Shown here: piece by piece, positions 1 through 34,759 of the stretch
How the letters are laid out: each line of letters starts with the position of its first letter
How positions within the stretch are numbered: position 1 is the stretch's first letter
NCBI GenBank assembly: GCA_017439965.1
Contig: JAFSID010000017.1
Span: 1-34,759 of the forward strand
DNA length: 34,759 bases
Source: Clostridia bacterium
GTDB taxonomy: Bacteria > Bacillota > Clostridia > Oscillospirales > SIG627
Direction of reading: 5' to 3'
Made by a program: the position numbers and the translations under genes
Notes under the pieces: model-generated
Databases searched by the model: none
Told to the model about the DNA's origin: nothing
The model's input: only the letters and a program-made list of their open reading frames with translations

Positions 1-1
1 T

Positions 2-3000
2 TGCGACAGCCTTACAAGCGTGACCATCCCCGACAGTGTCACAAGCATAGGCTATGATGCTTTCTATAATTGCACCAGCCTTACAAGTGTGACCATCGGA
101 AACAGTGTTACAAGCATTGGCGATTTTGCTTTCTATGAATGCACCCGCCTTACAAGTGTGACCATTCCCGACAGTGTCACAAGCATAGGCAATTATGCTT
201 TCTATTCTTGCACCAGCCTTACAAGTGTGACCATCGGAAACAGTGTCACAAGCATAGGCTCTAGGGCTTTCTCTAATTGCACCAGCCTTACAAGTGTAAC
301 CATCCCCGACAGTGTTACAAGCATAGGCAATTATGCTTTCTATTCTTGCACCAGCCTTACAAGTGTGACCATCGGAAACAGTGTCACAAGCATAGGCTAT
401 GATGCATTTTATAATACAGCATATTATAAGAATTCAAGTAATTGGAAAAACAGTATTTTGTATATTGGGAACCATTTAATAGAAGCCAAGACCTCCATCA
501 GCGGTTCACATACGGTTAAGGATGGAACAAAAACCATTTGTTCGGAGGCTTTCTATAATTGTAAAAATCTTACGAGTCTTGTTATTCCCGAGAGTGTGAT
601 TAGTATAGGTGGCGACGCCTTTGAGGGATGTACGGGAATTACGGGAATATGGGTTGACGAGCGTAATGCGAGTTATGTAAGCGATGAAAACGGTGTACTT
701 TATGATAAGGGTATGACTACGCTCATATGCTTCCCGATAAATGGTGCCATTGAATCCTTTGTTATACCTAATGGTGTGAAAAGTATAGGCGATAAGATAT
801 TCTATAATTGCACCAGCCTTATAAGCGTTACCATCCCTGACAGCGTAACTATCATTGATTCTAATGCTTTTTATGGTTGTACCGCTCTTACAAGCATAAC
901 AATTCCAAACAGTATCACAAGCATTTGGAGTGATGCATTTAGAAATTGCACTAAGTTAAAAGCAGTATATATTAACAGTCTTGAAGCTTGGATGAACATT
1001 AACTTCATAAACGAGCATTCAAACCCTTTGTGTAATGGAGCAAAGCTTTATTTGAATGGTAAGGTTGTAAAAGCACTTACTATCCCTGAAGGCATAGAAA
1101 CAATAAAGAAGTATACTTTTTATAAATGCTACAGTCTTACAAGTATCAGTATTCCCGATAGCGTAACGTCCATCGAAGAATCTGCATTCCGTGGCTGTAA
1201 GTCGCTTACAACAATTGGTTTTTCGGATTCAATAACCTTGATTGGTAGAGATGTTTTTAATAATTGTGTCGCTCTTACGAGTGTAAATCTTCCTTGCGGA
1301 CTGACAAGTATTAGTGATTACACATTCTACAATTGCACAAGTCTTACAAGTCTGACAGTCCCCGATAGTGTAACGAGGATAGGTAATAATGCTTTTTATG
1401 GTTGTGAAAGTCTTGCAAATATTAACATCCCGGAAGGTGTAACAAGCATCGGAAATTATGCTTTCTTTAGTTGCACAAGTCTCACAAGTATTGACATTCC
1501 AGCAAGCGTTACAAGTATATACAATTCAACCTTCGATGGTTGTTATAATCTTAAAAGTGTGTATATAACGAATATTGCTGCATGGTGTAGTTTTGATTTT
1601 GACTATGTGTCTTCGAACCCGTTATATTATGCTAAGAATTTGTATTTAAACGGAGAGCTTGTAACAGAACTTGTTATTCCCGACAGTGTCACAAGCATAG
1701 GCGATTATGCTTTCTATTCTTGTACCTGCCTTACAAGTGTGACCATCCCCGACAGTGTCACAAGCATTGGCGATTCTGCTTTCGAACGTTGCGACAGCCT
1801 TACAAGCGTGACCATCCCCGACAGTGTCACAAGTATTGGCGATTCTGCTTTCGAACGTTGCGACAGCCTTACAAGTGTAACCATCGGAAACAGTGTTACA
1901 AGCATTGGCGATTTTGCTTTCCAAAATTGCACCAGCCTTACAAGTGTAACCATCCCCGACAGTGTTACAAGCATTGGCAATTATGCTTTCTATGAATGCA
2001 CCAGTCTTACAAGTGTAACCATCCCCGACAGTGTCACAAGCATAGGAACCCGTGCATTCGGATATTATTATAACAGTGGTTATAAGCTTATCGACAGTTT
2101 TGTGATTAATGGTGTCAAAGGCTCTGTTGCAGAAACCTATGCAAATAATAACAGCATTGCGTTTAATGCAATTACTACTATAATTGCAGAGGGAGCTATC
2201 GGTTCAATAAATTGGGTTATAAGCTCCGACGGAACACTTACCGTTTCGGGCAACGGTATTATTCCCGACTACACAAGAACTGCAACAGCTCCTTGGACGT
2301 CTTATGCAAATCAGATAAATAAGGTTGTTGTTGAAAACGGAATTACAAGCATTGGTAGCTATGCATTCTACAATCTCACAAAGGTAACAAGCATTACTAT
2401 GGCTGATAGTGTAAGCTATCTTGGTGTTCAGTTCATTCGTGGAACAGCGATTACTGAAATCAATGTTAACGCACAGACGGTTGCAAAAAATGCATTCGGA
2501 CGTGCGGATAATCTTAAGGTTATCAGCTTTACAGAGAATTTCAAGAATGCACTCGGTAACATCTTCTATCAGGAGACGGTTACAATCAAAGCACCCGAAA
2601 GCTCATTTGCACACAAGTATGCAGAGGCGTTCAACGATAAGTTCAATACCACCGCAAGAGTTACCTTTGAATCAAACGGTACAACCGCAAAATCTCCCGT
2701 AGCACGCTTTGGCTCAATGGGTGATAACGTATTCTATGCAATGTACGAAAACTCCAAGGGTAATTGGAAAATGGTAGTAAGCGGTTCGGGTGTTATGAAG
2801 AACTTCCCCTACATTTCTCCCAAGAACATAGGACTCGGATACACCCTCTGTCCTACCTACTACATGGTAGAGGAGGGAGTTGAAACCAAGGTGTATGCCA
2901 TTGAAGTGCTTGACGGTGTTACCACCATTGGTAACTGTTCATTCTACAAGCTTACAAAGGCTACCTCGGTAACCCTTCCCGATAGCATAACCTCCATTGG

Positions 3001-3253
3001 ACAGCGTGCCTTCTGGGTATGCTCAAGGCTTACAAGCATCACGATACCCGAGGGAGTAACCAATCTCGGTCGAGCGGCATTCAACGGATGCAAGGCACTC
3101 ACAAGCATCAACATTCCCGATTCGGTGGAGACCTTCGAAGATGAGCTTTTCATTAAGTGTACTCTTGAAGGACTTACTGTTACAACAACCAACCAAGCCG
3201 CTATCGATTATATCAATTCACTTTATGCCGAAATCACAATAGTCAATAATTAA
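2..3253 (+). CDS. BspA-like leucine-rich-repeat surface protein, 5'-truncated
   Basis: The reading frame is open from base 2, so the N-terminus and any signal peptide lie outside the window; the GTG at 20 is only an internal codon. About 1,080 residues remain. They are dominated by LRR_5/BspA-type units of about 23 residues with the pattern TSVTIPDSVTSIGxxAFxxC. Units are most regular at about residues 1-140, 190-300 and 350-680, with insertions such as AWMNINF and AWCSFDF between blocks. After about residue 715 comes a different segment (GSINWVISSDGTLTVSGNG, typical of clostridial BspA proteins), then a few more LRRs. No LPXTG motif, dockerin or C-terminal membrane helix is visible, so the attachment mode is unknown. 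Such proteins are usually secreted and bind host or bacterial surfaces; the role here is inferred. An intrinsic terminator follows directly. Confidence 0.9.
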   Translation, partial: CDSLTSVTIPDSVTSIGYDAFYNCTSLTSVTIGNSVTSIGDFAFYECTRLTSVTIPDSVTSIGNYAFYSCTSLTSVTIGNSVTSIGSRAFSNCTSLTSVTIPDSVTSIGNYAFYSCTSLTSVTIGNSVTSIGYDAFYNTAYYKNSSNWKNSILYIGNHLIEAKTSISGSHTVKDGTKTICSEAFYNCKNLTSLVIPESVISIGGDAFEGCTGITGIWVDERNASYVSDENGVLYDKGMTTLICFPINGAIESFVIPNGVKSIGDKIFYNCTSLISVTIPDSVTIIDSNAFYGCTALTSITIPNSITSIWSDAFRNCTKLKAVYINSLEAWMNINFINEHSNPLCNGAKLYLNGKVVKALTIPEGIETIKKYTFYKCYSLTSISIPDSVTSIEESAFRGCKSLTTIGFSDSITLIGRDVFNNCVALTSVNLPCGLTSISDYTFYNCTSLTSLTVPDSVTRIGNNAFYGCESLANINIPEGVTSIGNYAFFSCTSLTSIDIPASVTSIYNSTFDGCYNLKSVYITNIAAWCSFDFDYVSSNPLYYAKNLYLNGELVTELVIPDSVTSIGDYAFYSCTCLTSVTIPDSVTSIGDSAFERCDSLTSVTIPDSVTSIGDSAFERCDSLTSVTIGNSVTSIGDFAFQNCTSLTSVTIPDSVTSIGNYAFYECTSLTSVTIPDSVTSIGTRAFGYYYNSGYKLIDSFVINGVKGSVAETYANNNSIAFNAITTIIAEGAIGSINWVISSDGTLTVSGNGIIPDYTRTATAPWTSYANQINKVVVENGITSIGSYAFYNLTKVTSITMADSVSYLGVQFIRGTAITEINVNAQTVAKNAFGRADNLKVISFTENFKNALGNIFYQETVTIKAPESSFAHKYAEAFNDKFNTTARVTFESNGTTAKSPVARFGSMGDNVFYAMYENSKGNWKMVVSGSGVMKNFPYISPKNIGLGYTLCPTYYMVEEGVETKVYAIEVLDGVTTIGNCSFYKLTKATSVTLPDSITSIGQRAFWVCSRLTSITIPEGVTNLGRAAFNGCKALTSINIPDSVETFEDELFIKCTLEGLTVTTTNQAAIDYINSLYAEITIVNN
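1680..2045 (+). repeat. Near-identical 69-bp LRR-encoding tandem repeats
   Basis: Within the BspA-like gene, consecutive 69-bp units (23 codons) are almost identical in DNA. The units beginning near 1731 and 1800 differ at very few bases, and the unit at the left window edge matches the one at about 1795. Such identity at synonymous sites indicates recent duplication or gene conversion. Confidence 0.8.
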
Positions 3254-3262
3254 TCATAGTTG

Positions 3263-3300
3263 AAATCCGCCTCACAGCAAGGCGGATTTCTCTTTTTTTG
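3263..3300 (+). terminator. Intrinsic terminator after the BspA-like gene
   Basis: AAATCCGCC (3263-3271) pairs with GGCGGATTT (3281-3289), and a T-rich tract follows. It lies 10 bp after the stop codon. Confidence 0.9.
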
Positions 3301-3316
3301 TTATATTGTTTCGGTT

Positions 3317-3367
3317 AAGTCTTTTTATAGACTTAATAAAAAATAAGCGCAGTCTATATAAAGACTT
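3317..3367. repeat. Two tandem copies of a short palindromic unit
   Basis: AAGTCTTTTTATAGACTT (3317-3334) and AGTCTATATAAAGACTT (3351-3367) are imperfect palindromes of the same design. Each is followed by a similar A-rich linker ending in AAGC. The period is 33 bp. They lie upstream of the 3445 promoter and could be operator sites; function is not shown. Confidence 0.55.
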
Positions 3368-3444
3368 GATGAAAAAGTAAGCACGGGCGAGTACTACGAT
3401 TAATTGCCGGAGATTACTTTTTTATACAAATTTCATGTAAACTC

Positions 3445-3473
3445 TTTACAATTAGTTCAATGGATGATAAAAT
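3445..3473 (+). promoter_or_regulatory. Sigma-A promoter for the M20 peptidase operon
   Basis: -35 TTTACA (3445-3450), 17-bp spacer, -10 TAAAAT (3468-3473). A TTGGAGG ribosome-binding site precedes the ATG at 3505. Confidence 0.75.
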
Positions 3474-3504
3474 ATAAAAAAACAGATAAAATTTTGGAGG
3501 AATT

Positions 3505-4638
3505 ATGGATATCAATAAATTTATTTCGGAGAATACCGAAAGTATGTATAAAACACTTTACGAGCTTTGTCACATTCCCGCACCCTCTCATCACGAGGAG
3601 AAGCGTGCCGAGTATTGCAAGGCTTGGCTTGAGAATATAGGTGCTGAGGGCGTGTATATCGACAAGGCACTCAACGTCGTTTTGCCGATGAATTGCGATG
3701 GTAAGGATGAAATAACGGTTGTCGAGGCTCATCTTGATACCGTATTTCCCGATACCGAGCCTATGCCGTACAGCGAGGCTGACGGAAAGGTATTCTGCCC
3801 CGGTGTAAAGGACGATACCGCAAGCGTCGTCGTGCTTATGCACCTTGCAAAATTTTTGATTGAAAACCGAATTGAGTCGGAAAAGGGCTTGCTTCTCGTT
3901 TGTAATTCCTGCGAGGAGGGTCTTGGAAACCTCAAGGGCACCCGACAGATTTTTGAGGATTACAAGGGGAGAATTGCCAACTTCCTGACCTTTGATGCAA
4001 CTCCCGAGAGCATTTGCAATAAGAGTGTCGGCTCTCATCGTTACGAGGTTGAGGTTACCACCTGCGGTGGTCACTCCTTCGGCAATTTCGGAAACCCCAA
4101 CGCAATACATAAGCTTTCGCAGATTGTAAACGATATATATTCGATTGAAGTTCCCGTGAAGGAGGGCACTAAAACCACCTATAACGTAGGAGGTATTTCG
4201 GGAGGTACGTCGGTTAATACCATCGCACAGAGTGCTAAAATGCTTTGCGAGTACCGTTCCGATGATAAGGACAGCCTTGCGTATATGAAGACTGAATTTG
4301 AAAGAATTTTTGACAAGGCAAGAGTCGACGGCACGGGAGTTCAGGTAACTCTTTTGGGAGAAAGACCTTGTATGGATATTGATGCGGATAAGCTTGAAGC
4401 GTTTTATAACAAGATAGCTCCCGAAATCGAAGCTGTTATAGGAAATAAGGTGTCCGCACATTCAGGCTCGACAGACTGTAACATTCCTCTCGCACTTGGA
4501 GTTCCCGCTCTTGCAGTAGGCGTTTGCCGAGGTGTAGGAGTTCACACCCGTGAGGAGTATCTTATTAAGGATTCGGTCATCGAGGGACTTGAGATAGCAA
4601 TCAAAACCACCGCCACAGCAAACGGCTTAAAGCTTTAA
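3505..4638 (+). CDS. M20-family metallopeptidase
   Basis: This 377-residue protein has the M20 di-zinc aminoacylase/peptidase layout. It shows EAHLDTVF with the metal ligand His76, PGVKDDTAS with the bridging Asp at about 103, CEEG with the catalytic and ligand Glu137-138, and a C-terminal VGVHTREE with the last ligand His at about 347. A lid/dimerisation region with GGHSFGNFG lies between. The family removes amino acids or acyl groups from small peptides or acylated amino acids in the cytoplasm; the substrate cannot be told from sequence. The ATG at 3505 is supported by GGAGG seven bases upstream. The next gene begins 11 bp after the stop, so the two are probably co-transcribed from the 3445 promoter. 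Confidence 0.9.
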   Translation: MDINKFISENTESMYKTLYELCHIPAPSHHEEKRAEYCKAWLENIGAEGVYIDKALNVVLPMNCDGKDEITVVEAHLDTVFPDTEPMPYSEADGKVFCPGVKDDTASVVVLMHLAKFLIENRIESEKGLLLVCNSCEEGLGNLKGTRQIFEDYKGRIANFLTFDATPESICNKSVGSHRYEVEVTTCGGHSFGNFGNPNAIHKLSQIVNDIYSIEVPVKEGTKTTYNVGGISGGTSVNTIAQSAKMLCEYRSDDKDSLAYMKTEFERIFDKARVDGTGVQVTLLGERPCMDIDADKLEAFYNKIAPEIEAVIGNKVSAHSGSTDCNIPLALGVPALAVGVCRGVGVHTREEYLIKDSVIEGLEIAIKTTATANGLKL

Positions 4639-4649
4639 GGGGGATAATT

Positions 4650-5942
4650 ATGAAATTTACCGCAGTTGGAGATATGATAATCCAAAAGAGAGTTTTTGAG
4701 GATTATCTTGGATTTGATGAGCTTGCACCATTTATAAAGGAGGGTGACGCACGCTTCTTCAATCTTGAGACTACCCTGAATTACGAGGGGCAGGCAAGCG
4801 TTTCTCAGTTCAGCGGAGGCACTTATCTTCGTTGTGACCCGAGAATTTTAGAGGATATCAAGCCCTTTGGCTTCAATATGACCTCCTTTAACAACAATCA
4901 CGCTCTCGACTATTTTTACGACGGTCTTGAAAGCACTCTCGTCGAGGTGCAGAACAGCGGACTCGTTCACGCAGGCGTTGGCAGAAATCTTGCAGAGGCT
5001 TCCGCACCGAGATATCTTGAAACGCCTAACGGTCGCGTTGCACTCATTGCCGTTAACACTACCTTTAGTGCTCCCATGATGGCAGGTGAGCAGTCGCCTC
5101 GCGTAAAGGGCAGACCCGGTATCAACGGAATCCGTGTGTCAACCTACGTTGAGCTTCCCCGTGAGGAGCTTGAGTACGTTAAAAAGCTTGCCGACGAGGT
5201 GGGCATCAATAACTCCAAGAATATTATTCGCCGTGAGGGCTATTACGATTACCTCCCCGATGACGAGGCTGAATTTGGTGACCTCGTGTTCAAGCTCGGT
5301 GAGAAAAAGGCGTATAAGATGAAGGCTAACGCCGAGGATGTTGCCCGTGTTGAAAAGGCGATATACGAGGCTCAGCTTCAGGCGGATTATATAATTATTT
5401 CCATTCATTCTCATCAGATTGACGGAGACGCGAAGGAGCAGCCTGCGAAATTCTACGAGGAGCTTTGCCGTCACTTTATTGACAAGGGCGCACACGCCGT
5501 CGTAGGTCACGGTCCTCATCTTTTAAGACCCGTTGAGATTTATAACGGACGTCCCATTTTCTATTCGCTCGGTGACTTTATCGTTCAGCTTTACAACGTC
5601 GAATTTGCTCCCGAGGATTTCTTCAGAAAGCACGGTCTTGATTCCTCCTACACGGTGCACGACCTTCTCAAGAAGCGTTCGAGAGGCTTCACCGTCGGAC
5701 TTATGGAGGACTCCCGTATGTTCCGTTCTGTAATTCCTCAGTGGGAAACCGATGAAAACGGCAACCTTACAAGCCTTAAATTTATGCCCGTTGAAATGAG
5801 TATGAAGGGCAATAAATCCGAAAACGGCTTGCCCCGTCGCTCCTATAACCCCGAAATTTTTGAGTATTTCAAAAATATGTGTGAGCCATACGGCACTCGC
5901 CTTGAGCTTGATGCGGACGGCATTATTCATTGTATTCTTTAA
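4650..5942 (+). CDS. CapA-like (PGA_cap) metallophosphatase-fold protein
   Basis: The 430-residue protein carries the PGA_cap/CapA signature in order: N-terminal FTAVGDMI, FFNLETTL, FNNNHALDY, VHAGVGRN, the central IISIHSHQ, and VGHGPHLLRPVEIYNGRPIFYSLGDF near residue 290. These Asp, Asn and His residues form the metal site of the calcineurin-like fold. CapA proteins take part in poly-gamma-glutamate synthesis or transport, but many clostridial homologues occur without cap genes, as here. No signal peptide or membrane helix is visible, so a cytoplasmic role is likely. It is the second gene of an operon with an M20 peptidase, which may suggest peptide or amide turnover (inference). RBS AAGGGGG. 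A strong terminator follows. Confidence 0.85.
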   Translation: MKFTAVGDMIIQKRVFEDYLGFDELAPFIKEGDARFFNLETTLNYEGQASVSQFSGGTYLRCDPRILEDIKPFGFNMTSFNNNHALDYFYDGLESTLVEVQNSGLVHAGVGRNLAEASAPRYLETPNGRVALIAVNTTFSAPMMAGEQSPRVKGRPGINGIRVSTYVELPREELEYVKKLADEVGINNSKNIIRREGYYDYLPDDEAEFGDLVFKLGEKKAYKMKANAEDVARVEKAIYEAQLQADYIIISIHSHQIDGDAKEQPAKFYEELCRHFIDKGAHAVVGHGPHLLRPVEIYNGRPIFYSLGDFIVQLYNVEFAPEDFFRKHGLDSSYTVHDLLKKRSRGFTVGLMEDSRMFRSVIPQWETDENGNLTSLKFMPVEMSMKGNKSENGLPRRSYNPEIFEYFKNMCEPYGTRLELDADGIIHCIL

Positions 5943-5948
5943 AAAATC

Positions 5949-5999
5949 GGCTTTGCTCAATTTATTTAAACTAAATTGGGCAAAGCCTTCTTTTTTTTA
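5949..5999 (+). terminator. Intrinsic terminator after the CapA-like gene
   Basis: GGCTTTGCTCAATTT (5949-5963) pairs with AAATTGGGCAAAGCC (5973-5987), followed by a T tract. The stem is about 15 bp. Confidence 0.95.
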
Positions 6000-6085
6000 C
6001 ATTTCTTTTGTCCTCTATGGTTTAGAATGTATGCATAAACCGAAAAACAAGGAATAGAATTTAACAAAAACAAATGGAGGATGAA

Positions 6086-7003
6086 ATGATTAACAACCGA
6101 TACGTTCCCGAGGGAACATTGATAAATACTGCGGAAAACCTTGAGGCGCTCTCAAGCGTCAATTCGCTTGAACGGGCAATGCTTGACGGAAGGATTCTTG
6201 AGGGAAGAGTGGTGCTTTGCACGAGTGAGAACACTCTTTTCGTAGACCTTATCTGTTGCCGTGGCTACATAACGAGGGAGGAGGCAGGCTGGACTGAGGA
6301 CGGAAGTCTTCTCCGTGATATTGCCATAATAACGAGGGTAGGAAAGGCGGTAGCCTTTAAAATTACAGGCTTTGAGACGGATGCTGACGGTAAGCCTCTT
6401 GCAGTGCTTTCCCGTCGTCTTGCGCAGGAGGAGTGTGTGAGAGAGTTTCACAATCTTCTTGAGAAGGGGGATATCATCGACGCGCGTATAACCCACTTTG
6501 AGCCATTCGGTGCCTTTTGTGATATCGGTTGCGGTATAGTTTCCCTTCTTTCGATAGATTCCATTTCTGTTTCAAGAATATCTCATCCCGAGGACCGCTT
6601 TTCACTCGGTCAGCGTATAAAGGCGGTCGTAAAGGGACGCGACGAAAGACTTGAGGTAAAGAACAATATTTCCCGTGGCAGAATTGCCCTAAGCCACAAG
6701 GAGCTTCTCGGCACCTGGAGTGAAAATGCCGAGCTTTTTGAGATAGGGCAGACGGTTGCAGGAATTGTAAGAAGTATTGAAAGCTACGGAATTTTCATTG
6801 AGCTTGCGCCAAACCTTGCAGGTCTTGCCGAATGGAAGGCAGGCGTGCAGGTCGGACAGACCGCATCCGTCTATATCAAGAATATTCTTCCACAGAAGAA
6901 AAAGGTTAAGCTTGTGCTTGTGGATACCTATACCGCCGAAAAGCGTACCACTCCCGTAAAGTACTATATTGAAGAGGGTAACGTTGCCGATTGGACGTAT
7001 TAA
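6086..7003 (+). CDS. S1-domain RNA-binding protein (ribosomal protein S1-like)
   Basis: The protein has about 305 residues. It holds a degenerate S1-like segment (about residues 35-100) and two clear S1/OB domains. One is EKGDIIDARITHFEPFGAF (about 130-205); the other is FEIGQTVAGIVRSIESYGIF to VKLVLVD (about 220-290). It is shorter than a full S1, so it is best called an S1-like protein that binds single-stranded RNA, perhaps on the ribosome. The start at 6086 is preferred over the upstream in-frame ATG at 6074 because GGAGG at 6076-6080 sits five bases before it, and nothing resembling a Shine-Dalgarno precedes 6074. It stands alone between two terminators; only a weak promoter candidate (TTGTCC, 16 bp, TATGCA at 6008-6035) is visible. 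Confidence 0.85.
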   Translation: MINNRYVPEGTLINTAENLEALSSVNSLERAMLDGRILEGRVVLCTSENTLFVDLICCRGYITREEAGWTEDGSLLRDIAIITRVGKAVAFKITGFETDADGKPLAVLSRRLAQEECVREFHNLLEKGDIIDARITHFEPFGAFCDIGCGIVSLLSIDSISVSRISHPEDRFSLGQRIKAVVKGRDERLEVKNNISRGRIALSHKELLGTWSENAELFEIGQTVAGIVRSIESYGIFIELAPNLAGLAEWKAGVQVGQTASVYIKNILPQKKKVKLVLVDTYTAEKRTTPVKYYIEEGNVADWTY

Positions 7004-7009
7004 AAAATG

Positions 7010-7045
7010 CTTCCGACACATAATGCGTGTCGGAAGTATTTTTTG
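7010..7045 (+). terminator. Intrinsic terminator after the S1-like gene
   Basis: CTTCCGACAC (7010-7019) pairs with GTGTCGGAAG (7027-7036), followed by TATTTTTTG. Confidence 0.95.
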
Positions 7046-7046
7046 T

Positions 7047-7075
7047 TTGACAAAATTCGTATAGTTTAGTATAAT
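7047..7075 (+). promoter_or_regulatory. Consensus sigma-A promoter for the zinc-ribbon gene
   Basis: Perfect -35 TTGACA (7047-7052), 17-bp spacer, perfect -10 TATAAT (7070-7075). An in-frame ATG at 7074 overlaps the -10 box and cannot be the translation start. Confidence 0.92.
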
Positions 7076-7100
7076 GATAGTAATAACAATGGAGGTTATT

Positions 7101-7430
7101 GCTATGGCAGATTTTATTGACAAAACAAAGGATTTTGCGACGGGAGCCTTTAATACCGCAAAGCTTCACGCAAAGATAATTGCCGAGGAAACGAAGATTC
7201 GTGAGCTTTACTATAAGCTCGGACGTGAATATTATTACGATTTGGAAAACGACGTTGACGATATCTCGGGACTTGAGGTGCTTTGCGAGGATATCAAGCA
7301 ACGCCTTGCTAAGATTGCCACAATGAAAAAGAAGCTTGAGTCTTGTGAGCATCTTAAGACGTGCGCTTCTTGCGGTGCCGTAAATCCCGATAAAAATCAG
7401 TTCTGCGGTAAATGCGGAGGAAGGCTTTAA
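7101..7430 (+). CDS. Small protein with C-terminal zinc ribbon
   Basis: The protein is 109 residues. The start at 7101 is set by TGGAGG at 7087-7092 and by the promoter, whose -10 box overlaps the earlier in-frame ATG. The N-terminal two thirds is charged and probably helical (DFIDKTKDFATGAFNTAKLHAKIIAEETKIREL, then a KKLESCEHL helix). The C-terminus is a zinc ribbon with CASCG and CGKCGG. This layout is common in small clostridial proteins of unknown role. No membrane segment is seen. It has its own strong promoter and terminator, so it is probably well expressed. Confidence 0.8.
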   Translation, partial: AMADFIDKTKDFATGAFNTAKLHAKIIAEETKIRELYYKLGREYYYDLENDVDDISGLEVLCEDIKQRLAKIATMKKKLESCEHLKTCASCGAVNPDKNQFCGKCGGRL

Positions 7431-7437
7431 TTTTCAG

Positions 7438-7468
7438 GGCAAGAGCGGAGGTTCTTGCCCATTTTTTA
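7438..7468 (+). terminator. Intrinsic terminator between zinc-ribbon and deaminase genes
   Basis: GGGCAAGA (7438-7445) pairs with TCTTGCCC (7453-7460), followed by ATTTTTT. The deaminase ATG lies only about 12 bp beyond the T tract, leaving no room for a promoter between them. Confidence 0.88.
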
Positions 7469-7478
7469 GGGTGATAAA

Positions 7479-7802
7479 ATGGATATCTGGAATAAGCTTT
7501 ACAATTCTGCTCTTGCCGTACAGAATGGCAGACGGATTTCAGAATACGTTGAGGCAGGAGGCGTTGCCGCTGCAATCGAATCTGCCTCGGGCAAAATTTA
7601 TACGGGCGTTTGCGTTGATACCTGCTCGACTCTCGGTATATGTGCCGAGAGAAATGCAATTTTCAATATGCTTACCTGCGGTGAGGATGAGATAAGGAGA
7701 GTGCTTGCCATTATGCCGAACGGAAAAACGGGTGCGCCCTGCGGTGCCTGTCGGGAGCTTATGGTACAGCTTATGCCAAAAAATATAAGGATATTGAGAT
7801 AA
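7479..7802 (+). CDS. Cytidine deaminase-like protein, C-terminus frameshifted
   Basis: The zinc-dependent deaminase core is intact: CAE with Cys55 and catalytic Glu57, and PCGAC with Cys88 and Cys91. The family hydrolytically deaminates cytidine-like nucleosides in salvage. The frame stops at 7802 right after an A6 run. With one base restored there (-1 shift at CCAAAAAATAT) the protein continues as KYKDIEIMLDY...LGELTPEWW and stops at 7868-7870. That tail matches the usual C-terminus of this clostridial family as I recall it, and its TGA overlaps the next gene's ATG. So the product is either truncated by a true mutation, made by slippage at A-AAA-AAT, or split by a sequencing error. RBS AGGGTG. 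Confidence 0.8.
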   Translation: MDIWNKLYNSALAVQNGRRISEYVEAGGVAAAIESASGKIYTGVCVDTCSTLGICAERNAIFNMLTCGEDEIRRVLAIMPNGKTGAPCGACRELMVQLMPKNIRILR

Positions 7803-7866
7803 TGCTTGATTATGATACGGGAAGGGTAATAGCTCTTGGAGAGCTTACTCCTGAATGGTGGATAAA

Positions 7867-8742
7867 ATGACGTTGAGGGTCGCTTTGTTGCAGATTGCTC
7901 CTACGGGAAGCCTTGAAGGAAATCTCGAAAAGGGCGTTTTATGTTGCCGTATGGCAAAGGAAATGGGTGCGGATATTATACTGTTTCCCGAAATGTTTTC
8001 AAACGGCTATAATATTTATAACCGTCCCGTTGAGGAGTGGCAGAGCGAGGCGATTGAGCCGGATTCGGAGTTTGTCGAGTGCTTTGGAAGGCTTTCCCGT
8101 GAGCTTGACGTCGCCATCGGCATTACGCTTCTTGAAAAATACGAGCCTGCGCCGAGAAATACCCTCGTGCTTTTTGACCGTCACGGAAGCCGTGTTATGA
8201 CCTACGCTAAGGTGCATACCTGCGATTTTGACACAGAGCGCAATCTGACGGCAGGTGAGGATTTTTATACGGTCGAGCTTGATACACGGGTAGGAAGTGT
8301 TAAGGTCGGCGCTATGATTTGCTACGACCGTGAGTTCCCCGAGAGTGCAAGAATACTTATGCTTCAGGGTGCGGAGGTCATTCTTGTGCCCAACGCTTGC
8401 CCGATGGAGATAAACCGTCTGTCTCAGCTCAGAGGCAGAGCCTATGAAAATATGACGGCAATTTTCACCTGCAATTATCCCGATACCGTGCCCGATTGCA
8501 ACGGACATTCGTCCGCCTTTGACGGCGTTGTCTATCTCCCCGAGCTTGAGGGCTCGCGTGATACCTGTATTCTTGAGGCTGACGGAGGAGAGGGTGTATT
8601 TTTAGCGGAGCTTGACCTTGAAACGCTTCGTGAGTACAGAAGAAACGAGGTACACGGTAACGCTTACCGCCGTGTAGATAAGTATAAATTGTTGCTTGAC
8701 AATACGGTCAACGAGCCGTTTGTCAGGGAGAGGAGAAAATGA
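7867..8742 (+). CDS. Carbon-nitrogen hydrolase (nitrilase/omega-amidase superfamily)
   Basis: From the ATG at 7867 the protein is 291 residues, the usual length. The Glu-Lys-Cys catalytic triad is visible: LFPEMF (Glu42), YAKVHTCDF (Lys115) and MICYDREFPE (Cys152). Superfamily members hydrolyse amides such as N-carbamoyl compounds or omega-amides in the cytoplasm; the substrate is unknown. The start at 7867 is preferred to the in-frame ATG at 7855 because it overlaps the restored deaminase stop as ATGA and aligns with family starts (TLRVALLQIAP). It also overlaps the next gene by ATGA, which indicates translational coupling. Adjacency to a cytidine deaminase suggests pyrimidine or amide nitrogen salvage, an inference. 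Confidence 0.88.
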   Translation: MTLRVALLQIAPTGSLEGNLEKGVLCCRMAKEMGADIILFPEMFSNGYNIYNRPVEEWQSEAIEPDSEFVECFGRLSRELDVAIGITLLEKYEPAPRNTLVLFDRHGSRVMTYAKVHTCDFDTERNLTAGEDFYTVELDTRVGSVKVGAMICYDREFPESARILMLQGAEVILVPNACPMEINRLSQLRGRAYENMTAIFTCNYPDTVPDCNGHSSAFDGVVYLPELEGSRDTCILEADGGEGVFLAELDLETLREYRRNEVHGNAYRRVDKYKLLLDNTVNEPFVRERRK

Positions 8743-9293
8743 TGACCGAGCTTGAAACACTTCAAAGAGCAAAAATGTATATTGATAAGCTTGCAAACGG
8801 AATTAATCCGCTTGACGATAATCCGATTGCCGAGAATGACGTTGTAAACAACGTGCGTCTGTCCCGTTGCTTTTTCTACGTGTCCGATATTTTGCGTCAG
8901 GTTATCGAGAATAACGGAATCGGTGCAAGGCCTGTATATAAGCAAAGTTTTTCCGTGTCTCACGAGGCTCTTGAACGCTTTCCTTTTTTGGATGTTATGA
9001 CCGTAACACAGATATCTGACGGCTTAAATTCTCTTATCAATACCGAAGAGATGAGAAAAATTTCTTATAGACCTATCACCGATTGGCTTATTGCAACGGG
9101 CTTCCTTGAGGTGACGGCTGAGCCTAACGGCAAAAAAACTAAAAGACCAACCCCACAAGGTGAAGAAATAGGGATTTATCTCGAAAAGCGAATCGGAGCA
9201 GGTGGCGAGGAATATCAGTCGGTCAGGTATAATCGCCAGGCTCAACAGTTTATTATCGATAATATTGACGCAATAATCAATATGAAACGGTAA
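8739..9293 (+). CDS. Conserved-looking protein of unknown function
   Basis: I do not recognise this 184-residue protein. It has no signal peptide or membrane helix. The N-terminal 90 residues are helical and charged. The middle (PITDWLIATGFLEVTAEPNGKKTKRPTPQGEEIGI) reads like a winged-helix with a basic wing. The C-terminus (YQSVRYNRQAQQFIIDNIDAI) is rich in Gln and Asn. It starts by ATGA overlap with the amidohydrolase gene, with a GGGAGAGGAG ribosome-binding site, and the flavin reductase gene follows after 20 bp, so it belongs to that operon. A nucleic-acid-binding role is possible from the wing-like region but not shown. Confidence 0.7.
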   Translation: MMTELETLQRAKMYIDKLANGINPLDDNPIAENDVVNNVRLSRCFFYVSDILRQVIENNGIGARPVYKQSFSVSHEALERFPFLDVMTVTQISDGLNSLINTEEMRKISYRPITDWLIATGFLEVTAEPNGKKTKRPTPQGEEIGIYLEKRIGAGGEEYQSVRYNRQAQQFIIDNIDAIINMKR

Positions 9294-9313
9294 GTAATGA
9301 GAAGGAGATAATT

Positions 9314-9874
9314 ATGAGAAAAAGCCTTGGCGCAAAGCCTGTTTTGTATCCTATGCCCGTGCTTATCGTGGGCACCTATAATGCCGACGGCACGGCTAAC
9401 GCTATGAACGCCGCGTGGGGAGGCATTTCCGAGGAAAAGGAAATTTCAATTTGCATTGACAGCGGTCACAGGACTGCGGAAAATCTTACGGTGGGCGGTG
9501 GCTTTACCGTCAGCGTTGCAACAGTGGATACGCTTGTTGCCTGCGATTTCGTGGGAATTGCCTCGGGAAATTCCATTCCCGATAAGATAAACCGTACGGG
9601 CTGGCATTTCGTTAAGAGCGAGTCTGTCAACGCTCCCTTTTTTGAGGAGCTTCCGCTTACTCTTGAGTGTCGAGTCATATCTTACGACGAGGATACCTGC
9701 CGTCTTGTAGGTGAAATCGTTAACGTCTCAGCGGATGAGCGTGTGCTTGACGGTAACGGTCTTATCGACGTTGATAAGCTTGCGCCAATCACCTATGACC
9801 CCGTACATCATACCTACCGTAAAATAGGTGAAATCGTCGGTCACGCATTTTCTGACGGAAAGGCTTTAAAATAG
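9314..9874 (+). CDS. Flavin reductase-like FMN-binding split-barrel protein
   Basis: The 186-residue protein matches the flavin reductase-like family. Features are LYPMPVLIVGTYNADGTANAMNAAWGG at the start (FMN-binding strand and loop), SVATVDTLVACDFVGIASG in the middle, and the family-typical DPVHHTYRKIGEIVG near the C-terminus. Members bind FMN and reduce flavins or small substrates with NAD(P)H in the cytoplasm. A GAAGGAG Shine-Dalgarno sits ten bases before the ATG. It is the last gene of the run starting with the deaminase. The next gene has its own promoter. Confidence 0.9.
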   Translation: MRKSLGAKPVLYPMPVLIVGTYNADGTANAMNAAWGGISEEKEISICIDSGHRTAENLTVGGGFTVSVATVDTLVACDFVGIASGNSIPDKINRTGWHFVKSESVNAPFFEELPLTLECRVISYDEDTCRLVGEIVNVSADERVLDGNGLIDVDKLAPITYDPVHHTYRKIGEIVGHAFSDGKALK

Positions 9875-9899
9875 CTTTACCAAAATTTGACAAAATTTG

Positions 9900-9928
9900 T
9901 TGACAAAGGTCGTTTTGTGTGATAGAAT
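9900..9928 (+). promoter_or_regulatory. Sigma-A promoter for the AbrB-like regulator
   Basis: -35 TTGACA (9900-9905), 17-bp spacer, -10 TAGAAT (9923-9928). A second TTGACA at 9887 has no matching -10. Confidence 0.85.
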
Positions 9929-9949
9929 TTAGTCAAAGGAGGGGAGAAT

Positions 9950-10192
9950 ATGAAGGCAAAGGGTGATATCCGAGCAATTGACGAGCTTGGCAGAATAGTT
10001 GTTCCCAAGACTTTTCGCAGAATACTCGGCATTGAAGCAGGCGATATGCTTGAAATGAACTTGAACGACGACGGAGAAATCGTCATCACAAAAGCCACTC
10101 CTTCCTGCGTCTTTTGTGGCGGTACCGTAGAGCTCCGTGAGCTTGAAAAAAAGCATATTTGCTCAAAATGTGTAAAAAAGCTATCCGAATAA
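9950..10192 (+). CDS. AbrB/SpoVT-type transcriptional regulator with zinc ribbon
   Basis: This 80-residue protein has an N-terminal SpoVT/AbrB swapped-hairpin DNA-binding domain (RAIDELGRIVVPKTFRRILGIEAGDMLEM, residues 8-37). A short linker leads to a C-terminal zinc ribbon with CVFCGG and CSKCVKK. AbrB-type dimers bind AT-rich promoter DNA and act as transition-state or local regulators. The ribosome-binding site AAAGGAGGGG is very strong and the gene has its own promoter and terminator. The target genes are not evident. Confidence 0.9.
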   Translation: MKAKGDIRAIDELGRIVVPKTFRRILGIEAGDMLEMNLNDDGEIVITKATPSCVFCGGTVELRELEKKHICSKCVKKLSE

Positions 10193-10206
10193 TTTAAACG
10201 TGAAAA

Positions 10207-10240
10207 GGACAGAGAGCGCTAAGCTCTCTGTCCTCTTTAA
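10207..10240. terminator. Terminator between convergent AbrB and C39-like genes
   Basis: GGACAGAGAGC (10207-10217) pairs with GCTCTCTGTCC (10223-10233) around a 5-nt loop. A T-rich run follows on the + strand. It may serve both convergent genes. Confidence 0.85.
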
Positions 10241-10902
10241 TTGTCGTAATAAACAATTCTGCCACCCAATTCCTCAAACGCTTGCTTAAAGTGTTTTTTG
10301 CTCATTGAAACACCCGAGCCTGTGTTCGGGTCGTTGTAAAATATATTGTGACCGTCAAAGCCGTATATTACAACTGCGTGTTCGTATGAGGGCCATCTTA
10401 CAGCCTCTCCCGTTTCATAATCGAGCCATTCACGTCTATAAGCAATTCCGTTATCCAAATTCGTCGTATACCATGCAATAACGGGATTTCCGTCGGATAT
10501 AAGTCCTTCGATATCGTCAAAATCGGCGTTTGTTTTTGTTTTTGCACCGCTTTTGTACTTTTCTGCGACATCTCTTATCGGCCCGTTGAATACTCCGTAG
10601 GAGCTGGGGTCTTCAGGGCTACCCACAAATTCCTTTTCGGGATTCGCACCGTATGTGACTCCGTTTTCTTGGTAGGGCAACGGCCCTTTTTTGAGGCTTT
10701 CGACTATTTGCTCCATGGTCACGTCTACGCCGTAGTATTTTAAAAGCATATAAAGTGAGGCGGATTCACAGCCTGTCGGATAATTCGGGTGCTGATCGTA
10801 TTCGGGTACGACCAGCATTATCGCTTCATTTGGCTGAAGCAGGTAAATTGCCGTAAGCGTCAATATAGCCAACACCGTTAAGATTATTAATGCTTTTTTC
10901 AT
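10237..10902 (-). CDS. Membrane-anchored C39-like cysteine peptidase
   Basis: The 221-residue protein has an N-terminal membrane helix (residues 4-22, uncleaved anchor or signal) followed by a Peptidase_C39_2 papain-like domain. The catalytic Cys is in YPTGCES (Cys45), the His in SYEHAVVIYGFD (His175), and FYNDPN (Asn190/Asp191) completes the site. It should act outside the membrane; the substrate is unknown. No ABC transporter is present, so it is not a bacteriocin-exporter peptidase domain. Its gene is the last in a minus-strand run XRE - GNAT - small membrane protein - peptidase, 30 bp after the preceding stop, with GGAGAAG as ribosome-binding site. Confidence 0.85.
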   Translation of the reverse strand: MKKALIILTVLAILTLTAIYLLQPNEAIMLVVPEYDQHPNYPTGCESASLYMLLKYYGVDVTMEQIVESLKKGPLPYQENGVTYGANPEKEFVGSPEDPSSYGVFNGPIRDVAEKYKSGAKTKTNADFDDIEGLISDGNPVIAWYTTNLDNGIAYRREWLDYETGEAVRWPSYEHAVVIYGFDGHNIFYNDPNTGSGVSMSKKHFKQAFEELGGRIVYYDN

Positions 10903-10932
10903 ATCAAAATACTTCTCCGTTAATTGTAGCGC

Positions 10933-11103
10933 TTATTCTTTGTTGAAAAAGCCTATGACGGTTACCGCAAGTCCTACTATGAAGGTTGCAAGCGTTATGC
11001 CCTCGGGACCGCCCTTTTCAACGTTGATGATGCATATGCCCATAAGAAAAAGACTCGCCAGAATTATCGTAATTCCTGCTAAAATTATCTTTATTCCCTT
11101 CAT
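10933..11103 (-). CDS. Small two-helix membrane protein
   Basis: A 56-residue protein with two hydrophobic segments (IKIILAGITIILASLFLMG and ITLATFIVGLAVTVIGFF) joined by a short polar loop. The ATG at 11103 follows AAGGAGG at ideal spacing; an upstream TTG at 11118 would include the Shine-Dalgarno itself and is rejected. Function unknown. It lies between the GNAT and the C39-like peptidase genes in the same orientation. Confidence 0.75.
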   Translation of the reverse strand: MKGIKIILAGITIILASLFLMGICIINVEKGGPEGITLATFIVGLAVTVIGFFNKE

Positions 11104-11114
11104 AAATGCCTCCT

Positions 11115-11646
11115 TCAAAGAGTGTATTCAAACAGTAAAAAGTCGGTAAGTCCCGTGTTTTCGTAGAACATCTGTACGGTGTCAACGTACTTGAAGCCGA
11201 GCTTTCTGTAAAGACGCTCTGCGGGATAATTACCGCTTAAAACGTCAAGCCTTATTGCCTTTGCCTTGGCGCTTTTTCCAAGCTCGATTGCCTTTTGTAC
11301 CATTTTCGTTGCAATGCCCTTGCCCGAGTGGTCGGGATGAGAGGTGAGTGCGTGTATGACGAGAAGCTCGTTTGAGCCAAGCTCGGTTTCCCACTTGACG
11401 TCCTTGTAGCCGTCGTTAAATTCACTGTTTACCTATCATCGCAGAGACTGTCTTGCCGTCTATCTCTCCGAGATACAATTCACCATTTTCAACGGCACCC
11501 TTCAGCAATTCCCGAGACGGATAAACGTCCTTTATCCAGCCTAAATTGTATTCTGCGCCCTGAAGCGCGTCTATCACCGAATGATAGAAGCCTACAACCT
11601 GCTCAAATTCTTCTGCTTTTGCTTTTCTTATATTTAATCGGCTCAT
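11115..11646 (-). pseudogene. GNAT N-acetyltransferase, split by one frameshift
   Basis: The first frame (from ATG 11646) gives MSRLNIRKAKAEEFEQVVGFYHSV...GEIDGKTVSAMIGKQ and stops at 11422. Dropping one G at about 11435 (ATGATAGGTAAAC) lets the second frame continue without stops: VNSEFNDGYKDVKWE...LLVIHALTSHPDHSGKGIATKMVQKAIELG...YRKLGFKYV. That part contains the acetyl-CoA-binding motif (HSGKGIA) and the usual GNAT ending. The joined product would be about 175 residues, full length for the family. GNATs transfer acetyl groups to amines; the substrate is unknown. The gene starts inside the XRE gene, overlapping its last 44 bases. The frameshift may be a real lesion or an extra base in the assembly. 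Confidence 0.85.
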
Positions 11647-11929
11647 TTGTCCACCTGTTTTTGTATATTTTTTTCTCTTCGTTCAGCTCATCTGATATGG
11701 TCCACGGATCTGTAAATTCAACCGAGGAAAAGAATTCTACAAGTGACATTTCAAGTCCGTCGCATATTTTAGCTATTGTGTCAATTCCCGGATTGGCACT
11801 TTGAGCGTAAAGTATGTTTTTGAGCGTGCTTGCAGGAATGCCGGAATATGTCGCTAATCGGTGAATGGGAAGGTTCTTTTCCTTGAGTAGTTGTTTGATT
11901 CTGTATCTTACAAGTAAAGTGACGTCCAT
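11603..11929 (-). CDS. XRE-family helix-turn-helix regulator
   Basis: The 108-residue protein has a Cro/C1-type HTH at residues 8-62 (IKQLLKEKNLPIHRLATYSGIPASTLKNILYAQSANPGIDTIAKICDGLEMSLVEFF). A short charged tail follows, rich in Lys and Arg, that runs into the overlapping GNAT gene. The tail after about residue 85 may not be the ancestral one, since an A7 run precedes it. The ATG at 11929 has GAAGGAG upstream. It is first in a minus-strand operon whose promoter abuts the palindrome array, so it is the obvious candidate to bind those palindromes (inference). Confidence 0.88.
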   Translation of the reverse strand: MDVTLLVRYRIKQLLKEKNLPIHRLATYSGIPASTLKNILYAQSANPGIDTIAKICDGLEMSLVEFFSSVEFTDPWTISDELNEEKKIYKNRWTNEPIKYKKSKSRRI

Positions 11930-11998
11930 TTTTGTTCTCCTTCAGCGATGTGTAAATTTGATGCGCAATCATCATTGAAAACGTGAGTGCTATAATTA

Positions 11999-12027
11999 AT
12001 TATATATTATTTTTTCTTAAAAATCAA
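11999..12027 (-). promoter_or_regulatory. Sigma-A promoter of the XRE-GNAT operon
   Basis: On the minus strand: -35 TTGATT (12027-12022), 17-bp spacer, -10 TATAAT (12004-11999). The first palindrome of the array begins eight bases upstream of the -35. Confidence 0.75.
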
Positions 12028-12033
12028 TAGTAT

Positions 12034-12358
12034 TATGGACTATATATAGTCCACGCGAGAGTATTAAGCCGAATAAAAACAGATATGGACTATATATAGT
12101 CCACGCGAGAGTATTGAGCCGAATAAAAACAGATATGGACTATATATAGTCCACGCGAGAGTATTGAGCTGATTAAAAACAGATATGGACTATATATAGT
12201 CCACGCAAGAGTATTGAGCTGATTAAAAATAAATATGGACTATATATAGTCCACGCGAGAGTGTTGAGCTGATTAAAAATAAATATGGACTATATATAGT
12301 CCACGCGAGGATATTGAGCCTAATAAAAACAGATATGGACTATATATAGTCCATATGG
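12034..12358. repeat. Seven-copy palindrome array with 50-bp period
   Basis: The perfect palindrome TGGACTATATATAGTCCA occurs seven times, at 12035, 12085, 12135, 12185, 12235, 12285 and 12335, exactly 50 bp apart. All seven copies are identical. The 32-bp linkers between them are related (CGCGAGAGTATTGAGC...) but differ by substitutions at about eight positions, with no indels. Conserved linkers and no adjacent cas genes rule out a CRISPR array. The position between two divergent promoters suggests an operator cluster; iterons or a structural array are alternatives. Confidence 0.95.
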
Positions 12359-12388
12359 GAGTATAAAATCAAAAGCCAATATCAAGCA

Positions 12389-12417
12389 TTGACCTAAAGA
12401 GGTGTTTATGATATAAT
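12389..12417 (+). promoter_or_regulatory. Sigma-A promoter for the P-loop-like and AKR genes
   Basis: -35 TTGACC (12389-12394), 17-bp spacer, -10 TATAAT (12412-12417). The leader of about 155 nt to the ATG at 12582 holds a small hairpin, GCTATTC/GAATAGC at 12490-12506. Confidence 0.82.
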
Positions 12418-12581
12418 AAAGAAAAAAGTAAAACGATATATTTTCCATTAATAAGGCAAGTGAATACGACAAGCTATAAAAGACCTATTGCTATTCAGCG
12501 AATAGCGTTAGTGTAAATACTCTGATGAAACGGGCTTTTGTCAACCAATTGTAATTGTCGGAGGAGTTTGGAGATGAACAA

Positions 12582-13037
12582 ATGAAGAAAGCCATTATAA
12601 TCGGAGAGCCGGGAGTTGATATAAAGGGCTTTGCTGAAGCAATCAGCGTTAATTTCGATTTGCCGTTATATTACCTTCATAACGTGTATAAAATTGATGA
12701 GAAGGATTTAGAAAAGGGATTTTGCTTTTCTGACAGAGTGTCGGAAACGGCAAAAAGAGATGAGTGGATTATTTGCTCATCCTATGACGTCGATTATTTG
12801 GAAATCATTTGCAGCGAATGTGATACGATATTCCTTTTTGATTATCCCAAGGAGACTTGCCGAAATCTTATCGGTGATTTGGATGATATTAGTTGGTACG
12901 CCTTCGTTAGATTTTTTCGGGATTATAAGCCTGAAATTTTTAAAAAACTCGAAAAGTATACCGATAAAAGCTTTATTACCTTTAAAACCGAAGAAGAAAA
13001 GAATTACTATATTGATAAAATTATAAGGAAGAATTGA
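12582..13037 (+). CDS. Degenerate P-loop kinase-like protein
   Basis: The 151-residue protein resembles small adenylate-kinase/topology-modulation-type NTPases. It has an N-terminal strand and loop (KKAIIIGEPGVDIKG), LPLYYLHNVYKID, a Walker B-like strand DTIFLFDYP, and a charged C-terminal lid region. The Walker A consensus GxxxxGK[ST] is not kept: the sequence reads GEPGVDIKG with no GKS or GKT, so ATP binding is doubtful. The ATG at 12582 is chosen because TTTGGAG lies eight bases upstream; the longer frame starts with a TTG overlapping that region. It sits three bases before the aldo/keto reductase gene and shares its promoter. Confidence 0.7.
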   Translation: MKKAIIIGEPGVDIKGFAEAISVNFDLPLYYLHNVYKIDEKDLEKGFCFSDRVSETAKRDEWIICSSYDVDYLEIICSECDTIFLFDYPKETCRNLIGDLDDISWYAFVRFFRDYKPEIFKKLEKYTDKSFITFKTEEEKNYYIDKIIRKN

Positions 13038-13039
13038 TT

Positions 13040-14137
13040 ATGCTTGAAAAGATTAAAGGAAACCTTGGCTTTGGCTGTATGCGACTTCCGATGGCTGACG
13101 GAGAGGTTGACAAGGCAGAGTTTTGCCGTATGATTGATGCATTTATTGAGTCAGGCTTTAACTATTTTGACACCGCTCACGGATACATTGAGGGCAAGAG
13201 CGAAAGGGCGCTTCGTGAGTGCCTTGTGGATAGATACGACCGAGAGGCTTACGTGCTTGCTGACAAGCTTTCCTACTGGTGCTTTGAAAGCGAGGAGGAT
13301 ATTCTGCCCTTCTTTGAAAAGCAGCTTGAGATATGCGGAGTTGACTATTTCGATTATTATCTCTTCCACTGTCTCAACCGCGAGGGCTATGCCAAGCATT
13401 TGAGATGCAACTCCTTTGAGATAATAAAAAAGCTCAAGGAGGAGGGCAAGATAAAGCATATTGCTATGTCATTCCACGATACCGCCGATTTTCTTGATAA
13501 AATACTTACCGAACAACCGTATATGGAGGCTGTACAGCTTCAGTTCAATTATCTGGACTACGACGACCCGACGGTGCAGAGTAAGGCTTGCTATGACGTT
13601 GCGGTAAAGCACGGTAAGAAGGTCATCGTTATGGAGCCCGTTAAGGGCGGCGCTCTTGCAAATCTTCCCGAGAAGGCGGCGCTTGAGCTGTCGAAATTGG
13701 GTGACGGAAGTCAGGCTTCTCACGCAATACGATTTGCTATGAGCTACCCCGAGGTGTTTATGGTGCTTTCGGGAATGGGAAGTATGGATATGATGAGGGA
13801 TAATATATCAACCTCGAAAAAGCTTAAGCCTCTCACCTCGAAGGATGAAGAGATTTACGCAAGGATCCGTGAGATAATACGCGAGGTAAGGCAGATACCC
13901 TGCACGAAATGTAATTACTGTGCAGAGGTCTGTCCGTCAAAAATTCCGATTTCCGAGATTTTTGAGATTTATAACGGCTTTCTCGGTGCGAGCATTTCCA
14001 GAGGCGAAGTCAAGGAAAGGCTTTTGCCGTACGCTGAAAAAATCGACAAATGTGTAAAATGCGGAAGGTGTGAGGGCAACTGTCCGCAAAGCATTGAAAT
14101 AAGAGAGAAGCTCGAAAAAATCAGAAAAATGCTTTGA
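13040..14137 (+). CDS. Aldo/keto reductase with C-terminal 4Fe-4S ferredoxin domain
   Basis: The 365-residue protein begins with an AKR TIM barrel: GFGCMRLP, FDTAHGY with Asp44 and Tyr49, LADKL with Lys76 and LFHCL with His110, the catalytic tetrad. The C-terminus has two ferredoxin motifs, CTKCNYCAEVCP and CVKCGRCEGNCP, each able to bind a 4Fe-4S cluster. This is the anaerobe-specific ferredoxin-type AKR family, which presumably couples carbonyl reduction or reverse oxidation to electron transfer in the cytoplasm. Substrate unknown. The ATG at 13040 follows AAGGAAG; the TTG six bases upstream is rejected. It is translationally close to the preceding gene and is followed by a terminator. Confidence 0.92.
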   Translation: MLEKIKGNLGFGCMRLPMADGEVDKAEFCRMIDAFIESGFNYFDTAHGYIEGKSERALRECLVDRYDREAYVLADKLSYWCFESEEDILPFFEKQLEICGVDYFDYYLFHCLNREGYAKHLRCNSFEIIKKLKEEGKIKHIAMSFHDTADFLDKILTEQPYMEAVQLQFNYLDYDDPTVQSKACYDVAVKHGKKVIVMEPVKGGALANLPEKAALELSKLGDGSQASHAIRFAMSYPEVFMVLSGMGSMDMMRDNISTSKKLKPLTSKDEEIYARIREIIREVRQIPCTKCNYCAEVCPSKIPISEIFEIYNGFLGASISRGEVKERLLPYAEKIDKCVKCGRCEGNCPQSIEIREKLEKIRKML

Positions 14138-14171
14138 GCTTGCGATTGATATATAAAAAATAATAAGCTGA

Positions 14172-14205
14172 GGGCTGTGAAAATTCTTTCACAGCCCATT
14201 TTGCT
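14172..14205. terminator. Terminator between convergent AKR and sigma-factor genes
   Basis: GGGCTGTGAAA (14172-14182) pairs with TTTCACAGCCC (14187-14197). The downstream T run is weak (ATTTTGC), but the position between convergent genes supports it. Confidence 0.75.
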
Positions 14206-14212
14206 TGGATTA

Positions 14213-15871
14213 TTATTTTTCGACCAGCATCAAGACACCCTCTGCTGAAATGCGATTTTCAGGTACGGCGAGAAGTCCCTCGCTGATACACGCCTCAATC
14301 AAGCCGCTGAGCGATTGCACCGAGGCAACACACTCCGAGTACAGCTCATACTCACATATAAGATGCTTTGGAATATGAGACTTCATATATTCAGCAAGCT
14401 CATCTGCTATCATCTGCACGATATCCGAGGTATCCTCAATAAGAAGATTCGAGAGGGAGACAAAGCTTTCCTCATCACTTAAATTCGCTATAAGAATTTT
14501 AGGCTTGAGCATATTGCCGTCACGCCTGAGATATCCTACCTCGATTGCCTTTGACGCAATTTCCTTTTCGTTTTCGTTCAAGCTGTCAATGGATAGAGGA
14601 GTTATTGCACGAAGGGTCAGAAGAAGCGTTTCGTCGGTGGATATATTGTGATCGCAGTGAAAATGCGCATCAAGTCGGACACCGTAAACGTTGCTGATTT
14701 TCACCTGCTTGAAGCCTTCAATTGATCTTGAATGTATTCCGTCACAGCCGTAAAAGGCAAAGCTCGGGTGATTGTCTGCGGTATAGGCGTGAGCGACCGT
14801 GGAAAACGGGCGGGAGGGGAGCTTTATGCCCGAAAAATGTTTGTCTCGGAGTATTTTGTTGATATCTCCCGTGAGATTCCAGTGCGCCCGACTCAGCATT
14901 GTCCACAGAATGAAACGGGTATCGGTCTGCTCGGAAAGAAAAGGGAAGGAGAGTATTTCATCCTTGTGCTTTTCAAGGGAGCGCTTAAGCCTTTTTGTCA
15001 GCTCGGGCAGGTGCTTTAGGTATATGTCATTCGCCTCTATGTATTCGTCGGGGTCGGCTATAAGAATGTTGGAAATGTATCTTCCGTCATCAAGCTGCTT
15101 TAAGCAGCCGTAGGCTCCGTTCATTCCTGCACACTGTATTTCAAGCTCCTCCTCAACGTAAAGCATCGGTACTCCCAATTCCTCGGAAAGCTCACGAGCT
15201 GTTTTGGGCTTGCTTTTGCATAGATAGATAAGGCTTTGTGAAAACGTGCGGTGCTGTGCCGCTTCACTTGGAATGTTGCCGATTGGGTTTCCACAGCCGC
15301 AAAAAGCAAGCTTCACAGGCTTTAAAGTAATATCTTTATTCGTCATCGTTTTTACCTCTTTTCTGACATTGTTTCTTGCAGAAAACAAACGCTGCTTTAC
15401 TGCCGTTTCGCTGACGGAAAGTGATGAGGCGATTTCTCCGATACTTTTTCCGTCAAGATAGTACATTATCATCACCTCACGGTATGCCCGTGACAGAAAT
15501 GAAATACTGCGGAATATCCGTTTTAGCTGTTCTTTTTCCTCCTCCGCCTCTACAAAGTCTTCGATTTCGTTGTCGGGGGAGGAAATAAGCTCTGCGTTTT
15601 CTATCGGAGCAAGCTGTCTTTGTCTGCTTCGCTTTTTTGAAAAATCATCATACACCCGTCTGGCAACCGTCCACACAAATGCGTAAAGACTTTCTACCGT
15701 GTCGGTTCTGCTTATTGCCGATATTACTGCAAGTATTATTTCCGAGCATAACTCTTCTGCATCGTGCGAGGTGTTGCAACGGTGATATGAAAAGCTGTAT
15801 ACCTTGTCGAGAAATTCCTGCTCGCCAATCAGCTTCAAGGCTTCGTTTGTTTTCATTTTTTCATTATCCAA
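14213..15871 (-). CDS. ECF-like sigma-70 factor with large C-terminal extension
   Basis: About 550 residues. Region 2 lies at about residues 15-80 (FLDKVYSFSYHRCNTSHDAEELCSEI, then SLYAFVWTVARRVYDDF). Region 4 lies at about 125-170 (LSRAYREVMIMYYLDGKSIGEIASSLSVSETAVKQRL). This is an ECF-type core without region 3. About 370 further residues begin with FCGCGNPIGN and a predicted winged helix (KPKTARELSEELGVPMLYVEEEL), then a long unrecognised region. Ordinary ECFs are near 180 residues, so the extension may replace an anti-sigma factor or sense a ligand. No anti-sigma gene is adjacent. The listed start is a TTG at 15871; an ATG at 15856 is also possible, and neither has a strong Shine-Dalgarno. 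Confidence 0.82.
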   Translation of the reverse strand: MDNEKMKTNEALKLIGEQEFLDKVYSFSYHRCNTSHDAEELCSEIILAVISAISRTDTVESLYAFVWTVARRVYDDFSKKRSRQRQLAPIENAELISSPDNEIEDFVEAEEEKEQLKRIFRSISFLSRAYREVMIMYYLDGKSIGEIASSLSVSETAVKQRLFSARNNVRKEVKTMTNKDITLKPVKLAFCGCGNPIGNIPSEAAQHRTFSQSLIYLCKSKPKTARELSEELGVPMLYVEEELEIQCAGMNGAYGCLKQLDDGRYISNILIADPDEYIEANDIYLKHLPELTKRLKRSLEKHKDEILSFPFLSEQTDTRFILWTMLSRAHWNLTGDINKILRDKHFSGIKLPSRPFSTVAHAYTADNHPSFAFYGCDGIHSRSIEGFKQVKISNVYGVRLDAHFHCDHNISTDETLLLTLRAITPLSIDSLNENEKEIASKAIEVGYLRRDGNMLKPKILIANLSDEESFVSLSNLLIEDTSDIVQMIADELAEYMKSHIPKHLICEYELYSECVASVQSLSGLIEACISEGLLAVPENRISAEGVLMLVEK

Positions 15872-15942
15872 TCATGATTGTTTCACCTATATAGTCATAA
15901 AAGAGGAGCTTTGGTTAGGTGGATTTTAAAAATATGTCAGGA

Positions 15943-15976
15943 GATAAAAAGACCATCGACGTTTGTCGATGGTCTT
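15943..15976 (-). terminator. Intrinsic terminator after secG
   Basis: AAGACCATCGAC (15949-15960) pairs with GTCGATGGTCTT (15965-15976) around AAAC/GTTT. Read on the minus strand it ends in a T tract, 30-50 bp after the secG stop. Confidence 0.88.
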
Positions 15977-16002
15977 GCTCGTTATAAACGAATTTTTTAG
16001 TC

Positions 16003-16539
16003 TTATTCTTCAACGGGAGCTTCTTCAGTGCCCTCTGTTGCAGCTTCGCCTTCAGCAGTCTCGCCTTCAACGGTCTCGCCTTCAGCAGTCTCGCCTTCAG
16101 CAGTCTCACCTTCAGCGGTCTCGCCTTCAGCGGTCTCGCCTTCAGCAGTCTCGCCTTCAGCAGTCTCGCCTTCAACGGTCTCGCCTTCAGCAGTCTCGCC
16201 TTCAGCGGTCTCGCCTTCAGCAGTCTCGCCTTCAACGGTCTCGCCTTCAACATTCTCGGTTACATCGGTATTGTCACCTGTAACGATTTCAGGTGCGGTA
16301 GAGTTGCTTGCAGTCATAATGTAAACGACTATAACAACAATAACGAAAATGATTGCAACGATCATGGTGAGCTTGGAGAGAATGGCGTTAATGCCCTTGG
16401 ACTTAGACTTTCCGAAGAAGGTCTCAGCACCGCCTGCAATAGCACCGGGGAGACGGTGTGACTTGCCCTGCTGGAACAAAACTGCTACAATAAGGAATAT
16501 AGACATCACGAGAAGCAGTATTCCAAGAAAAAGTTGCAT
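16003..16539 (-). CDS. secG: SecG preprotein translocase subunit with repeat tail
   Basis: The first 75 residues are a normal SecG: a first membrane helix (LFLGILLLVMSIFLIVAVLFQ), the conserved QQGKSHRLPGAIAGGAETFFGKSKSKG loop, and a second helix (LTMIVAIIFVIVVIVVYIM). SecG assists SecYE in protein export. Unusually, about 100 more residues follow, mostly repeats of [AV]EGET, making the protein about twice the family length. The acidic tail should face the periplasmic/outer side given SecG's known topology, but this is inferred. The ATG at 16539 is nine bases from AAGGAGG; the TTG at 16545 is too close to it. The gene lies 39 bp downstream of rpsR and is probably co-transcribed. Confidence 0.92.
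   Translation of the reverse strand: MQLFLGILLLVMSIFLIVAVLFQQGKSHRLPGAIAGGAETFFGKSKSKGINAILSKLTMIVAIIFVIVVIVVYIMTASNSTAPEIVTGDNTDVTENVEGETVEGETAEGETAEGETAEGETVEGETAEGETAEGETAEGETAEGETAEGETAEGETVEGETAEGEAATEGTEEAPVEE
16040..16255 (-). repeat. 15-bp tandem repeat encoding [AV]EGET in secG
   Basis: Thirteen full five-codon units plus a partial one, alternating AEGET and VEGET, almost identical in DNA. The antisense frame gives an open but meaningless repeat. Confidence 0.92.
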
Positions 16540-16578
16540 GTTCAATTACCTCCTTAAAAATTTTGGTACAACAGCAAA

Positions 16579-16821
16579 TTAGTCGCTGATGTAAGGAAGA
16601 ATTGCGATCTGACGTGCACGCTTGATAGCGGTAGTAAGCTGTCTCTGATGCTTAGCGCAAGTACCTGTGATTCTGCGGGGAAGGATCTTAGATCTTTCGG
16701 AAACGCACTTCTTAAGTCTTGCAACATCCTTGTAGTCGATGTGTTCTATCTTGTCTGCGCAAAAAGCACAAACCTTCTTTCTCTTGCGGGGCTTGAAGGA
16801 TTTCTGCATATCCTTATCCAT
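16579..16821 (-). CDS. rpsR: 30S ribosomal protein S18
   Basis: The 80-residue protein is a canonical S18: basic N-terminus ([15 protein letters not shown]), [25 protein letters not shown], then the invariant [24 protein letters not shown]. The Cys pattern (CAFC, C, C) is the zinc-binding variant. It pairs with S6 on the small subunit. RBS AAGGAGG. Third gene of rpsF-ssb-rpsR, in the usual order. Confidence 0.98.
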
Positions 16822-16849
16822 GAGTAGTTACCTCCTTTAAATTTGATTT

Positions 16850-17293
16850 TTAGAAGGGTAGGTCATCGTCGGTAGACATTTCCTCGAAGGAAACGTCATC
16901 TCTTGCCGCACTGTAAGGCGCGGGCTCGGAGAAGCTGTTACCGCCAAAGCCTGCCTGGTTATTATCGGACTTTTTGTCAACGAACGAAACCTCGTCCGCA
17001 ACTACCTCGAGGGTATAGCGCTTCTGATTGTTGTTATCGGTCCAAGTGCGTGACTGAAGTGAGCCGCAAACAAGAATGCTCTTGCCCTTGTTAAAATATC
17101 TCTTAACAAATTCTGCGGTCTGTCTCCACGCTACTATGTTGATAAAATCAGCGTCCTGAGCGCCCTCGTTTCTCTGAAAACGGCGGGAGACGGCTATACG
17201 GAAATTAGTTACAGGAACACCGTTGGGTGTCTGCTTAAGCTCCGGGTCGTCAACCAGATTGCCTATCAGAATGACCTTGTTGAAAGAAGCCAT
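16850..17293 (-). CDS. ssb: Single-stranded DNA-binding protein
   Basis: The 147-residue protein has the OB-fold of SSB: FNKVILIGNLVDDPELKQTPNGVPVTNFRIAV, then FINIVAWRQTAEFVKRYFNKGKSILVCGSLQSR. A glycine/asparagine-rich linker leads to the acidic tip DDDLPF that recruits replication and repair partners. It binds ssDNA as a tetramer. Located between rpsF and rpsR, the standard Firmicute context. Confidence 0.98.
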   Translation of the reverse strand: MASFNKVILIGNLVDDPELKQTPNGVPVTNFRIAVSRRFQRNEGAQDADFINIVAWRQTAEFVKRYFNKGKSILVCGSLQSRTWTDNNNQKRYTLEVVADEVSFVDKKSDNNQAGFGGNSFSEPAPYSAARDDVSFEEMSTDDDLPF

Positions 17294-17306
17294 TTTTTAC
17301 CACTCC

Positions 17307-17603
17307 TTATTCTTCGACTTTTACGGTAAGGGAACGAAGAATGCCATCGGTAATGTTGAGTACTCTTTCAAGCTCAGCAGGGAACTCGTGAGCACCGGTG
17401 TAATGAACCAGTGTGTAGTAGCCCTCGGTAATGTCGTCGATGGGATAAGCAAGCTTTCTCTTGCCCCAGTCGATAACCTCGTCGATTACAGCGTTAGCCT
17501 CGATCATAGCCTTGAACTTGCCAAAAAGCTCAGCTGCTGCTTCCTCAGCGAGAGTACCGTCAACAACAATAACTGTCTCGTACTTCGATGTGATCTTTTC
17601 CAT
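17307..17603 (-). CDS. rpsF: 30S ribosomal protein S6
   Basis: The 98-residue protein is S6: KYETVIVVDGTLAEEAAAELFGKFKAMIEAN, then VIDWGKRKLAYPIDDITEGYYTLVHYTG and DGILRSLTVKVEE. It binds 16S rRNA together with S18. The ATG at 17603 follows AAGGAGG. First gene of the operon, read from the promoter at 17723-17695. Confidence 0.98.
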   Translation of the reverse strand: MEKITSKYETVIVVDGTLAEEAAAELFGKFKAMIEANAVIDEVIDWGKRKLAYPIDDITEGYYTLVHYTGAHEFPAELERVLNITDGILRSLTVKVEE

Positions 17604-17631
17604 TGATTTTGCACCTCCTTATGGACTTGTG

Positions 17632-17652
17632 ACCTCAACCTTTGATTGAGGT
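17632..17652 (-). promoter_or_regulatory. Leader hairpin upstream of rpsF
   Basis: In the 5' leader, ACCTCAA and TTGAGGT form a 7-bp stem with a 7-nt loop, ending about 30 nt before the rpsF start. S6:S18 is known to regulate its own operon through a leader element, but the expected CCG bulge is not evident, so the regulatory role is uncertain. Confidence 0.4.
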
Positions 17653-17694
17653 AAGAAGATATTGCCGTCAAGAGACAGCAATTCATACTGAAAG

Positions 17695-17723
17695 ATTATA
17701 CAACATATTTTTCCTTTTGTCAA
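17695..17723 (-). promoter_or_regulatory. Consensus sigma-A promoter of rpsF-ssb-rpsR(-secG)
   Basis: On the minus strand: -35 TTGACA (17723-17718), 17-bp spacer, -10 TATAAT (17700-17695). Both boxes are perfect. Confidence 0.93.
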
Positions 17724-17761
17724 GGATTTTGAAAAAATAATACCTCTTGTTTTTTGAATTG

Positions 17762-17790
17762 TTGACATTTCTATTTCTTCAATGTATAAT
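17762..17790 (+). promoter_or_regulatory. Consensus sigma-A promoter for the glycosidase-like gene
   Basis: -35 TTGACA (17762-17767), 17-bp spacer, -10 TATAAT (17785-17790). The in-frame ATG at 17782 overlaps the -10 region, so translation must begin downstream. Confidence 0.93.
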
Positions 17791-17820
17791 GATTGCACTG
17801 ATTATAATAGGTGGAATGTT

Positions 17821-20800
17821 ATGGATTTCGAAAAGTATACGAGAGTATTTGAAAAGCTTGATACAAGAATAAAGCCCGGTGAAAGTATAAAGCTTGATTT
17901 TGATTGGTCCGGAGACAGTCCTGACCGTCTTTTTTTTGCCGGAGAAACTGCGATTTCTTATCTTTGGAAAAGCGAGCCCGATTATCAGCAGCTTTACAGA
18001 AGGATAGACGACTGTCTGAGTGTTGAGGAAGCGGAGCTTGACCATTACGCGCTTGATTTTTCCAGCGAGCTTGTGCCGTACAGACGCCTTGCCGCCAAGA
18101 AGCTTAACTCTCCTTTATGCCTTTCTTATGCTCCGTACGGCGGGTATGATGATTTGTGGCGTTTCGGTATTCGTGTAAAGGCGGATAATCTTCACGTCAA
18201 GGGATTTTTAAGAATAGTGCTTGAGATAAGATACAAGCGCGAGGGTGTAGATACCCATTATGCAATGAACCCCGCCGACAAGACCGTAACACTCGATATT
18301 CCCGAGGGAAGCTACGGATGGACTGAGGTTGCGTGTGACGTTGAAATTGAGATGAAAAATATAGCCTCCGTTTATTACATCGTAGAGGGAGAGGAGTATG
18401 CGGGACGCGTATTTTTTGAGTCTCCCCGTCTTGAAAGCTGTGACAAGCACAACATCATAAGCGAATTTTGTCCGAGACTCGCGGGACGAGAGCATTTTAA
18501 TTGGTTAGGTCAGAATCTTTCAAAAATCGAATGGCAAAATCTTAAAATCGAAGTAAACGGCGTTGAGGTTTTTGACGGTGAAGTGTTCGAGAGATGTCAT
18601 AGAATGTCGGATAAGGAGATACGTCTCCCCGAAAATATTTTAAAAGAGGGTAAAAACACCGTAACCTTTAAAAATAAGACCTCCTTCAGAGAGGCTCCCG
18701 CTTATACGCTCGGGGAGGTTGGATTCATCACCGAAAGCCGAAAGAGAGCCTTTGCAGTACCTGAAAACGTAACCCTTGCTAAGCCGTTTGCAATATTCGT
18801 TGACGCAAAAAAAGGTGAACGCTTTGAAATAGAGTCGGAGGATATTATCCCCGTTACAGAGCTTGTTGCAGGTCGTGACGGAATTTCGGCATTGTGGCTT
18901 TCCTGCAAAAGACTTGGTCGTGATATCCGATTTTTGCTCAACGGAGACGATTACAGTATATCACGATGTGTTTTGCACGGGGATGATGGAGTTATCGCGG
19001 GTACGGGTGACGCAGTTTATATAAACGTTAACCGTGAGGATATGACAAACTACCTGAAATGGTATCTTTCGTCAAATATAGGAAAGCTTTTTACGCTTCG
19101 TCCGACGTACCGTTGGTGCGGAACGCGTGTCCTTGACGAACGGCTATGGAGGGAGATTGCGGACGTATTGACTGAAGGCGGAATACAATTTGCTCATATG
19201 GTAGACGGTCGAGAGCTTCCGGGATGTGATACGAATCCCTCTGTTGAAGCACTTGAATCGGATTGCTTTTTAGGACGTCAGGCACATGAGCTTGACGGAC
19301 AGTACGCCTATTGGGGAGTAAGAGATTTTACAAATAATCTCTTCGACGAGATGTTTTACGATATGTTTGTAAGGATGTGTGAGCGCCACCCCAATACAAC
19401 TCCTCACCGATACGTCAAGGAAAGCTTTTATTACGAAAACCGTCGCAGAACGGTATTTATGAGCACCACTCCCGTTGACGATATGAGGATTGCCGCCGAG
19501 CGCTTTGTCGAATCTGTCGCAAAAACAAGGGCAAACGCAGTGAGACATACCGGTCCTACCGTCCTGTTTAAGTATTTTTGCAAGGCGGGATATCGAAACG
19601 TTGGTGCCGAGCTTATGTATTCTCCCGCCGAGATTTGCTCATCGGCTCTGAGAGGCGTAAGAAAGGTATACGGAAACAAAACCATCGCTCATCATGCTGT
19701 GCAGTGGTCCACTTATCCCCACGATACCGAGTCAAGATACCGCCGTTACCGACTTGCTCTATTTCTTTCATATATTCACGAGATAGACGAGATAAATACC
19801 GAGGAGGGACTTTGGCGTCTCGAACAGTATTATGCTCCCTTTAACCGTTTCTCAAGGGCGTGCCTTGCTCACAAGAAGGAGCAGCAGGACCTTGAGCGCT
19901 TCATTTCAACACATACGAGAACGGGAAGTCATTATACACCGATTGCTTTTTTGAGCGGAAGGTATGACGGTTGGGAGTGCTTTGCTGCCGCTACAAACGT
20001 TTGGGGAGCTGAGGGCTTTGGAACACGCTCTCCCGAAAAGGCTTGGGACGTGCTGAAGCTTTTTTATCCGAGAAGCGTGCTTGATAACTTTTATATAATG
20101 AATTGTCCCGATAAGTCTCATGGCTTTTATACGGGTACTCCTTACGGACAGGTTGATATATTGCCGATTGAGTCGGATAGCTTTTTTGATTATAAGCTTC
20201 TTGTTGCGGTGGGCTATAATAAGGCGGAGGCTGAGGACCTTGACAAGCTTTACTCGTTTGTTGAAAACGGCGGAACGCTCGTCATAGGACTTCCTCAATT
20301 CTCGGTTACGACTAACAGACGGGATGCTGTTTCCTGCCGACACGAGTATATATCACATCCTCTTGCACCACGGGTAAACGGATTCCTTGAGGACACCTTG
20401 AACGGTGAGCCCGTGAGTGTAGGTAACGTCGAGGGCTTCTCAAAAGTGCGTATTTATACCGATAGCGGTAAAGCGCTTGCCGTTGAGAAAAATATCGGTC
20501 TTGGTCGTGTGATACTCATAAATGCGCGCGAATGGGCGGATTCTCCTGCGGTTTGCGATGCCTACAAACGAATTCTTGTTGAGGAAACGGAAGGACGTAT
20601 TACCGACGAAAGTGTTTGGGCAAGGGGAGACGACAACGTTCAGTTTGCCGTTTACAATAATTTTGACGGCAGTAAAAACGTTTATTTTATTGCAACCGAT
20701 TGGTATAGCGATAGCCGTGACGGAGAGGGAATGCTTTTGCTCGACGGAAGAAGCTATGCGATACCCGTTCCCTTCGGTACTCTTATTAAGGTTGCCGCAA

Positions 20801-20976
20801 CCGAAACGTGCGCGGTTTATCCCTTGAATGATGAATGTGAGGTTGTTTCGATAAACGATAATGAGGCTATGGTGCAGGGAATCGGCGTTTGTGAATTTGT
20901 CGTTATGAAGAACGGAGCGACGAAAAACGTCTGCGTTGATTTTGACAAAGAAGCGCTTGTGAAAATAGGCACATAA
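17821..20976 (+). CDS. Large uncharacterised glycoside-hydrolase-like protein
   Basis: The protein is 1,051 residues from the ATG at 17821, which follows AGGTGG and lies downstream of the promoter. I do not recognise its family with certainty. The first 330 residues look like beta-sandwich, carbohydrate-binding-like domains (WRFGIRVKADNLHVKGF; YGWTEVACDVEIEM; EIRLPENILKEGKNTVTFKNK). Residues about 400-780 are rich in aromatic and acidic residues (YRWCGTRVLDERLW, FAHMVDGRELPG, HHAVQWSTYPHDTESRYRRYRLALFLSYIHEIDEI), as in TIM-barrel glycosidases. Residues about 800-900 resemble a beta-galactosidase trimerisation (GATase-like) domain (LYSFVENGGTLVIGLPQF). No signal peptide is seen, so action on imported sugars is likely. 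The terminator follows directly. Confidence 0.75.
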   Translation: MDFEKYTRVFEKLDTRIKPGESIKLDFDWSGDSPDRLFFAGETAISYLWKSEPDYQQLYRRIDDCLSVEEAELDHYALDFSSELVPYRRLAAKKLNSPLCLSYAPYGGYDDLWRFGIRVKADNLHVKGFLRIVLEIRYKREGVDTHYAMNPADKTVTLDIPEGSYGWTEVACDVEIEMKNIASVYYIVEGEEYAGRVFFESPRLESCDKHNIISEFCPRLAGREHFNWLGQNLSKIEWQNLKIEVNGVEVFDGEVFERCHRMSDKEIRLPENILKEGKNTVTFKNKTSFREAPAYTLGEVGFITESRKRAFAVPENVTLAKPFAIFVDAKKGERFEIESEDIIPVTELVAGRDGISALWLSCKRLGRDIRFLLNGDDYSISRCVLHGDDGVIAGTGDAVYINVNREDMTNYLKWYLSSNIGKLFTLRPTYRWCGTRVLDERLWREIADVLTEGGIQFAHMVDGRELPGCDTNPSVEALESDCFLGRQAHELDGQYAYWGVRDFTNNLFDEMFYDMFVRMCERHPNTTPHRYVKESFYYENRRRTVFMSTTPVDDMRIAAERFVESVAKTRANAVRHTGPTVLFKYFCKAGYRNVGAELMYSPAEICSSALRGVRKVYGNKTIAHHAVQWSTYPHDTESRYRRYRLALFLSYIHEIDEINTEEGLWRLEQYYAPFNRFSRACLAHKKEQQDLERFISTHTRTGSHYTPIAFLSGRYDGWECFAAATNVWGAEGFGTRSPEKAWDVLKLFYPRSVLDNFYIMNCPDKSHGFYTGTPYGQVDILPIESDSFFDYKLLVAVGYNKAEAEDLDKLYSFVENGGTLVIGLPQFSVTTNRRDAVSCRHEYISHPLAPRVNGFLEDTLNGEPVSVGNVEGFSKVRIYTDSGKALAVEKNIGLGRVILINAREWADSPAVCDAYKRILVEETEGRITDESVWARGDDNVQFAVYNNFDGSKNVYFIATDWYSDSRDGEGMLLLDGRSYAIPVPFGTLIKVAATETCAVYPLNDECEVVSINDNEAMVQGIGVCEFVVMKNGATKNVCVDFDKEALVKIGT

Positions 20977-20980
20977 AAAT

Positions 20981-21014
20981 AAAAGGGACTGAATTCAGTC
21001 CCTTTTATTTTTTT
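20981..21014 (+). terminator. Intrinsic terminator after the glycosidase-like gene
   Basis: AAAAGGGACTGA (20981-20992) pairs with TCAGTCCCTTTT (20995-21006), then ATTTTTTTG. The inverted repeat is nearly perfect and may work in both directions. Confidence 0.93.
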
Positions 21015-21138
21015 GCTTTATTCAATAATTATTTCTGCCCTGCTTCCGCAATATTTATCCGTATTTGTTTTGATAAACAGTCTCATTTGCTTATGCTTTC
21101 TTGTTTTTGGCGGTCTGGACTTTTTTTACATCTCCTAC

Positions 21139-21612
21139 TTATAGGTGTATTTTTATTGCGTTCCATTCACCGACCAGTCTCTCAATATCCCACGATGCAT
21201 TTGCAGGAGAGGTTGACGGAAGGCATATTGCCGATAGGGTTGGATTGTATTTTTTGAAATACTTGTCCGAGGTTTTGCCGTTGGTGAAGATAGCCTTGAT
21301 ATTGCTCTCTTCAAGAATTGGCGTAAGGTCGTTGGGTACTACGTTTTTAATCGAGCTGTCCGAGCTTCCGATAATATCGCAGGAGGCAATGCTGTCCCAT
21401 AGAGCTATACCGTTGTCAAGCAGCATACTCTTCTTTTCCTCAATGCTTTGAGGAAGAGGTGTCTCAAGAATGGAGGACAGCACCCTCCAGAAGCGGTTTT
21501 GCGGATGCCCGTAAAAGAACATTGCCTCACGGGATTTCTGAGACGGAAAGCTTCCGAGTATCAGTATTTTTGAGCTTTTGTCATATAGTGGCGGTATCGG
21601 ATGCTTGATCAT
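21139..21612 (-). CDS. Hypoxanthine/uracil-DNA glycosylase family protein (Hdg-like)
   Basis: The 157-residue protein matches the UDG-superfamily branch known as DNA-deoxyinosine glycosylases. It shows ILGSFPSQKSREAMFFYGHPQNRFWRVL near the start, GIALWDSIASCDIIGSSD in the middle and CLPSTSPANA near the end, which correspond to the base-recognition and minor-groove loops. It should remove deaminated bases to start base-excision repair. It follows the CotH gene by only 3 bp in the same direction, though its function is unrelated, so it may share that transcript. Confidence 0.85.
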   Translation of the reverse strand: MIKHPIPPLYDKSSKILILGSFPSQKSREAMFFYGHPQNRFWRVLSSILETPLPQSIEEKKSMLLDNGIALWDSIASCDIIGSSDSSIKNVVPNDLTPILEESNIKAIFTNGKTSDKYFKKYNPTLSAICLPSTSPANASWDIERLVGEWNAIKIHL

Positions 21613-21615
21613 TTT

Positions 21616-23631
21616 TTACCTCTTATAAGTCTTTACAAGTACAAAAGCAAACGCGAGCAGTATGAGACAAGAGCCTAATGCTAAAAGCATTGTCTTGCTA
21701 TTCTCCTGCGATACGGTTGGTGCTTGTGCTTGTGATATATTCTGTCTGTCGGGCATATCGGGTCTTGCCATACCCTCGGGCATTTGACCTCTCTCGGTCA
21801 TATCAGGTCTCGTCATACCCTCTGGCATTTGACCTCCCTCGGTCATATCGGGTCTTGCCATACCCTCGGGCATTTGACCTCCCTCGGTCATATCAGGTCT
21901 TGCCATACCCTCGGGCATTTGACCTCCCTCGGTCATATCGGGTCTTGCCATACCCTCGGGCATTTGACCTCCCTCGGTCATATCAGGTCTCGTCATACCC
22001 TCGGGCATTTGACCTCTCTCGGTCATATCAGGTCTCGTCATACCCTCGGGCATCTGATTTCCATCAGGTCTGTTAAAGTCACGGTTGCCCTTGTTACCTC
22101 CAAAGCCACCGCCACCCATTCCCATTGAGCCCATATCACCCGAGCTGAGCGACGAGGCGTCAATAAGCCTTGATGGGTCGGCAGACTGTCCCTCTCTCGT
22201 TGACGGAATAGTGCCGTCAAGCTGTCCCGAAACGCTTTCAATACGCAGCGAGCAGAAATTCAAAAGAGCTTCAACTCCCTTTTCAAACTGCTCAAGGGTG
22301 CAGAATTTTGACGGATCGCGTTCAACGTATGGCGCTATAATATCTCTTGCCGAGGCTATGATTTTCTCAACGTCCACCGTTTCGATAAGCTCGCGGTAGA
22401 CCTCGTGATAAAGGCTCGTGTATTTCTCGTCTTCAAATATCCACGCAATCATAGGTCTGTCGCTCATATCGCCCGACGTAACGGGAGTGTCAATTGGAGA
22501 GTTGACCGAGCCTTGCGCACTTGACGATTGGAAGGAGCCGAAGGCAAGATTGTAATCCCACGGAATCATAGACAAAACGCCGTCGTCCTCGTGGAGATAA
22601 TAGTTGTGTATTATCGATCCCGTATAGCTGTCGCCGTTAACCACGAAATCGTGTACGGCAAAATAGCGTATAACCGCCTCAATATCCACGACCTCCTCAA
22701 TTCTTTCACCCTCCGAGAGTGCCTTGAGCGAGGCGATAAGCCTTGAAGAATCGGTATCGGTTATATCGGTCTTTGCATTATCAAAAATGTTGGAATAGCT
22801 TTCGGGATTATCGTCGATATACTTGAGCTTGACGTCATCCGAGCCCATTCCTCCGCCACCGCCGAAGCCTCCTCGGTTACCCTTCATTTGCGACGGATTG
22901 AAATCCTCGGGCATCTGTGACGGGTCAAAGCCCTTGAAGCCGTCATTACCGTCAACGGTTTCCCCCATAACGTTATTCATATCGAAGTCACGTCCGTTGC
23001 CACGACCTCCGCCCATTGCGGTGCTGTCGGGCTTGTAAAGCTCTCCTCGGCTGTTGTAGTTACGCTCAAGAAAGGCGTCCTCAATTCCCTCAACTGCAAG
23101 ATAAAGTCCCCAATCCTCTCCGTTGACCGTGATGTAAACGAAGCTGCAAAGGGGAGAGGCAACCCCCATTTCATTCATAAGACGGTAGACAAGGTAATCC
23201 TTCATCATAGTGTTGTCCTGAATGAGATTGTTCAGGCTTAATTTGTCAAGCCCGTAATAGCTTTTCGTGGAATCGTAGTGGTCAAACTCCACCTTGAAGC
23301 TGTATCGGTTACTGTCCATAGACCTCACGCTTGAAAGGGAGGTGTTACCCTTTGCGCGTATTCCGACGTTTTTATAGCTTTCACCGTCAATTACGACGGC
23401 AGCCTCGGTGTATTCCTCGTTTTCGCAGGTCTCGATAAAGGAGTCCCAATTGCTTGAAACGATGTCTATCGTATGCACTCTTTCGGTGTCGAAAAGGCGT
23501 TTTTCATAGCCCATCGTTTTTCCTGCGCTGACAAGCCCAAGTCTGTCACCGAGCATAAACGCAACGGTGACAATGACCGTTACGGCAATAATACACCAGG
23601 CAATGATATTAAAATAACGGCTTTTTGACAT
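21616..23631 (-). CDS. CotH kinase-family membrane protein with repeat region
   Basis: The 671-residue protein has an N-terminal membrane helix (about residues 8-27) and a C-terminal helix (LLALGSCLILLAFAFVLV). Between them lies a CotH domain with GIRAKGNTSL, YGLDKLSLNN, MNEMGVASPLCSFVYITVNGEDWGLYLAVEG and the motif IPWDYNLAFG. CotH proteins are atypical kinases that phosphorylate spore-coat or secreted proteins. Glycine-rich stretches are present at about residues 205-215 and 500-510, and seven 15-residue repeats (GQMPEGM[TA]RPDMTE[GR]) precede the last helix. It is co-transcribed with DUF4956 and VTC genes, a recurrent clostridial trio; the joint role is unresolved. Confidence 0.9.
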   Translation of the reverse strand: MSKSRYFNIIAWCIIAVTVIVTVAFMLGDRLGLVSAGKTMGYEKRLFDTERVHTIDIVSSNWDSFIETCENEEYTEAAVVIDGESYKNVGIRAKGNTSLSSVRSMDSNRYSFKVEFDHYDSTKSYYGLDKLSLNNLIQDNTMMKDYLVYRLMNEMGVASPLCSFVYITVNGEDWGLYLAVEGIEDAFLERNYNSRGELYKPDSTAMGGGRGNGRDFDMNNVMGETVDGNDGFKGFDPSQMPEDFNPSQMKGNRGGFGGGGGMGSDDVKLKYIDDNPESYSNIFDNAKTDITDTDSSRLIASLKALSEGERIEEVVDIEAVIRYFAVHDFVVNGDSYTGSIIHNYYLHEDDGVLSMIPWDYNLAFGSFQSSSAQGSVNSPIDTPVTSGDMSDRPMIAWIFEDEKYTSLYHEVYRELIETVDVEKIIASARDIIAPYVERDPSKFCTLEQFEKGVEALLNFCSLRIESVSGQLDGTIPSTREGQSADPSRLIDASSLSSGDMGSMGMGGGGFGGNKGNRDFNRPDGNQMPEGMTRPDMTERGQMPEGMTRPDMTEGGQMPEGMARPDMTEGGQMPEGMARPDMTEGGQMPEGMARPDMTEGGQMPEGMTRPDMTERGQMPEGMARPDMPDRQNISQAQAPTVSQENSKTMLLALGSCLILLAFAFVLVKTYKR
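21751..22062 (-). repeat. 45-bp tandem repeat in the CotH gene
   Basis: About seven copies of a 45-bp unit encode GQMPEGM[TA]RPDMTE[GR]. Copies differ by a few bases, mainly T/A at the eighth codon and G/R at the last. Confidence 0.92.
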
Positions 23632-23632
23632 A

Positions 23633-24304
23633 TCAGCTCATATAGTCGCCGTTGTAGGAAACGAGCACTGCACGGGTAACGCCGTTTATTGAGGAAAGGG
23701 CGTTTATAAAATCGGTGTTGTCATCCTTAAGACGAATCTCAAGATTTAATTCGATAAGACCGCTCTGTACGCTCTTGCTCTTGGTAACAGCCTTGACGGT
23801 GTTGGCACGGAGACATTCAACGGCAGATTTCTCGGCTTCACCGTTTTCGCAGGTGATAACGGCTATGTAGGGATGAGTGTGGGATTTTCTGTTTACAAAG
23901 ATAAGAAGCACGATACCGATAACCACGCTTCCGATTACCGCAAGAGGTATCATACCTGCCGCAAGCACGATTCCCGCGCCTATCGACCAGAAAAGAAAGG
24001 CAATGTCAAGCGGCTCCTTAATGGCTGTGCGGAAGCGGACGATTGAAAGCGCACCGACCATACCGAGTGAGAGCACTACGTTTGAGGTCACGGCAAGAAT
24101 TACGGTCGCGGTTATCATCGTGAGGGCAATAAGCGTCGTGCCGAAGCTTGACGAGTACATAACGCCCGAGTAGGTCTTTTTGTAAACAAGGAAGATGAAA
24201 ACGCCGATGCCGAAGGCGAGAATGAGGGTCAACACCATATCGAAAACGCTTATGCTGGTGACGTTTTCCAAAAAGCTTGATTTGAAAATATCGTTGAAAT
24301 TCAT
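23633..24304 (-). CDS. DUF4956 membrane protein
   Basis: The 223-residue protein has four predicted membrane helices in the first 135 residues (LTLILAFGIGVFIFLVY; LIALTMITATVILAV; a segment ending in GMVGALSIVRFRTAIKEPLDIAF; IVLAAGMIPLAVIGSVVIGIVLLIFV). A soluble C-terminal domain follows, possibly ferredoxin-fold (LIELNLEIRLKDDNTDFINALSSINGVTRAVLVSYNGD). The pattern VGALSIVRFR(T/S)AIK is typical of DUF4956. The gene lies between CotH and VTC in the same direction and its stop is 1 bp from the CotH start, which implies tight coupling. Confidence 0.88.
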   Translation of the reverse strand: MNFNDIFKSSFLENVTSISVFDMVLTLILAFGIGVFIFLVYKKTYSGVMYSSSFGTTLIALTMITATVILAVTSNVVLSLGMVGALSIVRFRTAIKEPLDIAFLFWSIGAGIVLAAGMIPLAVIGSVVIGIVLLIFVNRKSHTHPYIAVITCENGEAEKSAVECLRANTVKAVTKSKSVQSGLIELNLEIRLKDDNTDFINALSSINGVTRAVLVSYNGDYMS

Positions 24305-24319
24305 TTTTAAAACTCCTTT

Positions 24320-24991
24320 TTAATCGTACATTCTACTGCTTGCATATTTTGAGAAGGCTCCCGACCTGCGTGAATCGAGCTGAACGACGTCACGGATGAT
24401 ATCGGGAAGAAATTCATCCCACTTGACCTCCATTATGATAGGGGAGGGAGATATAGGCACCGTCGGACAGTCGGGGCTTAAAAAATCCGTTCCGCCGAGT
24501 CCCGTTCTGATGCCGTAATCAAGGGTCACCCGCACGTTGCCTGCGCTGAATACGAACGGCTCGCGCGTGTAATCAACTATCGTGCGCGGTCGGAGACCTT
24601 CACCCTTCAGCCTTGAATAGAAGACAAGGATGATTCCGTCCTCGCTTTTTGCCATCCAGTCAATATCTCCGCTCACGATTTTTTCGGCTTGCTCACGCGT
24701 GAGTCTTGTACTCTGCTTGTTGCCAAGCGAATTGTCCTTGAGCTTTCTTTCCAGCTTTATTACCGAGGTGTCTGTGTTGTAGTAGCGTATACGCCATTTC
24801 TCACGAATTGCCACTCCGTCCAGCTTTTCTCGAAGCGCCTTATCCTCAAGGGTGTCAAAGTAGAGACTCCGTATTTTGTAAACGCCGTCCCTTGCGTATG
24901 GGTCGGGATGCATTACCGCCCGAAGCCTTTGCCGTAAAACGTAAAAATCGGATTCGGATATCTCACATTTTACCTCGTGCCGATATTTCAT
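24320..24991 (-). CDS. VTC-domain polyphosphate polymerase-like protein
   Basis: From the ATG at 24991 (AAAGGAG upstream) the protein is 223 residues. It has the VTC tunnel-fold pattern of basic and acidic residues: YRHEVKCEIS, KIRSLYFDT, REKWRIRYYN, IKLERKLKDN, RTIVDYTREPFV, and MEVKWDEFLP. In yeast, Vtc4 uses ATP to make polyphosphate; bacterial homologues are soluble and occur with CotH and DUF4956. A longer frame begins at 25054 but its first 21 residues lack a Shine-Dalgarno and are rejected. First gene of the trio. Confidence 0.88.
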   Translation of the reverse strand: MKYRHEVKCEISESDFYVLRQRLRAVMHPDPYARDGVYKIRSLYFDTLEDKALREKLDGVAIREKWRIRYYNTDTSVIKLERKLKDNSLGNKQSTRLTREQAEKIVSGDIDWMAKSEDGIILVFYSRLKGEGLRPRTIVDYTREPFVFSAGNVRVTLDYGIRTGLGGTDFLSPDCPTVPISPSPIIMEVKWDEFLPDIIRDVVQLDSRRSGAFSKYASSRMYD

Positions 24992-25118
24992 TAAGTCACT
25001 CCTTTGCTTTTTTGTTCGTTGTATATTAACACTATTTTGTGAATATTTATACAAGTGTTTTAAACGGACTAATAAATTTACTGTAAATAAAATGTAAATA
25101 AGGAGGCGTTTTGTCTCC

Positions 25119-26462
25119 TTATGATTTAAAGGTGTACGGGTCGTACGGCAAGCGCTTCAGACCCCTTTGCCATTCGGAAATAAAGGAAAAGGCTTGTATA
25201 CGGTCACCGTCAAATCGGTATACTTTGCAGGTGGTTGCCGTTTCGGGACCGTAGTGGTCAAAGTCGGCGTGAAGGACAATAAGCGCCTCCTCTGTATAAT
25301 CGTATGCCATAAAGAGCGTATATACGTCACCGCAGGATGCGTAAACGTCAAATTTTCCAATGCAATACCCGTCGGCAATAAGCCCTATCTCACAGCCTGA
25401 CAGTCTTTGAAAATACGCCGTGTGACCCAAAAAGGACACCTCTCCGATTTTCTTTTCGTCGGATAGGGGAGCATCGGAGACTTCTATCGTGCTCCATTCT
25501 GCGTTTTTGAAAATTTCCTCGGAATCCCATTCCTTGCCGAAATTGTTCTTGTAAAGCGTTTTTAAAAGCAGAATGGATAGCTCGGATTCGTGCGCGAGTA
25601 CGTTTGAATACCATTGCGTGCGGTAGGCGTCAAAGAGAAGAGACAGCACCTTTTTGTGATTCTTTGCAAAGGCGTATTTCATTTGCGGAAGGAACGCCTC
25701 GGGCTGACCTGTTATGTAATAGTGCTTTAAAAGCTCGTAGGTTACCTCCTCCTGAAGCCTGCTGAAATCCTCGTCAACGTCATACATTCGGATGATTGAC
25801 TGCATAAGCCTTTCTCCGAGCTCCTTGTCCTGACTCTCGTCCATTCCGAAAAAGCTGCCGTAGGCTTTGATAAACGCCTGCTCGGTCGTAAGGTTTCTGA
25901 GGGATAGGGAGTGTAGTCCCTTGTTATAGAATAGCTGTGCCTGAGCAAAGAGGTCTTTGTCCGCAAGAGTGAGCTTTAAGCCGTCGATCAATTGCTTTCT
26001 TGCATCACTCGGAAATTCGGGGAGGGCTTTCTGCTCTCCGTAAAACCATACCGGCATATGTATCCGACCTACAAGCTCTTCGATTATTGGTATATCGGAT
26101 TTTGAAATACCCGCAATTACGGGAATGATTGGAACTCGTTTGTTGATAGCAAGAGGAATTTCGGTCTCAAGCACGTATTTTGATTGGAGGATATTCGGAG
26201 TCAGAAGAAGTATGAGCGCGTCGGCATTCGTTATTGCCCACGCAATCTCCTCGTCGTATTTTTTGCCCGCCGTAAGTCCGCTGTCCTGCCATATTGCAAC
26301 GTCAAGCTCACTCAGAATGTGTGTCGCAAGCGCTTGGCATAACGGCAAAAGCTCCTCGTCGGAGTGACGGTAGCTTACGAATACTTTTCTTTTACCGTCG
26401 GGGAGTACAGGCTCTCCCGTCTCGGTGTCCTTTCTCGTTATAAAGGTCAGATTGTTAAGCAT
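25119..26462 (-). CDS. TIR-domain protein with C-terminal unknown domain
   Basis: The 447-residue protein opens with a TIR domain (residues about 25-150): RKVFVSYRHSDEE, IWQDSGLTAGKKYDEEIAWAITNADALILLLTPN, then SKYVLETEI, where Glu99 or Glu101 is the candidate NAD-hydrolysing residue. VPIIPVI and PVWFYGEQK follow. The middle (about 165-310) is helical and repeat-like (AQLFYNKGLHSLSLRNLTTEQAFIKAYG). The C-terminal third is beta-rich with aromatic residues (YFQRLSGCEIGLIADGYCIGKFDVYA). Bacterial TIR proteins can act as NADases in anti-phage defence or as signalling proteins. No partner sensor or effector gene is adjacent. It has its own promoter and probably acts alone. Confidence 0.82.
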   Translation of the reverse strand: MLNNLTFITRKDTETGEPVLPDGKRKVFVSYRHSDEELLPLCQALATHILSELDVAIWQDSGLTAGKKYDEEIAWAITNADALILLLTPNILQSKYVLETEIPLAINKRVPIIPVIAGISKSDIPIIEELVGRIHMPVWFYGEQKALPEFPSDARKQLIDGLKLTLADKDLFAQAQLFYNKGLHSLSLRNLTTEQAFIKAYGSFFGMDESQDKELGERLMQSIIRMYDVDEDFSRLQEEVTYELLKHYYITGQPEAFLPQMKYAFAKNHKKVLSLLFDAYRTQWYSNVLAHESELSILLLKTLYKNNFGKEWDSEEIFKNAEWSTIEVSDAPLSDEKKIGEVSFLGHTAYFQRLSGCEIGLIADGYCIGKFDVYASCGDVYTLFMAYDYTEEALIVLHADFDHYGPETATTCKVYRFDGDRIQAFSFISEWQRGLKRLPYDPYTFKS

Positions 26463-26527
26463 ATGAGTTCCTTTTTTGTGTTTGAGTGTTGGTACTCGTT
26501 TTTTCGAAAAATACCTTCTGCTTTGGG

Positions 26528-26556
26528 ATTATAGCACACAAATCAAATATTTTCAA
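26528..26556 (-). promoter_or_regulatory. Sigma-A promoter of the TIR gene
   Basis: On the minus strand: -35 TTGAAA (26556-26551), 17-bp spacer, -10 TATAAT (26533-26528). The leader is about 60 nt. Confidence 0.85.
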
Positions 26557-26665
26557 GATTTCATAGCTTTAATGAATTATGAATACTGAATAACACAAAA
26601 CAAAGCTATTTGAACAGTTTTGACCTACGTATTCAAGCCTTTACATATTATTTGGGCCGAATTGT

Positions 26666-28102
26666 TTACGAATTTACAGAATAGTCTTTTTTGAATCCGT
26701 GCGCACCGAAAATTTGCCACGTTCCAACGCCTAACCGACCTATAATCGACTTCCGTTCATCAGCGCAAAGCTTAGGGTCAGTATCTACCGAAGTCATCAA
26801 AATAGGTGCGTATTGGTTATACTCTGCTTGCTTGGGTGTTAATCCATGAACGTTAATATATATGTCACCGGTAATGGCGATGTGCTTAGCATAATCGATC
26901 AATACGGTTTCACCGGGCAAATGTCCTCCTTTACCTTCGTAAACCTCAAAATGCAATTCTTCAAAATCAAAAAAACCGATTTGAGTAAGAGGCTCAGTCA
27001 GATTTTCAATATCGTTCCACATAATCTTTATCTTATCGGGATTCGTTGTCTGATAAGAGGTAAGTATTTTACAGATATTGATATACGGCTTATGTAGAGA
27101 ATTTTTTTCTCTGTATCCGTCATTCCCGAGGTATTCGTTCTTTAAGCATAGAGCCGTTTTAGAGCTTGCTATTATTTCATCAAACAACGGCAGCAAACCG
27201 CAGTGGTCAACGTCTGCGTGAGTTACAAGGATGGTTTTCTTGATTTCATCAAAGTCGGGAACGACCTTGTGTATAACCTCAAGCATTTCATCTCCGTAAC
27301 AAGCATATCCGCTATCAATAAACAGTACCTTATCGTTGCTTTTTATAATAATAGTATTACTTCCGCAAGGAGGCTCTATCAAAACAATTTCCGTGTTATC
27401 GGAAATTTTATGCGTACTGATTCTCGGCTCGAAAGCTTTTCCTTTAGAAGCGCCAAGCAGCTCGGCAAACTTACTAATACTGTCAAAGGTTCTGTATGGA
27501 GACAAGCCTTGCTCGTCAAGTGTTTGCATTGCAAGATTAACGTGTACCAAAAGCTCACGGCTGATTTCCTCGGAAAGTCCCATAGTTTGTGCTAATCCCA
27601 TAACGTAAGTATTATAAAAAATACTGTTGTCGTAAACCTTCTCAGAGCTGTTATAGTTGATTACACGAACCTTACATAGCTTTTCCGCCTCTGAAAGAAA
27701 TTCGGAAATCTTATCAACGTCCTCAACGTATAAGCCCATCTTAAAGTATTGATAATCCGTGCCGTTTTCCTGTGAGCTGATATAAGAAATATTGAAGTTG
27801 AAATCATTGATAAGAGTCAAGATGTTTGTAACACTTCCCGGCTTATCATCAAGACAAAACTCAATTAATACAACGCTTGTCTTATTTGCATTGCTTTGAA
27901 GATATCCTATTTTTTGTAGTTCAATATCCGCCTTATTTAGCTGCTCTTCAGTTCCTTCGGCATCAATAAAAAGCGTGTGTGAGTCAACGGCTTTGTTATA
28001 ACTCACGCGGGTGATATTGATTCCCAAGGCGGAAAAGCATTTACTTGCTTTCAAAAATGCGCCAATATGGTTTGGCATAGACGTTACGTAAGTCTTTTTC
28101 AA
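26666..28102 (-). CDS. ACT-ACT-metallo-beta-lactamase fold fusion protein
   Basis: The 478-residue protein has two tandem ACT-like domains: about residues 1-70 (TSMPNHIGAFLKASKCFSALGINITRVSY) and 75-150 (LIEFCLDDKPGSVTNILTLIND). A helical linker leads to an MBL-fold domain (about 225-478). Metal-site residues are H295-A-D297-V-D299-H300, His394 (GGHLPGE), Asp413 (ITGD) and His468 (GAHG). The usual HxHxDH has Asp at the second His position, an acidic replacement as in flavodiiron proteins. ACT domains bind amino acids, so allosteric control is likely, but the reaction is unknown. The start is a TTG at 28102, seven bases after GAGGTG. No flavodoxin domain is fused. Confidence 0.85.
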   Translation of the reverse strand: MKKTYVTSMPNHIGAFLKASKCFSALGINITRVSYNKAVDSHTLFIDAEGTEEQLNKADIELQKIGYLQSNANKTSVVLIEFCLDDKPGSVTNILTLINDFNFNISYISSQENGTDYQYFKMGLYVEDVDKISEFLSEAEKLCKVRVINYNSSEKVYDNSIFYNTYVMGLAQTMGLSEEISRELLVHVNLAMQTLDEQGLSPYRTFDSISKFAELLGASKGKAFEPRISTHKISDNTEIVLIEPPCGSNTIIIKSNDKVLFIDSGYACYGDEMLEVIHKVVPDFDEIKKTILVTHADVDHCGLLPLFDEIIASSKTALCLKNEYLGNDGYREKNSLHKPYINICKILTSYQTTNPDKIKIMWNDIENLTEPLTQIGFFDFEELHFEVYEGKGGHLPGETVLIDYAKHIAITGDIYINVHGLTPKQAEYNQYAPILMTSVDTDPKLCADERKSIIGRLGVGTWQIFGAHGFKKDYSVNS

Positions 28103-28182
28103 AGTAAATCACCTCATTTTCAATAACGTTTCATTTTTATCTTTTATCTGACCAAAATCTTGATAAGCCCGTGAAAAAAAGT

Positions 28183-28216
28183 AAAATCGACAAGCCTTTT
28201 CACAAACTTGTCGATT
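28183..28216. repeat. Inverted repeat (hairpin) upstream of the ACT-MBL gene
   Basis: AAAATCGACAAG and CTTGTCGATTTT form a 12-bp stem with a 10-nt loop. It could be a terminator remnant or the edge of the hairpin element that follows. Confidence 0.6.
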
Positions 28217-28281
28217 TTGTCTATGGGCTACAAAAAAGATATTTTTACTGTTTTGCGTATGACTTCGAACTCTTACAGAAA

Positions 28282-28445
28282 ATGAAATCCGTGCAAGCAC
28301 GGATGAAATCTGCTATGCAGATGAAATCTTCGGCTACGCCTCAGATGAAATTAAATCCACCCATCCGCCGTCGAGGCGGATTTCATCTAACAAAGTTGGA
28401 TTTCATCGTCGCAGACGATTTCGCCCACCCGCAAGGGTGGATTTA
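28282..28445. repeat. String of mini-hairpins joined by ATGAAATC motifs
   Basis: Four ATGAAAT(C) copies (28282, 28303, 28321, 28345) alternate with small hairpins: CCGTG/CACGG, CTGC/GCAG and GGC/GCC. GATTTCAT copies on the right half (from 28379 and 28399) are complementary to them. ATCCGCC/GGCGGAT, ATCGTC/GACGAT and CCACCC/GGGTGG add further stems. TAAATCCACCC near 28352 is the exact complement of GGGTGGATTTA at 28435-28445. The design resembles a REP/MITE-like intergenic element; similar ATGAAATC elements are recalled from clostridial genomes, unverified here. Confidence 0.7.
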
Positions 28446-28447
28446 GT

Positions 28448-28482
28448 TGAAAAACCGACAAGTTGAAACTTGTCGGTTTTTC
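28448..28482 (-). terminator. Terminator of the tRNA-Ser gene
   Basis: CCGACAAG and CTTGTCGG form an 8-bp stem with a TTGAAA loop (28456-28477). A T run follows on the minus strand, directly after the CCA end of the tRNA. Confidence 0.88.
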
Positions 28483-28571
28483 TGGCGGAGGGAGTGGGAT
28501 TCGAACCCACGTGTGCTTGCGCACAAACGGTTTTCAAGACCGCCTCGTTATGACCGCTTCGATATCCCTCC
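28483..28571 (-). tRNA. tRNA-Ser (anticodon TGA)
   Basis: Minus-strand 89-nt type II tRNA. The acceptor GGAGGGA pairs with TCCCTCC, with discriminator G and an encoded CCA. The anticodon stem/loop is GCGGT-CTTGAAA-ACCG with anticodon TGA. The long variable arm contains GTGTGCTTGCGCAC-type pairing and the T arm is GTGGGTTCGAATCCCAC. Confidence 0.96.
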
Positions 28572-28597
28572 GAATATGGTATCAAATTGACTTAAAT

Positions 28598-28626
28598 ATT
28601 TTACTATAAGTTGATGCTTTTGTCAA
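28598..28626 (-). promoter_or_regulatory. Sigma-A promoter of the tRNA-Ser gene
   Basis: On the minus strand: -35 TTGACA (28626-28621), 17-bp spacer, -10 TAAAAT (28603-28598). Confidence 0.88.
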
Positions 28627-28662
28627 GTTATTTTTTAAATTTTAAAAATATAAATTATAATT

Positions 28663-28695
28663 AAAAAATGACAGGTAATTAACCTGTCATTTTTT
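28663..28695 (-). terminator. Terminator after the large lipoprotein gene
   Basis: AAAAAATGACAGGT (28663-28676) pairs with ACCTGTCATTTTTT (28682-28695). On the minus strand it lies 24-55 bp after the stop at 28719. Confidence 0.88.
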
Positions 28696-28718
28696 AAAAC
28701 GGTTTAAGGTGTTTGCGC

Positions 28719-29900
28719 TCAGTTTATTGCATTATCGTACGCTTCTTTTGATATCCAGCTTATTGTGTCGTGCACGGGATTCCAGCTTGTTGTGAAAGGA
28801 AAAAAAGTTGTTTCATTCTTGGAAATGTTTTTAACAAAAAATCCAGTTTTCATCACATATGCTGGATTATCGGTCGGATTCGCCGAAGCATTGCGGTCAT
28901 TAAATGAAGAATAAATGAGATAATTACCGTCGGGTGATAAAAGCGGATTTGCGACATAATTTTCAACCTTGGTTAAATTACCGCTTTCGAGATTTAATAA
29001 ATATGTATTTCTATTTATTCCGTTATCATAATTTATTGGGTCGTAAACATAATCATCTTCAAGCCAACCTAGGTAAAGGAAGGTGAAAAGCAGTTGTGAG
29101 GAGTCAACTATCTGGTCAAGTATAACTCTATAAGTATGTGGAAAGTCGAAAGTTATTTCATATTGTTCAATTTCGTTATCTGAAACTTCGAATATAAAAC
29201 TCATATTTTCTTTTGATGAATCTGTATATTCCCAATTATTTGTTACGGTAATACCGTGCAAATTTGACATTTTATAATCGTCACTTATGTAGTAGTACCA
29301 TCTATCCCATATATCCGTGCTTATAAGCTTACCTTTTTCATATGTGTCAAGTTCTCCGTGAACACTATCTTTATTCCAATCTACAACACGCCATACTTCT
29401 ACTTTTTCAAGATTCTCTGTCGTATTTACAATGTTGCTACCGAAAAGATAATCGGAGACGGATTCTTTATTTAATGGAATTTGACCGTAATAGTACCCTT
29501 CGAGAATTGGATATTGTGTAATGTAGAGTAAATTTAACTTTTCATATGCACGATGCCCTTCTTTAAGAGTTGTAATTCCTTCGCCTAAAACTGCATAAAC
29601 AGGTAAAGGGTCGTCAAGTTCATCTGTTGAGTACTTTATGAATGGCATATATTTACCCCATTCAAAATTTTCAACCGGCGTAAGCTCGGGTTCAGAATAT
29701 GGAATGTTTGAAAAATCTTCTGGTAAGGAAAATGTTAAATGCTTTACATTATCAATCACTTCTTCACTTTCCGGCGAAATGAGGTTTTCTTCTGTGATGG
29801 TATTTTGTTCAACATTTTCAGGTTTTTTATTTTTATCATTTACACATGCTGTTAGTATTATTGCTATTGAAATTAAGACTAAAAGAAAAGTTTTTTTCAT
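28719..29900 (-). CDS. Lipoprotein with beta-propeller-like C-terminus
   Basis: The 393-residue protein has a lipoprotein signal (MKKTFLLVLISIAIILTAC, lipobox LTAC, Cys19), so it should be anchored to the outer face of the membrane. A low-complexity linker rich in Glu, Asn and Pro follows (about 20-50). The body is rich in Tyr and Asp, and LLSPDGNYLIYSS near residue 325 resembles a TolB/WD-type propeller strand. I do not recognise a family. RBS GAGGAG. The DNA here looks more AT-rich than the neighbouring operons. It lies just downstream of the frameshifted lipoprotein gene in the same direction, and both may be read from the leader promoter near 30745. Confidence 0.75.
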   Translation of the reverse strand: MKKTFLLVLISIAIILTACVNDKNKKPENVEQNTITEENLISPESEEVIDNVKHLTFSLPEDFSNIPYSEPELTPVENFEWGKYMPFIKYSTDELDDPLPVYAVLGEGITTLKEGHRAYEKLNLLYITQYPILEGYYYGQIPLNKESVSDYLFGSNIVNTTENLEKVEVWRVVDWNKDSVHGELDTYEKGKLISTDIWDRWYYYISDDYKMSNLHGITVTNNWEYTDSSKENMSFIFEVSDNEIEQYEITFDFPHTYRVILDQIVDSSQLLFTFLYLGWLEDDYVYDPINYDNGINRNTYLLNLESGNLTKVENYVANPLLSPDGNYLIYSSFNDRNASANPTDNPAYVMKTGFFVKNISKNETTFFPFTTSWNPVHDTISWISKEAYDNAIN

Positions 29901-29916
29901 AACACTCCTCGTTAAT

Positions 29917-30473
29917 TTATGTTATTGTCTTGTTAAAGTAATGATTGCCAATTCTCCAGCCGTTTTCACCTTTTATGAAATTGAGAATTGAAGTGGTATA
30001 ATAAAAATCTGCAAGTATCGTAAAGCTGTCTTCTCCCTTTTCTAAGCATTTTACAGACTTCAAGGGATAGCAGTCAAGTCCTACACTTGGGATAACTCGA
30101 GATGCATAGAGGCTTCCGTCTTTTTCTATAAATTTTGCAGTGTAATTATCATCGCCGTTTATATTGGAGTTGAAAATGCGTTTTGCGGAGTTTTCTGTAT
30201 ATACGGCGTTTATCATTTCCCAAAGCTCAGCTTTGGTACTTATTTCTTTTAGCTTGTAGTATTTTAAACCGTTTTCGGATATTTCTTCCCCATTTCGAGA
30301 TAAAGCCCCATGACCTTGCTGTAAATTTTTAACGATTCTTCAATTAAAGGGGCTGAAATTTCTGCAATATCGCTGTCAGTTAAATTTGATATGGTTTTGT
30401 TTGTGTCTCTTTGGCAAGACACGGATAAAACCGTGAATAATATTGAGAATAAAAATACAAGTGCTTTTTTCAT
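29917..30473 (-). pseudogene. Small lipoprotein gene split by one frameshift
   Basis: The first frame (from ATG 30473, RBS AGGAG) encodes a lipoprotein signal (MKKALVFLFSILFTVLSVSC, Cys20) and stops at 30264. Adding one base in the GGGG run at about 30288-30291 joins it to the second frame. The joined region reads LYLEMGEEISENGLKYYKLKEISTKAELWEMINAVYTENSAKRIF and ends at 29917. The restored product of about 185 residues recalls the IseA/YoeB family of cell-wall DL-endopeptidase inhibitors (charged helix, then YTAKFIEKDGSLYASRV), but that is a tentative reading. It sits downstream of the structured RNA and its terminator. Confidence 0.7.
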
Positions 30474-30502
30474 TGCCTATTCTCCTTTTAAATTAAGACA
30501 AC

Positions 30503-30532
30503 AAAAAAGTGCGCCTATCGAAATAAGCGCAC
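30503..30532 (-). terminator. UUCG-capped terminator before the small lipoprotein gene
   Basis: On the minus strand, GTGCGCTTAT (30532-30523) pairs with ATAGGCGCAC (30518-30509) around a TTCG loop. Six T's follow (30508-30503). It ends 30 nt before the lipoprotein start. Confidence 0.93.
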
Positions 30533-30710
30533 AAAAACACAAATTCCGATAGTCGCCAAACTAACTTTATGTGAACGGGGTTTACCACAATTACATAAAT
30601 GGAATTTGCATTTTATCAAATTCAATAATGTAATTGTGCACGAAAATGGGTATAAATATCCCATAAAAAACAGCACACCTATCTTTTCACATATATTTAG
30701 TTAGTTTGGC
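30503..30710 (-). ncRNA. Structured RNA: attenuator/riboswitch-like leader or small RNA
   Basis: Minus-strand transcript predicted from about 30710 to 30503. The closing helix is GCCAAACTAAC (30710-30700) with GTTAGTTTGGC (30565-30555), extended by TATGTGAA (30693-30686) with TTCACATA (30575-30568). Inside are a small hairpin ATGGG/CCCAT (30664-30646) and a long hairpin CACAATTACAT (30638-30628) with ATGTAATTGTG (30596-30586), topped by GAATTTG/CAAATTC. After the closing helix, CTATCG (30552-30547) can pair with CGATAG (30520-30515) inside the terminator, which would break it. I do not recognise the class. Whether it is a leader of the lipoprotein gene or a stand-alone RNA cannot be told. Confidence 0.7.
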
Positions 30711-30716
30711 ATAAAT

Positions 30717-30745
30717 ATTGTAGCATATAATTGAATAAAATGCAA
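30717..30745 (-). promoter_or_regulatory. Sigma-A promoter of the structured RNA
   Basis: On the minus strand: -35 TTGCAT (30745-30740), 17-bp spacer, -10 TACAAT (30722-30717). The expected start is near 30710, exactly where the closing helix begins. Confidence 0.8.
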
Positions 30746-30772
30746 TATTTTCATAATTAAAAAATATTAAAA

Positions 30773-30793
30773 AACACCCCGAAGGGTGTTTTT
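30773..30793 (-). terminator. Intrinsic terminator after the alcohol dehydrogenase gene
   Basis: ACACCC and GGGTGT pair around CGAA (30774-30789), with A and T runs on both sides. It lies immediately after the dehydrogenase stop and upstream of the next promoter. Confidence 0.88.
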
Positions 30794-30796
30794 TAA

Positions 30797-31945
30797 TTAC
30801 CATAATTGCATATAAAGCATTTCAATATCTTTTACTGTGGGGACTCTGGGATTGGTTTTTGTACAAGCGTCCTTGAGTGCTGCTTCAGCCATTGAGGGTA
30901 TCTGTGCGAAGTATTCCTCCTCGGTGCATACGTTCATCTCGGAGATTGAGAGGGGCATATCCATTTCCTTCATCATAAATTGGCACCAGTTGGAAAGCGC
31001 ACGAATCGTGGTAACGATGTTGAAGTTCTGAAGACCGAGAGTTCTTGCAACGGTAGCGTACTTTCTGACGTGCTTGGGGTAATCGGTCTTGAGTCGTGAA
31101 TACTTGTCGATCTCACTGTTGTACTCGATTATATGAGGAAGGAGAAGTGCGTTTGCTCTTCCGTGAGGAATATGGAAGTTAGCGCCAAGCTGATGCGCCA
31201 TACCGTGATTGAGACCGAGAGACGCCGTGTTGAAGGCAAGTCCCGCAAGGCAGGAGGCAACGTGCATCTTCTGTCGCGCGTGGGTATCGTTGTTATCAAG
31301 ATACGAGCGAAGCAGAAAGGAGCCCGTGATTTCAATTGCCTTTTCAGCGAGTGCCGCTGAAAACTCGTTGTTATTAGTGCTGACGTAGGATTCAAGGGCG
31401 TGAGTGAAAACGTCCATACCCGTATCTGCCGTAACGTTGGGAGGTACGGTCTTTACAAGCTCCGCATCGAGAATTGCTTCATCAGGGAGAAGTGAATCAT
31501 TTGCCAGCGGTATTTTGGTCTGGTTTTTGGTATCCGTGATTACCGAGAAGGAGGTTACCTCGCTTCCCGTACCGCTCGTCGTGGGAATGGCAATAAGAGA
31601 GGGTCTCGGATATGACGGGTCAATCTGTCCCGCAACCTCGCGGATAGCCTTAGCCGAGTCGATAGCCGAGCCGCCGCCAATGGTGATAAGCACCTCAGCA
31701 TGTGATTTTAAAACGGCTTGTACTCCGACGGATATCTTTTCGATAGGCGGGTCGGGAACAACGTCGTCAAAAATCTCCCACTCGATTCCCGCTTGCTCAA
31801 GGCGAGAGGTAACGTGATGCACCATACCGCTCTTTACAACGTACGGGTCGGATATAATAAGAGCTTTTTTATAAGGAATTTCAGAGAGTCGGTCAAGCGC
31901 GTTTTCACCGAAGTATATTTGTGTTTTGATGTCAAAATGCTTCAT
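30797..31945 (-). CDS. Iron-containing alcohol dehydrogenase
   Basis: The 382-residue protein is a type III Fe-ADH. It has the NAD-binding loop GGGSAIDSAK (residues 90-99), PTTSGTGSEVT, and metal ligands Asp178 and His182 in DTGMDVFTHALE, His247 in GLNHGMAHQLG and His261 in HIPHGRANALLLP. It interconverts small aldehydes and alcohols with NAD(P)H in the cytoplasm, typically in fermentation; the exact substrate (ethanol, propanol or others) is not determined. Length is normal. The ATG at 31945 follows GAAAGGA. A leader of about 160 nt lies between its promoter and the start. Confidence 0.93.
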   Translation of the reverse strand: MKHFDIKTQIYFGENALDRLSEIPYKKALIISDPYVVKSGMVHHVTSRLEQAGIEWEIFDDVVPDPPIEKISVGVQAVLKSHAEVLITIGGGSAIDSAKAIREVAGQIDPSYPRPSLIAIPTTSGTGSEVTSFSVITDTKNQTKIPLANDSLLPDEAILDAELVKTVPPNVTADTGMDVFTHALESYVSTNNNEFSAALAEKAIEITGSFLLRSYLDNNDTHARQKMHVASCLAGLAFNTASLGLNHGMAHQLGANFHIPHGRANALLLPHIIEYNSEIDKYSRLKTDYPKHVRKYATVARTLGLQNFNIVTTIRALSNWCQFMMKEMDMPLSISEMNVCTEEEYFAQIPSMAEAALKDACTKTNPRVPTVKDIEMLYMQLW

Positions 31946-32040
31946 ATAACAAAATCCTTTCGTAATTGTTGCTTGAATACTCTCAAAATCTCAGACAAGC
32001 TTTGTTTTTTTATATACTAAGAAATGGCATTTAATACGAC

Positions 32041-32142
32041 CTCGCCGTTTTACTTTGTTTGAGTGTATGCGCTGAGATAGGCGAGAATTGCCGGTGGCTG
32101 CCAACCGCTTATCATTGTATCATATTTGGCTTTGTTTTTCAA
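32041..32142 (-). promoter_or_regulatory. Promoter and hairpin leader of the alcohol dehydrogenase
   Basis: On the minus strand: -35 TTGAAA (32142-32137), 17-bp spacer, -10 TACAAT (32119-32114). The leader contains CTCGCC (32085-32080) able to pair with GGCGAG (32046-32041) and a GC-rich GGTTGGCAGCCACC stretch before it. No terminator is seen in the leader. Confidence 0.65.
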
Positions 32143-32187
32143 TAGCTTTTAAAAAACAAATCAAATTTGCAATGAAATACGGTGTAA

Positions 32188-34560
32188 TTACCTTCTGACT
32201 ATTATCAATCTGTCCATAAATACAGCGTTTTCGTCGCCCTTTCGTCCGCCGTAAAGCTCACCGCTCGGCTTCATGGAAAGATATACGTCACAGCTGTTCA
32301 TCGGGAATATTGCTGCAATACCGCTTATCTTTATGGAGAGAAATCCGTAGCCGTAAACGATAAGGGACGAGTCGGCATAGTCCTTGATATTGTCAAGCGA
32401 GCCGATTTTATAAAGCTTATAGCCGTTTTGCTCAAAATCCTCACGGAAGAGAGTCAGCTCGTCAACGACGGCGTTTTCCTGATAAAGACTGAAGTACAAG
32501 GGCTTCTTATCCTCTGCGTGCTTTGAGGTCGGCTTCATTATGAAGTCAGCCTGAGAGCCCTTTGCTCCGTCGTAGCTTACCTTCAAAACGCTTGATACGG
32601 ATGCCGTTTCATCCTTCTCCTCGGAAAATCCAAACGCATCGCGTATTCCTGTTTCAACAAGCTTTATGATATCTCTCATAGGGAATTGATAAACATCCTC
32701 GGGGTTTGCAGTAATTTCCTCGGGAATAGTAAGCACCTCCTCGGTGTCGGGAAGGGAGGAGTAGTATTTTATCTCATCTTCGATTCTGGCGCGCCTGTAT
32801 TCAATAGTGGGCTTGGTAAGATATTCCTCAAGGGCGTGTACGACTCTTTTTTTGAGAAGTGCTCTGTCAAAGTCAAATACAAGCCCCTCGGACTCCGCAA
32901 GTCTCTTGAGGTCGAAATAACGGTTTAAAATAACTCCGTCAAGGTGCTTGCGAAGCCAATTGAAACGGCTTCTGTAAGGCTCGGAATCTCCGAGAGCCCT
33001 GTCAGCCTCGTCAAGAGCCGCGTAGCCTTCAACAGCCGCCTTGGCGTCAATATAATTGAACGGGCTGTCCTCACAGCAGCAATAACAATGCACCATATTT
33101 CGATTCATTGCTTCTCTGAGTATTTCGAGATATTTTACAACGCCGTCACCCGCCTTGCCGTAGTAACGGGTACAAAAGTCGCGCACAAGAGCGTCAACGT
33201 CAACGTCGGGGTCCTCAAGCAGATGTGTGAACACGTACTTGTTGAGGTCCCATACGTCTGCCATAGAGTGTTGCGTTTCGGCAAAAATTCCCGTAACGCC
33301 GTGCTTCAAAAACGCCCTTACACTGTCCTGAAGTCCGTAAAACAGAGGCATCGGATAGTTCGTCTGAATGTTGTACATATATTGCCAGATGTGAAGCTCA
33401 GAGCCCGATTTTTTACAGATGTCGGACCATTGCTTAAGCCAACGCATATAAACACGGTTAGCGGGGGTGGTAATTCCGTGAGAAATATCCGAGCGGTCGG
33501 CGGCAAGTCTTATTATAACGTTCTTGTCGGGAAGGGTATCATCCTTTGGAGGATCGGTAAAAACAACGTAGGCAAGGTTTTCGAATTTTACCGAGGGATA
33601 ATACTTGTTTATCTCACGCGCAACTCTGTTTACAAATTGGATAACGTATCCGCTGTATCCCGACTTTTCAAGAATTTTTGAGCATTTGTCACACTGGCAG
33701 AAGAAGTAGTCGGCATCCTTGTCGTCAAGCGAGAGCGAGTAGTAGCAGGGGGGCTCAACTCCCGTCTTTTTGGCAAGCTCAAGGTCCTCTCCGATGATGA
33801 AGAGAAGTCTTGCGACGAGTGCGTCGAAGAAGCCCTCGTTTGAAAAGCAGTAGTGACCGTTTCTCAGATGCTCACCCTTCATTTTGTTCCACGCCCACCA
33901 TTCAGGGTGCTTATCAAAATATTTGTCGGCAGGGAAGTGCCTTGACATAACGTGTACGTGGTGAGGTCTCGACATACTCATAACCTCACCGTATTTACGC
34001 ACGTCGGGATGATACATTCTCTCGGGAATGCCGTCGTCAACGGGATCAAGTACGTTGGTACGGGTTCTTGGAATCTGAGGATACTCGTTGATACCGCAGT
34101 AATAATTCATAAGAGGCTTACGGAAGGGAAATGCGGGAATGCCCTCAACGAAAAGCTCTGAATCGAGGGATAGCTCGTCGAGAGTCAGAACGTTCTCCTC
34201 AAAGGAATTCCACCATCTCACACCTAAAAAATCCTCAAGGAAATGATAGGCTGAGTATATGATTCCGCGGTCAGTCCTTTTTACGCCTCCCGTTAAAATG
34301 AGATTGCCGTTATGCAGCTTGATTATCCAGTGCTCGCAAGAGGTTGCCTTGATACCGTGCTCGTCGGCATACTCGGTATGACCGACGAAAATGCATTTTC
34401 CGTCAGAAAGTGATTCGGATACGATTTCAAGCTCGGTGTCAAGTGAGCGCTTTATGTACTCCTTAAGCTCCTCTGCCGCAGTTTTCTCAACTACGGTTGC
34501 ATTTTCGGGGATTACTATCTTACAGTCATTACAGTGCCTTTTTAAAAATACCTGTTTCAT
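32188..34560 (-). CDS. DUF4838 protein (GH67-like N-terminal fold)
   Basis: From the ATG at 34560 (TTGGAG upstream) the protein is 790 residues. The N-terminal domain (about 1-120) matches the alpha-glucuronidase-type fold, with IVIPENATVVEKTAAEELKEYIKRSLDTELEIV, then IIYSAYHFLEDFLGVRWW. Residues about 130-500 fit the DUF4838 TIM-barrel-like domain: HPEWWAWNKMKGEH, YYSLSLDDKDADYFFCQCDKC, RLAADRSDISHGITTP, LHIWQYMYNIQTNYPMPLFYGLQD. A C-terminal region of about 200 residues is uncharacterised. No signal peptide is present, so it probably works on imported carbohydrate. It has its own promoter at 34615-34587. Confidence 0.85.
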   Translation of the reverse strand: MKQVFLKRHCNDCKIVIPENATVVEKTAAEELKEYIKRSLDTELEIVSESLSDGKCIFVGHTEYADEHGIKATSCEHWIIKLHNGNLILTGGVKRTDRGIIYSAYHFLEDFLGVRWWNSFEENVLTLDELSLDSELFVEGIPAFPFRKPLMNYYCGINEYPQIPRTRTNVLDPVDDGIPERMYHPDVRKYGEVMSMSRPHHVHVMSRHFPADKYFDKHPEWWAWNKMKGEHLRNGHYCFSNEGFFDALVARLLFIIGEDLELAKKTGVEPPCYYSLSLDDKDADYFFCQCDKCSKILEKSGYSGYVIQFVNRVAREINKYYPSVKFENLAYVVFTDPPKDDTLPDKNVIIRLAADRSDISHGITTPANRVYMRWLKQWSDICKKSGSELHIWQYMYNIQTNYPMPLFYGLQDSVRAFLKHGVTGIFAETQHSMADVWDLNKYVFTHLLEDPDVDVDALVRDFCTRYYGKAGDGVVKYLEILREAMNRNMVHCYCCCEDSPFNYIDAKAAVEGYAALDEADRALGDSEPYRSRFNWLRKHLDGVILNRYFDLKRLAESEGLVFDFDRALLKKRVVHALEEYLTKPTIEYRRARIEDEIKYYSSLPDTEEVLTIPEEITANPEDVYQFPMRDIIKLVETGIRDAFGFSEEKDETASVSSVLKVSYDGAKGSQADFIMKPTSKHAEDKKPLYFSLYQENAVVDELTLFREDFEQNGYKLYKIGSLDNIKDYADSSLIVYGYGFLSIKISGIAAIFPMNSCDVYLSMKPSGELYGGRKGDENAVFMDRLIIVRR

Positions 34561-34586
34561 ATAAGTCTCCAAAAGCAATTTTTTCT

Positions 34587-34615
34587 ATTTTAACACAGAC
34601 AAAGGTGTTTTGCAA
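34587..34615 (-). promoter_or_regulatory. Sigma-A promoter of the DUF4838 gene
   Basis: On the minus strand: -35 TTGCAA (34615-34610), 17-bp spacer, -10 TAAAAT (34592-34587). Confidence 0.85.
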
Positions 34616-34618
34616 TAG

Positions 34619-34671
34619 AAAAAGGGGCTGTAAAAAAACTTGGTTAGAGTTTTTTTACAGCCTCTTTTCAG
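34619..34671. terminator. Bidirectional terminator upstream of the DUF4838 gene
   Basis: AAAAGGGGCTGTAAAAAAACT and AGTTTTTTTACAGCCTCTTTT are complementary over about 20 bp around a short loop (TGGTTAG). T and A runs flank both sides. It probably ends a transcript entering from beyond the right edge. Confidence 0.85.
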
Positions 34672-34695
34672 GAGATAGGAAAAAATGCTCCAGAA

Positions 34696-34751
34696 TGGAC
34701 AAACCGAAGCCCGTCAGCGTACGAGTGTACGGTAGTGGCGAGGTTTGTTCA
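34696..34751. repeat. Nested inverted repeat at the right edge
   Basis: TGGACAAACC (34696-34705) pairs with GGTTTGTTCA (34742-34751) with one wobble, and encloses CGTAC-GAGT-GTACG (34718-34731). It may be a structured RNA or part of an element continuing beyond the window. Confidence 0.45.
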
Positions 34752-34759
34752 GAGCCAAA

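Follow-up and report, generated by a model that had tools for sequence, protein, structure and literature searches.

A candidate class of structured leader RNAs in gut Clostridia, most likely transcription attenuators of riboswitch type

Transcription-terminating riboswitches, such as the platforms of the purine, lysine and SAM-I type, are multi-helix 5' leaders closed by a helix P1, in which a switching strand, the P1 3' strand and a terminator ahead of the start codon exchange partners. The c-di-GMP riboswitches (GEMM and c-di-GMP-II) occur in several copies per genome in Clostridia and precede diverse surface-protein genes. RNAs of the put, EAR and LoaP type act on distant terminators through the polymerase or NusG-like factors. 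The locus described here lies in a window of 34,759 nucleotides, the whole stretch of clostridial DNA that was analyzed, in which a sequence-only reading had proposed a cis-regulatory transcriptional switch outside the known classes. This core claim is supported by the lack of an Rfam match, the many homologues and their covariation. Judged by sequence comparison, the element most likely represents a new class of structured leader RNA, namely a transcription attenuator of riboswitch type.

The proposed minus-strand promoter is present with both hexamers (TTGCAT, 30745-30740; TACAAT, 30722-30717) and the 17-nt spacer, and is backed by its conserved position in homologues. It was not listed by a consensus promoter scan of the window, because it matches the consensus only in part. 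Among 110 homologues the distance from the end of the -10 hexamer to GCC is 6 nt in 74 and 7 nt in 14, the spacer between -35 and -10 measures 17 nt in 81, and a TG usually precedes the -10 hexamer (extended -10). As the -10 hexamer ends 6-7 nt before GCCAAAC in 88 of the 110 sequences, transcription is expected to start at P1 or no more than 1-2 nt away from it. The leader has a fold energy of -68.4 kcal/mol, a value that none of 200 dinucleotide shuffles reaches (z = -6.6). Its domains (Table 1) are arranged in the order P1, a conserved AAUA, P2, P3, P4 and back to P1; strand E (GACyAUCGGAGUUUGCGUUUUU) follows directly after P1 and is itself followed by the terminator. In our own fold the closing helix comprises 12 bp (30710-30699 with 30566-30555), a 5-nt internal loop and 7 bp, which agrees with the approximately 19 bp described before, and the hairpins reported inside it are also found. 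The same holds for the terminator hairpin at 30532-30509, with UUCG and U6, the end of which is about 30 nt away from the downstream ATG (30473). The element shows what is characteristic of attenuator leaders, a conserved 5' leader whose own terminator lies near a start codon; all members of the family likewise end in a terminator.

Table 1. Positions of the leader RNA, its promoter and the gene behind it in the window.
Feature	Position	Strand	Basis or remark
Promoter TTGCAT - 17 nt - TACAAT, TGC just before -10	30717..30745	-	Sequence; -10 position conserved in 110 homologues
Whole leader RNA element, 208 nt	30503..30710	-	Covariance-model match 168.6 bits, E = 7.3e-31 (this copy is also 1 of the 37 sequences used to build the model)
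P1 5' strand GCCAAACUAACU, x' at 30703	30699..30710	-	P1 paired in 149-157 of 157 members per pair; two-sided changes at several pairs
P1 3' strand AGUUAGUUUGGC, x at 30562	30555..30566	-	UAGU (30563-30560) alternatively pairs with ACUA of strand E
P2 5' strand, partner 30574-30568	30687..30693	-	Own fold; family duplex energies
P2 3' strand	30568..30574	-	Own fold; family duplex energies
P3 hairpin AUGGG...CCCAU, then conserved U-run	30646..30664	-	Own fold; family comparison
P4 hairpin; basal helix 30638-30628 with 30596-30586	30586..30638	-	Own fold; family duplex energies
Segment C AAAAUGCAAAUUCC, apical A-tract and P4 3' arm	30601..30614	-	C:E energies, own versus swapped
Strand E GACUAUCGGAAUUUGUGUUUUU, pivot between P1 and terminator, y at 30551	30533..30554	-	Family comparison
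Antiterminator arm within E CUAUCGGAA, partner 30523-30515	30544..30552	-	Family comparison and duplex energy
Intrinsic terminator, UUCG loop, U6, z at 30516	30503..30532	-	Terminator scan and covariation
Start of controlled lipoprotein gene, ATG 30473, frame of first 59 residues	30300..30473	-	
Rest of lipoprotein gene, other frame	29917..30300	-	Resembles IseA-type inhibitor PF16800 weakly (E = 6.4e-5, short of curated cut-off)

The comparison with Rfam 15 covered the window together with 40 member loci, which represent both length types. At the gathering threshold no family matched the element, and the matches elsewhere in these 41 sources were confined to tRNAs and Gut-1. At a relaxed E-value the window gave chance-level matches only, all below gathering, and no T-box match was obtained from the window or the 40 loci. 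For the window copy, the earlier remark that the RNA could not be assigned to a known class holds at either threshold. Literature searches, which covered part of the field and main texts only, found no description of the element. The main texts of PMC8632094 and PMC11109978 (Weinberg, Breaker and co-workers) contain no fitting description by keyword, and no match occurs in the outline and the section on cis-acting candidates of PMC8040213 (Fremin and Bhatt). An unnamed entry may exist in the supplementary lists of these papers.

At least 157 non-redundant members belong to the family. Comparison by blastn with 58 relatives detected diverged copies in about ten genomes, several of which carry more than one. 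Within the order, 51 of 394 genomes contain the pattern TTKGCGACWAYYGGRGTTTGCRTTTT behind P1, whereas a reversed control pattern is nearly absent. Public genome contigs carry the pattern in at least 118 places; among the matches listed, the 80 with titles are Clostridia or Bacillota records, nearly all of them metagenome-assembled gut genomes. With a covariance model (R1), built from 37 sequences, members were detected in 73 of the 291 genomes that represent the class; a sample of 298 further genomes from the phylum contained none. Eight carrier genomes show 6-14 matches to the model each, of which a few are weak antisense echoes of real copies. Homologues and covariation, named beforehand as the check on the proposed switch, are thus plentiful in Clostridia and strong, respectively. 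The window's own genome harbors two full copies (168.6 bits for the copy used in building the model, and 148.6 bits) and one degenerate copy (43.7 bits). The third copy in this genome (G000:C23:1990-2122) is of the shorter type and its terminator has decayed after the U-tract. Two length types occur, one of about 200 nt and one of about 160 nt without P3. Tandem pairs about 230-350 nt apart were observed at L095:2160-2702, L174:2834-3233 and L290, one copy of the L174 pair being without a clear P1. About 70 nt ahead of some members (L012, L015 and L095), upstream of the promoter, there is a common TCTCGGAAGGTAA-like motif that may be a regulatory site. The element was not found in phage and plasmid collections; three IMG/VR contigs match the pattern and may be host fragments.

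The comparison across the family shows that P1, P2 and P4 form. P1 is paired at every position at the frequencies given in Table 1, with two-sided changes even at the conserved base (GCC/GGC, GCG/CGC, ACC/GGU, GUC/GAC and GCU/AGC). For the terminator and P1 together the covariation score is 0.550, as against 0.184 in shuffled and at most 0.09 in slid alignments. The family duplex energies amount to -17.1 kcal/mol for P2 and -17.3 kcal/mol for P4, compared with -8.3 (sd 0.25) and -6.7 kcal/mol (sd 0.23) when partners are swapped between members, so that both lie at least 35 sd below the swapped values. Helix lengths had been used to predict that P2 and P4 pack in parallel; the correlation was negative instead of positive, and the idea was dropped.

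Strand E was found to have three conserved, predicted partners, which are mutually exclusive because they share bases: segment C, the terminator loop with the 3' arm, and the 3' strand of P1. In the pairing with the terminator (E:G), CyAUCGGAG faces CUUCGGUzG over 9 bp. In this duplex 96.2% of cells are paired, the covariation score is 0.325 (0.211 shuffled, at most 0.13 slid), and at least eight of the nine pairs are present in 142 of 157 members, compared with 53 of 157 for a reversed-E control. The segment CTATCG (30552-30547), previously suggested as antiterminator, does pair with the terminator and extends to these 9 bp. The pairing with segment C of P4 (AAAAAUGCAAAUUCC with GGAGUUUGCGUUUUU) comprises 14-15 bp; segment C can pair alternatively with the local GAAUUUG (30623-30617). 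In 36 members with divergent E, the energy of C:E is -17.8 kcal/mol for the own partners and -13.95 kcal/mol (sd 0.41, z -9.4) for swapped ones, with every element free to choose its best A-tract in the control. Some segment-C anchors were chosen partly by complementarity to E, which the swap control corrects in the duplex test only; a separate C:E covariation set of 32 rows, from which 13 of 45 sequences were left out mostly because of a poorly placed C segment, carries this anchor bias uncorrected. The third pairing, UxGU of P1 with ACyA of E, has x and y paired in 154 of 156 members, but its 4-bp hairpin is weak beside the 12-bp P1.

On a tree built without the bases x, y and z, changes between purine and pyrimidine were counted 20 times at x and 21 times at y, 18 of them on shared branches out of 310, and y and z changed together 14 times; these counts are approximate, as the tree was derived from short RNAs. 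The chain x'-x-y-z would thereby connect P1 with the terminator by way of the switching strand, as a relay of competing helices would be expected to do. Terminator and antiterminator are mutually exclusive and are kept by compensatory change. A further partner of E proposed earlier, at 30683-30679, exists in the window copy, but its complementarity across the family (6.74 of 9 pairs) does not exceed that of the control (6.92). Instead of 30683-30679, the P1 3' strand and the A-tract in the central hairpin are the conserved competitors of CTATCG. The energies in the window copy are -15.3 kcal/mol for C:E, -10.0 kcal/mol for E:G and -4.1 kcal/mol for the local apical hairpin; the value for the terminator, -10.6 kcal/mol, was computed on a stretch starting just inside its 5' arm.

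In most members a start codon with a Shine-Dalgarno sequence follows 18-40 nt after the terminator on the same strand. A set of 121 downstream proteins includes 72 that are without a relative in it, and a lipobox-like motif is present in 32. Pfam assigned BspA-type leucine-rich repeats (LRR_5) to 10 of 114 downstream proteins, a zinc ribbon to 7, MazE/AbrB to 4 and AMP-binding to 3, the others being scattered. The downstream genes show no shared metabolic theme or pathway, and PADLOC and PHROGs revealed no common theme among them either; many are short single genes. A small cysteine-rich protein of about 55-125 aa (..TGI.LTPG....C.GNG...CCCDECDY..C) recurs behind the element (L252, L280, L248, L246, L299, L245, L074, L107, L037 and others). 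Three of these proteins matched no NCBIfam model; possibly they are metal-binding or modified peptides. Genome G498 encodes five paralogous small membrane proteins (L272, L273, L274, L244 and L275), each with its own copy of the element, which share the motif ..SPVRSIEVRDLS.EEIYVGE..YIIDISGG... The lipoprotein gene of the window (30473-29917, minus strand) has an apparent frameshift near 30300: 59 residues (MKKALVFLFSIL...) are in frame and the IseA-like part is in another. It is followed by a second lipoprotein gene. Downstream of the lipoprotein genes a Gut-1 RNA (RF01706, 63.5 bits) is located at 28375-28449 on the minus strand, adjoined by a tRNA at 28486-28571. Instead of an evident metabolic pathway, the genes behind the element encode lipoproteins of the surface, proteins with leucine-rich repeats, small regulators and uncharacterized small proteins. 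This mixture hints at a global signal of the kind that c-di-GMP riboswitches have.

We consider it likely that the element is a self-contained transcription attenuator consisting of a promoter, a sensing domain and a terminator directly before the gene. Pairing of E with C, with or without the P1 strand, would occupy GGAG and allow the terminator to fold, which would release an RNA of about 205 nt (OFF). C:E, possibly together with the E:P1 hairpin, may be the default state. If a signal held C inside P4, E could pair with the terminator loop and arm as antiterminator and the gene would be transcribed (ON). This ON/OFF direction is what we infer; a metabolite, a protein or another RNA are candidates for the signal. 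As far as the comparative evidence goes, the element most likely switches many surface and accessory genes by the choice between stop hairpin and read-through. The A-tract loop (AUGCAAAUUCC) was considered as the start of a leader peptide; this was rejected by inspection, because the recurring AUG of the loop is often ACG or GCG. The position of the A-tract between two U-tracts, one upstream and one in strand E, would allow a U-A-U triple helix. Such triple helices occur in telomerase RNA and MALAT1. It is conceivable, though doubtful, that about ten attenuators per genome constitute a global RNA signalling system of gut Clostridia, in which a U-A-U triple-helix-like core senses a shared signal, or released RNAs interact via C/E, and surface and accessory genes are thereby coordinated.

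A protein-binding leader or a signal for processive antitermination similar to put, EAR or LoaP, in which the RNA is bound by RNA polymerase itself or by a cellular factor instead of a small ligand, appears somewhat unlikely. The great diversity of the genes downstream hints at a global signal, and the conserved helices without an obvious small pocket, together with the strongly conserved A-tract and U-tract, would suit such a factor. However, terminator and antiterminator both belong to the unit and show coupled changes, which makes polymerase modification needless as an explanation, and the many short, single genes under control also argue against it. A leader bound by a protein would be one particular case of the attenuator model. 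That the element chiefly yields a trans-acting small RNA of about 160-210 nt, with the genes behind served by leaky read-through and C and E perhaps pairing between copies, seems unlikely. The element does have its own promoter and terminator, and C and E are nearly invariant among copies of the long type. Three species of genus g184 furthermore harbor stand-alone copies (L228, L233 and L236; e.g. L236:441-616) between a RelB-like antitoxin gene and the convergent hpf, a ribosome hibernation factor gene. These copies are of the shorter type and have no gene behind them; their C, E and terminator are identical in the three species and the 5' half varies. A pure cis switch leaves them unexplained, and some members may therefore act as small RNAs. 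However, most copies lie on the same strand at the short distance given above from a start codon with a Shine-Dalgarno sequence, and an antiterminator kept by coupled changes would be superfluous in a stand-alone RNA. A mobile DNA repeat (miniature transposon) with P1 as terminal inverted repeat, as the patchy distribution, the many copies per genome, the inverted repeat itself and the unrelated neighbor genes might suggest, is highly improbable, because diverged copies of the same genome keep P2, P4, E:G and C:E by compensatory changes, the promoter is outside the repeat and keeps a constant distance from it, and most copies are followed by a gene in the same orientation.

The attenuator reading describes what appears to be a large regulatory RNA class of strand-exchange design in common, uncultured gut bacteria, and a regulon of several hundred genes would open up once its trigger is found. 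The class, the A-tract switch and the broad accessory regulon appear to be new; the kind of mechanism is already known. The candidate RNA sets of PMC8632094, PMC11109978 and PMC8040213, in the parts of these papers compared, likewise comprise computational, unassigned structured RNAs, some with terminators. Like the put, EAR and LoaP RNAs, the element is a structured leader that would act on termination, but in the element the terminator belongs to the conserved unit. With the c-di-GMP riboswitches it shares multiple copies before diverse surface-protein genes, whereas it has no Rfam match to GEMM or c-di-GMP-II and its helices differ. The terminating riboswitches resemble it, on sequence evidence, in the multi-helix leader closed by P1 and in strand exchange. 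The element differs from them in that it has no Rfam match, in that a long A-tract pairs with the switching strand, in that its predicted antiterminator would seize the terminator loop, and in that its genes show no shared pathway.
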